Origin: Aliarcobacter skirrowii CCUG 10374
GTDB taxonomy: Bacteria > Campylobacterota > Campylobacteria > Campylobacterales > Arcobacteraceae
NCBI RefSeq assembly: GCF_003544835.1
Contig: NZ_CP032099.1
Span: forward strand, 1,736,001-1,800,000
Direction of reading: 5' to 3'
DNA: 64,000 nt
The notes beneath the pieces are model-generated. The model searched no databases. It was given only the letters and a program-made list of their open reading frames with translations, and had not been told where the DNA came from. Shown here one piece after another: positions 1 to 64,000 of this stretch (its first letter is position 1; every line of letters begins with the position of its first letter). Both the position numbers and the translations under genes were made by a program.

Positions 1-1
1 T

Positions 2-256
2 GCTATTGTTATGCATATCTCTTTTGATTTAAAAGCAAATAGTTTTGCTATAGCTAAAGAGATTATACTTCTAGCTATGACTCTAATTTTTATATTTATT
101 TTTATTAAACGACACAAAGCAGAAAAATATTTTAAAAAAAATGAGTTTGTTTTAACTAAAAAAACTTTAGAACCTATTTCAAAATATCTAATACCTATAA
201 ATATCTTTTTAGGTTTAATTGAGATTTATTTAGGAATTGTTTTAAGAGGATTTTAA
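2..256 (+). CDS. Small membrane protein, 3' end of a gene cut by the window edge
   Basis: The reading frame is open from the first bases of the window. The first ATG (position 11) has no ribosome-binding site in the ten visible bases before it, so this is probably the C-terminal part of a longer protein. What is visible is one hydrophobic segment (residues about 15-33 from that ATG), a Lys-rich loop, and a second hydrophobic segment near the C-terminus ending in Arg-Gly-Phe. I do not recognise the family. It converges on the TonB receptor gene across a shared hairpin terminator. Confidence 0.5.
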   Translation, partial: AIVMHISFDLKANSFAIAKEIILLAMTLIFIFIFIKRHKAEKYFKKNEFVLTKKTLEPISKYLIPINIFLGLIEIYLGIVLRGF

Positions 257-287
257 AAGTCTCAAGAAAAATCTTCTTGAGTCTTTT
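255..287. terminator. Bidirectional hairpin terminator between convergent genes
   Basis: Inverted repeat CTCAAGAA / TTCTTGAG (261-268 and 274-281), extended past one mismatch by AAAAG / CTTTT. The A-run on one side and T-run on the other give U-rich tails in both directions. It lies between the stop codons of the convergent membrane-protein and TonB-receptor genes, where a shared terminator is expected. Confidence 0.75.
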
Positions 288-292
288 GAGTT

Positions 293-2611
293 TTAGAATG
301 TGTAGTTCATACTAATCCAGAAATTTCTCTCTGGAGTTATATTACTATATTGACTGTAGTAATAAGGAGTTCTTCCTGAGCCTTTTGCAACTGCTTTATA
401 CTCCATAAAATTTTTATCTAGTAAATTATTAATTCTTGCATTAAAAGTCATATTTTTGCTTTGTTTATAACTAGCTCCCAAATTCATAATAGAGTAATCT
501 TTGTAGTATAAATCTTTATACTCATTACCTTCTTTATATCTTGTATTAAATCTATCTATTTCACCTGAATATTGTAAATAAGTGTTAAACTTATTATTTA
601 ATTTCCAATCTAATGTAACATTATACATCTGCTCTGGACTACTTGTTAATGGTTTTTTATTTGTAGATGGATCATTTGATTTTATTTCTGAATCCATATA
701 TGTCCAATTAGCTTTTAGTGATAAATTATCTAATATAAAATACTTTCCAGTTAATTCAACTCCTTTTATTGTAGCTTCTCCAACATTTTGATTTTGAGTT
801 AAATCTGCATATCCTAATGATGCCCACTCAGATCCAGCACTTCCTTTTAAATTATTACTACTCTCGATTTTATCTTTGAAATCATTTTGAAACAGTGTAA
901 TATTAAAATTATGTTTGTTTTCATGTTCATAATAAGCTGCTATTTCATAACTAACAGATTTTTCTGGTTTTAAATTTGGATTTCCTATCATAGGAGATGT
1001 ACCTTGACCCCCAAATCCAACTATTCCTTCTTGTAAATCTGTTGTTTTAGGAGTTTTATATCCAGTTGCAATTCCACCTTTAAAAGTCCAATTAGGAGTT
1101 GCTACATAAGTTAAATAAGCTCTTGGACTAACATGATTTCCAAAATCTTCATGTTTATCATATCTAGCTCCTAAAGTAAGTGTTAAAGGATCTACAATAT
1201 TCCAACTATCTTCTGCAAAAAGTCCTAACTGATAATACTCTTTTGATTGATTTGATAATCCTTTATCCATACCAAATACTCCATCTGTTAGTTCAGCTTT
1301 TAAGTATTCAGCTCCAACAACTATAAAATGACTCTCTAAAGGTAACTCATATTTTGCATTAAATGTTGTATTTTTTGACTCTAATTTTCTTGTAGGTCTT
1401 GGTAATAAACTATCAATAAAAGCTTGATCTGCAGCATTTAAATCATCATAAGAAATACCACCTGCCTTGGTCCAACTATTTTTACTAGGATCATATATAG
1501 CTCCTTCATTTGTATATAATTCTGTCATTCTAATTCTTTCAGCAGCATCTAAAGGTAAGCTTCTTCCTAAATTCTCACTTTTTATATGATGAACTCCAAC
1601 TGTACTTTTACCTAAATCCCAATCTGCTTCCCAATCAAGTGAATATTGCTCTCTTTGCATTCTTTGTGTTTCGGCATATCCTACTCTTGGAGATAGAGAA
1701 CCTTTATTGTCAAAATACAATAAACTTTCTCTACTATCAACCGTTCCAACACTTCCTGAACTATTATCATACTTCTGTTTTGCTATATCAAAATTTGCTT
1801 TAATAGTATGGTTTTCATTTGGAGTAAATGTTAAACCTGTACCAAAAGTCCAATTTTGATTATCCATAGTTTTACCATTTCCACCAAAACTACTATTATC
1901 TTTACTAGAATCTTCTATTGCTCCATTATTATTAAAACTATCTTTTGCCCATTGTGGATTTGATTTTTCATTGTCATAAAAACTTCCCCTTAAACTAATT
2001 CCTAATTTATCCTTTATAATTGGACCCATAATTGCAAAATCTGTTGTATCTTTATCCCCCCAATAACTTTTTGATTGAAATGTTCTACTATGAGATATTG
2101 AACCTGTCCACTCATTTGAAATCTTTTTAGTAATTATATTTATAACTCCACCCATAGCATCTGCACCATAAAGTGTACTCATAGGTCCACGAATCACCTC
2201 TATTCTTTCAATCATTGAAAGTGGTGGAATATTTGCAAATTGTAATCCACCAAAACCATTTGGATAAATATCTCCATTATTATTTTGTTTTTTCCCATCG
2301 ATTAGTACAAGAGTATAATCAGCTCCCATACCTCTAATACTAACTGTACCTTGACCTGATTTATCTGTTGTTTCACCAATATCAACACCCTCTATATCTT
2401 TAACTGCATCAAGCAAGTTTGCATAAGGTTTACTTTGTAAATCCTCTTGAGTTATTACAGATATACTTGCTGGTGCATCTGTTATTTTTTGTTCATATCC
2501 TGAAGCAGAAGTTACAACTTGTACAGAGTCAAGTTTTGTTGTCTCATTTGCATTTAAAGCAACACCACCAAAAATTAAAGTAGCAACACTTAGAGCCAAT
2601 TTTATTCGCAT
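293..2611 (-). CDS. TonB-dependent outer-membrane receptor (probable ferric-siderophore type)
   Basis: A 772-residue outer-membrane receptor with a signal peptide (residues 1-21, cut after ALNA) and a candidate TonB box around DSVQVVTSA. The plug domain (about 35-160) carries IRGMGADYTLVLIDGKKQ and VIRGPMSTLYGADAMGGVIN. A long beta-barrel follows and ends in an aromatic Phe, as outer-membrane barrels do. The plug resembles the FepA/CirA/IroN group, so a catecholate siderophore is the best guess, but the ligand cannot be fixed from sequence. TTCCTT at 2618 gives an AAGGAA ribosome site for this start. The upstream Fur-like element suggests iron repression. No TonB-ExbBD or siderophore transporter genes lie nearby. 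Confidence 0.9.
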   Translation of the reverse strand: MRIKLALSVATLIFGGVALNANETTKLDSVQVVTSASGYEQKITDAPASISVITQEDLQSKPYANLLDAVKDIEGVDIGETTDKSGQGTVSIRGMGADYTLVLIDGKKQNNNGDIYPNGFGGLQFANIPPLSMIERIEVIRGPMSTLYGADAMGGVINIITKKISNEWTGSISHSRTFQSKSYWGDKDTTDFAIMGPIIKDKLGISLRGSFYDNEKSNPQWAKDSFNNNGAIEDSSKDNSSFGGNGKTMDNQNWTFGTGLTFTPNENHTIKANFDIAKQKYDNSSGSVGTVDSRESLLYFDNKGSLSPRVGYAETQRMQREQYSLDWEADWDLGKSTVGVHHIKSENLGRSLPLDAAERIRMTELYTNEGAIYDPSKNSWTKAGGISYDDLNAADQAFIDSLLPRPTRKLESKNTTFNAKYELPLESHFIVVGAEYLKAELTDGVFGMDKGLSNQSKEYYQLGLFAEDSWNIVDPLTLTLGARYDKHEDFGNHVSPRAYLTYVATPNWTFKGGIATGYKTPKTTDLQEGIVGFGGQGTSPMIGNPNLKPEKSVSYEIAAYYEHENKHNFNITLFQNDFKDKIESSNNLKGSAGSEWASLGYADLTQNQNVGEATIKGVELTGKYFILDNLSLKANWTYMDSEIKSNDPSTNKKPLTSSPEQMYNVTLDWKLNNKFNTYLQYSGEIDRFNTRYKEGNEYKDLYYKDYSIMNLGASYKQSKNMTFNARINNLLDKNFMEYKAVAKGSGRTPYYYSQYSNITPERNFWISMNYTF

Positions 2612-2641
2612 ATTTATTCCTTCAATTTAAATTATATTTGA

Positions 2642-2658
2642 GATAATTATTAATAATC
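2642..2658 (-). promoter_or_regulatory. Putative Fur box upstream of the TonB receptor
   Basis: GATAATTATTAATAATC is a near-perfect inverted repeat (7 of 8 pairs around a central T) and resembles the classical Fur consensus. A related AATTATTAATAA stretch recurs 20 bp away at about 2665-2676, so two adjacent sites on the same DNA face are possible. It lies 30-70 bp upstream of an iron-type receptor gene. Background AT-richness makes chance matches easier, so this is moderate evidence. Confidence 0.5.
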
Positions 2659-2742
2659 GATATTAATTATTAATAAAAGATAAATGGAATAATATAATTA
2701 AAAACTTAAAATGAGTTGAAAATGATAGTAATTATTAAAAAT

Positions 2743-3960
2743 TTACAGGATGATTATAAAATAGTTGTAAGAATCTTTATGAAGATACTTTAATTTAAAT
2801 TTATGTAAGTTTACAATAGTTTTTACAATATAAAGCCCCAAGCCAAATCCACTACTTCTTTTCTCTTCTTGATAGAAAGCATCTGTATAAAATGATAAAT
2901 CATTTTTCAAAGCACTCCCTTTTGAAATAATTTTTATTGATTTTGAATCTGCTTCAACTATAACTTTTTTATCTGTACTAAATTTAATAGCATTATCAAT
3001 TAAATTTTTCAAAGCAATTGATATCATATATATATCGACTTCAAACTCAAAATCTTCTATTTTTTTATCAATTTTATCTTGATTTATCATTAAAAGTTCA
3101 ATTGATTTTTCAAAAACTGTATTAAAATTTATTCTCTCTTTATATAGCATCGTATTTTTTGAAGTTAATTTTTCAACAGTTGCTAACTCTTTTATAATAT
3201 CATCCATTCTTCTAAAAGCTTTTTGAAGACTCTCTTTGGTTTTATCATCTTCTAAAGTTTCAGCAATAAACATAGCTTTTGTAATAGGAGTTTTAAGCTC
3301 ATGCATCATATTTCTCATAAATAGATCTTTTGATTTTGATTGATTATTTATTATATTTATAGCTTCATTAAAATTTTTTGCAATAGTGCCTACCTCATCA
3401 CGACTCTTATACTCTAACTTTATATCTTTATTTCCATTTGAAAACTCTATAATTTTTCTATTTAACTCTTTTAGAGGTCTTAGTTTTCTATTTATAATCT
3501 CATAAAGAAGTAAAAAAATAGCAATTGAGAGTATCAAACCAGCAACTATAAAAGCAACATTGTAATTGTACTGTTTGGAGTCTTTTATCATCACATTGTA
3601 ACCATACTGTTGCACATATACATAATACATATTATCAAACTTATAGACTCTATAAGTTCCTGAATAGTTCTTATTTATTGTTAACTCTTGAGCATTATTA
3701 ATAATTTCAAGTTTTCTCTCAACACTATTTATTGGTTTTACATTTAATTTTTTATATAGTTCATCTAACTTTGAAGCAGTTGGGTGATCTTGAAAAAGAA
3801 TCAAAAAGTTTTCAGCGATTAGCTCATATCTATTTTGTAAATTTAAATCGTGTCTTTGTTTGTCATATCTTATAAATATTGCAAAAGTTATAAAAATTCC
3901 AAAAAAAGCAAATGCAAATATTATATTTACAAATGTAGATATAGAGATATTTCTTATCAT
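2743..3960 (-). CDS. ArsS/CprS-like sensor histidine kinase
   Basis: A 405-residue membrane histidine kinase. Two transmembrane helices (about 10-30 and 134-153) flank a periplasmic sensor of roughly 100 residues. A HAMP-like linker follows (about 155-205), then the dimerisation/phosphoacceptor box MHELKTP with His220, an N box LKNLIDNAIKFS and a G box FGLGLYIVKT. The C-terminal ATPase domain is rather short, as in the ArsS family of Campylobacterota. It overlaps the upstream regulator gene by 4 bases, implying translational coupling. The order htrA-regulator-kinase matches what I recall of htrA-cprR-cprS in Campylobacter jejuni, suggesting an envelope-stress or biofilm-related role; the signal is unknown. 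Confidence 0.88.
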   Translation of the reverse strand: MIRNISISTFVNIIFAFAFFGIFITFAIFIRYDKQRHDLNLQNRYELIAENFLILFQDHPTASKLDELYKKLNVKPINSVERKLEIINNAQELTINKNYSGTYRVYKFDNMYYVYVQQYGYNVMIKDSKQYNYNVAFIVAGLILSIAIFLLLYEIINRKLRPLKELNRKIIEFSNGNKDIKLEYKSRDEVGTIAKNFNEAINIINNQSKSKDLFMRNMMHELKTPITKAMFIAETLEDDKTKESLQKAFRRMDDIIKELATVEKLTSKNTMLYKERINFNTVFEKSIELLMINQDKIDKKIEDFEFEVDIYMISIALKNLIDNAIKFSTDKKVIVEADSKSIKIISKGSALKNDLSFYTDAFYQEEKRSSGFGLGLYIVKTIVNLHKFKLKYLHKDSYNYFIIIL

Positions 3961-4634
3961 ATTAGTTGATAACCAATACCTCTAACCGATTTAATATATT
4001 GTTGAGAATCATCAATTTTTGCTATCTTTGTTCTAATTCTTGAGATAATCACATCTATATTTTTTAAAGATGAATCATCTTCTATATTATCACTTGTATA
4101 TATAAAATCTTCTCTTGAAACAACACCTTTATTTCTTTGAATAAGTAGTTTTAATATATCATATTCTGCCAATGTTAAAGAAAGAGATACACCTTTAAAT
4201 AATATTTGCATATCTTTCTCTCTTAACTCAAATGGTGAATTATTTTTATCTTTTTTTATACTAGCTTGTGAATCAACTCTTTTTAAAATGGTTTTGATTC
4301 TTGCTTGAAGCTCTCTTGGATTATAAGGTTTTGGCAAATAATCATCAGCACCTCTTTCTAATCCCATAACCTTATCCAAAATATCATCTCTAGCTGAACT
4401 TATAATAATTGGAATTTGAGATTTTTCTCTAATTTTTGGAATAAGTTCCAAACCATCAATTTCAGGTAGTGTTAAATCCAAAATTATAAGTTGAAAATCT
4501 TTATTTATATCAAGCATAGATAGTCCAATATATGGACTATCTGTATTTGTAACATCTATATCAAACGATTTTAAATAATCTGTGATGATTTGAGCTAACT
4601 CTAAATCATCCTCTATCATAAGTACTTTTATTAT
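3957..4634 (-). CDS. OmpR-family response regulator (CprR/ArsR-like), probable ATA start
   Basis: Receiver domain (acidic pair EDD near the N-terminus, phosphoacceptor Asp in LIILDLTLPEIDG, conserved Lys in YLPKPYNPRELQARI) followed by a winged-helix DNA-binding domain ending VRGIGYQLI. The first canonical start, ATG at 4619, would give MIEDD and cut off the first beta-strand of the receiver fold. It also lies 21 bases from the only good ribosome site, AAGGA at 4641-4645. An in-frame ATA at 4632-4634 lies six bases from that site and gives MIKVLMIEDD, the usual N-terminus of this family. I therefore place the start at 4634 (225 residues). If ATA is not used, the gene runs 3957-4619. It follows htrA closely and is coupled to the kinase gene. 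Confidence 0.85.
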   Translation of the reverse strand: MIKVLMIEDDLELAQIITDYLKSFDIDVTNTDSPYIGLSMLDINKDFQLIILDLTLPEIDGLELIPKIREKSQIPIIISSARDDILDKVMGLERGADDYLPKPYNPRELQARIKTILKRVDSQASIKKDKNNSPFELREKDMQILFKGVSLSLTLAEYDILKLLIQRNKGVVSREDFIYTSDNIEDDSSLKNIDVIISRIRTKIAKIDDSQQYIKSVRGIGYQLI

Positions 4635-4646
4635 GTGTTATCCTTT

Positions 4647-6065
4647 TTATTGAGTTACAAGCATTAAAGTTTGACCATATCTATTTACATAAACTCTTTT
4701 ATAATCATTTTTATACTTTTTTAAAGCTGTTTGAATATTTTCGAAATTTTTAATTTCAATATCCTCTATTTGAATTATAATATCCCCAGCTAAAAATCCA
4801 ACTTTCTCTGCTTTTGATTTTGGTTCAACTTCTGTTATTAGCATTCCATTTATATCTGAAGATAATCTATATTTTTTTATCATATCAGCATTAATTGTGC
4901 TAACTTTTAATCCATCTAATATTTTTCTATCACTTGAAGATACACCTTCAATTGTTGATCTGTCACCTAATACAACCTCTATTTTTAAATCTTTTCTATC
5001 TCTTTCTACTCCAAATACAACTTTCTCATTTGGTTTAAAAGATGCTATTGCATTTTGTAAAGTTGTTCTATCTTTTATAACTTTATCATCTATTAAGTAT
5101 ATTAAATCTCCTCTTTTTAGACCATATTGAGCAGCTGGTGTATCTGCTGAAATATCTAAAATAATAGCCCCCTCTTTTCTTTTATAAACTTGCTGAGTAT
5201 CCTTATCTAAATCAGCAATCATAACCCCAAGATATCCTCTTACTACTTTACCATCAGTTACAAGTTTTGTTACAACATCTCTTACCATATCAACAGGAAT
5301 AGCAAAACCTATTCCATCATTTCCACCACTTTTTGATAATATCGCTGTATTAATTCCTATTAAAGCACCTCTACTATCAACTAAAGCACCTCCACTATTT
5401 CCAGGATTTATAGATGCATCTGTTTGAATATAGTTTTCATATTTATTGATTCCAACTTTGTTTTTATTTAAAGCAGATATTATTCCCATTGTAACAGTTG
5501 TTCCAACTCCAAAAGGATCACCTATAGCAAAAGTTACATCACCAACCAATAAAGTGCTTGAATCACCAAGTTTTATTGGAGTTAGGCTCTTTTTTGTATC
5601 AATTTTAATAACTGCAATATCACTATCTTTATCTCTTCCTATTAAAGTTGCACTATACTCCATTGGATCATTAGCAATAGTTACAGATATCTCTTCTGCA
5701 TTTTCAATTACATGATTATTTGTAATAATGTAACCATCTTTTGTAACAATTACACCCGAACCTAAAGATCTTTGTACTCTATTTTGTTTAAATTGATTAG
5801 AGAACTCATCACCAAAAAATTTCCTAAAAAATGGGTCATCAAGCATCTGAAATGGAACATTAGAAGCTGCATTTACACTTCTTTTTGTAGATATATTAAC
5901 TACTGAATTTAAAGAAGAGTTTATACTACTATTAAAAGATAAAATCTCACTTTGTGAATTTGGTGCTACTCTATTTGGATTTTTATCCATCTCTTCAAAC
6001 TCTATATTTTTTGATAATAGCAGAGTTGATAAAACCAAAGAAACAACAACTATCTTCTTAATCAT
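4647..6065 (-). CDS. htrA: Periplasmic serine protease/chaperone HtrA (DegP/DegQ family)
   Basis: A 472-residue Do-type protease that degrades or refolds damaged envelope proteins. A signal peptide (1-18) precedes the trypsin-like domain with catalytic His118 (NNHVIENA), Asp149 (DKDSDIAVIKI) and Ser224 (NPGNSGGAL). Two PDZ domains follow (about 275-365 and 385-470), giving the DegP/DegQ rather than the single-PDZ DegS layout. It has an AAGGAT ribosome site. It is the first gene of an apparent operon with the two-component pair, whose ribosome site lies just past its stop. The kinase system may sense the envelope damage that HtrA repairs; this is inference from gene order. Confidence 0.95.
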   Translation of the reverse strand: MIKKIVVVSLVLSTLLLSKNIEFEEMDKNPNRVAPNSQSEILSFNSSINSSLNSVVNISTKRSVNAASNVPFQMLDDPFFRKFFGDEFSNQFKQNRVQRSLGSGVIVTKDGYIITNNHVIENAEEISVTIANDPMEYSATLIGRDKDSDIAVIKIDTKKSLTPIKLGDSSTLLVGDVTFAIGDPFGVGTTVTMGIISALNKNKVGINKYENYIQTDASINPGNSGGALVDSRGALIGINTAILSKSGGNDGIGFAIPVDMVRDVVTKLVTDGKVVRGYLGVMIADLDKDTQQVYKRKEGAIILDISADTPAAQYGLKRGDLIYLIDDKVIKDRTTLQNAIASFKPNEKVVFGVERDRKDLKIEVVLGDRSTIEGVSSSDRKILDGLKVSTINADMIKKYRLSSDINGMLITEVEPKSKAEKVGFLAGDIIIQIEDIEIKNFENIQTALKKYKNDYKRVYVNRYGQTLMLVTQ

Positions 6066-6157
6066 TTTAATCCTTATTTGATAAATTATTAGAAAATTAT
6101 AGTGCTACTATGTAAACTGTTTTCCAATAAATAATTAACATATAGTTAATTATTTTG

Positions 6158-7846
6158 TTATAAATCTGTTTTTAAAACAGCTCCACTACTTGCATTTGTT
6201 ACTAAAGCTCTATATTGACCTAACCATGATGAATTGATTGGTTTTTTTAAAGGTATAAATTCAGCTTTTCTTTTCGCAATCTCTTCATCGCTTAATTCAA
6301 CTTCTAAAATATATTTATCAACATCGATATGAATAATATCTCCATCTTTTAATAATCCAATCATTCCACCCTCAGCAGCTTCTGGACTAACATGCCCAAT
6401 AGAAGCACCTCTTGTAGCTCCACTAAATCTTCCATCAGTTATAAGTGCAACCTTATCTCCAAGCCCCATTCCCATAATTAAACTTGTAGGAGCAAGCATC
6501 TCTTGCATACCAGGACCTCCTTTAGGACCTTCATATCTAATTACAACAACATCACCAGCTTTTACTCTACCTTCAACAATTCCTTTTATAGCTTCAGCTT
6601 GCCCATCAAAACAAACAGCTGTTCCTTTTAAAGCTCTAGCTCCTGTAATTCCAGCTGTTTTTATAACAGCACCTTGCTGTGCTAGATTTCCATAAAGAAT
6701 AGCTAATCCACCAACTTGTGAATAAGGATTGTCTATAGTGTGAATTATATTTGTATCTTTTATATTTGCATCTTTAATTCTTTCTAGCACTGTTTCACCT
6801 GTAACTGTAAGGTTATCTAATAAAATATCATCACCTCTTTTTGTCATCTCTTTCATAACAGCATTTACACCACCAGCTTTATTTATATCTTCCATATGAA
6901 CAGTGCTTAAAGATGGTGATATTTTTGCAATATGTGAAACTCTTTTTGATATAGCATTTATATCTTTTAATTCAAAATCTACTCCTGCCTCTTTTGCAAT
7001 TGCTAACATATGTAAAACAGTGTTTGAACTTCCACCCATTGCCATATCAACAGCAAAGGCATTTCTTACAGCTTTTTCATTTAAAATATTTCTTAATCTA
7101 AATTTTTCAATATTTGCTTTATCAAGAGCAATTTCACAAACTCTTCTTGCTGCTTTTCTATATAACTCTTCTCTCTCTTTTGTAAGTGCTAAGATTGTTC
7201 CATTTCCAGATAGTGCAATTCCCATGGCTTCCATAAGTGTATTCATAGAGTTTGCAGTAAACATTCCAGAACAAGATCCTCCATCTGGACATGCATTGCA
7301 CTCAATATCTTTTAGCTCCTCTTCACTCATCTCACCAGCTTCAAATTTTCCAACAGCTTCAAAAGCAGTTGCTAAATCTATTGGTATTCCATCTTTTGTG
7401 TAACCTTTTTGCATAGCTCCACCACTTACAAAAACAGTTGGAACATTTACTCTTAAAGCTCCCATAATCATACCTGGAACTATTTTGTCACAATTTGGAA
7501 TAGCAATCATTGCATCTAGTTTGTGTGCATTCATAACAGTTTCAATAGAGTTTGCAATTAATTCTCTACTTGGAAGAGAAAACAACATTCCATCATGACC
7601 CATTGCAATACCATCATCAACACCTATTGTATTAAACTCAAAAGGTACACATCCATTTGCTCTTATCTCATCTTTTATAATCTTTGAAACCTTATCTAAG
7701 AAAAAGTGTCCTGGAATAATCTCTATAAAAGAGTTTGCAACTCCAATAAATGGCTTATTAAAATCTTCATCTTTTAACCCTGTTGCTCTTAATAAAGATC
7801 TATGTGGAGTTCTATTATGACCCTTTTTTATCTCATCACTTCTCAT
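6158..7846 (-). CDS. ilvD: Dihydroxy-acid dehydratase
   Basis: A 562-residue IlvD/Edd-family enzyme that dehydrates 2,3-dihydroxy-isovalerate (or -methylvalerate) to the 2-keto acid in valine, isoleucine, leucine and pantothenate synthesis. Visible family motifs are the N-terminal [19 protein letters not shown] with an Fe-S Cys, [16 protein letters not shown] with two more cysteines, and C-terminal GGPGMQEML and GRFSGATRG. An in-frame upstream start would add 20 hydrophobic residues that do not belong to the family. I chose the ATG at 7846, preceded by AAGGA at 7852-7856. It stands alone, with no other ilv gene adjacent. Confidence 0.95.
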
Positions 7847-7949
7847 AACTATCCTTTTGTGAATTATTTTAAAAATTTCATAGATTATACATATATTACT
7901 TTTCATATTTTATTAAATAAAAAATATTTTAAAATTTTTTTAAAAACTC

Positions 7950-7978
7950 TTGACAAATGAAAAAAAAGCTACTATAAT
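7950..7978 (+). promoter_or_regulatory. Consensus sigma-70 promoter of the tRNA operon
   Basis: TTGACA (7950-7955) and TATAAT (7973-7978) separated by exactly 17 bases: a full consensus promoter about 48 bases before the first tRNA. Housekeeping promoters of Campylobacterota usually lack a recognisable -35 box, so this points to very strong constitutive transcription, as expected for stable RNA. Confidence 0.9.
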
Positions 7979-8025
7979 TCCAGTCCATTTTAAGAAGTAA
8001 CTTAAAATAGAGTTCTTAAAATTAT

Positions 8026-8112
8026 GCGAGTGTGGCGGAATAGGTAGACGCGCGGGACTTAAAATCCCGTTCCGGTTTCGGAGTGTGAGTTCGATTCTCA
8101 CCATTCGCACCA
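8026..8112 (+). tRNA. tRNA-Leu (anticodon UAA)
   Basis: An 87-base class II tRNA. The acceptor stem GCGAGTG / CATTCGC has one G-T pair. The anticodon loop ACTTAAAAT has anticodon TAA, there is a long variable arm, the T-loop is TTCGATTCT, the discriminator is A, and the CCA is encoded. First of three tRNAs transcribed together. Confidence 0.97.
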
Positions 8113-8125
8113 TTTTTTAAATGAT

Positions 8126-8214
8126 GGAGAGCTGACAGAGTTGGTCGAATGTACCGGTTTTGAAAACCGGCGAGGTGAAAGCCTCCGAGGGTTCGAATCC
8201 CTCGCTCTCCTCCA
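8126..8214 (+). tRNA. tRNA-Ser (anticodon UGA)
   Basis: An 89-base class II tRNA. The acceptor stem GGAGAGC pairs with GCTCTCC. The anticodon arm ACCGGTTTTGAAAACCGG carries anticodon TGA. There is a long variable arm, T-loop TTCGAATCC and an encoded CCA. It lies 13 bases after tRNA-Leu. Confidence 0.97.
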
Positions 8215-8259
8215 TTTGCTTACATACAAATGAATAAATCCAATTTATAACTTACTGTT

Positions 8260-8335
8260 GGAGGTATAGCAAAGTTGGTAATGCCTCGGATTGCAAATCC
8301 GACATGCGTTGGTTCGAGTCCGACTACCTCCTCCA
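8260..8335 (+). tRNA. tRNA-Cys (anticodon GCA)
   Basis: Acceptor stem GGAGGTA pairs with TACCTCC, the anticodon arm CGGATTGCAAATCCG carries anticodon GCA, the T-loop is TTCGAGTCC, the discriminator is U (a tRNA-Cys identity element) and the CCA is encoded. Last gene of the tRNA operon. No strong hairpin terminator follows before the dksA-like gene. Confidence 0.97.
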
Positions 8336-8392
8336 AATCGAACTTCAATACTACTTTAAATAAATTTTAAGCTTATTAACTACTTTTTTTGA

Positions 8393-8398
8393 TATAAT
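8393..8398 (+). promoter_or_regulatory. -10 box of the dksA-like gene
   Basis: TATAAT preceded by a T-rich tract and no clear -35 box, the usual Campylobacterota housekeeping pattern. It is 28 bases upstream of the ATG at 8426. Confidence 0.55.
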
Positions 8399-8425
8399 AT
8401 CACTTTTAAAATTTTGGAGGGGAAT

Positions 8426-8797
8426 ATGGCAAACAAAAGCCAAATTGAAGAGTTAAAAGAGATATTGCTACAAAGAAAAGATACTATTTTTACAAATGTA
8501 AAAAATAGTAGAGATAGTATAGAACAACTAAAAGATCAAGACTTAAACGACGATTTAGATTATGCTGATTTTGTTAGTGATTCATTTACACAAGGTATGA
8601 TTGCCAATCATCAACTAGAAGAGTTAAAACAGATTGAAACTGCTCTAAAAAAAATAGCAGATGGAAGCTACGGAATTTGTGATATGTGTGGAGTTAATAT
8701 TCCAATTGGAAGATTAAAAGCAAAACCATTTGCTAGATTTTGTACAGAGTGCAGAACAGTTTTTGAGCAAGAAGAGCAAAAAAGAGCAAAAGCTTGA
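8426..8797 (+). CDS. dksA: DksA/TraR-family zinc-finger transcription factor
   Basis: A 123-residue protein with an N-terminal coiled coil (about 1-75) carrying acidic residues at its tip (DLNDDLDYADF), then a C4 zinc finger CDMCGVNIPIGRLKAKP...CTEC. Proteins of this family enter the RNA polymerase secondary channel and mediate the stringent response with ppGpp. I chose ATG 8426 because GGAGG (8416-8420) sits five bases upstream; an in-frame TTG at 8414 would overlap that ribosome site. Its stop overlaps the TTG start of truD, so the two are probably co-translated. It is shorter than E. coli DksA (151 aa) but normal for this phylum. Confidence 0.9.
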   Translation: MANKSQIEELKEILLQRKDTIFTNVKNSRDSIEQLKDQDLNDDLDYADFVSDSFTQGMIANHQLEELKQIETALKKIADGSYGICDMCGVNIPIGRLKAKPFARFCTECRTVFEQEEQKRAKA

Positions 8798-9792
8798 TAA
8801 AAAGAGAGTATTTTTTACACGATAAAAAATTAAATTTCAATTTTTTTCAAAATATTGAAGACTTTATAGTTGAAGAAGAGCCTATAGAGTTTTCAGGTTT
8901 TGGGAACTTTTTAATACTAAAAATAGTAAAACAAAATTGCGACACTTGGGAACTTATAGATAAAGTTGCAAAACATCTTAGAGTATTTTCAAATGAGATT
9001 GGTTATGCTGGATTAAAAGATAAAAATGCAACAACAACTCAATATATTTCAATACCTAAAAAATATCAAAAAGATATCAAAAATTATAAATCTAAGAAAA
9101 TAGAGATTTTTGAAATAGGTTTACATAATAAAAAACTAAATATTGGTGATTTAAAAGGGAATCGATTTAAGATAAATCTAAAAGATGTTGAACTTGAAGA
9201 GCTTTATACTATAGATAAAGTTTTAAAAGATATTAGCAAGTTTGGTATGCCAAACTATTTTGGATTTCAAAGATTTGGAAAAGAGGTTGAAGAGAATTTA
9301 GAAAAAGCAAAACAACTACTTTTTGATGATTATAAAGTAAAAGATAAAAAAGTAGCTAAGATGCTTATAAGTGCTTACCAAAGCACATATTTTAATGCTT
9401 GGTTAGTTGAAAGATTAAAACTAAACAAAAGTGAATTTAAACTTTTAAATGGTGATATATTTTATGACATAGAAAGCTCTAAACTTTTTACACCAAAAGC
9501 TATAAATGAAAAGATTATAAATGATTTTAAAGATAAAAAAATAACTCCAACAGGACTTCTACCTGGAAATGATGTTTTTAAAGCAAGAGATGAAGCTTTA
9601 AAAATAGAGCAAAAATATGATAATAGTGATATTAGAGAAAAAGGTTACAGAAGAGAAGCTATTGTATTTCCAGAAATTTTATCTACAAAATATAATAAGG
9701 AGAAAAAAGAGGCTCTTTTAGATTTTATACTTCCAAAAGGCTCTTATGCTACAGTTTTAATTGAAGCTTTAGCCAATAGAAATTTTGGCTAA
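8794..9792 (+). CDS. truD: tRNA pseudouridine(13) synthase
   Basis: A 332-residue TruD enzyme that makes pseudouridine at tRNA position 13. The catalytic Asp lies in GYAGLKDKNATTTQYISI, the TruD motif II signature. Other TruD features are the N-terminal EDFIVEEEP, NYFGFQRFG and a C-terminal DF-LPKGSYATVLIEAL. The TTG start overlaps the dksA stop by four bases (TTGA), typical of coupled translation. It converges on the BamB-like gene with only four bases between the stops. Confidence 0.93.
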   Translation: MIKREYFLHDKKLNFNFFQNIEDFIVEEEPIEFSGFGNFLILKIVKQNCDTWELIDKVAKHLRVFSNEIGYAGLKDKNATTTQYISIPKKYQKDIKNYKSKKIEIFEIGLHNKKLNIGDLKGNRFKINLKDVELEELYTIDKVLKDISKFGMPNYFGFQRFGKEVEENLEKAKQLLFDDYKVKDKKVAKMLISAYQSTYFNAWLVERLKLNKSEFKLLNGDIFYDIESSKLFTPKAINEKIINDFKDKKITPTGLLPGNDVFKARDEALKIEQKYDNSDIREKGYRREAIVFPEILSTKYNKEKKEALLDFILPKGSYATVLIEALANRNFG

Positions 9793-9796
9793 ATAC

Positions 9797-10780
9797 TTAA
9801 GGAAGAGTTATATATCTATCTTCATAGTATAGTCTATTTTCAATAGCTATAACTCTTTGTTTATTATCAAATTTAAATCTATAAATCTCATTTTTATCTA
9901 AATTCTCATCAAGTTTAATCAAATAACCTTGAGATTCAAGAGCATATAAAGATGTTCCAAAAGCTAGAGCAAAAAATTTAGCATACTTAAACTTAATACT
10001 TGACAACTCTTCTAGTGAACTATTTAATTTAAAAATTTCACCTTCAATATTTGCTAAATAAATATAGTTATCTTTAAAAATAACATCTCTAATATTATAA
10101 TCTTTTGTAAATACCTCTCTTGGAGATATAGATACAATTTTATTTGAACTTGCAACTACTAAACTCTCTCCCTCATCAACAAATCCTAAAGCTATAATGT
10201 TATTAAATTCATTATCTGGATCTATTGCTATGTTTCTTACAATCTCATTTGATACTAAAGATACTATTACCAATCTTCCATTTAAAGTTGGAAAAAGAAC
10301 CAAACTTCCCATAAAGTAAGGGTTTGTAACTCTTGTATCATTTGCTAAAGAGAGAGGAAAATACTCTTTAAATAATGTTTTATTTGTATTTACATCAACC
10401 AATTCAATACTATTATTTGAGTATAAAATTGCTAATTTATCTTCAACTAAACTAGCTGCAACAACTGGATTTGAAGTTGTAATCTCTATTTTGTCAATCA
10501 AAATTTTGTCTAAATTGTTTGTTGCTATAATTTTTTGATCATCTGTTAAATTTATAAAATCAAAACCCTCTTTTAGCTTATCTTCGCTAACTCCTAATTT
10601 TGTTATAAACTTACCATCTTCTAAAGTTGCACCAATTTTATTCATTGATTTTATATCACTTTTTATAGAGTTTTTTTCAAGATTTAAACCTTTACTTAAC
10701 TCTTCTGGTTCAAAATATTTTTTACCTGAACAAGCATTAAAAACAAAAATTATAAAAATTGCACTAATTATATATCTCAT
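9797..10780 (-). CDS. BamB-like beta-propeller outer-membrane lipoprotein
   Basis: A 327-residue lipoprotein. The signal sequence ends in a lipobox (VFNAC, Cys17), followed by repeated beta-rich blades with motifs such as PVVAASLVEDKLAILYS and NGRLVIVSL that recall PQQ-like propellers. By fold and context it may be a divergent BamB, the outer-membrane protein assembly scaffold, but identity to any one family is weak. It lies three bases downstream of a YfgM-like gene, the same pairing as yfgM-bamB in Enterobacteria, which supports the assignment. Confidence 0.65.
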   Translation of the reverse strand: MRYIISAIFIIFVFNACSGKKYFEPEELSKGLNLEKNSIKSDIKSMNKIGATLEDGKFITKLGVSEDKLKEGFDFINLTDDQKIIATNNLDKILIDKIEITTSNPVVAASLVEDKLAILYSNNSIELVDVNTNKTLFKEYFPLSLANDTRVTNPYFMGSLVLFPTLNGRLVIVSLVSNEIVRNIAIDPDNEFNNIIALGFVDEGESLVVASSNKIVSISPREVFTKDYNIRDVIFKDNYIYLANIEGEIFKLNSSLEELSSIKFKYAKFFALAFGTSLYALESQGYLIKLDENLDKNEIYRFKFDNKQRVIAIENRLYYEDRYITLP

Positions 10781-10783
10781 ATT

Positions 10784-11362
10784 TTACTTCGTTACTAGAT
10801 TATGTTTTAATAAAATTGCCAGTTCATAAACTTTTGAATCTTGATTTATCTCTTCTAAGATAGCTTTTGCTTTTTCATACTCTTCTTGATTTACTAAAAT
10901 AATAGCTTCATGTAGTATCGCATAATCTTTAATCAAAAAATCATCATTTTTTCTTAAAGCATCTAACTTATCAAAATTCATCTCTTTTGCAGCAATTTGA
11001 TACTCTAATAGCTCTTTTAAATATTTAGAAGAGATATTTATTTCACTTAACTCTTTTTTTGCTGTTAAAAAAAGTGCCACTTCATACAAAGATTGATTTT
11101 TATTTTTCAAATACTCTAAAGAGCTCTCGTCACCTTGTTCCAAATAGTTATTTAATGCTATATTTGCTTTATATAAATTTGATTGATCAATCTTATTTTT
11201 TGTAAAAATTGCAATAGGAGTAATAATTGCTAAGAGTATCAACACATATATAATTTTTTTATATTTTTTGAAAAATCTCTCTAGCTTTACAAAATTCTCT
11301 AAAAGTTTCTCTTCATTGTTTAATTCATTTTTTAGATAGTTTACATCATCTTTTATACTCAT
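10784..11362 (-). CDS. YfgM-like membrane-anchored TPR protein
   Basis: A 192-residue protein with a short cytoplasmic N-terminus, one transmembrane helix (about 36-52, KIIYVLILLAIITPIAIF) and an alpha-helical periplasmic region with TPR-like periodicity. The topology and size match YfgM/ancillary SecYEG-associated proteins that hand secreted proteins to periplasmic chaperones. Its downstream neighbour is the BamB-like lipoprotein. The function is inferred from topology and neighbourhood only. Confidence 0.6.
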   Translation of the reverse strand: MSIKDDVNYLKNELNNEEKLLENFVKLERFFKKYKKIIYVLILLAIITPIAIFTKNKIDQSNLYKANIALNNYLEQGDESSLEYLKNKNQSLYEVALFLTAKKELSEINISSKYLKELLEYQIAAKEMNFDKLDALRKNDDFLIKDYAILHEAIILVNQEEYEKAKAILEEINQDSKVYELAILLKHNLVTK

Positions 11363-11437
11363 TTATCTAACCTTTTTTTAAAATAAACAATATTCTACAA
11401 AAATATTGATAAAACCTTACTTTTATTTTTTTTCTTG

Positions 11438-11443
11438 TATAAT
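11438..11443 (+). promoter_or_regulatory. -10 box of ctpA
   Basis: TATAAT preceded by TTG and a long T-rich tract (about 11419-11436), with no -35 box. It is 31 bases from the ctpA ATG, with AAGGTAAT as the ribosome site. Confidence 0.55.
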
Positions 11444-11473
11444 TGTAGCCATTAATTTTAAAGGTAATTTATT

Positions 11474-12781
11474 ATGAAAAAACTAATTATAACTTCTATT
11501 TTATCACTATTTTTAACAATTTCTTTATTCGCAAAAGAGAAAAATGAGACAGCTACTTCAGACCAAACAAGATTTGAGTCTTTAACAAAATTAACAAAAG
11601 TTATTGGAACAGTTGAAAAGTATTATGTTGATGATATAAAACTTCAAGAGATTATTGATAAAGCTTTAAAAGGTTTAATGCAAGAGCTAGATGCTCACTC
11701 AAGCTATTTAGACAAAAAAGCTTCAAATGAGATGAGTATTACAACAGCTGGTGAATTTGGTGGATTGGGAATTACTGTTGGAATGAGAGATGGTGCATTA
11801 ACTGTAATTTCACCAATTGATGACACTCCAGCATATAAAGCTGGTGTTAAAGCATCTGATATAATCTTAAAAATTGACGACAAAGCAACTTTAGGAATGA
11901 CTTTAGATGAAGCTGTAAGCATTATGAGAGGAAAACCAAAAACTGATATATCTATTACAGTTGTTAGAAAGGGTGAATTAAAACCAATTGAGATAAAGAT
12001 GCAAAGAGATATTATAAAAGTTCAATCTGTATTTGCAAAAACAGTTGAAGATGAAGATCTTTTATACATTAGAATCTCTAGTTTTGATGCTAAAGTAACT
12101 GAAGAGCTACAAAAAGCTATTAAAAATAATCCAAACGCAAAAGGTATTATTTTGGATTTAAGAAACAATCCAGGTGGACTTTTAGGTCAAGCAATTGGGG
12201 TTGTTGATCTATTTGTGAAATCAGGAACAATTGTTTCTCAAAAAGGGAGAGACAAAGAGTCTGAAGAGAAGTTTGAAGCAACTAAATTTGGCTTTAAATC
12301 AGATTTACCACTTGTAATTTTAGTAAATGAGGGTTCTGCTTCAGCTTCAGAGATTGTTAGTGGTTCACTACAAGATCATAAAAGAGCTGTAATTATTGGT
12401 GAAAAAACTTTTGGTAAAGGCTCTGTTCAAGCAGTACTGCCAATAAATGATGAACAAACTGAAAATATTAAATTAACAATTGCAAAGTACTACCTTCCAA
12501 GTGGAAGAACTATTCAAGCTCTTGGTGTAACTCCAGATATAATTGCAAGTGCTGGGAAAGTTACACAAGATGAAGATTCTGCTTTTAGAATAAAAGAGGC
12601 TGATTTAAAAAGACATCTTGAAGGTGAGCTAGATAAAGTTGATAAAAAATCAAAAAATGATTCAAAATCATCAAAAAATGATTCAAATAAAATAGTTTCA
12701 AAAGAGGAGCTGCTAAATGATAACCAGCTAAATACATCATTAGCAATTTTAAAAAGTTTAATAATTATGAATAAAAATTAG
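11474..12781 (+). CDS. ctpA: Carboxy-terminal processing peptidase (S41 family)
   Basis: A 435-residue periplasmic protease with signal peptide (1-20, ending LFA), a PDZ domain (about 95-175, GGLGITVGM) and an S41 catalytic domain. Catalytic Ser lies in GSASASEI (about Ser290) and Lys in GEKTFGKGS (about Lys315), the Ser-Lys dyad of Prc/CtpA enzymes that trim C-termini of envelope proteins and tune cell-wall hydrolases. After the catalytic domain comes a Lys/Ser/Asp-rich tail (about 390-415) encoded by a 21-base tandem repeat. It precedes purC by eight bases, so it may be the first gene of that operon. Confidence 0.93.
   Translation: MKKLIITSILSLFLTISLFAKEKNETATSDQTRFESLTKLTKVIGTVEKYYVDDIKLQEIIDKALKGLMQELDAHSSYLDKKASNEMSITTAGEFGGLGITVGMRDGALTVISPIDDTPAYKAGVKASDIILKIDDKATLGMTLDEAVSIMRGKPKTDISITVVRKGELKPIEIKMQRDIIKVQSVFAKTVEDEDLLYIRISSFDAKVTEELQKAIKNNPNAKGIILDLRNNPGGLLGQAIGVVDLFVKSGTIVSQKGRDKESEEKFEATKFGFKSDLPLVILVNEGSASASEIVSGSLQDHKRAVIIGEKTFGKGSVQAVLPINDEQTENIKLTIAKYYLPSGRTIQALGVTPDIIASAGKVTQDEDSAFRIKEADLKRHLEGELDKVDKKSKNDSKSSKNDSNKIVSKEELLNDNQLNTSLAILKSLIIMNKN
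12650..12691 (+). repeat. 21-bp tandem duplication in the ctpA 3' coding region
   Basis: Two adjacent copies of TCAAAAAATGATTCAAAATCA-like sequence (12650-12670 and 12671-12691), the second diverging only at its end. They encode the repeated SKNDSKS / SKNDSNK segment. The unit is a multiple of three, so copy-number change would keep the frame. Confidence 0.75.
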
Positions 12782-12789
12782 GAAGAAAA

Positions 12790-13743
12790 ATGAATATAGA
12801 AAAAATAAAAGAGTTAAAACTTTGGCCAGACAATAAAAAAACAACTACACAAAAAGGTTTTGATGAGTTAGAAAATGCAGGATATAACCTTTTTTATATA
12901 GGAAAAAATGCAGACCTTTATAGTTGCCCAGGAGATGAACCTAAAACTCTACTTGTAAGAAGTGATAGAACATCTGTTTTTGATATTCCACTTAATTTTC
13001 AAATTGAAGGTAAAGGAATAATTCAAACTCAAATATCAAATTTTGGCGCAGATTTTGCAAAAAAAGCTGGAATAAGAACAGCGATATTAGATGAAAAAAT
13101 TTCAAATGATATTTCACTTTCACCAAGATGCCAGCTTATGAAACTATGTAAACCTCTTGAAGCTGAAATTGATGGCGAAACTGTTCAATTTGAGCTAATA
13201 TTTAGAAACTATTTAACAGGTTCGCTATTTCAAGCTCTACAAGAGAATAAAGACCCTTATGGATTAAATCTTCCAAATGATTTAAAAGAGTGGCATAAAT
13301 TTGAAAATCCCATCTTTACTCCTACTACAAAAGGAATTAAAGATGAGCCTTTAAATTCACAAAAAGTAAAAGATAAGTTTCCTGAAATAATCTCAAACTT
13401 AGAGAGAGTTTTTAAAGAGTTTACATCTTTTGCACAAGCTAGAGGAATTGTTGTAGTTGATACAAAATTTGAGATTTTTGTTGATGAGAGTGGAAATTGG
13501 GTTTTAGGCGATGAAGTTTTAACACCTGAAAGCTCAAGATTTATAGCATTAGAAGATTTTGAAAAAGGTAATTTCATATCTATGGATAAACAAATTCTAA
13601 GAGATTTTGGTAAAAAAGAGAATTGGAAAGAAAAAGCTAAATCTTTAAAAGCTGGTGAAAAGTTAGAAGTTGTTGTTCCACAAGAGATTAAAGATAAAAT
13701 TTTAAATGGATATAGAACAATTTTAGAAAGATTAAGCAAATAA
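12790..13743 (+). CDS. purC: Phosphoribosylaminoimidazole-succinocarboxamide synthase (SAICAR synthase)
   Basis: A 317-residue enzyme joining aspartate to CAIR in purine synthesis. Family motifs are LVRSDRTSVFDIPL in the N-terminal lobe, FRNYLTGSLF, and VVDTKFEIFVDESGNWVLGDEVLTPESSRF, which holds the ATP/Mg site. This is the long form of PurC; I recall the Campylobacter protein as the short form of about 236 residues. An AGGAAG ribosome site lies six bases upstream. It begins the purC-purS-purQ block. Confidence 0.94.
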   Translation: MNIEKIKELKLWPDNKKTTTQKGFDELENAGYNLFYIGKNADLYSCPGDEPKTLLVRSDRTSVFDIPLNFQIEGKGIIQTQISNFGADFAKKAGIRTAILDEKISNDISLSPRCQLMKLCKPLEAEIDGETVQFELIFRNYLTGSLFQALQENKDPYGLNLPNDLKEWHKFENPIFTPTTKGIKDEPLNSQKVKDKFPEIISNLERVFKEFTSFAQARGIVVVDTKFEIFVDESGNWVLGDEVLTPESSRFIALEDFEKGNFISMDKQILRDFGKKENWKEKAKSLKAGEKLEVVVPQEIKDKILNGYRTILERLSK

Positions 13744-13752
13744 AATATTAGA

Positions 13753-13758
13753 TATAAT
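13753..13758 (+). promoter_or_regulatory. Possible -10 box upstream of purS
   Basis: TATAAT in the 46-base purC-purS gap, 31 bases before the purS ATG, suggesting that purSQ can be transcribed separately from purC. There is no -35 box. Confidence 0.4.
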
Positions 13759-13789
13759 CCCAAAAAAAATATAAGTAAAGGTATAAAAT

Positions 13790-14035
13790 ATGAAAGCAAT
13801 TGTAAATGTAGGTTTAAAAAAAGGTGTATTAGATGATCAAGGAAAAGCAATAAATCATGCTTTAGGAACTTTAGGATTTAAAGATTTAATATCTGATGTT
13901 AGAGTTGGAAAACAGATTATTATTGAGTTAAATTCAAACGATAAAGATAAAGCAAAAGAAGAAGTTACAAAAATGTGTGAAAAGCTTTTAGCAAATACTG
14001 TAATTGAAGATTACACAATAGAAATAGTTGGTTAA
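13790..14035 (+). CDS. purS: FGAM synthase subunit PurS
   Basis: An 81-residue protein matching PurS in size and pattern (GLKKGVLDDQGKAI, KCEKLLANTVIEDY-like C-terminus). PurS bridges PurL and PurQ in the three-subunit phosphoribosylformylglycinamidine synthase used outside Proteobacteria with long PurL. AAAGGT is the ribosome site. Its stop is two bases before the purQ ATG. No purL gene lies in the window. Confidence 0.92.
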   Translation: MKAIVNVGLKKGVLDDQGKAINHALGTLGFKDLISDVRVGKQIIIELNSNDKDKAKEEVTKMCEKLLANTVIEDYTIEIVG

Positions 14036-14037
14036 TT

Positions 14038-14709
14038 ATGAAAGTAGCAGTTCTACAATTTCCAGGAACAAACTGTGAATTTGATGCAAAATATGCATTT
14101 GATAAACTTGGTTGTGAAGTTGAAGTTATTTGGCACAAAGAGGGTAAACTTCCAGAAAACACTGATTTAGTAGTTGTTCCAGGAGGTTTTTCTTATGGTG
14201 ACTATTTAAGAAGTGGTGCAATTGCTAGATTTGCAAATATCATGGAAGATGTTAAAAAATTTGCTTCAAATGGTGGAAAAGTATTAGGAATTTGTAATGG
14301 TTTTCAAATTCTTTTAGAAGCTGGTTTACTTCCAGGTGCAATGAAAAGAAATGATACTTTACACTTTATATCAAAACATCATCACTTAAAAGTTATAGAT
14401 AATAACAATGAATTTTTAAGACTTTTAAATGTTGGAGATGTTGTTAATATACCAGTAGCTCATCATGATGGAAACTACTATATTGATGAAACTGGATTAA
14501 AAGAGCTTGAAGCTAATAATCAAATATTATTAAAATATTGTACAAAAGATGGTGAAGTTACAAATATGAATGGAAGTGTTTCAAATATCGCAGGAATTTG
14601 CAATAAAGAGAGAAATGTATTTGGTTTAATGCCTCATCCTGAACGTGCAATTGAAGATATTTTGGGTTCAACAGATGGTATTAATATGTTGAAAGGATTT
14701 TTAAAGTAG
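14038..14709 (+). CDS. purQ: FGAM synthase glutaminase subunit PurQ
   Basis: A 223-residue class I glutamine amidotransferase delivering ammonia to PurL. Motifs include VLQFPGTNCEFD, VVPGGFSYGDYLRSGA, the nucleophilic Cys in VLGICNGFQIL, and the His-Glu pair in LMPHPERAIEDILG. It directly follows purS (two-base gap), as expected for partner subunits. A hairpin immediately overlaps and follows its stop codon. Confidence 0.95.
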   Translation: MKVAVLQFPGTNCEFDAKYAFDKLGCEVEVIWHKEGKLPENTDLVVVPGGFSYGDYLRSGAIARFANIMEDVKKFASNGGKVLGICNGFQILLEAGLLPGAMKRNDTLHFISKHHHLKVIDNNNEFLRLLNVGDVVNIPVAHHDGNYYIDETGLKELEANNQILLKYCTKDGEVTNMNGSVSNIAGICNKERNVFGLMPHPERAIEDILGSTDGINMLKGFLK

Positions 14710-14724
14710 ATTTTTCTACTTTAA
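14701..14724 (+). terminator. Hairpin at the end of purQ
   Basis: TTAAAGTAGA / TCTACTTTAA form a 10-bp stem with a TTTT loop, overlapping the purQ stop codon. There is no long T-run after it, so it may terminate partially or only stabilise the mRNA. The next gene starts five bases after the stem. Confidence 0.55.
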
Positions 14725-14729
14725 ATAAT

Positions 14730-15803
14730 ATGAAAAAATTAATATCTTTATTTATACTTTTTTCAACTCTTCTTACTGTAAATCTATTTGCATCAAAAAA
14801 TCTCTATTTATCATTTTCAAAAATACCAAAAAATATATATGCCAATCAAAAATTTGAGATAAAAGTTGAAGCTTTAGTAACAACTTCAAATTTTACAGAT
14901 TTAAAAACTGAATTCTTTGAAATGGAAGATATAGATATCATAAATCCAAACTCTCCTTGGAAAAAAATATCAAATAATAAGTATGAAAATAGTTACTATC
15001 TTCAAGTTTTAAGCCCTAATTTTAAACTTCCAATTATAAATATCTCACTTTTAAACTATAATGAAGTTATTGATAATGATATTTTAGAGTTAAGTAGTAT
15101 AAATTATTTAGAGATTGGAAAAAGTGATAAGAGATTTACAAATATTATTGCTGATGATTTAGTTATAAAAGCATATAAAACAAAACAATATAACAATAAA
15201 GATGCTCTTACAATTGTAGATATAGATGCAAAAAACTCAAATTTGGGAAATTTTCATTTAAATGAGATAGAAGAGCAAGGAATCTCATCAATTAAAGAGA
15301 TAGAGAATATTGAAAATTTAGTTTACTATTTTGTAACACCAATTTATCAAAAAAATCTTATATTTACATATTTTAATAGCAAAAATAATAGTTTTGTGGA
15401 GATGAAGGTTCCACTTATTTTACAAAATGAGTTAGTAAGTACACAAACTGATTTAAATCCAAATGATTCAACATTTGAAAAATATAAAAAAATCGCTGCC
15501 ATTGTTGTTTTTGTAATATTTTTCCTACTATTTATTTGGAAAAGAAAAAACAAAATTATATTTACACTTATGTTTATTTCACTTATATTTGCAATTATTT
15601 ATAATTTTCCAAATCAAAAAGGTTATGTAAGCGAGGGTTCATTTATATATATTCTTCCTACAAAAAACTCAACAATATTTTTTAAGACAACAAACAAAGA
15701 GAGAGTTGAAGTATTAGAGAAAAAAGGGCAATTTAAAAAAGTTTTAGGTTTAGATAACAGTTTTATTGGTTGGATCAAGGAGGAGAGTTTTGAAAAAAAT
15801 TAG
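14730..15803 (+). CDS. Uncharacterised exported membrane protein with C-terminal SH3-like region
   Basis: A 357-residue protein with a signal peptide (1-21, ending LFA), a beta-rich periplasmic region (about 22-245) recalling BatD-type Ig-like folds, two transmembrane helices (about 255-272 and 278-295, separated by the basic WKRKNK), and a C-terminal segment of about 60 residues. That segment resembles a bacterial SH3 domain (GYVSEGSFIYILPT, FKKVLGLDNSFIGWIKEESF). It has no visible Shine-Dalgarno site. Its last codons overlap the plsC start by 14 bases. I do not recognise a named family; the BatD comparison is tentative. Confidence 0.6.
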   Translation: MKKLISLFILFSTLLTVNLFASKNLYLSFSKIPKNIYANQKFEIKVEALVTTSNFTDLKTEFFEMEDIDIINPNSPWKKISNNKYENSYYLQVLSPNFKLPIINISLLNYNEVIDNDILELSSINYLEIGKSDKRFTNIIADDLVIKAYKTKQYNNKDALTIVDIDAKNSNLGNFHLNEIEEQGISSIKEIENIENLVYYFVTPIYQKNLIFTYFNSKNNSFVEMKVPLILQNELVSTQTDLNPNDSTFEKYKKIAAIVVFVIFFLLFIWKRKNKIIFTLMFISLIFAIIYNFPNQKGYVSEGSFIYILPTKNSTIFFKTTNKERVEVLEKKGQFKKVLGLDNSFIGWIKEESFEKN

Positions 15804-16476
15804 AGGTCTTTTTGTAGCAATTCAGTTTTCAATAACAGTTGCATTTGTTATATTTTTTATGTATATATTTAGAAATAACGCTCATAAAGTTATTAAAATT
15901 TGGATGACTATTCAGATGTACTTTTTGGGAATTAAGCTTGAAATTGAGGGTAAACTTGATGAGAGTTGTGATTTAATTTTAATAAATCATCAATCAATGC
16001 TTGATATTATAGTAATGGAGTATATTCACAAAAGAAACATAGCTTGGGTTGCAAAAAAACAGATAACTGATATGTTCTTTTTTGGTCATATTATAAAAGC
16101 TCCAAGAATGATTAGTATTGATAGAGAGAATAAAGCTGGTTTAATTCATCTATTAAGTGAAGCAAAAGATAGGTTAGATAAAGGTCGTCCAATAGCAATT
16201 TTCCCAGAAGGAACTAGAGGAGATGGAACTTTTATGGGTGATTTTAAAGCAGGAGCTAAAATGCTTGGAAATAAATATAACCTAAAAGTTCAACCTGTTG
16301 TTATGTTTAATACTAGAAATATTGTAGATTCAAAAAGATTGGAAGCATCTTCAGGAGTTGTAAAAGTTGTATTTTTAGAACCAGTTCAAGCTAGTAAAGA
16401 TAGCTCTTGGTATGAAGATACTGAAAAAAATATGAAAGAGGTATTTTACAAAGAGTATAAAAACTATGTTTCTTGA
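15790..16476 (+). CDS. plsC: 1-acyl-sn-glycerol-3-phosphate acyltransferase
   Basis: A 228-residue membrane-bound acyltransferase that makes phosphatidic acid. An N-terminal transmembrane helix precedes the catalytic NHQSMLD (the HX4D motif) and the substrate site FPEGTRGDG. I chose TTG 15790, placed six bases after the strong AAGGAGGAG ribosome site (15778-15786). An in-frame start at 15766 would lie upstream of that site. The gene begins inside the end of the preceding ORF and its own end overlaps crcB by 11 bases, indicating tight coupling. Confidence 0.92.
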   Translation: MKKIRGLFVAIQFSITVAFVIFFMYIFRNNAHKVIKIWMTIQMYFLGIKLEIEGKLDESCDLILINHQSMLDIIVMEYIHKRNIAWVAKKQITDMFFFGHIIKAPRMISIDRENKAGLIHLLSEAKDRLDKGRPIAIFPEGTRGDGTFMGDFKAGAKMLGNKYNLKVQPVVMFNTRNIVDSKRLEASSGVVKVVFLEPVQASKDSSWYEDTEKNMKEVFYKEYKNYVS

Positions 16477-16852
16477 GTTTAAAACTCTTATTGCAATTGG
16501 TATTGGTGGAGCAGTCGGCTCGATTTTAAGAGCCATAACTGTTTTTTACCAAACAAAATATTATCCAGTTGATTTTCCTTTAGGCATTTTAATAGTTAAT
16601 ATATTAGGTTCACTAATACTTGGTTTTGTCTATTTTTATATATCTAATTTTATTGTTTCTGAAAACGTACGATTTCTTATAATTACAGGTTTTTTAGGTG
16701 GTCTTACAACATTTTCAACTTTTGCACTTGACAGCTATTTACTATTAAACTCTTCTTTAAATTTAGCAATATTAAATATTATTTTAAATATTTCTGGTTC
16801 TATATTTGCAATTTTTCTTGGTGTAAAAATTGCACAATTTATTTTTAAATAG
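16466..16852 (+). CDS. crcB: Fluoride channel Fluc/CrcB
   Basis: A 128-residue protein with four transmembrane helices. Family signatures are GIGGAVGSILRA near the N-terminus, the conserved Asn in IVNILGSLILGF, and GFLGGLTTFSTFALDS holding the Na+/Phe-box region. Fluc channels are dual-topology homodimers that export fluoride. A single gene here fits the homodimer type rather than the paired crcB1/crcB2 type. It overlaps plsC by 11 bases, so no fluoride riboswitch has room directly upstream, and none was seen. Confidence 0.93.
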   Translation: MFLEFKTLIAIGIGGAVGSILRAITVFYQTKYYPVDFPLGILIVNILGSLILGFVYFYISNFIVSENVRFLIITGFLGGLTTFSTFALDSYLLLNSSLNLAILNIILNISGSIFAIFLGVKIAQFIFK

Positions 16853-16877
16853 AAAAAAATTTTAAGCTACAAAAAGA

Positions 16878-16883
16878 TATAAT
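16878..16883 (+). promoter_or_regulatory. -10 box of tatA
   Basis: TATAAT 30 bases before the tatA ATG, with AAGGAATT as ribosome site. There is no -35 box. It separates tatA from the plsC-crcB unit. Confidence 0.5.
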
Positions 16884-16912
16884 ATTCTTTATCTTAAAAA
16901 AAAGGAATTATT

Positions 16913-17149
16913 ATGGGTATGCCAAGTGGTATGCAATTACTAGTAATTGTTTTAATTATACTAATATTATTCGGTGGTAAAAAAATACCTGAACTTGCAA
17001 AAGGTTTAGGAAGTGGTATTAAAAACTTTAAAAAAGCTATAAAAGATGAAGATGAAGAGAGTGCTACAGCTTCAAAAATCGAAGATAGTGAAAAAAAAGC
17101 TGATAATAAAGTAGAAGCTACTAAAACTGAAGACAAAACAAAGGCTTAA
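16913..17149 (+). CDS. tatA: Twin-arginine translocase subunit TatA
   Basis: A 78-residue TatA/E protein: a short N-terminus, one transmembrane helix (about 7-21), the [14 protein letters not shown] hinge/amphipathic helix and an acidic-Lys-rich soluble tail. TatA forms the protein-conducting part of the Tat system. A client is present in this window: the hydrogenase small subunit HydA has a twin-arginine signal. tatB and tatC are not in the window. Confidence 0.93.
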
Positions 17150-17157
17150 GCCTTTGT
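17138..17157 (+). terminator. Weak hairpin over the tatA stop codon
   Basis: ACAAAGGC / GCCTTTGT with TTAA between, so the tatA stop lies in the loop. It is followed by CTTAAAA rather than a T-run. The argS start is only 27 bases further on, so read-through is likely. Confidence 0.35.
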
Positions 17158-17183
17158 CTTAAAACACCTACAAAGAGATTAAA

Positions 17184-18773
17184 TTGCAAAATATAGTTAA
17201 AGATTTTATTGAAAAAAATTTACAAAAAGATATTGTATTAGAGAAGCCAAAAGATAGCTCACTTGGTCATTTTGCAACACCAGTTGCATTCTCTTTAGCA
17301 AAAGAGTTAAAAAAATCTCCTATGATTTTAGCTGAAGAGTTGGCTGTAAAGTTGCAAAATCCAAATATTTTTGAAAAAGTTGAAGCTGTAAAAGGTTTTA
17401 TAAACTTTAAACTATCTAAAAAATTTATAGAAAAATTTACAAATGAAGCTTTACAAAGTGGTGAAAATTTTGCAAAAGGTGAAGCAAAAACTGAAAAGAT
17501 ACTTCTAGAGTATGTAAGTGCAAACCCAACAGGTCCTCTTCATATTGGACATGCAAGAGGGGCTGTTTTTGGAGATACTTTATATAAAGTTGGTAAATAT
17601 CTAGGCTATGAAATTACAACTGAGTATTATATAAATGACGCTGGTGCTCAAATGCAACTTCTAGGAATTAGCGTTAGTTTGGCTGCTAGAGATTTTATTT
17701 TTAATGAAACTGTAGAGTATCCAGAGAGCTACTATAGAGGTGAGTATTTAATCGAAATTGCCGAAAAAATTATAGAAAAATATGGAAAAGATATTATCTA
17801 TGATGAGAGTAGATTTGAAGAGATGGCAATTTTTGCAAAAGATATAGTAATGCAAATAATCATAAAAGATTTAGGTGATTTAGGAATAAATTTCCAAAAC
17901 TTTGTATCTGAAAAATCACTTTATAGCTCATGGGAAAATACAAAAACTGTTTTAGAAAAAAATGGTTCACTTTACACAAAAGATGAAAAAGTTTATCTAA
18001 AATCAACACAATTTGGTGATGATAGCGATAGGGTTGTTGTAAGAGAAAATGGAATTCCAACATATCTAGCTGGAGATATAATCTATCACAAAAATAAATT
18101 TGATAGAGAGTTTGACAAATATATAAATATTTGGGGAGCTGATCACCACGGATATATTACAAGAGTAAAAGCTGCTATTGAGTTTTTAGGAAATGACTCT
18201 TCTAAACTTGAAGTTATTTTATCTCAAATGGTTCAGCTACTTAAAGGTGGACAACCTTATAAAATGAGTAAAAGAGCTGGGAATGTCATATTAATGTCTG
18301 ATATAACTTCTGAGATTGGAAGTGATGCATTAAGATTTATATTCTTAACTAAAAAAAGTGATACTCACTTGGAGTTTGATATTGATATGTTAAAAAATCA
18401 AGACTCAAGTAATCCAATTTTTTATATAAACTATGCGCATGCAAGAATAAATCAAGTCTTTGTAAAATCAAATTTAAGTTTTGAAGATATAAAAGATGAG
18501 AGCTTTGAAGCTTTAAATAGTGAAGCCTTAAATTTAGTTTATGAATCACTTCTTTTAAAATCTGTTTTAGAGGATGCATTTTCTAAAAGAGATATGCAAA
18601 AAATTACTGAATACTTATACAATCTAGCTTCTAGCGTACATAAGTTTTATAATGAGCACAAAATTATTGGAAGTAGTGAAGAAAAAACTTACTTAAAAGT
18701 TCTAAGTATGGCAAAGTTAAGTCTAAAAACAGGACTTAAACTTCTTGGGATTGAAGCAAAAGAGATTATGTAA
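17184..18773 (+). CDS. argS: Arginyl-tRNA synthetase
   Basis: A 529-residue class I aminoacyl-tRNA synthetase. The N-terminal Add-1 domain recognises tRNA. The nucleotide site is ANPTGPLHIGHARGAVFGD (HIGH), KMSKRAGNVI is the KMSKS loop, and a C-terminal anticodon-binding helical domain ends the protein. TTG at 17184 is the start that gives the expected N-terminus (MQNIVKDFIEK). Only a weak AGAGAT ribosome site is present. It converges on rsfS over a symmetrical terminator. Confidence 0.95.
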   Translation: MQNIVKDFIEKNLQKDIVLEKPKDSSLGHFATPVAFSLAKELKKSPMILAEELAVKLQNPNIFEKVEAVKGFINFKLSKKFIEKFTNEALQSGENFAKGEAKTEKILLEYVSANPTGPLHIGHARGAVFGDTLYKVGKYLGYEITTEYYINDAGAQMQLLGISVSLAARDFIFNETVEYPESYYRGEYLIEIAEKIIEKYGKDIIYDESRFEEMAIFAKDIVMQIIIKDLGDLGINFQNFVSEKSLYSSWENTKTVLEKNGSLYTKDEKVYLKSTQFGDDSDRVVVRENGIPTYLAGDIIYHKNKFDREFDKYINIWGADHHGYITRVKAAIEFLGNDSSKLEVILSQMVQLLKGGQPYKMSKRAGNVILMSDITSEIGSDALRFIFLTKKSDTHLEFDIDMLKNQDSSNPIFYINYAHARINQVFVKSNLSFEDIKDESFEALNSEALNLVYESLLLKSVLEDAFSKRDMQKITEYLYNLASSVHKFYNEHKIIGSSEEKTYLKVLSMAKLSLKTGLKLLGIEAKEIM

Positions 18774-18782
18774 TCTCTTTTG
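18757..18782. terminator. Symmetrical bidirectional terminator between argS and rsfS
   Basis: A 26-base palindrome: CAAAAGAGATTA and TAATCTCTTTTG with TG at the centre. It gives A-rich 5' and U-rich 3' arms on both strands and includes the argS stop codon. It is well placed to terminate both convergent transcripts. Confidence 0.75.
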
Positions 18783-18789
18783 TTAAGAA

Positions 18790-19116
18790 TCAGTTTTTAG
18801 GCTTTGCAAAGCTTTCTAAAAAATCTTCTAAGTTATATTTTTCTCTATATTTTTCACTCATTAAATGAATAAAAATATCTCCTAAATCAATAACAGTCCA
18901 ATTCTCATCTTCATCAACTCTTAAAAACTCTTCACCTTTTGGTTTTAAATCTGTTTTTAAATAATCCAAAAGTGCAGCACCATGCTTTGGATTTAAAGTT
19001 GTAGCAATTACAACATAATCAACTAAATACTCTTTTGATTTTAAATCAAAAAGTTCAACATCAACAGCTTTTTTATCTTCTAAAATAGCTTTTATATTCT
19101 CTACTCTATTTTTCAA
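18790..19116 (-). CDS. rsfS: Ribosomal silencing factor RsfS
   Basis: A 108-residue RsfS/Iojap protein that binds ribosomal protein uL14 and blocks subunit joining under starvation. Motifs are DVELFDLKSK, DYVVIATTLNPKHGAALLDYL and WTVIDLGDIFIHLMSEKYREKYNLEDF. The TTG start overlaps nadD by 11 bases, with AAGGAAAAAA as ribosome site. The nadD-rsfS pairing is widespread in bacteria. Confidence 0.94.
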   Translation of the reverse strand: MKNRVENIKAILEDKKAVDVELFDLKSKEYLVDYVVIATTLNPKHGAALLDYLKTDLKPKGEEFLRVDEDENWTVIDLGDIFIHLMSEKYREKYNLEDFLESFAKPKN

Positions 19117-19654
19117 TTTTTTCCTTTTTTAAGTTTTTTAAATCTTCCCAAATAACTTTTGGAACATAGTTTAAATCTAATTTTTCACGCAGTCTTGTAG
19201 AGCTAATATCTATATTTATATCAAGAGTTTTAAACTCACTTGATAATAGATTATATCCAGCTCTTTTAGCCACAACAAACTCTAAATTCTCTCTTAGCTC
19301 ATCAATATTGTGCCATCTATAAAGAGATTTTAGGTTATCTTCACCTATTATGAAGTAGATTTTGCTAGGATTTAATAAACTTTTAATATATCTAATAGTC
19401 TCATAAGTGTAGCTTAGTTTTTTTTGCTTAATCTCATAATCACAAACCTCAACCCTTTTATCATCTTCAAAAACTTTTTTTAAAAGCTTGAATCTAATCT
19501 CTGGCTCAAATAAAAAATCTTTTTTAAATGGATTTAGATAAGTTGGAACTATGATTAATTTATCAATATCTAAAACTTCTAGTGCAGTCTTAACTATCTT
19601 TTCATGTGCTAAATGTATTGGGTCAAAACTACCACCAAAAATTGCAATTTTCAA
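19106..19654 (-). CDS. nadD: Nicotinate-nucleotide adenylyltransferase
   Basis: A 182-residue nucleotidyltransferase that makes deamido-NAD from nicotinate mononucleotide. Signature motifs are FGGSFDPIHLAHEKIV (the HXGH-type ATP site, here HLAH), PTYLNPFKK, FIIGEDNLKSLYRWH and C-terminal ISSTRLRE. It is divergent from gapA, and overlaps rsfS at its 3' end. Confidence 0.95.
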   Translation of the reverse strand: MKIAIFGGSFDPIHLAHEKIVKTALEVLDIDKLIIVPTYLNPFKKDFLFEPEIRFKLLKKVFEDDKRVEVCDYEIKQKKLSYTYETIRYIKSLLNPSKIYFIIGEDNLKSLYRWHNIDELRENLEFVVAKRAGYNLLSSEFKTLDINIDISSTRLREKLDLNYVPKVIWEDLKNLKKEKIEK

Positions 19655-19744
19655 AAAAAACTTACCTCAATTTATGAATTAAATTATATTATAGCAATTT
19701 TTCGATAAAATATTTGCTATTTAGAATTTTTATAAAGGGATTAG

Positions 19745-20743
19745 ATGGCTATTAAAGTTGCAATAAATGGATTTGGAAGAATAGGAAGATGTGTGGCTAG
19801 AATTATTGCCAACAGAGATGATGTTGAACTGGTTGCTATTAATGATACTGCTGAAGCTTCAATGCTTGAGTATATTACAAAATATGATACTGTTCATGGA
19901 ACTTTTAATGGTGATGTTAAAGTTGAGAATGGTTTCCTAAAAATGGGGAAAATTAATGCAAAACTATACTCAACTAGAGATGCAAATGAGCTAACATTTA
20001 CTAAAGATTGTGGTGCAGAGATTGTTTTAGAGTGTACAGGTGCATATTTAACTCAAGATAAATGCCAAGTTCATATAAAAAATGGTGCTAAAAAAGTTGT
20101 TATGAGTGCACCTGCAAAAGATGATACAAAAACTTATGTTATGGGTGTAAACGAGTCAACTTATGGTGGTGAAAATATAGTTTCAAATGCATCTTGTACT
20201 ACAAACTGCCTTGGACCAATAGCTAAAATTATAGATGATGCTTTTGGAATTGAAAAAGGTTTAATGACAACTATTCACTCATATACAAATGACCAAAATA
20301 TATTAGATGTAAAACACAAATCTGATAAAAGAAGAGCAAGAGCTGGTGCACAAAATATGATTCCTACAAGCACAGGTGCAGCTAAAGCTATGCGACTTAT
20401 TATGCCTCAACTTGATGGAAAACTTCATGGTCAAAGCGTAAGAGTTCCAACTCCAAATGTATCTATGGTAGATGTAAACTTTGTAATCAAAAAAGATACT
20501 ACAAAAGATGAGATAAATGCTTTATTTACTCAAAAATCAAAAGAGTTAGCTGGTATTGTTGCAGTTGATAATGAAATGCTTGTATCAAGTGATTTAATAG
20601 GAAATACAAACTCTACAATTATTGCTACTGATTTAACTCAAGTTATTGGTGGAAATATGATAAAAGTTATGAGCTGGTATGACAATGAGTGGGGATATTC
20701 TGCTAGACTTGTAGATTTAGCTGTTTATATATCGAAAAAATAA
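19745..20743 (+). CDS. gapA: Glyceraldehyde-3-phosphate dehydrogenase
   Basis: A 332-residue NAD-dependent GAPDH. NAD-binding [11 protein letters not shown] is at the N-terminus, the catalytic Cys is in [11 protein letters not shown], and [14 protein letters not shown] is at the C-terminus. It opens a gapA-pgk-tpiA-fabI run with 0-8 base gaps, consistent with one mRNA. An AAAGGGATT ribosome site precedes ATG. In organisms of this group, which often lack phosphofructokinase, these genes usually serve gluconeogenesis; that is background knowledge, not seen here. Confidence 0.97.
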
Positions 20744-20751
20744 GGGATAAA

Positions 20752-21954
20752 ATGAAGTTACAAGAGATTAAAAATATAGATATTGCTGGTAAAAAAGTTT
20801 TTATTAGATGTGACTTTAATGTTCCAGTTGATGAGTACAATAACATTACAGATGATAGAAGAATTAGAAGTGCTTTAAATACAATTAGATATTGTATTGA
20901 TAATGATTGCTCTGTTATATTAGCTAGCCACTTTGGAAGACCAAAAGGTGGTTTTGAAGAGAAATACTCACTAGCACCAATTGCAAAAAGATTACATATT
21001 TTATTAAAGCAAGAGATAAAATTAGCTCCAAATGTAGTTTGTGAAAAAACTCTACAAATGGCAAAAGAGTTAAAATCTGGTGAAATAATGCTTTTAGAGA
21101 ATATGAGATTTGAAGCTGGTGAAACAAAAAATGATGAAGAGTTAAGTAAAAAATTAGCTTCAATGGCTGATGTTTATGTAAATGATGCTTTTGGAGTATC
21201 TCACAGAGCTCACTCATCTGTTGAAGGTATTGCAAAATATTTTGATATAAATCATAAAGCTGCTGGATTTTTACTTGCAAAAGAGATTAAATTTTTCCAC
21301 CATATTGTTGAAAATCCTAAAAGACCATTTGTATCAATAGTTGGAGGATCAAAAGTATCTGGAAAACTTGAAGCACTTTATAACCTTGTTCCAAAAGTTG
21401 ATAAAATTGTAATTGGTGGCGGAATGGCATTTACATTCTTAAAAGCTTTAGGATATGAAATTGGAAAATCACTTGTTGAAGAGGATTTAATTCCTGAAGC
21501 CTTAAAAATTATGGAATTAGCAAAACAAAAAGATACAAAACTATATCTTCCTGTTGATATTGTTGTTGCTGAAGCTTTTGATGCTGAAGCTATTGCTAAA
21601 ATTGTTCCAGTTCAAGAGATACCAAAATCTTGGATAGGGCTTGATATAGGACCAGCAACTGCCTTATTATTTAGTGAAGTTTTAAATGATGCAAATACTA
21701 TTTTATGGAACGGTCCAATGGGTGTTTATGAGATGGAAAAATTTGCAAAAGGTAGTACAAAAATATCTCACGCAGTAGCAAGTTCATATGCAACAACTGT
21801 TGTTGGTGGTGGAGATACAGCTGATTTAGTAAGAATTACTGGTGATGAAGATGATATGACATTTATAAGCACTGGTGGTGGAGCATCTTTAGAGTTAATT
21901 GAAGGAAAAATTCTTCCTGGAGTTAAAGCTTTAGTTATTGAGGATGATAAATAA
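20752..21954 (+). CDS. pgk: Phosphoglycerate kinase
   Basis: A 400-residue enzyme interconverting 1,3-bisphosphoglycerate/ADP and 3-phosphoglycerate/ATP. Motifs are [48 protein letters not shown] and the nucleotide-site [11 protein letters not shown] and [12 protein letters not shown]. It is translationally adjacent to tpiA: its TAA is immediately followed by the tpiA ATG. Confidence 0.97.
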
Positions 21955-23489
<1,535 letters not shown>

Positions 23490-23513
23490 ATATAAACTTT
23501 AATTAGGAGAATT

Positions 23514-24722
23514 ATGAATATAGATTTTAAAACACTTGCACAAAAATATCAAACACCATATTATGTATATGATTTTGATTACATTAAAAAACAGTATACT
23601 GAGCTTAAAGAGTCATTTAGAGCAAGAAAATCTCTAATTGCATATGCAGTTAAAGCAAACTCGAATTTAAGTGTAATACAACATCTTGCAAACTTAGGAG
23701 CAGGAGCTGATTGTGTTAGTATTGGAGAGGTAAAAAGAGCTTTAAAAGTTGGAATTCCTTCATATAAAATTATCTTCTCAGGTGTTGGGAAAAGTGATGA
23801 AGAGATTAAAGAGGCTTTAACTTTAGATATTTTACTTATAAATGTAGAGAGTGCTGCTGAGTTGAACAAAGTTGAAACAATAGCAAAAGAGTTAAACAAA
23901 GTTGCAAGAATCTCTATAAGAGTAAATCCAAATATTGACCCACAAACTCATCCATATATCTCAACAGGACTACATGAAAATAAGTTCGGAGTAGATATTG
24001 ATACAGCAAAAAGAATGTATATTCAGTGTAAAAATAGTGATTTTTTAGAACCAACTGGAATTCACTGTCATATTGGATCGCAACTTACTCAACTTCAACC
24101 AATTAAAGATGCTGTTAAAATTGTGGCTGACTTAGTAAGAAACTTAAAAGCTATAAAAATTGAACTATCATTTATGGATGTTGGTGGTGGTTTAGGAATT
24201 ATCTATGATGAAGAGAAATTAATTGATACATATGAGTATGCACAATCAATTTTAGACTCTATGTTTGGTCTTGATTTAACTGTTATTTGTGAACCAGGAA
24301 GATTTATTGTTGGAAACTCTGGATATTTTGTAACAAAAGTTTTATATGAAAAAATAAACGGAAATAAGAGATTTGTTATTGTTGATGGAGCTATGAATGA
24401 TTTAATAAGACCTGCTTTATATAATGCTTATCATAAAATTGAAGTTTTAAATGATAATAAAAACTTCTCAAATTGTAACCTTGTAGGACCTGTTTGTGAA
24501 AGTGGAGATTTTTTTGCAAAAAATATAGATTTACAAGAGACACAAAGTGATGATTTAGTGGTAATTCACAGTGCTGGAGCCTATGGATTTACAATGTCTA
24601 GTAACTACAATACAAGAGGAAGAGTTGCAGAGATTGCAGTTGAAAATGGTGTTGATAGATTAATTAGAAGAAGAGAAAAATTTGAAGATTTAATTGCTTT
24701 AGAAGAAGAGTTTATAAAATAA
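23514..24722 (+). CDS. lysA: Diaminopimelate decarboxylase
   Basis: A 402-residue PLP enzyme of the alanine-racemase fold making lysine from meso-DAP. PLP Lys lies in AYAVKANSN. Substrate/PLP motifs HCHIGSQ, MDVGGGLGI, CEPGRFIVGNSG and the catalytic Cys in GPVCESGDFF are all present. An AGGAG ribosome site is well spaced. It starts a lysA-pheA-hisC-dxs run with small gaps. Confidence 0.96.
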   Translation: MNIDFKTLAQKYQTPYYVYDFDYIKKQYTELKESFRARKSLIAYAVKANSNLSVIQHLANLGAGADCVSIGEVKRALKVGIPSYKIIFSGVGKSDEEIKEALTLDILLINVESAAELNKVETIAKELNKVARISIRVNPNIDPQTHPYISTGLHENKFGVDIDTAKRMYIQCKNSDFLEPTGIHCHIGSQLTQLQPIKDAVKIVADLVRNLKAIKIELSFMDVGGGLGIIYDEEKLIDTYEYAQSILDSMFGLDLTVICEPGRFIVGNSGYFVTKVLYEKINGNKRFVIVDGAMNDLIRPALYNAYHKIEVLNDNKNFSNCNLVGPVCESGDFFAKNIDLQETQSDDLVVIHSAGAYGFTMSSNYNTRGRVAEIAVENGVDRLIRRREKFEDLIALEEEFIK

Positions 24723-24731
24723 GGATTTTGA

Positions 24732-25814
24732 ATGGCAAGTTGTGAAGATGGCTTACTTGAATTAAGAAATAAGCTTGATAATATTGATAATAGACTTCTT
24801 GAGCTTTTAGATGAAAGAATGCAGCTAGTTCATAAAGTTGGGGCTTTAAAAGCAAAAAGTGGTGGTGCAATATATAGACCTGATAGAGAGAAGGCTATTA
24901 TTGATAGACTTGATAAAATTAATAAAGAAAAAAATGGTCTTTTAAATAGAAGTGCTATTGAAGCTCTGTTTTTAGAAATCTTTGCAATATCAAGAAATAT
25001 TGAACTACCAGAAAATATTGGCTATTTAGGTCCTCAAGGAAGCTTTACACATCAAGCAGCTGAGAGTAGATTTGGAGCTATGAGCTCTTATGTATCTATT
25101 AGCTCAATTTTGGGAATTTTTAAAGAGTTAGAGTCAAAAAAGATAAAATTTGGTGTTGTACCAATTGAAAACTCTTCAAATGGAATTGTAAATGACACAA
25201 TAAATGGATTTACAAATTTTAACTCAAAAATAGTTGCTGAAGTTGTATTAAATATTCATCACACACTTGCAACAACTTGTGATAAAATAAGCGATATAAA
25301 AAAAATATATTCAAAAGATATAGCATTTGATCAATGTAGAAAATTTTTAAATAATTTTGGACTAAATGAAGTTGAATTAATTCCAGTTGAATCAACAACA
25401 AAAGCTGCAAAATTAGCAGCAATTGAAGCAAATAGTGCAGCAATATGTTCTCATGTTGCAGCAAAACTTTATAATCTTCCAATCTTATTTGAAAATATTG
25501 AAGATAAAGATAACAATAAAACAAGATTCTTCATATTAAGTGATTTTGAAAATTCTCAAAGTGGAAATGACAAAACATCTATTTTGGTAAATCTTCCAGA
25601 TACTCAAGGAGCACTTGTAAAATTTCTAAATGATTTTAACGATGCTGGAATAAATTTAACAAAAATAAAATCTCATATTGTTGAAGGAATATCTATATTT
25701 TTTATAGATTTTGATGGACATAAAGATGATGAAAATGTTAAAGAGGTTTTAGATAAACATAAGAGTAGTATAAAGGTTTTAGGCTCTTATGTAAAAGAGA
25801 TAAAAGATATATAA
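24732..25814 (+). CDS. pheA: Bifunctional chorismate mutase/prephenate dehydratase
   Basis: A 360-residue P-protein for phenylalanine synthesis. The N-terminal AroQ chorismate mutase (about 1-90) carries LRNKLDNIDNRLLELL and RMQLVHKVGALK. The prephenate dehydratase domain (about 93-275) carries GYLGPQGSFTHQAA, VPIENSSNGIVNDT and NKTRFFIL. A C-terminal ACT domain (about 285-360, DTQGALVKFLNDFNDAGINL) is the usual Phe feedback site. It follows lysA by nine bases. Confidence 0.96.
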   Translation: MASCEDGLLELRNKLDNIDNRLLELLDERMQLVHKVGALKAKSGGAIYRPDREKAIIDRLDKINKEKNGLLNRSAIEALFLEIFAISRNIELPENIGYLGPQGSFTHQAAESRFGAMSSYVSISSILGIFKELESKKIKFGVVPIENSSNGIVNDTINGFTNFNSKIVAEVVLNIHHTLATTCDKISDIKKIYSKDIAFDQCRKFLNNFGLNEVELIPVESTTKAAKLAAIEANSAAICSHVAAKLYNLPILFENIEDKDNNKTRFFILSDFENSQSGNDKTSILVNLPDTQGALVKFLNDFNDAGINLTKIKSHIVEGISIFFIDFDGHKDDENVKEVLDKHKSSIKVLGSYVKEIKDI

Positions 25815-25832
25815 ATTAAGCAAGGAGCTAAA

Positions 25833-26936
25833 ATGAAATTTAATAAAGTGTTGAAGAATTTATCAACTTATGAGGCTGGAAAACCAATTGAGTTAGTTGT
25901 AAGAGAGTATGGAATTAATCAAAAAGATGTTGTAAAACTTGCATCAAATGAGAATCCTTATGGGACAAGCCCAAAAGTTGTTGCAAAAATTGAAAGTCTT
26001 GCAAAAAATATGTACTTATATCCAGATGACTCTATGTTTGAATTAAAAGAGGCTTTGGCAAATAAGTTCAATCTTAATAGCAAAAATGTAATTATTGGTT
26101 CTGGAAGTGATCAAATTTTAGAGTTTGCAGTTCATGCAAAATGTAAAAAGAATTCAAAAGTTTTAATGGCTCAAACAACATTTGCTATGTATGAAATATA
26201 TTCAAAACAAGTTGGTGCAAAGATTATCAAAACAAAATCTTCTCAACACAACTTAAAAGAGTTTAGTAAACTTTATAAAAAACATGGAGCTGATGTAATT
26301 TTTCTTTGTCTTCCAAACAATCCATTAGGGGAGTGTTTAGATAAAGATGAAGTTTATGAATTTTTAGAAACTATTGATAAAAACACATTAGTTGTAGTTG
26401 ATGGTGCATATCAAGAGTATGCTAGTTTTAAAGATGAGAAAAAAAGAATCTCTCCAAAAGATTTAATAGAAAAATTTCCAAATGCAATCTATCTTGGAAC
26501 TTTCTCAAAAGCTTATGCTCTTGGAGGAATGAGAGTTGGTTATGGTTTAGCAAATGAGGATATTATTTCAACTTTTTATAAAATAAGAGCTCCTTTTAAT
26601 ATTACAACTTTAAGCTTAGCAGCAGCTATTGAAGCTTTAAAAGATCAAGAGTTTGTAGATGATTGTATTGAAAAAAACTTTAAACAGATGAAAAGATATG
26701 AAAAATATTGCCAAGACAATGGTTTTGAATATATACCTTCATATACAAACTTCATTACGATTTTATTCAAAAACTTTATTTCAAAAGAGATTGCTCAAAA
26801 ACTTTTAGAAAGAGGGATGATTATTAGAGATTTAACAGGTTATGGTCTAAATGCAATTAGAGTTACAATTGGTACTCAAGCACAAAATACTAAGTTTTTT
26901 AAACTGCTGACTGAAGTTTTAGAAGAGTTAAAATAG
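25833..26936 (+). CDS. hisC: Histidinol-phosphate aminotransferase
   Basis: A 367-residue fold-type I PLP aminotransferase of histidine synthesis, possibly also acting on aromatic keto acids given its place next to pheA. Motifs are [32 protein letters not shown] and the PLP Lys in [18 protein letters not shown]. The ribosome site is AAGGAG. It is followed seven bases later by dxs. Confidence 0.95.
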
Positions 26937-26943
26937 ATTTAAA

Positions 26944-28749
26944 ATGCAAATAAAAGATAAATCAATCGAAGAGTTAAAAGAGCTATCTTGCAAAATAAGA
27001 GAGCGAATAATTGATGTAGTATCAAGAAAAGGTGGGCACTTCTCATCAACACTTGGTGCTGTTGAATTAACTATTGGAATGCACAAAGTTTTTGATGTAA
27101 ATAGTGATCCATTTATATTTGATGTTTCTCATCAATGTTATCCTCACAAACTTTTAACTTCTAGATGGGATGAGTTTGAAACAATTAGACAATTTGGTGG
27201 ATTAAGTGGCTTTACAAAACCAAATGAGAGCTCTGCTGATTACTTTGTAGCTGGTCATAGTTCAACTTCTATCTCACTTGCAGTTGGTGCAGCAAAAGCT
27301 ATAAAACTAAAAGGTGAAAATAGAGTTCCAGTTGTTATGATTGGAGATGGCTCTATGAGCGCTGGAATGGTTTATGAAGCTCTAAACGAATTAGGAGATT
27401 TAAAACTTCCAGTTGTAATAATTTTAAATGACAATGAAATGAGTATTGCAAAACCAATTGGTGCAATTTCAAAATATCTATCAAAAATATTAGCTGGAAA
27501 AACTTATCAAAGTTTTAAAGCAACAGTTGATAAGTTTATACGAAACAATATGCCAGAAGGTACAACTTATTTAGCAAAAAGAATTGAGAGCTCAATTAAA
27601 CTAATAACTCCTGGTATTTTATTTGAAGAGATGGGAATTGATTATATAGGTCCAATTGATGGACATGATATAAAAGAGATTATAGAGACTTTAGAAATAG
27701 CTAAATCTATGAATAAACCAGTAATTGTTCACGCAAGAACTGTAAAAGGAAAAGGTTATAAAATTGCTGAAGGACAACATGAAAAGTGGCATGGAGTTGG
27801 TCCTTTTAATGTTGAAGATGGAGAGTTTATCAAAAAAAGTACACAAATAAGTGCAACTGAAGTATTTTCTAACTCTTTATTAAATTTAGCAAAAAAATAT
27901 GAAAATATTGTTGGTGTAACTGCCGCCATGCCAAGTGGAACTGGAATGGATAAATTAATGAAAGAGTTTCCTTCTCGTTTTTGGGATGTAGCAATTGCTG
28001 AACAACATGCAGTTACTTCAATGGCAGCTATGGCAAAAGAGGGATTTAAACCTTTTGTTACAATCTACTCTACATTTTTACAAAGAGGTTTTGATCAGAT
28101 AATTCATGATGTTTGTATTATGAATCTGCCTGTTGTTTTTGCAATGGATAGAGCTGGAATTGTTGGAAATGATGGTGAGACTCATCAAGGAGCTTTTGAT
28201 ATTAGTTTTTTAAGATTTATTCCAAATATGATTTTATTTGCTCCAAGAGATAACGAAACATTGGAACTATCTTTAGAGTTTGCCTATGCTTTAAATAGTC
28301 CTTGTGCAATTAGATATCCAAGAGGTTCATTTAAAGATTTAGAGTACAAAGCTTCTAAATTTGAGTTAGGAAAAGCAGAACTACTTAAAAATGGAACTTC
28401 AAATAAGCTTTTCATTGGATATGGAAGTGGTGTATCAAAAGCCATTGAAGTTGAACAGCTTCATAGTGAAGATATAGCAATATTAGATTTAAGATTTATA
28501 AAACCAATAGATAAAAATATCTTAAAAGATTTATCAAAAAAATATGACTCTTGGTATGTTTTTAGTGATTCACAAAAACAAAGCGGTGTAGCAAGTGCTA
28601 TTTTAGAGGCTTTAAATGAAGAGAATATAAAAAATATCTCTTTAAAATCATTTGAATTTGAAGATAATTTTATAGAACACGGCGACACTAAGCTTGTTGA
28701 AGACTCTTTAGGTCTTCTTCCAAAACAGTTAGTTGAAAAGATAAAATAG
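26944..28749 (+). CDS. dxs: 1-deoxy-D-xylulose-5-phosphate synthase
   Basis: A 601-residue TPP-dependent transketolase-like enzyme that starts the MEP isoprenoid pathway. Motifs include FDVSHQCYPHKLLT, the TPP site GDGSMSAGMVYEAL with DNEMSI, the IDGHD loop, and the C-terminal half with EQHAVTSMAAMA, DRAGIVGNDGETHQGAFD and RYPRGS. A hairpin overlaps its stop codon, marking the end of the lysA-dxs unit. I recall fliFGH lying between hisC and dxs in Campylobacter jejuni; they are absent here. Confidence 0.96.
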   Translation: MQIKDKSIEELKELSCKIRERIIDVVSRKGGHFSSTLGAVELTIGMHKVFDVNSDPFIFDVSHQCYPHKLLTSRWDEFETIRQFGGLSGFTKPNESSADYFVAGHSSTSISLAVGAAKAIKLKGENRVPVVMIGDGSMSAGMVYEALNELGDLKLPVVIILNDNEMSIAKPIGAISKYLSKILAGKTYQSFKATVDKFIRNNMPEGTTYLAKRIESSIKLITPGILFEEMGIDYIGPIDGHDIKEIIETLEIAKSMNKPVIVHARTVKGKGYKIAEGQHEKWHGVGPFNVEDGEFIKKSTQISATEVFSNSLLNLAKKYENIVGVTAAMPSGTGMDKLMKEFPSRFWDVAIAEQHAVTSMAAMAKEGFKPFVTIYSTFLQRGFDQIIHDVCIMNLPVVFAMDRAGIVGNDGETHQGAFDISFLRFIPNMILFAPRDNETLELSLEFAYALNSPCAIRYPRGSFKDLEYKASKFELGKAELLKNGTSNKLFIGYGSGVSKAIEVEQLHSEDIAILDLRFIKPIDKNILKDLSKKYDSWYVFSDSQKQSGVASAILEALNEENIKNISLKSFEFEDNFIEHGDTKLVEDSLGLLPKQLVEKIK

Positions 28750-28771
28750 GATATTTTATCTCCTATTTTAT
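28741..28771 (+). terminator. Terminator at the end of dxs
   Basis: ATAAAATAGGA / TCCTATTTTAT make an 11-bp stem around a nine-base loop, starting just before the dxs stop codon. The following sequence is A-rich rather than a clean T-run. It separates the long biosynthetic run from the peroxidase gene. Confidence 0.6.
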
Positions 28772-28781
28772 AAGTAAAAAT

Positions 28782-28787
28782 TATAAT
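28782..28787 (+). promoter_or_regulatory. Possible -10 box for the cytochrome c peroxidase gene
   Basis: TATAAT 83 bases before the start codon, leaving a leader of about 75 bases that contains a 7-3-7 inverted repeat. Other AT-rich hexamers nearby could serve equally, so this is weak. Confidence 0.3.
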
Positions 28788-28838
28788 ATTGTTTATAAAA
28801 ATAGATAAAACTAAGCTCTAATTAATAAAAATTTTCCT

Positions 28839-28855
28839 ATGATTTCTTAAATCAT
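28839..28855 (+). promoter_or_regulatory. Inverted repeat upstream of the peroxidase gene (possible operator)
   Basis: ATGATTT-CTT-AAATCAT, a perfect 7-bp inverted repeat, ends five bases before the AGGAGG ribosome site. It could be a regulator site or a leader hairpin that controls translation. It does not fit the FNR consensus spacing. Confidence 0.45.
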
Positions 28856-28870
28856 TTAGGAGGATTTTAT

Positions 28871-29893
28871 ATGAAACTAAAAATTTCTTTAGCACTATTT
28901 TTAGGTGCAACTACACTTTTTGCTGATCAAGCATTAATCACAAAATCAAAAAACTTTGGTTTGGAGCCTATCCCATCGGATAAAAAAGCTTTAATGAAAT
29001 TAATTGATGATAAAGCAGATCCAATAACAGATGCAAAAGTTGAACTTGGAAAAAAATTATATTTTGATCCAAGACTTTCAAGAAGTAATTTAATATCTTG
29101 TAACACATGTCATAATCTAGCACTTGGTGGAGCTGATGGTGTTCCTGTTGCAATTGGACATGGATGGACTGCAAATCCACACCACTTAAACTCTCCAACA
29201 GTTTATAACTCAGTATTTTTTAAAGCACAATTTTGGGATGGAAGAAGCCCTCACTTAGCTGATCAAGCAGCAGGTCCAATTCAAGCAGGTCCAGAGATGG
29301 CTGCACCTCCAGCACTTGTTGAAGAGAGAATTAATTCAATTCCAGCTTATGTAGATGAGTTTAAAAAAGCTTATGGGAAAAATACAAAAGTTGATTTTGA
29401 TAAAATCACAAGTGCAATTGCTACATTTGAAAGAACTTTAGTTACACCATCAAGATTTGATAAATTCTTAGAAGGTGATGCTAATGCTTTAACAAAAGCT
29501 GAAAAAGAGGGATTAGAGTTATTCTTAAATAAAGGTTGTACGGCTTGTCACACAGGAATTGCTCTTGGTGGAACAATGCAACCATTCCAAGTTGCAAACC
29601 AATACAAATTTATAAGTGTTGGTGACTTTACAGGTGATGAGAACGGTATGGTTAAAACTCCATCTTTAAGAAATATAACTGAAACAGCTCCATATTTCCA
29701 CAATGGACAAATCTGGTCTTTAGCAGAGGCAGTTAAAGAGATGGGTTCTGTACAATTAGGAATAGAAATTTCTGATAAAGAAGCTTCTAAAATTGTAACT
29801 TTCTTAAAATCATTAACAGGTGAAAAACCAGCTATTGTTTATCCACAACTTCCAGAATCAAACGATAAAACTCCAAAACCTTCATTTGATTAA
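28871..29893 (+). CDS. Di-haem cytochrome c peroxidase (CcpA/MauG family)
   Basis: A 340-residue periplasmic enzyme reducing hydrogen peroxide with electrons from cytochrome c. A signal peptide (1-18, ending LFA) is followed by two haem c sites: CNTCH (about 77-81, low-potential peroxidatic haem) and CTACH (about 223-227, electron-transfer haem). The family motifs SRSNLISC, FWDGRSPHLADQA and MVKTPSLRNI-ETAPYFHNG are present. A strong AGGAGG ribosome site precedes it. It is monocistronic, between two terminators, with an inverted repeat in its leader suggesting individual regulation. Confidence 0.94.
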   Translation: MKLKISLALFLGATTLFADQALITKSKNFGLEPIPSDKKALMKLIDDKADPITDAKVELGKKLYFDPRLSRSNLISCNTCHNLALGGADGVPVAIGHGWTANPHHLNSPTVYNSVFFKAQFWDGRSPHLADQAAGPIQAGPEMAAPPALVEERINSIPAYVDEFKKAYGKNTKVDFDKITSAIATFERTLVTPSRFDKFLEGDANALTKAEKEGLELFLNKGCTACHTGIALGGTMQPFQVANQYKFISVGDFTGDENGMVKTPSLRNITETAPYFHNGQIWSLAEAVKEMGSVQLGIEISDKEASKIVTFLKSLTGEKPAIVYPQLPESNDKTPKPSFD

Positions 29894-29918
29894 AAACTAG
29901 GGATTTTTCCCTAGTTTT
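29893..29918 (+). terminator. Strong intrinsic terminator after the peroxidase gene
   Basis: AAAACTAGGGA / TCCCTAGTTTT, an 11-bp perfect stem with a TTTT loop, overlaps the stop codon end and is followed by a TTTT-containing tail. Confidence 0.85.
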
Positions 29919-29990
29919 ACTATTTTGCTTAACTTTAAACAAATATTTTTAAGAGTAGAATTAGCTTTTTTAAAGGCTAGGTAATCTATT

Positions 29991-31133
29991 TTGAAAAGTA
30001 ATCTATTAATTATCATATATGGACTAATTGTTACAATGTCTGTAATGTATGCAACTCAACCACTTCAACCACTTTTAGCCACAAAATTTGAAGTAACTAT
30101 TACAGAGGCTTCACTTTTTACAGCTGTTATTTTGTTTTTTTTAGCAGTTGCACCAATAATATACGGTTATATTTTAGAGAAAGTTTGTGCAAAAAAGATG
30201 TTAATAAATGCATCAATAGTTCTATTAATCACAAATATTTTTTTAGGTTTATCAAATAGTTATGAACTATTTTTATTTTTTAGAGTTTGTGAAGCATTAG
30301 TAATTCCAGCAATTTTAACTTCACTTATGAGTATTTTGGCAAATATAGATAAAGATAATATTAAATTTAATATGTCTATTTATGTTGCTGGAACAGTTTT
30401 TGGAGGACTTGTTGGAAGAGTTTTTTCAGGGTTTATTGCAACAACTTTTTCTTATGAATATGTATTTTACTCTTTGTCATTTGCTATATTTATCTCTATT
30501 TTATTAATTAAAAAACTAAACTTTAATGGTGAAGCTAATATTATAAAACCAAAAATTTTAGATGTCTTAAACATATTAAAAGATAGAAGATTTGTAATAG
30601 TATATTTTGTAATGTTTTGTATATTTTTTGTATTCTCAGGTGTTTTAAATGTGCTTCCTTTTAGAGCAAAAGAGTTATCAAGTGATTTTTCTGAGTTTCA
30701 AATTGCTCTTTTATATTTAGGATATGGAATGGGAATTTTAGTATCATTAAACTCTAAAAAAATAGTAAATTTTTTCAAGGGTGAAATAAATACCATATTA
30801 TATGCAACAATATTTTTTATCTTTACTATATCATCACTATTTATAGAAAATATTTTATATCTTTTTTTACTTCTATTTTTAGTTTGTATAGGAATGTTTA
30901 CAGCTCATACAGTTAGCACTCAACTTGCAAACTCTATTCAAAAATCACAAAAATCTTTAACTTCTGGAATGTATTTAACCTTTTACTATCTAGGAGGAGC
31001 AACAGGCTCACTTGTTCCATCAATGATATACAAAGCATTTAATTGGAATATAATGCTAATTGTATTTGTGATTTTACTTTTAGTTGTAGCTTTAGTTGTA
31101 GCTTTAAACAAAGAACTTTTTAAAAATTTATAA
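29991..31133 (+). CDS. Major facilitator superfamily transporter
   Basis: A 380-residue protein with about 12 transmembrane helices. The pattern (QPLQPLLATKFEVTITEASLFTA at the start; SGMYLTFYYLGGATGSLVP late in the chain) is that of YnfM/AraJ-type MFS efflux proteins. The substrate is unknown. The TTG start at 29991 has only a weak upstream ribosome site (TAGG at 29978-29981). Its last six bases overlap the convergent maf gene. Confidence 0.8.
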   Translation: MKSNLLIIIYGLIVTMSVMYATQPLQPLLATKFEVTITEASLFTAVILFFLAVAPIIYGYILEKVCAKKMLINASIVLLITNIFLGLSNSYELFLFFRVCEALVIPAILTSLMSILANIDKDNIKFNMSIYVAGTVFGGLVGRVFSGFIATTFSYEYVFYSLSFAIFISILLIKKLNFNGEANIIKPKILDVLNILKDRRFVIVYFVMFCIFFVFSGVLNVLPFRAKELSSDFSEFQIALLYLGYGMGILVSLNSKKIVNFFKGEINTILYATIFFIFTISSLFIENILYLFLLLFLVCIGMFTAHTVSTQLANSIQKSQKSLTSGMYLTFYYLGGATGSLVPSMIYKAFNWNIMLIVFVILLLVVALVVALNKELFKNL

Positions 31134-31676
31134 TTTTAAAAAAGGTATTAATTTTTCAATGCTAAGTCCCATAGCTGTAGTTTCAAGACCAGATACCTTT
31201 TTTATATAAGGTTTGCAAAAACCTTCAACCATAATTGCTCCTGCTTTTCCAAAGCACTCACCACTTTTTAAATAGTTTAAAAGATCATCTTCTTCAAATT
31301 TTTTAAACTCATAACTTGTAATAGATATATCAATTAACTCAATAGATTTTGATTTATAAATCATACAAGTAATTACAGAAGTTTTATTTCCACTTTGAAG
31401 TTCTAGCATATTTTTTGCATCTTCATAATCTTTTGCTTTTCTTAAAAGTTTACCTTCACAAGTTACTACACTATCAGCAACCAAAAGTGGTATTTCAATC
31501 CCATATCTATTATACAACTCATCAAATTTTCTCTTTGTAGCAGCATAGCAAAACTCTTTAGGATTTGAAGTTGTTATACTATCCTCATCAAAACTTCCAC
31601 CACTTTGTATAAAATCAATCTTAAAATCTTTTAGTATCTTTGCTCTTGTTGGCGAATTTGAACCAAGTCTTATCAA
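31128..31676 (-). CDS. maf: Maf-family nucleoside triphosphate pyrophosphatase
   Basis: A 182-residue Maf/YhdE protein; the family hydrolyses non-canonical or pyrimidine NTPs and was once described as a septum-formation inhibitor. Motifs are N-terminal RLGSNSPTRAKIL, KEFCYAATKRKFDE, LLVADSVVTCEGKLLRKA and C-terminal GKAGAIMVEGF and GLETTAMGLSIEKL. AAGGAAAAAA is the ribosome site. Some family members end GLP; here the motif is GLETTAMGL. Confidence 0.88.
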   Translation of the reverse strand: MIRLGSNSPTRAKILKDFKIDFIQSGGSFDEDSITTSNPKEFCYAATKRKFDELYNRYGIEIPLLVADSVVTCEGKLLRKAKDYEDAKNMLELQSGNKTSVITCMIYKSKSIELIDISITSYEFKKFEEDDLLNYLKSGECFGKAGAIMVEGFCKPYIKKVSGLETTAMGLSIEKLIPFLKL

Positions 31677-31713
31677 TTTTTTCCTTTTTTCCTTGAATTA
31701 TACTAAGTTTTAA

Positions 31714-31719
31714 TATAAT
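31714..31719 (+). promoter_or_regulatory. -10 box of the 429-residue permease gene
   Basis: TATAAT 25 bases before the ATG, in a T-rich context without a -35 box. Confidence 0.5.
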
Positions 31720-31743
31720 ACGATTTTAAGATATAGGATTTTT

Positions 31744-33033
31744 ATGTTGGCACTTTCAAGATTTTCAGGATTTTTAATATTTTTATCATTTATTTTTACA
31801 CTCTACTCATACTTTTTTAATGAAAATCTTCAAATAGTAGCTGTTGTATCAATTTGGTTAGCTGCTACAATTTTGTTTTTTACATTAAAAAAGAGAAAAC
31901 TTATATCAATACTTCTACTTTTATCCTTTTTATCCCTTTTATACTGCTATTTTAATGATATAAAAATAGATTTTTACAAAGCATTTAGTATAAATTTATA
32001 TCTTCTAAATCTTTTAATAGCAGTTGGATTTTTAAAACTTATTGCAACTCCTAGAAGTGAAAAGGGTATTGAACTTCCAAGTGGAAAAAGCTCATTTATA
32101 AAAACATATTTAAGTATTCATCTATTTGGTTCAGTTATAAATCTATCAGCCCTACTTTTGGTTGCTGATAAAATGTACAAAAAAGGGAAATTGAGTACTT
32201 TACAAATAGTTTTACTTACTCGATCATTTGCAAGTGATGCTTACTGGTCACCTTTTTTTGTGGCATTTGCAGCTGCTATTACTTATGCTCCAAATTTACA
32301 AACGCTTACAATAATCTTTTTTGGAATATTTTTAGCAATAGCAACTTTTATAATTACGCTAATTGAAGTAAACTACAATAAAAAGTTTGATTTATCAACA
32401 TTTCAAGGCTATCCTTTGTCTTTACAAACACTTTTTATTCCACTTCTATTAGCTATTTTTGTTCTATTTACTCACCATTTTTACGAAGATCTTAAAATTA
32501 TTGTTTTAATCTCACTTTTCTCTTTACTTCTTACTCTTTTTATTTTACCTATAAAAAAAGGTTTTTTTGAAAGTTTTAAAATATTAAAATTTTATATTAT
32601 TGATGACTTACCAAAAATGAAGAGTGAATTAACACTATTTTTAGTGGCTGGTATTTTTGGAATTTTTATAGGAACTACTCTTTTATCATTTGATTTTAAA
32701 CTCCCTTTTGAAATTTTTGATTACAAAACAGCTTCAATTGTTTTACTTACTTTTATAATTTTAGGTTTTATTGGAATTCATCCAATTATATCTATATCAA
32801 TTTTGGGAGATTTTTTTGTCAACGCAAATCACACTCTTCTTGCTATGACTTTTTTAATGTCATGGGCAACAACAGTATCAACCTCTCCAATATCTGGGTT
32901 AAATCTAACTTTAAGTTCAAGATACTCTTGCAATCCAAAAGAGATTTTTAAATTAAATATTGTTTATGCAATCAAGATTTATTTTGTATGTCTTATATTT
33001 TTATATCTTTTATCGCATTTTTTAAACATTTAA
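31744..33033 (+). CDS. Uncharacterised polytopic membrane protein (predicted permease)
   Basis: A 429-residue protein with about 11-12 hydrophobic helices. A conserved-looking cytoplasmic loop LPSGKSSFIKTYLS and polar residues inside helices (RSFASDAYWSPFFVAFAAA; MSWATTVSTSPISGLNLTLS) are the best candidates for substrate contacts. The two re-entrant-like Ser/Thr-rich stretches recall ion-transporter superfamily folds, but I do not recognise a named family. It is followed by a DASS transporter gene with its own promoter. The ribosome site is AGGAT. Confidence 0.65.
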   Translation: MLALSRFSGFLIFLSFIFTLYSYFFNENLQIVAVVSIWLAATILFFTLKKRKLISILLLLSFLSLLYCYFNDIKIDFYKAFSINLYLLNLLIAVGFLKLIATPRSEKGIELPSGKSSFIKTYLSIHLFGSVINLSALLLVADKMYKKGKLSTLQIVLLTRSFASDAYWSPFFVAFAAAITYAPNLQTLTIIFFGIFLAIATFIITLIEVNYNKKFDLSTFQGYPLSLQTLFIPLLLAIFVLFTHHFYEDLKIIVLISLFSLLLTLFILPIKKGFFESFKILKFYIIDDLPKMKSELTLFLVAGIFGIFIGTTLLSFDFKLPFEIFDYKTASIVLLTFIILGFIGIHPIISISILGDFFVNANHTLLAMTFLMSWATTVSTSPISGLNLTLSSRYSCNPKEIFKLNIVYAIKIYFVCLIFLYLLSHFLNI

Positions 33034-33068
33034 TTTTATCTTATAATAAGATTGTAATAAAAATATAT

Positions 33069-33074
33069 TATAAT
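33069..33074 (+). promoter_or_regulatory. -10 box of the DASS transporter gene
   Basis: TATAAT 28 bases before the ATG, followed by an AAGGAG ribosome site. Confidence 0.5.
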
Positions 33075-33101
33075 TACTTAATTTTTTTATAAGGAGTTTT
33101 T

Positions 33102-34508
33102 ATGTCGTCACGAAATATAAAACTACTAATACCTGTTCTTGTAGCAGTTGTTATGTGGTTTATACCAGCACCAGAAGGCTTGTCACAAAATGCATGGCAT
33201 TTTTTAGCAATATTTTTAGCTGTAGTTGTTGGACTTATTCTTGAACCAATTCCAGCAGCACTAATTGGTTTTGCAGGTGTGGCTTTAATAGCTGCATTAG
33301 GATTAATTGGAAATCCAACAATGAGTATAAACTGGGCTCTATCTGGTTTTAGCAATAGTGTTATTTGGTTAATATTTGCGGCTTTTATGTTTGCACTTGG
33401 TTACAAAAAAACAGGTCTTGGAAAAAGAGTATCTTTGCTAATGGTTAAATATATGGGTAAAAGCACTTTAGGTTTAGGTTATGCAGTTGCATTTTCTGAT
33501 TTAGTTTTAGCTCCATTTATGCCTTCAAATACAGCAAGAAGTGCTGGAACTATCTATCCAATAGCAATTAATATTCCTCAAATTTTCAACTCACTACCAA
33601 ATAATGAGCCACGAAAAATTGGATCTTATATTACTTGGGTAGCAATAGCTTCAACTTCTGTAACAAGCTCTATGTTTTTAACAGCTCTTGCTCCAAACTT
33701 ACTTGCAGTTGATTTAATGGGAAGACATACACAACATACACTTACTTGGATGGAGTGGGCAACTATAATGGTTCCAATTATGATTCCACTATTTTTGCTA
33801 ACGCCTTGGTTAACTTATGTTATTTATCCACCAACACAAAAGAAATCTCCTGAAGCTCCAAAATGGGCAGCTGAAGAGTTAAAAAAACTAGGAAATGTTA
33901 CATTTAAAGAGTATTTAATGGCAGGACTTGCAGTTGTTGCTTTAGTTCTTTGGATTTTTGGAAAAGAGATAGGAATAAATGCTACAACAACTGCTATTTG
34001 TGTTATGACTGTTATGGTTCTTACAGGAATTATCTCTTGGGATGACTTACTAAGTGAAAAAGCTGCATTTAATGTATTTATATGGTTCGCCACTTTAGTT
34101 GCACTAGCCGATGGATTAAAAAGAGTTGGTGTTTTAGATTTTATAGGTAAAAACTCTGAATCTATGCTATCAGGACTTGATACAATGGCTTTAATAATAT
34201 CTCTACTTGTTTTATTTTATGTACTTCACTACTTCTTTGCTAGTACAACTGCTCATGTTACTGCATTAGTTCCATTATTTATGGTTATTGCAACAACATT
34301 TATACCAGCAGATCAAATAATTCCATTTATGGTTTTACTTGCAGGAAGTTTAGGAGTTATGGGAATTATTACTCCTTATGGAAGTGGACCAAACCCAATT
34401 TGGTATGGTGCTGGATATATCTCTCAAGCAAAATGGTGGGGATTAGGAGCAATATTTGGTGGTTTATATCTAATATTTATAATTTTAGGTGTATTTATAT
34501 TTATGTAA
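33102..34508 (+). CDS. DASS-family (SLC13) anion/dicarboxylate transporter
   Basis: A 468-residue transporter with about 12 helices. It carries the two Ser-Asn-Thr-type motifs of the CitT/2-oxoglutarate-malate translocator group: FMPSNTARSAGTIYPI (about 143-158) and ASTTAHVTALVPLF. The long N-terminal pattern FIPAPEGLSQNAWHFLAIFLA-VVG-ILEPIP is typical. The likely substrates are C4-dicarboxylates, 2-oxoglutarate or citrate/tartrate, energised by Na+ or antiport; the exact substrate cannot be called. It converges on a TauE/SafE gene. Confidence 0.9.
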   Translation: MSSRNIKLLIPVLVAVVMWFIPAPEGLSQNAWHFLAIFLAVVVGLILEPIPAALIGFAGVALIAALGLIGNPTMSINWALSGFSNSVIWLIFAAFMFALGYKKTGLGKRVSLLMVKYMGKSTLGLGYAVAFSDLVLAPFMPSNTARSAGTIYPIAINIPQIFNSLPNNEPRKIGSYITWVAIASTSVTSSMFLTALAPNLLAVDLMGRHTQHTLTWMEWATIMVPIMIPLFLLTPWLTYVIYPPTQKKSPEAPKWAAEELKKLGNVTFKEYLMAGLAVVALVLWIFGKEIGINATTTAICVMTVMVLTGIISWDDLLSEKAAFNVFIWFATLVALADGLKRVGVLDFIGKNSESMLSGLDTMALIISLLVLFYVLHYFFASTTAHVTALVPLFMVIATTFIPADQIIPFMVLLAGSLGVMGIITPYGSGPNPIWYGAGYISQAKWWGLGAIFGGLYLIFIILGVFIFM

Positions 34509-34516
34509 TATATTAT

Positions 34517-34540
34517 GAGGATGGGCTAATATCCCATCTT
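34517..34540. terminator. Hairpin between convergent transporter genes
   Basis: GAGGATGGG / CCCATCTTC forms a 9-bp stem with one G-T pair and a seven-base loop (34526-34532). It is placed between the stops of the DASS and TauE/SafE genes. Confidence 0.6.
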
Positions 34541-34544
34541 CAAT

Positions 34545-35291
34545 TTAAAAAATTGTTTGTAAAATCAAAGCTATTGCCATAAAAAATAAAAAAGCTTTTA
34601 TAAATTTAAAGTAACTATCTGAAGCTATCTTTTTTCTTAAATTAAAACCTATCATCAAACAGATTCCAACAATTAAAAGATTATATAAAGATATTTCTAA
34701 TATCTCTTGAGTAAATGAACCATGAGCTATGAAAATAGCTATTTGAATAATTTTTCCAAACATAAAACAGAGATTTGTAGATTGAATTATCTCTTTTTTA
34801 GTATGTCTTGATTCTAAAGAATAGATAATTAATACTAATGCCATAACATTTGTTAAACCACCAATAACTCCAGCACTTAAACCAAAAATAAAAGTTGCTA
34901 AATTTGGTTTACTTCTTACCCAAGGCATTTCAAAAGATATTTTTTGGCTAAAAAGATAAAAAAGAATTGAAATTGCTAAAAGAAATTTAAATACTTCAGA
35001 ATTACTATAAATCAAAATTTGTGTCCCTATTGCACTTCCAATCATTGCAATAATAGCCAAAAGATAAAACCTTTTTATGGTTTGTAAAAAATTTCCTTCA
35101 ATAATTAATACACTTAAATTTAATACTAAAGTAGGAATCGCAACATATATAACAGCTGTTTTCATATCTGTCACCATTGCAAGAAGAGGAGTTGCTATCA
35201 TAGGAAAGCCAAAACCAATAGTAGCTTGAACTAATGCCGATAAAAAAATAACAATAGAAGCAAAAATTAAAAATTCTGTAGTAAATTCCAT
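34545..35291 (-). CDS. TauE/SafE-family sulfite/organo-anion exporter
   Basis: A 248-residue membrane protein with about eight helices in two repeats. Typical family features are the N-terminal ATIGFGFPMIATPLL and FGLSAGVIGGLTNVMALVLIIY. Members move sulfite, sulfoacetate or other small anions across the inner membrane; the substrate here is unknown. AGGAT precedes the ATG. Confidence 0.85.
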   Translation of the reverse strand: MEFTTEFLIFASIVIFLSALVQATIGFGFPMIATPLLAMVTDMKTAVIYVAIPTLVLNLSVLIIEGNFLQTIKRFYLLAIIAMIGSAIGTQILIYSNSEVFKFLLAISILFYLFSQKISFEMPWVRSKPNLATFIFGLSAGVIGGLTNVMALVLIIYSLESRHTKKEIIQSTNLCFMFGKIIQIAIFIAHGSFTQEILEISLYNLLIVGICLMIGFNLRKKIASDSYFKFIKAFLFFMAIALILQTIF

Positions 35292-35332
35292 AATAAATCC
35301 TAAAAAAAGGATTTATTATATATTAAAGATAT

Positions 35333-37108
35333 TTAATTCTTGAAGTTTTTATCTAAGATTTCTAAAAACTCTTTTGGATTTTTATATCCAACAATCTTTG
35401 CACTTTTTACCTCTTGTTTATTCTCATCCCAAAATATTAACGCAGGTGGTCCAACAACTCCAAATCTTTTTTGAATTGCCTTATCATCATCACTATTTTG
35501 TGTAACATCAACTTTTAAAAGTGTAAAATTTTGAAGTCTTTTAATAACCTCATCATTTTTAAAAGTAATCTCATCTAACTCTTTGCATGAGACACACCAA
35601 GTTGCCCAAAAATCAAGCATTATAGGGTTTGAAGATTTTAAAATTGCATCTTCAAGCTCTTTTATATTTTTTATTTTTATAAATTTAAGCTCATCTTCTT
35701 TTACAAAAGATTTATTACTTGTAAACTTTTCAAGTGGTTTTAAAACATTTGTAGCACCACTAATAGCACCTACAAGTAAAATCACTCCAATAATTGTTAT
35801 AACTAATCTTATTAACTCAAAGATTAAATGCGTATATATTTTTAAATAAATACCAGTTCCTAAAAATAAAAGTGCCCATAAATATATAGTTATACTTGGA
35901 TTAATAACTCTTTCAAGTAGCCAAATAGCAACTGCTAACATCACTATTCCAAATATTTTTGTAACACCTTGCATCCAACCACCTGGCTTTGGCATAAATT
36001 TACCAGCTCCAGCTCCTATTAAAAGAAGGGGAACTCCCATTCCTAAACTCATTACAAAAAGTGCCAATCCACCAAGAAGTGCATCTCCTGTTTGTCCTAT
36101 ATAAACTAATGCTCCTGCAAGTGGAGGAGCAACACAAGGACCAACAATAAGTGCTGATAAAAATCCCATAATAGCAATTCCTAACATTCCTTGCTTCTCT
36201 TTACCATCAGTTGTTTTATTTATCTTTGTTTGTAAAGATGCTGGAAGTCTTATTTCAAAATATCCAAACATTGAAAAAGCAAGAGCTATAAATATAAGTG
36301 CAAAAACTACCAAGACATAAGGATTTTGTAAACTAGCTTGTAAGTTTGCACCAAAAATTCCTGCAATAACTCCTGCTAATGAATATGCAAAACTCATAGC
36401 TAAAACATAAACAAAAGACATTAAAAAGCCTTTTTTGGCACTCATACTCTCATTTTGAGAAGCTTTAACAATAATAGAAGACAAAATTGGAATCATAGGA
36501 AAAACACAAGGGGTAAATGCTAATAAAAGACCAAATCCAAAAAATGTTGCAAGAACAAGAATTGTGCTAGAATCTTTTAAAACAGTTGCTATTGAGTCTG
36601 TTTCACTTAAATTTTCATTTTCTAAAACTTCTTTTAAAACTGGTTTTTCGTCTCTTTTATTTAAGTTATCCTCTAAAGTTTGAACAACTACATTATTTAA
36701 ATCAATAATAGTTTTTTCACTCATAGGAGCATAACAAAGCCCTGCTTTTGAGCAACCTTGAAATTTAAACTCAATTTCATACTTATTTGAATCTAGTTTT
36801 GATTTTAATAAACTATATGAAATATTTATATTTAAATCATCAAAATGAACAATAAAATCATCATAAACAACTGGTTTTGGAAGTTCTAACTCTTTTAAAA
36901 GTTCAACTTTTTTTGGTTTTGTAATATTTATTTGGAGTTTATCATCATATAAATATATATCTTTTCCTAACTCTAATTTTATAACTAAGTTATCTTCATT
37001 TTGTACAAAATTTACTTTAAAAGCCTCTTCTGGTTCTAAAACTCTATTTTCAAAATCTAGTGAAAAAGAGTAGACAAAAAGTGCTAAAAAGAGAAATATT
37101 TTTTTCAT
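35333..37108 (-). CDS. dsbD: Thiol:disulfide interchange protein DsbD
   Basis: A 591-residue protein with all three DsbD modules: a signal peptide and periplasmic alpha domain with its Cys pair (CSKAGLCYAPM, about 119-127); a central eight-helix CcdA-like domain with TPCVFPMIPIL and GPCVAPPLAGALVY; and a C-terminal thioredoxin domain with WATWCVSCKELDE. It carries electrons from cytoplasmic thioredoxin to periplasmic thiols, including those needed for cytochrome c maturation. It lies eight bases after a periplasmic thioredoxin gene, a natural electron partner. Confidence 0.95.
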   Translation of the reverse strand: MKKIFLFLALFVYSFSLDFENRVLEPEEAFKVNFVQNEDNLVIKLELGKDIYLYDDKLQINITKPKKVELLKELELPKPVVYDDFIVHFDDLNINISYSLLKSKLDSNKYEIEFKFQGCSKAGLCYAPMSEKTIIDLNNVVVQTLEDNLNKRDEKPVLKEVLENENLSETDSIATVLKDSSTILVLATFFGFGLLLAFTPCVFPMIPILSSIIVKASQNESMSAKKGFLMSFVYVLAMSFAYSLAGVIAGIFGANLQASLQNPYVLVVFALIFIALAFSMFGYFEIRLPASLQTKINKTTDGKEKQGMLGIAIMGFLSALIVGPCVAPPLAGALVYIGQTGDALLGGLALFVMSLGMGVPLLLIGAGAGKFMPKPGGWMQGVTKIFGIVMLAVAIWLLERVINPSITIYLWALLFLGTGIYLKIYTHLIFELIRLVITIIGVILLVGAISGATNVLKPLEKFTSNKSFVKEDELKFIKIKNIKELEDAILKSSNPIMLDFWATWCVSCKELDEITFKNDEVIKRLQNFTLLKVDVTQNSDDDKAIQKRFGVVGPPALIFWDENKQEVKSAKIVGYKNPKEFLEILDKNFKN

Positions 37109-37116
37109 TTTCTATC

Positions 37117-37479
37117 CTACTTAAAATCTATTTTTGAACTCTCTAAAAGCTCTTGAGGTGTTTTTATTCCAACATACTCTTTAATTGGTTTACCATCTTT
37201 AAAGTATATTAAAGTTGGTAATTTTTTTACTCCATATCTTTTTGCTAAAACTAGTTCATCTTCAATATTAACCTTAAAAATCTCTACATTATCAGGTTTT
37301 ATAATTTCGAAATCTTCTAAATTTACTGCTAATATTTTACAAGGTGGACACCAAGAGGCATAAAAATCAATAATTGCATTTTTACCCTTAATTTTTTCAT
37401 CAAAATTATCAATATTTAACTTTTCATATGCATTTAAAGAGATTAAAGAAAGTAGTGCAAAAATAAAAATTTTAATCAT
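37117..37479 (-). CDS. Exported thioredoxin-like protein
   Basis: A 120-residue thioredoxin fold with an N-terminal signal peptide (1-17) and active site ASWCPPCK. The cis-Pro loop KKLPTLIYF is also present. WCPPC instead of WCGPC is typical of low-potential, reducing TlpA/CcmG-type enzymes. Its position directly upstream of dsbD suggests that it is kept reduced by DsbD and acts on periplasmic or apocytochrome thiols. The ribosome site is AAGGAT. Confidence 0.88.
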   Translation of the reverse strand: MIKIFIFALLSLISLNAYEKLNIDNFDEKIKGKNAIIDFYASWCPPCKILAVNLEDFEIIKPDNVEIFKVNIEDELVLAKRYGVKKLPTLIYFKDGKPIKEYVGIKTPQELLESSKIDFK

Positions 37480-37557
37480 TTATAATCCTTTTTTAAAAAT
37501 AGTTTATATTATATTAAATAATAGTAAACAATTTGCTTTAAGAATTATAACTTTTAA

Positions 37558-38490
37558 TTATGCACCAATACTATCTTTTTTTAATTTTTTTCTTTTTTGA
37601 TTATCTGTAGTAGTTGGATTTACGCTATTTTGAATATAATCTATAATTTTCTGAGCTACATTAATATTTGTTGACTTCTCAATTCCTTCAAGTCCAGGAC
37701 TTGAGTTTACCTCCATAACCAAAGGTCCTCTTTTTGAAATTATCATATCAACACCACAAACTCCAAGTCCCATAGCTCTAGCAGCTGCAAGTGCTGTAGT
37801 TTTTTCTTTTCTATTTAATTTATAAATAGAGGCATTTCCACCTTGATGAAGATTTGATCTAAAGTCACCTTCAGCTCCTTGCCTTCTCATTGCAGCAACG
37901 ACCTCTCCACCAACTATAAATACTCTAATATCACTTCCATTTGCCTCTTCAATATACTCTTGAACAAGCAAATTTACATCCATTCCATAAAAAGCATCAA
38001 GAACAGATTTTGCAGCTTTTTTACTATCTACTAAAACAACTCCAACCCCTTGTGTCCCTTCTAAAATTTTTAAAACCAAAGGTGTTCCACCGCTTAAAGC
38101 TATTACATCTTTTGCATTTGATTTATTTGATGCAAAAACTGTTCTTGGTAAATCAACACCATTTTTTGATAGAACTTGAAGACTTCTTAACTTATCTCTA
38201 CTTCTTGTAAGTGCTAAATTTCCAGTTGTTGAAAATACATCTTGCATCTCAAAGTGTCTTACTATTGCTGCACCAAAAAATGTTCTACTTGCTCCAATTC
38301 TTGGAATTATTGCATCTGGAACTTTTAAAACCTCTCCTTCATAATTTACAACAAGCTCATTTTTCATAATCTCAATTGTACATTTTAAATAATCAATAAC
38401 TCTTGCTTCCCAACCTTTATTCAAAACCTCTTCATACAATCTTTTTGTCGAATAAAGATTCTCATTTCTTGACAAGATATAAATTAACAT
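37558..38490 (-). CDS. rimK: RimK-family ATP-grasp alpha-L-glutamate ligase
   Basis: A 310-residue ATP-grasp ligase. An N-terminal pre-ATP-grasp domain (IPRIGASRTFFGAAIVRHFE) precedes ATP-grasp motifs VLKILEGTQGVGVVLVDS, VQEYIEEANGSDIRVFIVGG and the Mg site VMEVNSSPGLEGIEKST. RimK adds glutamates to the C-terminus of ribosomal protein bS6 and can make polyglutamate. It is ten bases downstream of a retropepsin-like gene that in many bacteria accompanies rimK. The Lys/Arg-rich tail (about 300-308) is unusual but short. Confidence 0.92.
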   Translation of the reverse strand: MLIYILSRNENLYSTKRLYEEVLNKGWEARVIDYLKCTIEIMKNELVVNYEGEVLKVPDAIIPRIGASRTFFGAAIVRHFEMQDVFSTTGNLALTRSRDKLRSLQVLSKNGVDLPRTVFASNKSNAKDVIALSGGTPLVLKILEGTQGVGVVLVDSKKAAKSVLDAFYGMDVNLLVQEYIEEANGSDIRVFIVGGEVVAAMRRQGAEGDFRSNLHQGGNASIYKLNRKEKTTALAAARAMGLGVCGVDMIISKRGPLVMEVNSSPGLEGIEKSTNINVAQKIIDYIQNSVNPTTTDNQKRKKLKKDSIGA

Positions 38491-38499
38491 TATAGTTTC

Positions 38500-38916
38500 C
38501 TATTTTAATATATTTTTTTTTGAAACATCAACTAAAAAACGATTTTGCAAAAACTTTCTACCTATTAGCATAGGGTATTTCATATCTGCTCTTGAAGTTA
38601 GTGATACTACTGTTTGATAGATTTTTCCAGCAAATTCAACTTTAACTTTTATAGAGGCTCTAGTTTGAACAACTCCATTTGAACTTTTAACACTTTTTAT
38701 TTTGAAAAGTGGCATTTTTACTCTTTTATTATGATAAGAGGGATGAATTTTATCTAGTAGTCTAAAGTGTACAAAATTAGAATCATCTACAAAGATATCA
38801 TCGCAGTGAAGTGAGTTTGAGTAAGCTCCTGTATCAATTTTTGCATCTAAATCAAAAAGTTCTAAATCCAAAATAGATATAGGCTCTACTCTTCCTATTA
38901 TTTGCAGCTGTGACAT
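38500..38916 (-). CDS. RimK-associated retropepsin-like protease (RimB-like, PF05618 type)
   Basis: A 138-residue protein with a retroviral-type aspartic protease signature KIDTGAYSNSLHC (Asp-Thr-Gly, about 29-31) and YPMLIGRKFLQNRFLVDV at the C-terminus. This is the family long annotated as 'ATP-dependent zinc protease' and found next to rimK, where it is thought to trim or regulate glutamate tails. I start at ATG 38916, five bases after AAAAGGG; a GTG two codons upstream is less well spaced. It is co-directional with rimK. Confidence 0.87.
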   Translation of the reverse strand: MSQLQIIGRVEPISILDLELFDLDAKIDTGAYSNSLHCDDIFVDDSNFVHFRLLDKIHPSYHNKRVKMPLFKIKSVKSSNGVVQTRASIKVKVEFAGKIYQTVVSLTSRADMKYPMLIGRKFLQNRFLVDVSKKNILK

Positions 38917-38968
38917 AATCACCCTTTTTTAAAATAAAGCAAATTATATCACAATAAAAAACTTAGCT

Positions 38969-39193
38969 CTACTTTTTTAACTCTTTTGCTTTTTGTAAAG
39001 CTAAAATAACCTCATCAATATTATCGTATGGAATATGAGATTTCCATTGAACATCTTCACCTGTTAAAGAGATTCCAATACTTACTATATCAGCAGTATT
39101 TGCTCCATAAGGCTCACTTACATTTGAAACTGTTATTTTTCCTTTTTTTGTTCCTGCTAAATCAAATTCAGCTATTTTTGTAGTTGTTGACAT
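38969..39193 (-). CDS. Small conserved-looking protein of unknown function
   Basis: A 74-residue soluble protein with a strong AAGGAG ribosome site six bases before ATG. It is mostly beta-strand at the N-terminus (AEFDLAGTKKGKITVSNVSEPYG) and helical at the end (IDEVILALQKAKELKK). No signal peptide, cysteines or known motif. It lies upstream of the protease-rimK pair on the same strand with a 52-base gap, so it may share their transcript. I do not recognise it. Confidence 0.7.
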   Translation of the reverse strand: MSTTTKIAEFDLAGTKKGKITVSNVSEPYGANTADIVSIGISLTGEDVQWKSHIPYDNIDEVILALQKAKELKK

Positions 39194-39249
39194 TTTATCT
39201 CCTTAATTTTTTTAAATTCTACATAAAGTTTCTTTTGTATATATTTAAA

Positions 39250-40635
39250 TTAGTTAAAAATTGGCTCAGGTCTTGCCAAATAGAATCCTTGGAACTCATC
39301 TACCTCTAAATTAATTAAAATATCAAAAATCTCTTCACTATGAACAAACTCAGCAACTGTTTTTATATTTAAAGTTTTACAAAATGCTATTATTGATTTT
39401 ACAATCTCATAAGAGTTTTGATCTACATTTATGTTTTTTATTAAGCTTCCATCTATTTTTACATAGTGAGGTTTTATTCTAATAATTCTTAAAAAATTTG
39501 AGTAACCACTTCCAAAATCATCAATAGCTATTTTTACACCCAAATCTTTATATTTTAAAACAAACTCCTCTAAAAAATCATAATCACTTACAGTTTCACT
39601 CTCTAAAATTTCAAAAACCAATCTTTGTCTAACACTTTGTTCTAAACTTAAAAGTTTATCTTCTAAATAATCTACAAATTCATAGTTTAAAATATCTTTG
39701 AAACTAAGATTAATTGTAATTTGTTTATCAGTTTTTAAAAGATTATCCAAACTTCTTGATATTACAATTTTAGAAAGTTGTAGATACTGCTTTGTTTTAA
39801 ATGATATACCTAAAAATTTATCAGGTGTTACTATTATAGGAAGATTGTCTTCATCTTTATCTTCAATTCGCATAAGAGTTTCATATTTTTTAATATTTTT
39901 ATCTTTATCAAATATTGCTTGATAATATGGAACTATTCTATTCTCTTCTACAGCTTTTTTAATCTTCTCTCTCCAATATAAAGATTGAATAATCAACTCT
40001 TTTGAATCAAGTTCATTGTTGTATATAAAATAACTTTGATTTAATGATTTCGCTTTTTTTAAAGCCATTGCAGCTGTTATTATTGGTTCATCTTGGAAAA
40101 TTGAGACTCCAAGAGTCATAGAGATTGTTATATTATCTTTTAATTTTTCAACATATATTTTTCTATTTAAAAATGTTTGATTAAGTTTTTCTATTAAAAT
40201 AAAAATATCTTCAATAGCCATATTCTTTGTATTTGCTAAAGCAAAAATATCTCCACTTAATCTATAAGCAGTTACTTCATAATTTATCTCAAACTCTTTT
40301 AATATTTTTCCTATTTCAACCAAAACTAATTCAGCATTTATAAAACCATAAATCTCATTTAAATCTTCAAAAGCATCTAAATCTAAAAGAATTACAACAA
40401 CTGACTCTTGATCTCTTATACTATCTTCAAGAGCTTTTCTATTTTGTAAAGATGTAAGCTCATCTTTATAAAGTCTCTCTTCTACCTCTTTTTTTGCATC
40501 TACAATAACTTTATTGCATACATTTTTTGTATTCAATAAAGATTTTATGTACAAATATATAAATATTATTGATAAACTTGAACTTATTATTAATAATAGA
40601 TATAAAAGATTAAAAGTTTGCAATTTTTTGACCAA
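39250..40635 (-). CDS. Membrane GGDEF/EAL protein, probable c-di-GMP phosphodiesterase with degenerate GGDEF
   Basis: A 461-residue protein with one N-terminal transmembrane helix (about 11-32), a GGDEF domain (about 52-215) whose signature reads LSGDIF instead of GGDEF, and an EAL domain (about 222-461). In the EAL domain the Glu is kept (YETLMRI for EAL), with the Asn of INLSFKDI, FEILESE, IAIDDFGSGYSNFL, VKIDGSLI and FQGFYLARP. The cyclase is therefore probably dead and the phosphodiesterase plausibly active. Its start overlaps the psd end by 26 bases, an odd coupling with a lipid enzyme. Confidence 0.88.
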   Translation of the reverse strand: MVKKLQTFNLLYLLLIISSSLSIIFIYLYIKSLLNTKNVCNKVIVDAKKEVEERLYKDELTSLQNRKALEDSIRDQESVVVILLDLDAFEDLNEIYGFINAELVLVEIGKILKEFEINYEVTAYRLSGDIFALANTKNMAIEDIFILIEKLNQTFLNRKIYVEKLKDNITISMTLGVSIFQDEPIITAAMALKKAKSLNQSYFIYNNELDSKELIIQSLYWREKIKKAVEENRIVPYYQAIFDKDKNIKKYETLMRIEDKDEDNLPIIVTPDKFLGISFKTKQYLQLSKIVISRSLDNLLKTDKQITINLSFKDILNYEFVDYLEDKLLSLEQSVRQRLVFEILESETVSDYDFLEEFVLKYKDLGVKIAIDDFGSGYSNFLRIIRIKPHYVKIDGSLIKNINVDQNSYEIVKSIIAFCKTLNIKTVAEFVHSEEIFDILINLEVDEFQGFYLARPEPIFN

Positions 40636-41413
40636 ACTTTACATCTTGATTTAATAAATCTTCTAAATTTACAAAATCTTTTTCCCAAAGCATAACAACC
40701 GTTGAACCCATCTTAAAGTAACCTAAGCAGTCACCTTTTGAAAATTCAATGTTGTCATAGTTATAAACTTTTATCTCTTTTGTATCACGATTTGTTTCAA
40801 CTTGCTTTTCAAACTCAAAAACCATTTGACCAACATTTAGTGCACCTACAAAGACCATATAAAAGATTTTACTATTTGATTCGCACTCTAAAATAACTCT
40901 TTCGTTTTGAACAAAAAGTTCAAACTCTTTGTTTAGGTATTTTAAATTAACTGGATATAGTTTTCCAGGAACATGTATTAGTTTTTTTAATTTAAAATCA
41001 ATTGGAGCGTGATATCTGTGATAATCTTTTGGTGATAGATAAAAGTTCATAAAATCACCATTTTCTACTCTTTGAAAATTTTCACTACAATAGTAAGTTA
41101 AAAGCTCTTCAACACTATATTGCATCCCTTTAATTTGAAGTGCAATATCTTTATTTAATTTTCCACATTGAGTAATTAAACTATCTGTTGGTGATATAAA
41201 AATATTAGAAGTTTTATCAAAATCTCTTTGTATTATAAACTCTCTTGTAAAAAGCTCATTTAATGATTTATAATGTTTTGCATTTTTAAACTCTTTTAAA
41301 TCTAGCTTCATCAATTTTGCATAAGAACTATTGATAAATTTTTGAATAGGTCTTGGAAACTCTTTTTTTGCAAACTTCCCAAAGTATTGTGATATAAGAT
41401 TTGTAATATGCAT
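40610..41413 (-). CDS. psd: Phosphatidylserine decarboxylase
   Basis: A 267-residue proenzyme that makes phosphatidylethanolamine. The self-cleavage/pyruvoyl site is MGST (in GYFKMGSTVVMLW), the LGST motif with Met for Leu; DYHRYHAPID holds the catalytic His. The N-terminus carries SLNELFTREF and SPTDSLI, typical of the family. Its 3' end overlaps the GGDEF/EAL gene. Confidence 0.94.
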   Translation of the reverse strand: MHITNLISQYFGKFAKKEFPRPIQKFINSSYAKLMKLDLKEFKNAKHYKSLNELFTREFIIQRDFDKTSNIFISPTDSLITQCGKLNKDIALQIKGMQYSVEELLTYYCSENFQRVENGDFMNFYLSPKDYHRYHAPIDFKLKKLIHVPGKLYPVNLKYLNKEFELFVQNERVILECESNSKIFYMVFVGALNVGQMVFEFEKQVETNRDTKEIKVYNYDNIEFSKGDCLGYFKMGSTVVMLWEKDFVNLEDLLNQDVKFGQKIANF

Positions 41414-41486
41414 TTAAGCCCCCGTAAAAAATTAGTCTAATATTTTACCTATTTTTTGCTAGAGTTTTGCTTTTAAAAGGATATTT

Positions 41487-41729
41487 ATGTATAAAATTGT
41501 TATTCAAGATAGATGTGACTGCTTTTATAAAAGTTCACTACAAAATAATCTTACATTTAGTTCAAAAGATGTGGCTTTAGAAAAAGCTATTGAGATAAAA
41601 AATATTATGAATAGAACTTTTTGCAAAAAACACTCATTTGAGCTTCAAGAGATGCTTAATAATTTTGTAATTAAAGTTTACAAAGATGAACCAATAAAAT
41701 CTTGTTGTGGAAATGGCTGCTGTATGTAA
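41487..41729 (+). CDS. Small Cys-rich protein of unknown function
   Basis: An 80-residue protein with an AAAAGGAT ribosome site before its ATG. It carries CDC near the N-terminus, a single Cys in the middle and a C-terminal CCGNGCCM, i.e. CC-X3-CC, a likely metal- or Fe-S-binding tail. The middle is helical (KDVALEKAIEIKNIMNR). I know no named family. It is divergent from psd and followed by 143 bases before the next start. Confidence 0.65.
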   Translation: MYKIVIQDRCDCFYKSSLQNNLTFSSKDVALEKAIEIKNIMNRTFCKKHSFELQEMLNNFVIKVYKDEPIKSCCGNGCCM

Positions 41730-41872
41730 ATTGAGTTTTATATTAACAAGTAAGCTTAAACTAAGAGTTGCTTCTGTAGGATGTACCTATCTTCAGTATT
41801 ATTTTTTATAAAATGGTGCAAAGAAGGTAGTTTACTAAGTTTTGTAAACAAAAATATAATATGGAGTATAAA
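41730..41872 (+). other. Intergenic stretch with a weak inverted repeat
   Basis: AT-rich spacer. It holds GTTTAC / GTAAAC (41830-41835, 41844-41849) and a TATAAT at 41855-41860, too close to the next ribosome site to be its -10 box. No convincing RNA gene or ORF was seen. Confidence 0.35.
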
Positions 41873-42097
41873 ATGAAAACTACAAAAGCAATTAAAGAGC
41901 TTGTAAAGCTTACAAAAAAAGATGAGCTAAGCAAATCACAAAAAAAAGAGTCTAAAAAACTTGTTGATGAATTAAAATCAAAAAATTCAAAACTAAAGTC
42001 TGAACTTAAAAAAACATCTAAAAAAGATAAAAAAAGAGCAAAGAGACTTAAAAACAAACAAAGTTTGATAAAAAAAGCTATTAAAAAAAGTAAATAG
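41873..42097 (+). CDS. Very basic Lys-rich small protein
   Basis: A 74-residue protein in which well over a third of residues are Lys, with Ser, Glu and Leu in a heptad-like pattern, so probably a coiled-coil or an amphipathic helix. The C-terminal half (KKTSKKDKKRAKRLKNK) is strongly positive and could bind nucleic acid or ribosomes. I chose ATG 41873, six bases after GGAG, over the in-frame ATG 41861 that overlaps that site. A strong terminator follows. No family recognised. Confidence 0.65.
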   Translation: MKTTKAIKELVKLTKKDELSKSQKKESKKLVDELKSKNSKLKSELKKTSKKDKKRAKRLKNKQSLIKKAIKKSK

Positions 42098-42105
42098 CTA
42101 GTTTG

Positions 42106-42140
42106 GTTTAGTGTAGGAAACTACACTAAACTATTTTTTT
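42106..42140 (+). terminator. Strong intrinsic terminator after the Lys-rich gene
   Basis: GTTTAGTGTAG / CTACACTAAAC, 11 bp with a GAAA tetraloop, followed by TATTTTTTT. It abuts the convergent mltA stop codon, so it probably also serves that gene. Confidence 0.9.
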
Positions 42141-43192
42141 GGTTCTAAAACTATTATTTCACCATATTCTCTCATTTTGTGAGAGTTTAAACTAGCCTCT
42201 TCTCCAAATCCCCAATAAAAATCAGCTCTAATTTCACCCTTTATTGCACCACCTACATCAGCAGCAACTACGAGTTTTTTTATAGGCTCTTTTGTTACTG
42301 GATTTGTTGTTTTTATAAAAATAGGAGTTCCAAGTTCAATAAATCTTCTATCAACAGCAATATTTCTTTTTGGTGTTAAAACTGTATTTAAAGCTCCTGT
42401 TGCTATGTTTGGTGATATTTTAAAAAATATATAACTCTCATTTATATTTAAAATCTCATCAACTTTTTGTGGGTTTTCATTTAAATACTCTTTTATTTTT
42501 ATACCATCAATCTCTTCAAGAGTAAAAATTCCATTTTCTACCAAATATTTACCAATAGATTTATAGGCTCTTCCATTTTGACCAACCCAAGCTAAATTTA
42601 TCAAAGTTTTATCCTCTAATTCAACTCTTCCACTTCCTTGAATTTGAAGAAAAAATAGATCAATTTTATTATCTACATAAAGTATTGGTTCTAAACTTTT
42701 GCTCACTTTTGACTCTATTTGGGCTCTTGTATAGTATGGGGTTAATCTATTGTTCTCAACTCTTCCTACATTTCTATAATCTTTTAATTTACTATCATCT
42801 GAAATTACTAAATCTTGGGGTAAACCATAAACTGGATATTTATATCTTGAAGTTTTTTCAAAACTACCTTTTAAGAGTGGTTCATAATATCCTGTAATTA
42901 AACCTTGTTTGTTTTTATCTCTATCAACAATAGTATAGGCTTCAAAATTTTCAGTAAAAAACTTCTGGGCATTGTTATAATTTTCTGAGAGTTTACAAAC
43001 ATTTGTAAATTTTGGATTTATTTGTGATTTTTCACAATCTTTTTTAAATACTTCAAAGGCAAGTTCTAAGTCATCATCAAAAAAACCATCAATTTTTGAA
43101 AATGGTGTTTTTTGAAAACTTATCTCTTTTTGAGAACAAGAGATAAAAAACAGAGATATAAAAATAAGAGCTATTAAGTTTAAATTTCTCAT
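42131..43192 (-). CDS. mltA: Membrane-bound lytic murein transglycosylase A
   Basis: A 353-residue lipoprotein. The signal sequence ends in a lipobox (FFISC, Cys19), followed by the MltA domain (GLITGYYEPLLKGS, DLFFLQIQGSGRVEL, YKSIGKYLVENG) and a C-terminal 3D domain (VAADVGGAIKGEIRADFYWGFG) with the catalytic Asp region. It cuts peptidoglycan glycan strands to anhydro-muropeptides. The start is uncertain: ATG 43192 gives the cleanest signal peptide, but ATG 43198 and TTG 43201 are in frame. No Shine-Dalgarno site is visible. It follows dnaK across a hairpin. Confidence 0.9.
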   Translation of the reverse strand: MRNLNLIALIFISLFFISCSQKEISFQKTPFSKIDGFFDDDLELAFEVFKKDCEKSQINPKFTNVCKLSENYNNAQKFFTENFEAYTIVDRDKNKQGLITGYYEPLLKGSFEKTSRYKYPVYGLPQDLVISDDSKLKDYRNVGRVENNRLTPYYTRAQIESKVSKSLEPILYVDNKIDLFFLQIQGSGRVELEDKTLINLAWVGQNGRAYKSIGKYLVENGIFTLEEIDGIKIKEYLNENPQKVDEILNINESYIFFKISPNIATGALNTVLTPKRNIAVDRRFIELGTPIFIKTTNPVTKEPIKKLVVAADVGGAIKGEIRADFYWGFGEEASLNSHKMREYGEIIVLEPKK

Positions 43193-43200
43193 AAGCATCA

Positions 43201-43221
43201 AGGTAGAGTTTTACTCTACCT
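43201..43221 (-). other. Perfect hairpin at the dnaK-mltA junction
   Basis: AGGTAGAGT / ACTCTACCT, 9 bp with a three-base loop, contains the dnaK stop codon and ends at or just before the mltA start. It has no T-run, so it is more likely an mRNA-stabilising, attenuating or translation-blocking hairpin than a terminator. Confidence 0.65.
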
Positions 43222-45094
43222 CTGCATCGATAACATCGTCATCTTTTTTTGCTTGTTGGTTTGCTTGTCCACCTTGTCCTTGCTCACCATCTTTTTTATA
43301 CATAGCTTCTGCTAATTTATGAGATTTTTCAGTTAAAACTTTTAACTTCTCTTCAATTTGCTCTTTTGTAGCATTTTCATCTTTTAAAGTCTCTTCCAAA
43401 TCTGCTGCTGCATCAATAATAGCTTTTTTCTCATCTTCGCTAATTGCATTTTCATTCTCTTCTAAAGTTTTTCTTGTAGAGTGAAGCATAGCATCTGCTT
43501 GATTTCTAACTTCAATTAAAGCTTTTTTCTTAGCATCTGTCTCTTTATTTGCTTCAGCTTCAGCTACCATTTTTGCAATCTCATCATCACTTAATCCAGA
43601 GCTTCCAGAGATTGTAATTTTATTCTCTTTTCCAGTACCTTTATCTTTTGCACTTACATTTAAAACACCGTTTGCATCAATATCAAATGTTACTTCAATT
43701 TGAGGAACACCTCTTGGAGCTGCTGGAATATCTGATAATTCAAACATACCTAAAGATTTATTATCTTTTGCAAACTCTCTTTCTCCTTGGCAAACATGAA
43801 TAGAAACTGCTGGTTGATTATCATCAGCTGTTGAGAAAACTTGAGATTTTTTAACTGGAATTGTTGTTCCTTTTTCAATAAGTTTTGTCATAACTCCACC
43901 TAAAGTCTCAATTCCCAAAGAAAGTGGCGTAACATCTAATAAAAGAACATCTTTAACATCACCTCTTAAAACTCCAGCTTGAACAGCAGCTCCAGCAGCA
44001 ACAACTTCATCTGGATTTACACCTTTGTTTAAATCTTTTCCAAAGAAATCTCTTACAACTTGATTTGCTTTTGGTAATCTTGTAGATCCACCAACCATGA
44101 TAATCTCATCAATTTCACCTTTATCTAAATTTGCATCTTTTAAAGCTGTTTTGATGTGACCTAAAGTCTCATTGATTAAATGTTCAGTCATTGACTCAAA
44201 TTTTGCTCTTGTTAGAGATTTAACTAAGTGAACTGGTCCTGCATTTCCCATAGAGATAAATGGTAAGTTAATCTCTGTACTTTCAGCACTACTTAGCTCT
44301 TTTTTAGCATTTTCAGCAGCATCTTTTAATCTTTGAAGTGCCATTTTGTCATTTTTAATATCAAATCCATTCTCATCTTTGAACTCTTTTGCAAGCCAAT
44401 CAATAATTGCATTATCAAAATCATCTCCACCTAAGAATGCATTTCCATCTGTACTTAATACTTCAAATGTTCCATCACCAATCTCTAGAACTGTAACGTC
44501 AAAAGTTCCTCCACCTAAATCATAAACTAAAACTTTCTCTTCACCTTTTTTATCAAGTCCATAAGCAAGTGATGCTGCTGTTGGCTCATTGATAATTCTT
44601 AATACATTAAGACCTGCAATTGTTCCAGCTTCTTGAGTCGCTTTTCTTTGTGCATCATTAAAATATGCAGGTACAGTTATAACTGCATCTGTAACTTTTG
44701 AACCTAAATACTCTTCAGCATCAGCCTTTAATTTTCCTAAAATTTTTGCTGAAATCTCTTGAGGAGTATAAACTTTTCCAGCAATCTCAACTGCTGCTGC
44801 TCCATTTCTATCTACAATTTTATATCCAACTTTACCTTGAGCCTCTTTTGCATTTGGCTCATTCATCATAAGACCCATAATTCTTTTAATAGAATAAATT
44901 GTTTTTTCAGGGTTTGTAATAGCTTGTCTTTTTGCTGGATCTCCAACTAAAATTTCACCTTTATCTGTAAATGCAACTATTGATGGAGTAGTATTTTTAC
45001 CCTCTTTGTTTGGAATAATTTTTGCTTCACCATTTTCATAAACTGCAACACAAGAGTTTGTTGTTCCTAAATCTATACCAATAACTTTACTCAT
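43211..45094 (-). CDS. dnaK: Molecular chaperone DnaK (Hsp70)
   Basis: A 627-residue Hsp70. The ATPase domain carries [57 protein letters not shown] and [11 protein letters not shown]. The substrate domain carries [17 protein letters not shown], and the C-terminus ends DDVIDAEVE, the usual EEVD-like bacterial tail. It is third in the hrcA-grpE-dnaK operon, 83 bases after grpE. That gap holds a TTGACC...TATAGA pair that could be an internal promoter (spacing a short 15). dnaJ is not adjacent. Confidence 0.97.
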
Positions 45095-45177
45095 TTTTTC
45101 TTCCTTTTATTAAATTTTCTTTTTAAATTCGTAAATAATCTTAAATTCTATAGTTTAATGACTTTTCGGTCAAATTT

Positions 45178-45774
45178 TTAGTTTGCTATGCTAACCATTG
45201 AAGGTCTAAGCAATCTATCTTTTAACATATAACCTTTTTGTAACTCATTTACAATTTGTCCAGATGTGTGCTCAGGGCTATCAACTTGCATAACTGCATT
45301 GTGAACATTTGGATCAAACTCACCATCTGTATCTATTTTTGTAATATTGTGCTTTTCAAAAGTTGTTATAAAACTTTTAATTGTAAGTTCAATTCCCTCT
45401 TTTAGTTTTGGAAGTAACTCTTCGGCACTAATATTTGCATTAGCAGATGCTAATGCCATCTCTAAAGTATCAAGAGGAGTTAACAGATCTTTTGCAAACT
45501 TTTCACTTGCATAATCAATTGCTTGATATTTCTCTCTTTCTAATCTTTTTTTAATATTTTCAAAATCTGCATGTACTCTTAAAAATTTATCTTCACTCTG
45601 TTTTAACTCATCTTCAAGCCTAGCTATAACATCTTCTAAGCTATCCTCTTTTTTTTCACCAGAACAACACTCATCTTTTTTTTCACAACAATCATTTTTA
45701 TCATCAATTTCTTGTTGATTACACTCAATATTATTCTCTTCTTTTAAAAGCTCTTCATTTTTGTTTTCGCTCAT
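45178..45774 (-). CDS. grpE: Nucleotide exchange factor GrpE with a Cys-rich N-terminus
   Basis: A 198-residue GrpE, exchange factor for DnaK. A long N-terminal coiled coil ([32 protein letters not shown]) is followed by the C-terminal beta domain with [42 protein letters not shown]. Unusually, the disordered N-terminal tail contains five cysteines at 18, 29, 30, 36 and 37 (two CC pairs). GrpE normally has none there. It is nine bases after hrcA. Confidence 0.95.
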
Positions 45775-45783
45775 TTTTTCTCC

Positions 45784-46575
45784 TTAAAAATTTATAATTT
45801 GTTTAAAAAAATATTCATAATCTTTTGATAATTCACCAATGACAAACATTTTTGTCTCTTCATTGTCTATTTTGCACAATTTACATATTGCTATATAGTT
45901 TTGAGGTAGAAAACCATCAAAATATAAGCCCTCTTTTAACTCATCCAAAATAGTTCCTTTTAAAAATCTATTTATCGTGAACTCATCAAAATCTTTTTCT
46001 AAAGCTAGTGATAAAAACTCTTTATAGTTAAAAATTTTTAAATCTTTACTTTGTAAACTATCATTGATATTTGTATAAAGTTCATAAGCTCCAACCTCTT
46101 TTGATACTTTTAAAATATCATTTAAAGAAATCTGTACAAAATCACCTAAAAATTTAAAAAGTGCACTACTATATTTTATAGTAACTGCAAAACTTGAAAA
46201 CTCTAAGATTATGTATCTATTTTCAACATTTATTAAATTTTTTAAAATATCACTGTTATCTCTTTTTAGAAAAACACAAAGACCAACTCTTTTTGACATC
46301 TCTTCTATCGCTTTGATATTAACTCCACCAAGCGAGAAATTAAGTCTATCTATCCAATACTGTTTTAAAGCTTCATTTGTAGGAGTTCTTCCACTACTTA
46401 TGTGCTCTTGAGCTAAAAAACCCTCATCTACTAATTTTTTAAAATAACCTCTGATTGTAGCAGTTGAGTACTCTAGATCGTACATAGATTTTAATTGAGT
46501 TGAACCAATTGGTTCTAAATGTTCGATATATGCTTTTATAATTGATTGTAATAAAAACTCTTTTTTATCTAACAA
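45784..46575 (-). CDS. hrcA: Heat-inducible transcription repressor HrcA
   Basis: A 263-residue repressor of Class I heat-shock genes that binds CIRCE. The N-terminal winged helix carries IKAYIEHLEPIGSTQLKSMYDLEYSTATIRGYFKKLVDEGFLAQEH in part, followed by SSGRTPTNEALKQYW, the clearest family signature. The GAF-like and insertion domains that follow are weakly conserved and short (HrcA is usually about 340 residues), as in other Campylobacterota. It autoregulates through the CIRCE element just upstream. Confidence 0.92.
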   Translation of the reverse strand: MLDKKEFLLQSIIKAYIEHLEPIGSTQLKSMYDLEYSTATIRGYFKKLVDEGFLAQEHISSGRTPTNEALKQYWIDRLNFSLGGVNIKAIEEMSKRVGLCVFLKRDNSDILKNLINVENRYIILEFSSFAVTIKYSSALFKFLGDFVQISLNDILKVSKEVGAYELYTNINDSLQSKDLKIFNYKEFLSLALEKDFDEFTINRFLKGTILDELKEGLYFDGFLPQNYIAICKLCKIDNEETKMFVIGELSKDYEYFFKQIINF

Positions 46576-46593
46576 AATTAACCTCTCTATCTT

Positions 46594-46620
46594 TTAGCAC
46601 TCTAATGTTTAAACTGCTAA
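46594..46620 (-). promoter_or_regulatory. CIRCE operator (one degenerate arm)
   Basis: TTAGCACTC, nine-base spacer, AACTGCTAA. The first arm matches the CIRCE consensus fully and the second at seven of nine positions. It lies four bases beyond the -10 box and 19 bases before the hrcA start, i.e. at the expected transcription start, so HrcA bound here would block the whole hrcA-grpE-dnaK operon. Confidence 0.88.
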
Positions 46621-46623
46621 AGA

Positions 46624-46653
46624 ATTATAGCTTATTGAGTCAATGTTTGTCAA
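46624..46653 (-). promoter_or_regulatory. Sigma-70 promoter of hrcA-grpE-dnaK
   Basis: On the reverse strand TTGACA (46648-46653) and TATAAT (46624-46629) with an 18-base spacer, immediately before CIRCE. Both boxes are perfect. Confidence 0.88.
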
Positions 46654-46661
46654 GTATTATA

Positions 46662-47312
46662 TTAGTAAACTTTTAAAGTTTTCTCTTCTAATATATAAAT
46701 CTTTTCAACTAAGCTATCTATAAAGGTTTTTTGATGAGATACAATTATCATTGATTTTTCTATACTTTTTAAAATATCAATAAGCTTTTTTTCACCATCA
46801 TCATCTAAGTTATTTGTTGGCTCATCAAGAAGTAATATTTTTGGCTCTTTTATTAAAATAGCTGCTAAAGCTACGAGTTTTTTCTCTCCACCACTTAAAT
46901 CATAAATTACTCTATTTTCTAAATGCAAAATATCTAAGCTTTTTAAGATATCTAAGCTTTTTTTATATGCTTCAGCTTTTTTTACTCCCAAAGCCAATAA
47001 AGAGAACATAACATCTTCAATTACAGTAATAGACAAAAAAAAGTTATCTATATCTTGAGGTAAATATGCTATTTCATCTCTATATTTTTCATAATCCTCT
47101 TTTTTGTTGATTTTATTATGAAAAATATCTATTGTTCCACTGTTTTGATTTTTTAAACCAGCTATTATTTTAAGAAGTGTTGATTTTCCAACTCCATTTT
47201 TACCAATAATAGCAATTTTCTCTTTGTGTCCTAAATCAAAACTTACATTTTCAAATAAAATCTTCTCATCTTTTTTATATGAAATATCTTTTAAATTTAT
47301 TGAACAACTCAT
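46662..47312 (-). CDS. cbiO: ECF-type nickel/cobalt transporter ATPase (CbiO/NikO-like)
   Basis: A 216-residue ABC ATPase: Walker A GKNGVGKSTLL, Q-loop LPQDIDNFFL, signature DLSGGEKKLVALA, Walker B ILLLDEPTNNLDDDG and His switch VSHQKTF. It lies at the end of a five-gene transport operon and overlaps the membrane-coupling gene by four bases. Together with the CbiQ-like protein it would drive the NikM-type substrate channel. The nickel preference is inferred from the adjacent hydrogenase genes. Confidence 0.9.
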   Translation of the reverse strand: MSCSINLKDISYKKDEKILFENVSFDLGHKEKIAIIGKNGVGKSTLLKIIAGLKNQNSGTIDIFHNKINKKEDYEKYRDEIAYLPQDIDNFFLSITVIEDVMFSLLALGVKKAEAYKKSLDILKSLDILHLENRVIYDLSGGEKKLVALAAILIKEPKILLLDEPTNNLDDDGEKKLIDILKSIEKSMIIVSHQKTFIDSLVEKIYILEEKTLKVY

Positions 47313-47953
47313 AAAACTACCTTTAAAAAAATTATAATTGATATTAAAAATATCAAAATAGAATCAACTAAACTAAAACTATTTTCATAATTTATAAAAA
47401 TTTCACCTTTAAAACCTCTTGCTTTAAAACTATCTTTTAGTTTTTCACTATTTTTAATAGTTTTTAAAAATAGTATTCCAAAAATATTTCCGTAGGTTTT
47501 ATATGTAAAAATATCTGTTTTTGCTTTAAAGTTTCTGGCCTTTAAAGACTCTTTTATATTTTTAAACTCCATATTTAAATCAAAAATAGATTTAACAGTA
47601 AAATATAAAGTAGAATTAAACTTTTTAGGAAATTTTAAAATCATAAAAGCTTTTACAATATCAAAACCATTTGAAGAGTAAAATAGTAAAAGATTAAATA
47701 AAAGTATGAAATTTACTTTTAAAAAGAGATTTAAAGCTTCATTTATATTAGTTTCAAAATATAAAAAAAGAGTTAATACAAGCACAAAAAAGTTTAAAAA
47801 TAGTAGTTTTCTTAAAATATTTAAAATATTTTTATAGTTTAAATATATAAGAAAAATCAGAGGAAGTATAAAAAATAGTTCAAATTTTGAGAAACTCAAA
47901 ATCAAACTAAATCCAACTGCACTCAACAAAGAGATAGCTGGATTTAAACTCAA
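47309..47953 (-). CDS. cbiQ: ECF-type transporter T-component (CbiQ/NikQ-like)
   Basis: A 214-residue membrane protein with about five helices. It carries the two Ala-Arg-Gly-type coupling motifs of T-components in its cytoplasmic loops: ESLKARNFKAK (about 134-144) and DSFKARGFKGE (about 171-181). These touch the ATPase. It overlaps both neighbours by four bases, indicating tight stoichiometric translation of the complex. Confidence 0.85.
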   Translation of the reverse strand: MSLNPAISLLSAVGFSLILSFSKFELFFILPLIFLIYLNYKNILNILRKLLFLNFFVLVLTLFLYFETNINEALNLFLKVNFILLFNLLLFYSSNGFDIVKAFMILKFPKKFNSTLYFTVKSIFDLNMEFKNIKESLKARNFKAKTDIFTYKTYGNIFGILFLKTIKNSEKLKDSFKARGFKGEIFINYENSFSLVDSILIFLISIIIFLKVVL

Positions 47954-48429
47954 CTTTTAACTCTTTTTATTATTAAAAATATAAAAGCTATCAAAATCAA
48001 TCCAAAAGCTATTTTAAATATCTCAAAATAGTTTAGTTGTGTTTCTAAAACCTCTATTCTGTTTTTTAAAAAAGTATTCTCTTCTAATAACTCTTTAATT
48101 TTTTTATCTTCTTCTATTTTTTCTTTATTTTCAACTTCAGCAATCTTTTTTAAAACTTTTATATCTTTGCTAACAAAGTGCGAACTTCCTGCATCAACTG
48201 TAACCTTGAAAAAATCATTTGAGCTTTTATAGTTATACTCACCATTTTCATCTAATCTACTTTCAAAAACTAAACCATCTGATTCAATTTTAAATTTACA
48301 ACTCTTGCATGGCTTAGCATTTGCAAAATATGAGTTGATATAAAGATTATCATCTTTTAAGTCTAAAAATAGATTCACCTTGTGAGCGAATAGAAATATT
48401 GGTAAAAATAAAATCAAAAAAAATCTCAT
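47950..48429 (-). CDS. NikL-like accessory component of the nickel transporter
   Basis: A 159-residue protein with a signal peptide (1-15, ending LFA), then a mature N-terminus beginning HKVNLFLD. A beta-rich periplasmic domain with a CKSC pair (about 41-44), a coiled-coil stretch (about 105-130) and one C-terminal transmembrane helix follow. Size, topology and position between CbiM- and CbiQ-like genes match NikL/CbiN-type additional components. Sequence identity to known NikL could not be tested. Confidence 0.7.
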   Translation of the reverse strand: MRFFLILFLPIFLFAHKVNLFLDLKDDNLYINSYFANAKPCKSCKFKIESDGLVFESRLDENGEYNYKSSNDFFKVTVDAGSSHFVSKDIKVLKKIAEVENKEKIEEDKKIKELLEENTFLKNRIEVLETQLNYFEIFKIAFGLILIAFIFLIIKRVKS

Positions 48430-49028
48430 ATATTTAATCCTTTAAATAAATTTGGCATTGTTTTTTTTATATATAAAAACAAAAAAAGTGTAATTAACCC
48501 TTCTAAAATCATTGTTGGAATATTTACAAGAACTATTGAATATGCTGCATTTTTATACTCTTGTTTTGAAAAAACCAAAAGAATAAACATCATAATAGCT
48601 GATAAAAAAACTCCACTAAATCCAATTATAAAAAACTTTATTTTTTCATTTAACTTTTTTAAAATATTAATTTTAAATAATAAAAATACAAAATATGCGG
48701 GAATTGCTATTATTAAAACATTTGCTCCTAAAGAGCTAACTCCTCCGTACCCCAAAAGCAAAGCTTGTAAAATAAGTGCCAAAGATATAGAAAATATTGC
48801 AACACTTCCCAAAAAAATTCCAATAAAACCTAAAAGCATTAGATGAATTTGAGTAAATCCAAAGGGTATATGAATAAATGAAGCTACAAAAAAAAGAGCA
48901 CTAAAAGCAGACGCTAGTGCTATTTTATCATTTGATAAATTTTTAAAAGAGTATATTAAAAATAAAGTAGCAACAGTAGTCGAAACTACTGTAACTTCAA
49001 GAGTTAAAATACCATCACTAATATGCAT
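48426..49028 (-). CDS. cbiM: ECF-type nickel transporter substrate channel (CbiM/NikM-like)
   Basis: A 200-residue membrane protein with about six helices and the family N-terminus MHISDGIL. Here His2 together with the N-terminal amine is known to form the metal site in NikM/CbiM. A further His-rich stretch FIHIPFGFTQIHLMLLGFIG (about 52-71) contributes to the site. It starts one base after the NikK-like gene stop and overlaps the next gene by four bases. Confidence 0.9.
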   Translation of the reverse strand: MHISDGILTLEVTVVSTTVATLFLIYSFKNLSNDKIALASAFSALFFVASFIHIPFGFTQIHLMLLGFIGIFLGSVAIFSISLALILQALLLGYGGVSSLGANVLIIAIPAYFVFLLFKINILKKLNEKIKFFIIGFSGVFLSAIMMFILLVFSKQEYKNAAYSIVLVNIPTMILEGLITLFLFLYIKKTMPNLFKGLNI

Positions 49029-49029
49029 T

Positions 49030-49755
49030 TTAGTAAGCTTTTAACCAAAGTAATGCACCATTTTCAATAGGGTATTTTTTACCATTTAGCTCTTTTTCTC
49101 CCTCTTCAATAAGTGCTGCAAATCCCCACCAACCTTTATGATTCATCACAAAAGAGAAAACTCCATTTTTATCTGTTTTAATACTTTGAGTAATATGTGA
49201 AGATGTTGGAGCTTTTAAATCAAACTCATTATAAAGTTCAACTTCTACCTCAACATTTGCTTGTGGTTTTCCATCTTTTAAAACTATACCTTGAAAAATA
49301 TTTCCAGCATAAAGAGCAAAAGGTTTTGTAAGTGGAACTATCTCATATTTTAAACCAATTGGCTCATCCCATCCATCTTCAACACCAAAAGCACTAACTA
49401 TCACTTTTGGAACATGGCTTATAAATAAACCTTCTGACTCTTCAAAATAAGGCTCAGGTTGTACAAAAAACTTATAAACTGCTGGTTTATCTATTGAATA
49501 TGAAGTTTCCCAAGCTTTGTGTTCAAACTTTTTTCTCTCTTTTAAAGGTAGAGAGTTTTTACTGTTATTTACAAAAATACCTTTTGGTTTCTCCATATTC
49601 ATACCACTTTGTTCAAAAGGGTGAATAAACATAGCCTCTATTTTGATATTTGCATCTTTTTTATCTTCGATATTATCACTAGTTGGAAGAAGAGTTAAAA
49701 AATGTGCATTTGCAAAAAGAGCTGTTAATGCTAAAGCTGAAATTACTTTTTTCAT
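49030..49755 (-). CDS. NikK-like periplasmic DUF4198 protein
   Basis: A 241-residue exported protein. The signal peptide (1-17, ending ANA) is followed by a mature N-terminus HFLTLLPTS, typical of DUF4198 proteins that accompany nickel ECF transporters. Two Ig-like beta domains follow (Met- and His-containing FIHPFEQSGMNMEKPKG in the first). It is thought to collect nickel in the periplasm and pass it to NikM. It is the first gene of the five-gene transporter operon and has an AAGGAT ribosome site. Confidence 0.82.
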   Translation of the reverse strand: MKKVISALALTALFANAHFLTLLPTSDNIEDKKDANIKIEAMFIHPFEQSGMNMEKPKGIFVNNSKNSLPLKERKKFEHKAWETSYSIDKPAVYKFFVQPEPYFEESEGLFISHVPKVIVSAFGVEDGWDEPIGLKYEIVPLTKPFALYAGNIFQGIVLKDGKPQANVEVEVELYNEFDLKAPTSSHITQSIKTDKNGVFSFVMNHKGWWGFAALIEEGEKELNGKKYPIENGALLWLKAY

Positions 49756-49845
49756 GGCTTATCCTTTTTATTTTTTGCTGATTATAATTGGCTTTACTTT
49801 ATAGAATATAAATTTTATAGTTTCTTATATAGTTTTAGAACTAGA

Positions 49846-50187
49846 TTACTCTAATTCCAAACTCATAAGATACATATCTTCACCATCTGTTACTTTTAAA
49901 TCAACACTTTGGCATTTTGGGCAAGCAAACTCATTTTTTTGTAACGTTGAATTAGCATTGCATCTATTACAAAAAATCTCAACTTTTTGAATATTTATTG
50001 AAAATTCTGCACTCTCACAAATAGTTTTCTCTTTAAAAGTATCAAAAGCTGTTTGAAGAAGTTCTGGCTCAACTCCACTTAAAACTCCAATTTTTACAAC
50101 TACTTTTGTAACTTTTTTTGCATCATTTGACTTTGCGTGTTCTTCGCAACTCTCTAGTAGTGATTGAACAATTGAGTATTCGTGCAT
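49846..50187 (-). CDS. hypA: Hydrogenase nickel incorporation protein HypA
   Basis: A 113-residue nickel metallochaperone. The N-terminal MHEYSIVQSLL holds the nickel-binding His2, and two zinc CXXC motifs follow (CNRC and CPKC, about 73-95). I chose ATG 50187, six bases after AAGGAG at 50193; upstream in-frame starts would bury His2. HypA is known to work with HypB to load nickel into the hydrogenase large subunit, and in Helicobacter also into urease. No urease gene lies in this window. Confidence 0.96.
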   Translation of the reverse strand: MHEYSIVQSLLESCEEHAKSNDAKKVTKVVVKIGVLSGVEPELLQTAFDTFKEKTICESAEFSINIQKVEIFCNRCNANSTLQKNEFACPKCQSVDLKVTDGEDMYLMSLELE

Positions 50188-50227
50188 AATAGTCTCCTTT
50201 TTAAATCTATCATTCAAAAGTAAGCAA

Positions 50228-51226
50228 TTAACAAATCCTTGGAAGCAGTTCACCAGTTGGTGTATCTAAAAATCTTTTTGTTCCCCAAGAACTATTTAAA
50301 ATAACTTTTTGTGGGTATTGAGAAGTTACTTTTCCAATAATAGAAGCGTTTGAAGCTTCAGGAAAAGTATGTAAAACTTCAATAGCTTTTGTAGCATCAT
50401 CTTTTGAAATTGCGAGTAAAAATGTTCCTTCATTTGCTAAATTTGTAGCTTCAAATCCAAGCATTTCACAAATTCCTTTTACCTCATCACTAATAGGAAT
50501 TTGTTCTTCTTCTACTTCTATACAAATATTTGATTGCTTCGCCCATTCGTTTAATACAGCACTCACTCCTCCTCTTGTAGCATCTCTAAGAGCTGTTATT
50601 TTAATGTTAGCATCTATCAAGGCTTTTACTAAAGGATATAAAGAGCTACAGTCACTTTTTAAATTTGAGTTCATATCTATACCTTCACGTGCAGTAAATA
50701 TTGTAGCTCCATGAGCTCCTATGTCACGGCTTACAAGAATTAAGTCATCTTGTGTAATATTGTTTGAGCTAATTCCACTATAAAGAACTTCTCCAATACC
50801 AGTTGTATTTATAAAAATCTTATCAACAGCACCTTTTGGAACTACTTTTGTATCACCACTTACAATTATCGCTTCATTTTTTGCTAACTCTTCTTTCATA
50901 GAGTTTACAATAATTTCAAGCTGTTCTACTTCAAATCCCTCTTCTATGATAACTGAACAAGTAAGATATTTTGGTTTTGCTCCCATCATTGCTAAATCGT
51001 TGCAAGTTCCACAAATGGCAAGTTTTCCTATATTTGCTCCATTAAAAAAAAGAGGAGTAACTGTAAAACTATCTGTACTAAATGCTAATGTTCCATTTTG
51101 AATAACTGCTGCATCTTCACTCTTTTCTAAAATCTCATTTTTAAAAGCTTTATAAAAAACCTCTTTTATTAACTCACTATTTTCAACTCCACCATTTCCG
51201 TGTGCTAATGTTATTGTTTTTGTCAT
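50228..51226 (-). CDS. hypE: Hydrogenase maturation protein HypE
   Basis: A 332-residue PurM-fold enzyme that dehydrates the HypF-made thiocarbamate on its own C-terminal Cys to thiocyanate, the source of the cyanide ligands. It begins TITLAHGNGGVENSELI, has FSTDSFTVTPLFF and LRDATRGGVSAVLNEWA, and ends PRIC with the essential C-terminal Cys. Its ATG directly follows the stop of the 46-codon ORF between it and hypD. Confidence 0.96.
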   Translation of the reverse strand: MTKTITLAHGNGGVENSELIKEVFYKAFKNEILEKSEDAAVIQNGTLAFSTDSFTVTPLFFNGANIGKLAICGTCNDLAMMGAKPKYLTCSVIIEEGFEVEQLEIIVNSMKEELAKNEAIIVSGDTKVVPKGAVDKIFINTTGIGEVLYSGISSNNITQDDLILVSRDIGAHGATIFTAREGIDMNSNLKSDCSSLYPLVKALIDANIKITALRDATRGGVSAVLNEWAKQSNICIEVEEEQIPISDEVKGICEMLGFEATNLANEGTFLLAISKDDATKAIEVLHTFPEASNASIIGKVTSQYPQKVILNSSWGTKRFLDTPTGELLPRIC

Positions 51227-51367
51227 TTATCTGTTTTCCCTACTTTTACTATACTTTTTACTTCCACTTTGAGATGTCTCAATTGGATATTTAGGATTGT
51301 GAAATTCATCCCAATTTCTATCATCACTAAACTTTTGTATTCTTTGTTTTATTTGTTCTATATCCAT
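51227..51367 (-). CDS. 46-residue mini-protein resembling an internally deleted MazG-like pyrophosphohydrolase
   Basis: A short ORF filling the hypD-hypE gap exactly: its ATG is nine bases after the hypD stop with an AAGAGA ribosome site, and its TAA abuts the hypE ATG. The first 26 residues (MDIEQIKQRIQKFSDDRNWD, then EFHNPK) match the N-terminus of MazG-like nucleotide pyrophosphohydrolases. The rest (KYPIETSQSGSKKYSK) resembles the C-terminal end of the same family. The central helices with the metal-binding EExxE and Asp residues are missing, so it cannot be an active pyrophosphatase. It may be a remnant or a small protein kept for coupling translation. Confidence 0.6.
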   Translation of the reverse strand: MDIEQIKQRIQKFSDDRNWDEFHNPKYPIETSQSGSKKYSKSRENR

Positions 51368-51376
51368 GTTATCTCT

Positions 51377-52501
51377 TTATAGTAAATTCCCATATTTATA
51401 ATAAGCACTACAAGCACCCTCTGAGCTCACCATACAAGAACCAATAGGATTTGTTGGAGTACACACAGTTCCAAAGATTTTGCAATCAGTTGGTTTTGCA
51501 ACACCTTTTAAAATCTCAGGACATTTACAAGCTTTATTCTCTTTTACTTCTTGTGTTGGTAATATATCTTTATAAACTATTTTTGCATTATATTTATCAA
51601 ACTCATCTTTTAGTTCATAACCACTATTTTCAACCTCACCTATTCCTCTAAATTTAAAAGGAACTTTTTTAAAGTATCTGTTTATAAGCTCTTGAGCTTT
51701 TAGATTTCCATCATAAGATACAACTCTTTTATACTCGATTTCCAAATTAGCTCTTTTTTCTTTGAACTGTTTTACTATCATTGAGATACTTTGCATAACA
51801 TCAACTGGTTCAAATCCACTTACAACAACTGGTTTATTATAATTTTTTGGGAACTCTTCATATATTTTGCTTCCACTAATAACACTTACATGAGATGGTC
51901 CTAAAAAAGCATCTATTTTGCAGTTTTTATCTTCTACTAAAACTCTCATAACCTCTGGAACTGTTATATGATTTATAGAAAATAGAATATTTTTTATATC
52001 TTGTTTTATCACTTGTTCTAATAAAGCACATGTCATTGGAGTTGTTGTTTCAAAACCTATTGCAAAAAAGACTACTATTTTATCTTTGTTCTCATCTGCT
52101 ATTTTTAAACAATCCATTGGAGAATAAACAAATCTCACATCAGCACCTTGGCTTCTTGCTTTTTGTAAACTCCCTTTACTTCCTGGAACTTTTATCATAT
52201 CTCCAAGTGTTACAAGTATCAGATCTTTTTGTAAACTTAAAATATAAGCACTATCTATTCTATCTTTTGGCATAACACAAACAGGACAACCAGGTCCATG
52301 AATAAAATTTATTTTTTTATTTATTAGTTGTGGTATTCCATACTTCATAATAGTATGAGTATGCCCTCCACAAACTTCCATAATATTTATAGTTTTATCA
52401 TAATCTTTTAAATCTTCATCTATTAATTTTTTATATGCTTTTATAGTTTTAGCATCACGAAAGCCATCATATAAATCTTTTAGTTGTAACTCTTTTTCCA
52501 T
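51377..52501 (-). CDS. hypD: Hydrogenase maturation protein HypD
   Basis: A 374-residue [4Fe-4S] protein that, with HypC, builds the Fe(CN)2CO unit. Visible are the redox Cys motif EVCGGHTHTIMKYG, HGPGCPVCVMP, and C-terminal Fe-S cysteines (CKCPEILKG, CKIFGTVCTP, GSCMVSSEGACSAYYKY). I chose ATG 52501, four bases after the hypC stop. A TTG at 52537 would overlap hypC by 32 bases and add 12 non-family residues. Confidence 0.95.
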   Translation of the reverse strand: MEKELQLKDLYDGFRDAKTIKAYKKLIDEDLKDYDKTINIMEVCGGHTHTIMKYGIPQLINKKINFIHGPGCPVCVMPKDRIDSAYILSLQKDLILVTLGDMIKVPGSKGSLQKARSQGADVRFVYSPMDCLKIADENKDKIVVFFAIGFETTTPMTCALLEQVIKQDIKNILFSINHITVPEVMRVLVEDKNCKIDAFLGPSHVSVISGSKIYEEFPKNYNKPVVVSGFEPVDVMQSISMIVKQFKEKRANLEIEYKRVVSYDGNLKAQELINRYFKKVPFKFRGIGEVENSGYELKDEFDKYNAKIVYKDILPTQEVKENKACKCPEILKGVAKPTDCKIFGTVCTPTNPIGSCMVSSEGACSAYYKYGNLL

Positions 52502-52505
52502 GATA

Positions 52506-52787
52506 CTATCTGTTTTGACAATTTTGAGACTCTTCAATTTCTGCTAACCTATCCTCTTGCTCAATCTCTTCTATTATCTTTTCATAAAGCTTTAGTGATT
52601 CTAGGGCATACTCTTCATCTATTTTATTCATAGCAAAACCAATATGAATTAAAACATAATCTCCTACTTTTACCTCTTCATCTATTAAATCTAAACTAGC
52701 ACTTCTTTCTACTCCCATAGTATCAACTACGCAAGTATTCATCTCAGGGTCTATACTTTTTATTTTTGATGGTATTGATAAACACAT
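52506..52787 (-). CDS. hypC: Hydrogenase maturation chaperone HypC
   Basis: A 93-residue HypC. The invariant N-terminal MCLSIPSKI (Cys2 binds the iron unit) fixes the start at ATG 52787, with AAGGA eight bases upstream. ADYVLIHIGFAMNKI-type motif (GDYVLIHIGFAM) is present. The acidic C-terminal tail (EEIEQEDRLAEIEESQ) is longer than usual. It shuttles Fe(CN)2CO from HypD to the large subunit. Confidence 0.95.
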   Translation of the reverse strand: MCLSIPSKIKSIDPEMNTCVVDTMGVERSASLDLIDEEVKVGDYVLIHIGFAMNKIDEEYALESLKLYEKIIEEIEQEDRLAEIEESQNCQNR

Positions 52788-52847
52788 ACAATTTTTCCTT
52801 TTATCTATTATTTGTAAAACAATTTTATGAATGATTCTGCAACGCAA

Positions 52848-52876
52848 GGGTAAAAATCTTTGATTTTTGGGTACCC
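52848..52876 (-). other. Hairpin in the hypB-hypC gap
   Basis: AAAAATC / GATTTTT (52852-52858, 52862-52868), a 7-bp stem with a three-base loop, flanked by GGGT / ACCC that can extend it around a bulge. The gap between hypB and hypC (128 bases) is the largest inside the hyp genes, so this may be an attenuator or RNA-processing site. Confidence 0.5.
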
Positions 52877-52915
52877 ATCGTGAAGCCTAAATGAATGAAA
52901 TTGATTTTACAAATA

Positions 52916-53695
52916 TCATCGCATTTTTCTTTTAAAATTAATCCAATCAACAACATTTTGAAGTGATTGTTTATCTTTTATAGAAACTTCCAAAATATCT
53001 ACATTTGGTTTTAGTTTTCTAGCTTCTGTTTTCTCTTTTTCTATATCATATTCAAAATATGGAAGCAAATCAGTTTTTGTAAAAAGTATTAAATCAGCAC
53101 TTCTAAACATAACTGGATATTTTGCTATTTTATCTTCACCTTCTGGAACTGAAACTAAAACAATGTTTAAATGAGTTCCTACATCATAAGATGCTGGACA
53201 TACAAGATTTCCTACATTTTCCACAAAACAGACATCGATATTCTCTAAAGATAAGTTATGCAAACCTTTATGAACCATAAATGCATCTAAATGACAAGCA
53301 CTTCCTGTTTGTATTTGAACTGCATCTATTCCTTTTGCTTTTAATCTATCTGCATCTCTTGAAGTCTCTAAATCACCCTCTACAACTGCAAATTTAAAAT
53401 CAGCAATATCTACTAAATTCTCTAAAAGTGTAGTTTTTCCACTTCCAGGACTTGACATAAGATTTATTCCTAAAACTTTATGATTATCAAAATGAGCTCT
53501 ATTATGTCTTGCTTCATGATCATTTTTATCTAAAATTTTTTGAATTACCGAAATTGTTTTTGCATCATTTAATTGAGGATTATGATGAATATTCTCATTT
53601 ATATGCGAATGATGATTTTCGTTTGAATGATGATGCTCATGTTCATGATGATTATGTTCTTGTCCTGCTATTGTACAACCGCAATCTTTACACAT
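52916..53695 (-). CDS. hypB: Hydrogenase nickel-insertion GTPase HypB
   Basis: A 259-residue SIMIBI-class GTPase. The N-terminus has CKDCGC (high-affinity nickel site type CXXCGC), then a His-rich nickel-storage stretch (about 13-40, thirteen His). The G domain has P-loop SSPGSGKTTLLEN, the metal-site TGSACHLDA and the guanine-specificity FTKTDLLPY (NKXD type, here TKTD). Works with HypA. It is divergent from the transposase-like gene. Confidence 0.96.
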   Translation of the reverse strand: MCKDCGCTIAGQEHNHHEHEHHHSNENHHSHINENIHHNPQLNDAKTISVIQKILDKNDHEARHNRAHFDNHKVLGINLMSSPGSGKTTLLENLVDIADFKFAVVEGDLETSRDADRLKAKGIDAVQIQTGSACHLDAFMVHKGLHNLSLENIDVCFVENVGNLVCPASYDVGTHLNIVLVSVPEGEDKIAKYPVMFRSADLILFTKTDLLPYFEYDIEKEKTEARKLKPNVDILEVSIKDKQSLQNVVDWINFKRKMR

Positions 53696-53812
53696 TTTTA
53701 TTCCCTTTTGTTTTATTCAATATTTTATTTAGTTTAACCCAAAAAGGCTAAATATAATATAATAGTTTACATCACTTATATATTTTTAGAACAAACTTGA
53801 TAAACTATTTTT

Positions 53813-54460
53813 ATGATTTGTCCAAACTGCAAAAATAGAAACTTTTATAATTTAGCAAATGATTATATAAAATGCACAAAATGTGCAAAAAAACTATCTT
53901 TGAAAAAGATAGCTAAAGATAAATTAATCATAGAAAAATTTTGTGAAAACAAAAATGCACTTCAAAGCTCAAAAGAGTTAAAGCTAAACTACAAAACTAT
54001 AAAAGATAGATTTGATCTGTTTAGAAAAAAAATAGCTATATTTTTGGAAAACTCTTATCAAGATTCTATACATGATTATAGTGAATATGAAGAGTTTTAT
54101 TACTTCAAACAAAGAGGAAAGAGTAAAAAAATAAAATCACTAGATGAGGCTACAAATATAATAGGATTTTACTCAAATCAAAAAGTATATACACTTCTTA
54201 TGCCAAATATAAAGTATAGAACTTTTGCTACAAATGATGAGGATTTTTTTCAATATCTTCTTTGGTACAAACTTCAATCAAAAAATTCTCATAAAACAAC
54301 TCTAAAACTATTTTGGGAGTTTCTTGAAGAGGAGTTAAAAAAATATAAAGGAGTAAATGAAGAAAATTTTTTCTACTACTTAAAAGAGTGTGAATTTAGA
54401 TTTAACTACAAAAAAAGTGAGCAAATAGAGATTTTAAACTCTATATATTTTCAAGAGTGA
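53813..54460 (+). CDS. IS1595-transposase-like protein without catalytic triad
   Basis: A 215-residue protein, the only forward gene inside the hydrogenase region. It starts with a zinc ribbon (CPNC-X17-CTKC, about 3-25), then a helix-turn-helix-like segment (ALQSSKELKLNYKTIKDRFDLFRKK), and ends with FWEFLEEELKKYKGV and FFYYLKECEFRFNYKK. That is the layout and C-terminal pattern of IS1595/ISXO2-type transposases. The expected catalytic acids are missing or replaced (Lys in TLKLFWEF where Glu is expected), and no terminal inverted repeats were seen. It may be a domesticated transposase acting as a DNA-binding protein. Its 3' end overlaps hypF by 20 bases tail to tail. Confidence 0.65.
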   Translation: MICPNCKNRNFYNLANDYIKCTKCAKKLSLKKIAKDKLIIEKFCENKNALQSSKELKLNYKTIKDRFDLFRKKIAIFLENSYQDSIHDYSEYEEFYYFKQRGKSKKIKSLDEATNIIGFYSNQKVYTLLMPNIKYRTFATNDEDFFQYLLWYKLQSKNSHKTTLKLFWEFLEEELKKYKGVNEENFFYYLKECEFRFNYKKSEQIEILNSIYFQE

Positions 54461-56690
54461 AAAAAGCTTGTCCCAAAGATATATTTTCATCATTTACACT
54501 ATAATTTTCTCCTATATAAATCTCTTTGTCTTTTAGTTTTTCAAATACAATTTTAAGTAAAGTTCTATTTTGAAAAACTCCACCACTTAAAACAATAGCT
54601 AAATCTTTGTATAAATTTGAGATATCAAAAATTATATTTGCAAGAGTATTTATAAATTTTGAAGCAATAATTTTTTTATCTTTTTCGAATACAAGCTCTT
54701 TTATCATTGGTGAAATATCTATAATATTGTCAATCAAATCAAAAGAGAAAGCATCTTTTATATTTGCATCATATAAATTTTCTAAATAAAGACCTGTTTG
54801 TCCTTCATACTCTTGAATATGAAGAGTATTAGCAAGTGAACAAACGGCATCAAAAACTCTTCCAAAAGAGCTTGAAAGGGGTGAATTTAAAGATTTTTGC
54901 CAAATTGTGTGTAAATTTTTTATCTCATTTTTTTCAAATATTTTTAAAAATTCCAAAGGTAAAGAGTAAATCTCTTCAAGGCAGAAGTTATCAAAAAGTA
55001 GTGATAAAGCTACTCTTTTAGGCTCTTTTATAGCTAACTCTCCACCTAAAAGTTTAAAATATTTTAGGTGATAAGCTCTTTTATACTCCTTTTGATTTGC
55101 TATAAAAACTTCTCCACCCCAAATATTTCCATCATCACCATATCCAGTTCCATCAAAACAGAATGCTAAAACATCTTTTTTTAAAGATTTCTCTGCTAAA
55201 ACAGCTAAAATATGAGCATAATGATGTTGAACTTGAATTAAATTTAAATTTTTATTCTCTTTTACAAACTCTAAAGCAATTTTTGTAGTCTCATAATTTG
55301 GATGTTTATCACAAACTATAATTTCAGGTTTAAAATCATAAAAATGAAGAAAATTTTTAAGAGTTTTTTTATAATTTTCTATTGAAGCTATTGAGTTTAA
55401 ATCTCCTAAATAAACAGTTGTTATAATCTTATTTTCAAAAGCTATAGTAAAAGTTGCTTTTTGATTTGCACCTAAAGCTAAAACTTTTTTTGAAAACTTT
55501 TTTTCTACTTGCAAAATATTTGGAGCAAAACCTCTACTATTTCTAAGTTTCAAAACTTTTTTGCCTACTATTTGAACTATTGAGTCATCACAACTATTTA
55601 CTATTTCTCTATTATAATCAAGTACAAAATCTACTAAATTAGCAAGTTTAAAAAATATATCCTCTTTTTTTGTAACTATTGGCTCATCTTTTAAATTTGC
55701 ACTTGTTGCCAAGATTGGTTTTTCTAAATTTTTAAATAGAAGATAGTGCAAAGCACTATTTGGTAAAAAAGAGCCAATAATCTCTAAATTTGGAGCTATT
55801 TGCTTTGATAAATCACTATTTTCTCTTTTTTTCAATAAGAGTATTGGTTTTTGTTTTGAGTTTAAAATCTTCTCTTCAAGCTTATTAAAATATCCATAAT
55901 CTTTTAAATTTTCTATATCTTTAAACATCACAGCAAAAGGTTTTGAGGCTCTTTTTTTAAACTCTCTTATTTTTTCTATTGCTTTTGAGTTTGTAGCATC
56001 ACAAACAATATGAAAACCTGATATACCTTTGATAGCTAAAATTTTTCCATCTTTTATATAGTTTGATGCTTGATTTATAGCATCTATTTTTTTAGATATT
56101 AAATTTTGATTTTTATCATATAAAAAAGTAGTTGGTCCACACTCTTCACAAGAGATTGCTTGTGCGTGATATCTTCTATTTTTAGGATTTTCAAACTCAT
56201 CTTGACAATTTTTACATAAGCTAAACTCTTTTAAAGAAGTATTTACTCTATCATAAGGAATATCTTTGATTATTGAGTATCTTGGTCCACAATTTGTACA
56301 ATTTGTCAAAGCATAGTTATATCTAAAACTATTTTTATCAAAAATATCTTTTATACAATCTTCGCAAATTGATATATCAGGATAAATAAGGGCACTTTTA
56401 TTTTTAATATTTGAATTTGAACTTTTTTCAATTTCAAATTTATCATACTCTTTAAACTCTAAATTTTCAATCTTTATATCAAATATTTTGGCTAAAGTTG
56501 GGGGATTTAATCTAATCTCTTTTATAAACTCTATTAAATCTTCTTTTTTGGCAAAAGCTTGAATCTCAACTCCATTTTCATCATTTTTAATCCAGCCTTT
56601 TATATTATATTTTATTGCTAGATTATAGATAAATGGTCGAAACCCAACACCTTGAACAAGTCCAAAAATAGATATTTTTTGATTTATCAT
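54441..56690 (-). CDS. hypF: Carbamoyltransferase HypF
   Basis: A 749-residue protein with all HypF modules: acylphosphatase domain (GLVQGVGFRPFIYNLA, 1-90); two zinc-finger pairs (CEDC...CTNC and CKNC...CEEC, about 105-185); YrdC-like carbamoyl-adenylate domain (about 195-375, KGISGFHIVCDATN, RASKPFAVM); and Kae1-like domain with VQHHYAHILA, CFDGTGYGDDG and LSGGVFQNRTL. It transfers the carbamoyl group from carbamoyl phosphate to HypE. It follows hydE by 12 bases. Confidence 0.96.
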   Translation of the reverse strand: MINQKISIFGLVQGVGFRPFIYNLAIKYNIKGWIKNDENGVEIQAFAKKEDLIEFIKEIRLNPPTLAKIFDIKIENLEFKEYDKFEIEKSSNSNIKNKSALIYPDISICEDCIKDIFDKNSFRYNYALTNCTNCGPRYSIIKDIPYDRVNTSLKEFSLCKNCQDEFENPKNRRYHAQAISCEECGPTTFLYDKNQNLISKKIDAINQASNYIKDGKILAIKGISGFHIVCDATNSKAIEKIREFKKRASKPFAVMFKDIENLKDYGYFNKLEEKILNSKQKPILLLKKRENSDLSKQIAPNLEIIGSFLPNSALHYLLFKNLEKPILATSANLKDEPIVTKKEDIFFKLANLVDFVLDYNREIVNSCDDSIVQIVGKKVLKLRNSRGFAPNILQVEKKFSKKVLALGANQKATFTIAFENKIITTVYLGDLNSIASIENYKKTLKNFLHFYDFKPEIIVCDKHPNYETTKIALEFVKENKNLNLIQVQHHYAHILAVLAEKSLKKDVLAFCFDGTGYGDDGNIWGGEVFIANQKEYKRAYHLKYFKLLGGELAIKEPKRVALSLLFDNFCLEEIYSLPLEFLKIFEKNEIKNLHTIWQKSLNSPLSSSFGRVFDAVCSLANTLHIQEYEGQTGLYLENLYDANIKDAFSFDLIDNIIDISPMIKELVFEKDKKIIASKFINTLANIIFDISNLYKDLAIVLSGGVFQNRTLLKIVFEKLKDKEIYIGENYSVNDENISLGQAFFTLENI

Positions 56691-56702
56691 AAAATTTTAT
56701 AC

Positions 56703-58322
56703 CTATTTTTGAATTACAAACTCTTTGTTGTAGTAGATTTTGAAGTTTTTTGTTATGCTTTTTTCAACAAGTTGATTGAATCTAATATTTGCAAACATAT
56801 CTCCACATAAACTAACACCATCAAGTTCATAATTTCCATGTAAATTATCAATCTCATTTGCTATAAAGTGGGCAAAACTTTCAATAAAACCCAAACTTAT
56901 AGTCTGTTCATCAACTCCTGCTAGTTTAAAACTCATAGCTGATTTTATAAGTGGTAGATAATCAAATTTTCTATTAAAAACTTTTTTGTCGTCAAAAATT
57001 TTATAATCAATTCTAGGTCCTTTTTCAAGCAAAGAGCTTGAAGCATTGAAAATAATATCATCTTCAAAATCTAGTATAATTTTTGCTATTTTAAAATATG
57101 TAAAAAATGTTTTTTCAAGAAAATCTATTTTTGTATTTAATGCTTTATTGTAAATATTTTCAAACTTATTTTTATAGTTTTTTAGAAGCTTTTCGCCCTT
57201 TATATCTTTTTTTATAGATTCAAAAATCTCCTCTATTGAACTTGGAATATATAAATCTTCTAAAATATCAACTAAACCATTTTTTGAGTAGTAAGAGATT
57301 TTATTTTTGTTTGAAAAGCTAATATAAAAATTTATAATAGATTTCTCAAACAGTTCACTCTCTGCTAAAAGAGTCATAAACTGAGATTTATCTTTTTCTT
57401 GAAATTTATTAAAAACTATATCTAGCTTTTTTGGATATGAGTTTGATTCTAAAATAAGTTTTTTATTATCAAAACATAATATTTTTGGAATATCAAGCTT
57501 TATACTATTTTTACTTTTTACATCTAAAAAATAGTCAAAACTTGCATCTTCATTTTCAATATTTAAAAAATCAATCTTTAATTTTTTTAGCTCAAGAGTT
57601 AGTAAATATAGTGTTAAATCATTTGAATATCTTATATCTATACTTTTTTTATCAATCTTATTTTTTAATCTATAAATCTCATTAATTCTAAACTCTATCT
57701 TTGGTTTTTCAATAGTTGCAAGTGCAACGATTGAATTAATATCCTCTACAACTAAGCTACTTATATTTTCTAAGCTTACAACTAAAAGTTCACTGCTTTT
57801 GTCTATATTTTCTACTTTTGAGAATACAAAAGTTCCACTTAGAGTTTTTATTTTGATTTTTTTACCTTCATATATTAAAGAGCTTAATTTTTCAAAAAGT
57901 TTTTTATCTGATTTTACTTTTTGATTTTCAAAAATAAAAGTTGCATCTTCAAAACCTTTAGAAACTTCACAAGATTTAAAAGCATTATAAAAATCTATAC
58001 TATCTTTATCTTCTACTTCTTTTATTACACTTGGAGAAAAAGAGATTATACTCTCTTCATCAAAAGAGCTTGAAGTTTCAAGAGGCAGTTTCTCAACTAC
58101 TTCAACTTCCAATCCATAATAAAAAATTGAAATAGGAACATACAAAGATAAAGCATTTGAAAAATCTTCTAATATTTTCTCTTCAGCTTCTATATAAAGA
58201 TAAACAAAATCTAATTTTTGATATATTTTATATTCACAATCAAACTTTTTTGCAACAAAATCTAAAAACTTCATCAAAGTTTTATTGCTTGATTTATAAT
58301 TAAACTTAAACTCTAGGACCAT
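56703..58322 (-). CDS. hydE: HydE-like hydrogenase accessory protein
   Basis: A 539-residue protein between the hydrogenase protease gene and hypF, the place of hydE in Wolinella and Helicobacter. Its C-terminal part (about 420-539) resembles the Kae1-like domain of HypF: FNASSSLLEKGPRIDY parallels the FDAV-EYEGQ region, and GVSLCGDMFANIRFNQLV parallels LSGGVFQNRTL. The HXXAH metal site is absent, so it is probably not an active carbamoyltransferase. The role is unknown; it is required for activity in no organism that I can cite with certainty. Its start overlaps hydD by 17 bases. Confidence 0.75.
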   Translation of the reverse strand: MVLEFKFNYKSSNKTLMKFLDFVAKKFDCEYKIYQKLDFVYLYIEAEEKILEDFSNALSLYVPISIFYYGLEVEVVEKLPLETSSSFDEESIISFSPSVIKEVEDKDSIDFYNAFKSCEVSKGFEDATFIFENQKVKSDKKLFEKLSSLIYEGKKIKIKTLSGTFVFSKVENIDKSSELLVVSLENISSLVVEDINSIVALATIEKPKIEFRINEIYRLKNKIDKKSIDIRYSNDLTLYLLTLELKKLKIDFLNIENEDASFDYFLDVKSKNSIKLDIPKILCFDNKKLILESNSYPKKLDIVFNKFQEKDKSQFMTLLAESELFEKSIINFYISFSNKNKISYYSKNGLVDILEDLYIPSSIEEIFESIKKDIKGEKLLKNYKNKFENIYNKALNTKIDFLEKTFFTYFKIAKIILDFEDDIIFNASSSLLEKGPRIDYKIFDDKKVFNRKFDYLPLIKSAMSFKLAGVDEQTISLGFIESFAHFIANEIDNLHGNYELDGVSLCGDMFANIRFNQLVEKSITKNFKIYYNKEFVIQK

Positions 58323-58866
58323 TTTTCATATCTCTTTTAAATGAAATCTTAGCTATATCTTCTATGCTAACATCTTCTGTTTTTACTACTTTTATATCGT
58401 GTTTTAAAAGATAATCTATTATCGTTTTTTCCATAGTTTTAGAAGCTTCTATAATTTCACTACTCAAATCAAATGTAGTATCATCTGCAACTCTTTTAGG
58501 AACAATGCCTAAAACATAAGTTGTTGGTAAATCACCATTCATTTCAATCATATTTAATGTTTGAAGCATCTCAACTTCGTGAGCACTTCCTTGCCAGTTT
58601 ATATTTGATGGAACTTTTCGATAATCAAAGAAAAAAACATCTCCAGCATTTGAGTTTAATGAATCAATACAATCAACTACTAAAACCTCATCATATTTTA
58701 TAATTAAAGGAATAAGTCTTTGAGCCAAAGTTCCACCATCAACTAAAGTTAAACTATTTTTTGAAGATTCAAACTCATACTTTTCATCTAAATAGTGAAC
58801 AAAATGAGCTCCTATTCCCTCATCTTGGAATAGGATATTTCCTATTCCTAAAATTAAGATATTCAT
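58306..58866 (-). CDS. hydD: Hydrogenase maturation endopeptidase HydD (HyaD/HybD family)
   Basis: A 186-residue nickel-dependent protease that removes the C-terminal tail of the large subunit after nickel insertion. Motifs are GIGNILFQDEGIGAHFVHYL with the metal-binding Glu, the Asp of VVDCIDSLNSNAGDVF and the His of GSAHEVEMLQTL. The C-terminal extension beyond residue 150 is somewhat longer than in E. coli HyaD. It overlaps hydC by four bases. Its substrate is HydB, encoded two genes upstream. Confidence 0.94.
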   Translation of the reverse strand: MNILILGIGNILFQDEGIGAHFVHYLDEKYEFESSKNSLTLVDGGTLAQRLIPLIIKYDEVLVVDCIDSLNSNAGDVFFFDYRKVPSNINWQGSAHEVEMLQTLNMIEMNGDLPTTYVLGIVPKRVADDTTFDLSSEIIEASKTMEKTIIDYLLKHDIKVVKTEDVSIEDIAKISFKRDMKNGPRV

Positions 58867-59531
58867 TTATGGTCATCTTCCCATTTATATCCAGAGATAA
58901 TTGAATCCATATCCCCTTTTTTTCCATAAATTGAGTTAAATACAACCAAATAGATATGTATAGGCAAGAATATCAAAAAAATCCACATGAAAATATGATG
59001 AACTTCTCTAACAACAGCTAAACCTCCCATTAAAACCTCAATTGGTCTTAAAATATCAAATAAAAATCCACCTAAACCATCATGATAAACATGTATATAT
59101 AAAATCAATCCAGTTAATGAGATAACTATTAAAGAGATATAAATAGCTGAATATGCCATAAATTGTAGTGGATTATATATCCCTTTTAGTTTAGTATGTT
59201 CACCTATTAAAATATAGTATTTAATCTGTTTTATCCACATTTTTGGTGATATAAAATCCCAAAAAGATAATCTCTCTTTTTTACTTTGTCTATCAAAGAA
59301 AAATAGATATATTTTTCCAATAGTCACACAAATTAGTAAAAAACCAAAAATTATGTGCCAACTTCTCATTAAAGCATTTAAAAAGTTTGTTGGCTCACCG
59401 CCATTTAAAGAAGGAGATATAAATGGATATGCCAAATAAAATCCTGTAAAAGTTAGAGCTGTAATAGCTAAAACTCTAATCCAGTGAGTTATTCTTAACC
59501 ATACAGAGTATTCATAATGTTTTTTTATCAT
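58863..59531 (-). CDS. hydC: [NiFe] hydrogenase cytochrome b subunit
   Basis: A 222-residue di-haem b membrane anchor of the HydC/HyaC family with four transmembrane helices and histidines placed in helices 1, 2 and 4 (RITHWIRV, RSWHIIFGF, VREVHHIFMWIFLIFLPIHIY). It passes electrons from the small subunit to the quinone pool on the membrane. It lies ten bases after the large-subunit gene. Confidence 0.94.
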   Translation of the reverse strand: MIKKHYEYSVWLRITHWIRVLAITALTFTGFYLAYPFISPSLNGGEPTNFLNALMRSWHIIFGFLLICVTIGKIYLFFFDRQSKKERLSFWDFISPKMWIKQIKYYILIGEHTKLKGIYNPLQFMAYSAIYISLIVISLTGLILYIHVYHDGLGGFLFDILRPIEVLMGGLAVVREVHHIFMWIFLIFLPIHIYLVVFNSIYGKKGDMDSIISGYKWEDDHK

Positions 59532-59541
59532 AGTTTATTCC

Positions 59542-61278
59542 TTAACTATTACAAGAAAAACCATATAATGGATCTACTTTATATGTTCCTAAATCATTAC
59601 CTTTTTGATCCATAACATGAACAGCACAAGCAATACAAGGGTCAAAGCTATGAATAACTCTAATAATTTCAAGAGGTTGAGATATATCTTGAACCTTTAA
59701 ACCAACTAAATTTGCTTCATAAGGTCCCATTTGCCCTTTTGCATCAATTGGTCCTGCATTCCAAGTTGAAGGAACAACAGCTTGATAGTTTTCAATAACT
59801 CCATTTTTTATTCTTACCCAGTGAGATAACATTCCTCTTGGAACATCTCCCATATATCTTCCTTTATACTCTTTGTTTTTATCTATTTTATAAGATGTAT
59901 AAGTAGTTTCATCTACTTTTAAATTTTCAATTAAAGTATTAAATGTCTCTAATCCATGTTTTGCAATAGCTTTTACTTGAAGCATTCTAGCAGCTGTTCT
60001 TCCTAAAGTTGTAAATAAGGCACTTTTTGGCAATTTTGTTTTTGCTAAAAATTCATCTACTATTGGAACTACTCTTTTATTTCCTTTTGCATAAGATACC
60101 AATATACAAGCAAGAGGTCCAACTTCCATAGCTTTTCCGTCATATCTTGGAGATTTTATCCATGAATATTTACCTTTTACATCTAAGACTTTAGAATCTA
60201 CAAGTTCTTTATTCATTCCAACTGTTTTCATATCTTTTAAACCTGTATATTTAGGATTTGTTTTCCCATCATAAGGGTGCAGTGCTTCATCATTTTCATA
60301 CCAAGAGTGAGTTGCTTCTTCTGTTATTAAATCTTCATTTATTTCAAAAACTTTTGATAAATCACCATCAAAAATAATTCCAGAATCAAATAAAAACTCT
60401 GTTTGATTTAACATCATCTCTTGATTCGCAATAAAGTTCATAACTCCAGCTTTTTTTGTAACTGATAACTCATCTTTATATACACTTGCAGCCATTACAA
60501 TATCAGCATGATAAGCATTTTCTATAAACTCTGCTGCATTTTTAAATAGTGTTAAATACTCTCCCATTCTTGATGGATCCAATAAATCCATAATACATGT
60601 CACTCCACCTACACTTAAGCTTTGTGGATGTGGTTGTTTCCCTCCAAAAATAGCCATAAGTTTTGCTAAATCTCTTTGAACTTCTAAAGCTTTTAAGTAG
60701 TGAGATAATAAAATCAAGTTTTGTTCAGAAGATAATCTATAAGTTTTATGCCCCCAATAAGCATTTGCAAAAGGTCCTAATTGCCCTTTTTCTACAAACT
60801 CTTTTACTCTTGTTTTAACTTTTTTTAAATCATTTTCTCCCGTTGCTATTGGAAAATCTGCATATTTAAATGCCTCATTTGAAGCTTTTTTCTCATCTGC
60901 ATCAAGAGCAGAAACAATATCAACCCAATCAAGCCCATGAAGATGATAAAAATGAACAACATGATCATGCATAAAAAGTGCCATTGACATTAAACTTCTT
61001 GTAAGTTTTGCATTTAAAGGTGGAACTATTCCTAAAGCATTTTCAACAGCTTCAATTCCAGCTTTATAGTGTGAATATGTACAAACACCACAAATTCTTT
61101 GCATTAAAAAACCTGCATCTCTAGGATCTCTATTTTTTACAATAGTTTCCAAACCTCTCCATAAAGTTGAAGATGAATAAGCTTTTTGTATTACATTATT
61201 TTCATCAACTTCAACTTCTATTCTTAAATGCCCCTCAATTCTTGTAATTGGATCAATTATAACTCTTTTATTTGACAT
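59542..61278 (-). CDS. hydB: [NiFe] uptake hydrogenase large subunit
   Basis: A 578-residue catalytic subunit. The L1 motif RICGVCTYSH supplies Cys63 and Cys66. The L2 motif DPCIACAVH supplies Cys548 and Cys551. The 24 residues after His554 are the tail removed by HydD. It begins VIIDPITRIEGHLRIEV as group 1 enzymes do. It starts one base inside the hydA stop. It oxidises hydrogen in the periplasm, carried across with HydA. Confidence 0.97.
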   Translation of the reverse strand: MSNKRVIIDPITRIEGHLRIEVEVDENNVIQKAYSSSTLWRGLETIVKNRDPRDAGFLMQRICGVCTYSHYKAGIEAVENALGIVPPLNAKLTRSLMSMALFMHDHVVHFYHLHGLDWVDIVSALDADEKKASNEAFKYADFPIATGENDLKKVKTRVKEFVEKGQLGPFANAYWGHKTYRLSSEQNLILLSHYLKALEVQRDLAKLMAIFGGKQPHPQSLSVGGVTCIMDLLDPSRMGEYLTLFKNAAEFIENAYHADIVMAASVYKDELSVTKKAGVMNFIANQEMMLNQTEFLFDSGIIFDGDLSKVFEINEDLITEEATHSWYENDEALHPYDGKTNPKYTGLKDMKTVGMNKELVDSKVLDVKGKYSWIKSPRYDGKAMEVGPLACILVSYAKGNKRVVPIVDEFLAKTKLPKSALFTTLGRTAARMLQVKAIAKHGLETFNTLIENLKVDETTYTSYKIDKNKEYKGRYMGDVPRGMLSHWVRIKNGVIENYQAVVPSTWNAGPIDAKGQMGPYEANLVGLKVQDISQPLEIIRVIHSFDPCIACAVHVMDQKGNDLGTYKVDPLYGFSCNS

Positions 61279-62444
61279 TATTGCTCTCCTTGTGAATCTT
61301 TTGGATTTTTATATCTTGAAATAGCTGCATGTGCTGCAATACCAATTCCTGTAATAGTAAGCAATCCAACTCCTATTTTATCAGCAGTTGCATCTGCTCC
61401 AAGTCCTTTAAATACTGTATTATATAATCTATTTGCAACTGGCTCTTCAAGAGGTCCCATAGTATCCCAAAAGTTTGGTTCACTACACCCAATACAGCCA
61501 TGCCCTGCTTGAATTGGCCAAGACATATGAGAATTAAACTTGTTTTTTGAACAATTATTAAAAGTATATGGTCCTTTACACCCTACTTTATATAAACAAT
61601 ACCCCTTTTTAGCACCTTCATCTCCAAACTCTTCAACAAACTCTCCAGCATCAAAATGACCTCTTCTTTCACATAGGTCATGAATTCTTAAACCATAAGC
61701 CCACTTTGGTCTATTATAAGCATCAAGGGCTGGTAAAGTTCCATAAAGAATATAGTGAAGCAAAGTTCCTACTATATTTTTTTCACTTGGTGGACAACCT
61801 GGAACATTTATTACTTGTTTATTAGTAACTTTAGATAAAGCTTGAGCTCCTGTTGGATTTGGAATTGCTGCTTGAACGCCACCAAAAGATGAGCAAGTTC
61901 CTATTGCAAATATTGCTAAAGCGTTGTTTGAAGCCTCTATTGCACTTTGTTCACCTGTTTTTCCATGACCACCAATAGTTAAGAAAGTAGCATTTTCTCC
62001 TGTTGGAATTCCACCCTCAACCATTAAAATATATCTTCCTTTATATTTCTCAATAGCTGATTCAAGATTATGTTCAGCTTGCCATCCAGATGCTGCCATC
62101 AAAGTTTCATGATACTCTAAAGATATATAATCAAAAATAAGTGAATCAATAGTTGGGGCATCTGTTCTAAGTAGTGATTCACTGCATCCTGTACACTCCG
62201 CCATATGTAACCAAATAATTGGTAATCTATCACTCAAAGTTGCTGCTTTTGCAATCAATGGAGAGAAGCTTGATGGAAGTGTTAACATAGCAGTCATAGC
62301 AGCAGCCCACTTCATAAAGTCTCTTCTTGAAACACCTTTTTCTTCCAAATGAGAGGCCAAAGTCTTCTCTTCTTTAAATCCCTCTAAGCTCTCTAATTGT
62401 TTTAAACGATTAGATAATTTGTTATAAAGTTCACTATTTTTCAA
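61278..62444 (-). CDS. hydA: [NiFe] uptake hydrogenase small subunit
   Basis: A 388-residue Fe-S subunit with a twin-arginine signal SRRDFMKWAA (Arg40-41), exported folded with HydB by Tat. The proximal cluster ligands are in CTGCSES (Cys84, Cys87), GTCSSFGG (Cys184) and GCPPSE. The medial and distal ligands lie in the C-terminal HDLCERRGHF, CLYKVGCKGP, NNCSKNKF and GCIGCSEPNFWD region. A C-terminal transmembrane helix (about 355-376) anchors it. The TTG start is seven bases after AGGAG. It lacks the two extra cysteines of O2-tolerant enzymes. Confidence 0.96.
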   Translation of the reverse strand: MKNSELYNKLSNRLKQLESLEGFKEEKTLASHLEEKGVSRRDFMKWAAAMTAMLTLPSSFSPLIAKAATLSDRLPIIWLHMAECTGCSESLLRTDAPTIDSLIFDYISLEYHETLMAASGWQAEHNLESAIEKYKGRYILMVEGGIPTGENATFLTIGGHGKTGEQSAIEASNNALAIFAIGTCSSFGGVQAAIPNPTGAQALSKVTNKQVINVPGCPPSEKNIVGTLLHYILYGTLPALDAYNRPKWAYGLRIHDLCERRGHFDAGEFVEEFGDEGAKKGYCLYKVGCKGPYTFNNCSKNKFNSHMSWPIQAGHGCIGCSEPNFWDTMGPLEEPVANRLYNTVFKGLGADATADKIGVGLLTITGIGIAAHAAISRYKNPKDSQGEQ

Positions 62445-62505
62445 AAAATGCTCCTGTGTTTTATTTTTTGTTCTCTATTCTATCCTCTTTATGTTTACTA
62501 TTCAT

Positions 62506-63228
62506 TTAATATTTTACTTTTGATAGATATAAACCATTTGGTTCTATTGGAGTTTTGAATATATTTTTTTCACAATTTAACTGTTTTTTTAAATCATTAA
62601 TTGTGAGTTTTTTACTATTTATTTCAAGTAAAAATCCAACCATCAATCTAATTTGACTTCTTAAATATGAGTTTGCTGTAAAATTAAATACATAAATATC
62701 TCTATATTTATAGAATTTTGTCTTAAATATCTCTCTTATTGTATTCTCTTTTTCGCTTCCAGTTTTATGAAAATATACAAAATCATGAACACCTTCAAAC
62801 TCTTTTATAGCAAGTTTTAAAAGCTCTTCATCTACACTTTTTACATAAGTAATATATTTTTGATTAAATGGATTTGTAGGTTTTGTTGTGATTAAATATC
62901 TATAAGTTCTTGTTTTTGCACTAAATCTTGCATGAAACTTATCATCAACTCTTGAAATATTTAAAATCTTTATTGCTTTATCTACTCTTTTATTTATTAT
63001 CTTTTTAAATTTTTCAAAATCACTCCAATAATCTGGAATAAAAGCATTAAAAACCTGTTTTGTAGCATGAACATCTCTATCTGTTCTTCCACTTAAAATA
63101 ATTTTTGTATCAATATTTATTGATTTAAAGACTTTTAAAAGCTCATCTTCAACTGTATTTTTGTTTGGCTGTTTTTGACTTCCACAAAAAGCAGTTCCAT
63201 CGTAAGATATTGTAAATTTTAGATTCAA
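62506..63228 (-). CDS. truA: tRNA pseudouridine(38-40) synthase
   Basis: A 240-residue TruA. The N-terminal FTISYDGTAFCGSQKQPN and the catalytic Asp in LSGRTDRDVHATKQVF are diagnostic; FHARFSAKTRTYRYLI and FLRSQIRLMVGFLL-type (YLRSQIRLMVGFLL) follow. It lies three bases after the LptF/G-like gene and 61 bases upstream of hydA on the same strand. Confidence 0.95.
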   Translation of the reverse strand: MNLKFTISYDGTAFCGSQKQPNKNTVEDELLKVFKSINIDTKIILSGRTDRDVHATKQVFNAFIPDYWSDFEKFKKIINKRVDKAIKILNISRVDDKFHARFSAKTRTYRYLITTKPTNPFNQKYITYVKSVDEELLKLAIKEFEGVHDFVYFHKTGSEKENTIREIFKTKFYKYRDIYVFNFTANSYLRSQIRLMVGFLLEINSKKLTINDLKKQLNCEKNIFKTPIEPNGLYLSKVKY

Positions 63229-63231
63229 TTT

Positions 63232-64000
63232 TTAATACTCTTTTTTAATAGTTCTGCTATATAAAAGATAACTAGAGGCTATCCAAATAAATGGGATAAT
63301 ATAAAGTGAATGAAAAAGTAACTTATCTGCTATATATTTGATTAAAATATAATAAATTACAACTGTAACAATTGCATAAGCTGTTGTTCTATTTTTTTCA
63401 TATCTTGGATTAAAATATCCAAATACTATTACAAAAAATAGTGATATTAGAGGGAAAATTGATGTTAGTATAAAAAATGTGAAATCATCAATATCTTTAT
63501 TAATTTTAAAATTATTTTTCCAAAAATTATAGCTATTTGTGAACTCCTCATAATTTGAACTAGCTATTGAATCATTTATATACATTTTAGAGTAGTCAAT
63601 TTGATTTACTTCATCTATATCAATTATAAAAACTTTTCCATCATCTAATCTAAAACTTAAATTTCCATCTTGATTTAAAAGATGTGCCTCTTTACTTATA
63701 ATAAACTGCTCTTTATCTTTTTCAGTTTTGAAAAGTTTTACATCTTTATATTTCTTATCATCTTTTTCTGAGATATAAATAAGCCAATCTCCAAACTTTT
63801 GACCAAATTCACTCTCTTTTATATTAAAATTTGCCTCTTTTTTCTTAAAATCTAAAAATGTTTTTGTCAAATATTTTGTTTTTGGAATAAGCCCCAAAGA
63901 GATTACCAAAAGCATAGCTGAGAGCAAAATAGTAATTGGGAAAAAAATCTTTAAAACCCTAACTGGATTTAATCCAAAAGATGTAATAACTGTTAGTTCA
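63232..64000 (-). CDS. LptF/LptG-family permease, 5' end outside the window
   Basis: The frame stays open to the window edge, so this is the C-terminal 256 residues of a YjgP/YjgQ-type protein that extracts lipopolysaccharide from the inner membrane with LptB. The first visible residues ELTVITSFGLNPVRVLKIFF match the conserved coupling helix after the third transmembrane segment. A periplasmic beta-jellyroll (about 45-175 of the visible part) and three C-terminal helices follow. A TTG at 63927 looks like a start but is internal. LptF and LptG cannot be told apart from this part alone. Confidence 0.85.
   Translation of the reverse strand, partial: ELTVITSFGLNPVRVLKIFFPITILLSAMLLVISLGLIPKTKYLTKTFLDFKKKEANFNIKESEFGQKFGDWLIYISEKDDKKYKDVKLFKTEKDKEQFIISKEAHLLNQDGNLSFRLDDGKVFIIDIDEVNQIDYSKMYINDSIASSNYEEFTNSYNFWKNNFKINKDIDDFTFFILTSIFPLISLFFVIVFGYFNPRYEKNRTTAYAIVTVVIYYILIKYIADKLLFHSLYIIPFIWIASSYLLYSRTIKKEY

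Follow-up and report, generated by a model that had tools for sequence, protein, structure and literature searches.

The window, by which we mean the whole 64,000-nucleotide stretch analysed from Aliarcobacter skirrowii CCUG 10374, carries hypD (51377..52501, read from MEKELQ, with a longer TTG start at 52537) and hypE (50228..51226) on its minus strand, and a 46-codon open reading frame (ORF, 51227..51367) runs from ATG to TAA between them. Profile searches placed HypD (TIGR00075) and HypE (TIGR02124) far over the curated cut-offs. The hypE gene is intact and its product ends in PRIC, the motif that carries its functional cysteine (PMC12130793). The ORF starts nine bases after the end of hypD, behind a spacer that contains a ribosome site (AGAGATAAC, 51368..51376), and its stop codon lies flush with the hypE ATG at 51226, leaving no gap. 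The initial annotation had described this placement without a strand; we confirmed the placement at 51227-51367 and found every feature to be on the minus strand. The genes hypF, hypB, hypC and hypA, identified from their sequences, surround hypD and hypE in the window, and inspection of ORF translations by eye showed nickel/cobalt-type uptake genes (CbiM-like, CbiQ-like and an ATP-binding protein) after hypA, at 46662-49755 on the minus strand.

All 31 Aliarcobacter genomes were searched, with Aliarcobacter vitoriensis and Arcobacter caeni among the named relatives and with the window species sampled by one genome (G000). The hypE gene was present in 26 of the 31. The hypD-hypE region of the relatives, where the initial annotation had proposed to look, held an intact 118-codon MazG/DCTPP1-like pyrophosphohydrolase gene in 22 of these 26 hypE-bearing genomes, in the same slot as the short ORF of the window. 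This gene was flush with hypE or overlapped it by four bases in 21 of the 22 genomes, which bears out the translationally coupled slot that had been proposed, and in G004 a separate ORF lay between the intact gene and hypE. The five genomes of the genus without hypE also lacked the mazG-like gene, and G023 carried an additional mazG-like copy elsewhere in its genome. The mazG-like gene sits away from hyp in two further genera of this family (L026, L027), and residence in the hyp operon therefore seems to be a trait of the Aliarcobacter lineage. We found no report of mazG in hyp operons in the literature, as covered by open-licence papers. An intact relative matched PF12643 (MazG-like) at 48.6 bits against a cut-off of 27, and the best PDB matches of the intact relatives were dCTP pyrophosphatase 1 (DCTPP1, or RS21-C6), with an E-value of 1e-22 over aligned residues 3-112. 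DCTPP1 prefers dCTP and 5-modified dCTP, binds Mg2+ via an ExxD motif and belongs to a family whose four-helix core assembles into a dimer of dimers (PMC4491611).

The junction between hypD and mazG was variable. Different cargo lay between the two genes in 17 Aliarcobacter genomes (L165-L184), while mazG and hypE stayed joined. The cargo comprised McrC and McrB-like pairs in 8 genomes and a 3-hydroxyisobutyrate-dehydrogenase-like gene in 10, as well as a YhcG/DUF1016 nuclease, a PemK toxin with a RelB-like antitoxin, a Bro-N protein and a KAP ATPase (PADLOC PDC-S49), and the hyp operon thus seems to have an insertion hot spot at this junction. There was no cargo at the hypD-ORF junction of the window species, whose spacer is identical to that of cargo-free relatives with an intact gene (G018, G017 and G011), as are the start and the ribosome site of the ORF. 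A second McrC-McrB-mazG module was located elsewhere in the genome of G023 (L172:3520-6550, numbered on the reverse-complemented locus), as though mazG had travelled together with McrBC. McrBC acts on modified-cytosine DNA and DCTPP1 on 5-modified dCTP, and a functional link between them is therefore conceivable. We considered whether the loss of MazG is tied to the absence of McrBC and rejected this, because McrC is absent from G000 but also from G024, G018, G011, G019, G001, G002 and G007, all of which carry an intact mazG-like gene.

Comparison with the 118-aa protein of G024 showed that the two ends of the gene are fused in the window. Codons 1-26 of the relative matched the ORF at 96% (25 of 26 residues identical, E 7.7e-11; 51290..51367), and codons 98-118 matched at 95% (E 2e-5). 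The ORF consists of ancestral codons 1-26 joined to codons 99-118 and the stop (51227..51289), the latter part carrying the bases immediately before the start of hypE (AGTAGGGAA...), and exactly 72 codons (216 bp, codons 27-98) are missing. Homology to the MazG-like/DCTPP1-like family was thus detectable at both ends of the stub against intact members, and these matches together with the synteny exclude chance similarity. Both the MazG-like ancestry and the in-frame loss of the catalytic core, as put forward in the initial annotation, are upheld by this comparison. In the aligned relative, the acidic motifs are GEVGELNE and KEEIADI, and both fall within the deleted codons and are absent from the stub. 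In the MazG/DCTPP1-like family, the first acidic helix also belongs to the Mg2+-binding motifs.

When the same cut was made in the G024 gene, an identical 5-bp CTAAA was found at both breakpoints (CCTAAA and GCTAAA), in agreement with the earlier idea that a pair of PK-like sites (CCT AAA and GCT AAA) bounds the break. CTAAA forms the deletion junction in the window (51290..51294), and in G024, G019, G002 and G010 it occurs at each of the two breakpoints, which are separated by 216 bp. Such a direct repeat is expected if slippage between short repeats was the cause, and the breakpoint fits that process. The G024 gene has 82 pairs of five-base repeats with a spacing of 60 bp or more, and 28 of them would delete in frame, so an in-frame outcome had a chance of about one third and is by itself no sign of selection. 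The stub alone gave no match to a Pfam or NCBIfam profile. It had also been suggested that the stub be aligned to a full-length MazG-like protein of the same genome; using the G024 118-aa protein as the query, we detected no second mazG-like copy there. The only MazG-superfamily match over the Pfam cut-off in G000 was HisIE by its sequence and was set aside, and a second MazG-family match, weak and sub-threshold, lay inside a 412-aa frame.

Relative to DCTPP1/RS21-C6, an all-alpha NTP-PPase of the MazG superfamily, the stub retains a start of the form F..DR.W..FH.PK and a YP...KKYSK tail, but the acidic motifs for metal binding and the greater part of the helical core are gone. In a model built from the single sequence, only helices 3-16 and 19-23 and a low-confidence tail were formed (mean pLDDT 66, pTM 0.28), and the four-helix core of the DCTPP1 family was absent from the 46-mer. 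Given the missing acidic motifs and the two short helices, the stub is predicted to be inactive and, by the chemistry of the family, could not be an active pyrophosphohydrolase. Compared with the intact hyp-operon gene, it has the same slot, ends and hypE junction, with the hypD spacing of the cargo-free relatives, but 46 codons instead of 118. It likewise resembles in-frame deletion pseudogenes that arise between short direct repeats, being bounded by a 5-bp repeat with its frame open, and differs from them notably just in its operon position and in the decay intermediates of its relatives.

Those intermediates were found in G008 and G030, where the hypD-hypE gap of 57-69 bases holds an eroded mazG remnant (L187:2020-2092 and L188:4083-4143, respectively). 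A scrap of the N-terminus (AGAATACAA, encoding RIQ) is kept together with the 11 terminal codons (SKKYSKSRENK), which overlap the hypE start or lie flush with it, while the mazG start codon is lost; a protein search of these two genomes gave no match to the mazG-like gene. The KKYS codons of the G008 remnant stand in a tandem repeat. The mazG-like gene is intact in G015, a close relative of both. The G008 and G030 remnants would represent a later stage of decay than the stub of the window. In G012, the hypD-hypE gap is 17 bases and contains no mazG remnant, and a HypE protein tree placed G012 apart from the G008/G030 pair, leaving the sister of G000 within its own cluster ambiguous. In G036, which belongs to another genus, a 78-aa ORF (L189:3960-4196) begins like an antitoxin gene and continues into the MazG tail TKNEAKYPVETSKDGSKKYSKYRKN just before the next gene, and we read it as an independent truncation that kept the same tail. 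The 3′ tail of mazG is present in the remnants of G000, G008/G030 and G036. We take the mazG-like enzyme to be dispensable in Aliarcobacter, with recurrent loss.

We consider it very likely that the ORF is a decaying remnant of the hyp-operon MazG/DCTPP1-like nucleotide pyrophosphohydrolase gene, gutted by a deletion between CTAAA repeats. The in-frame deletion is evident from the comparison with relatives, and it is most likely an ordinary gene loss, one of several in the group. The MazG/DCTPP1-like gene would be an ancestral part of the hyp operon in the genus, and slippage between the repeats 216 bp apart would have excised codons 27-98 and, with them, the catalytic helices. The resulting stub is expected to have no enzymatic activity and is probably still translated, since it has an undamaged ribosome site, start codon and stop codon. 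Its 3′ tail, with stop and start flush, may still supply the hypE initiation region, and the tail probably survives in remnants because it holds the translation start of the next gene. However, the last six mazG codons showed no unusual synonymous conservation (pS 0.51 against a median of 0.50 for all six-codon windows), and the idea that synonymous constraint holds them found no support; pS was 0.35 for codons 99-118 versus 0.50 for the core. As no clear excess of synonymous conservation was seen in the tail, we only infer a role in hypE initiation, and retention for that purpose is plausible but unproven.

It is unlikely that selection has maintained the gutted ORF as an enzyme remnant reused in a maturation operon, whether as a coupling leader that is translated or as a microprotein with HypD/HypE as its targets. 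The stub differs from the G024 gene by 3 nonsynonymous and 4 synonymous changes over 46 codons (pN 0.026 and pS 0.19, from few changes). This low divergence fits a recent deletion and would fit constraint too, since so few differences do not discriminate between recent decay and constraint, and the intact start, ribosome site, stop and open frame count against the reading as a decaying remnant. In the coupling-leader reading, ribosomes completing the stub would start again at hypE, which would favour a short in-frame ORF even with a useless peptide. The flush stop and start, the surviving 3′ tail in G000, G008/G030 and G036, and a start and ribosome site unchanged from intact relatives would agree with such a leader, but G008 and G030 retain the tail although no stub ORF with an ATG start is left in them, and in G012 hypD and hypE nearly touch with no leader, showing that a leader ORF is not required. 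The lack of excess synonymous constraint in the final codons and the one-in-three chance of an in-frame product (28/82 repeat pairs) also speak against it, and we give this reading a slim chance. Selection on the peptide finds no support in a form seen in one species and in frame with that same chance. The suggestion in the initial annotation of a new role in hydrogenase maturation fares no better: a functional microprotein would suit the position between hypD and hypE and the few amino-acid changes from G024, but is highly improbable, with a stub form limited to one species, a predicted fold of two short helices and nothing more, and G008, G030 (shorter, start-less remnants) and G012 (no remnant, hypD and hypE adjacent) lacking the stub though their hypD and hypE are intact. 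With one genome sampled for the species, the deletion might be particular to this strain. The least credible reading is that 216 bp of an intact gene were lost through a mistake in sequencing or assembly, for although the species has one genome and the gap is flanked by short repeats, the assembly is a single complete contig with 100% completeness and a loss of this size between 5-bp repeats is rare as an error.

With the ORF read as a decaying remnant, an intact gene, an in-frame gutted gene, a start-less scrap and a clean loss all occur at one site in one genus, giving a snapshot of operon decay. The stub should not be annotated as a pyrophosphohydrolase. The site also serves as a small natural experiment on whether a dying upstream gene has its 3′ end protected by the initiation region of the gene downstream.
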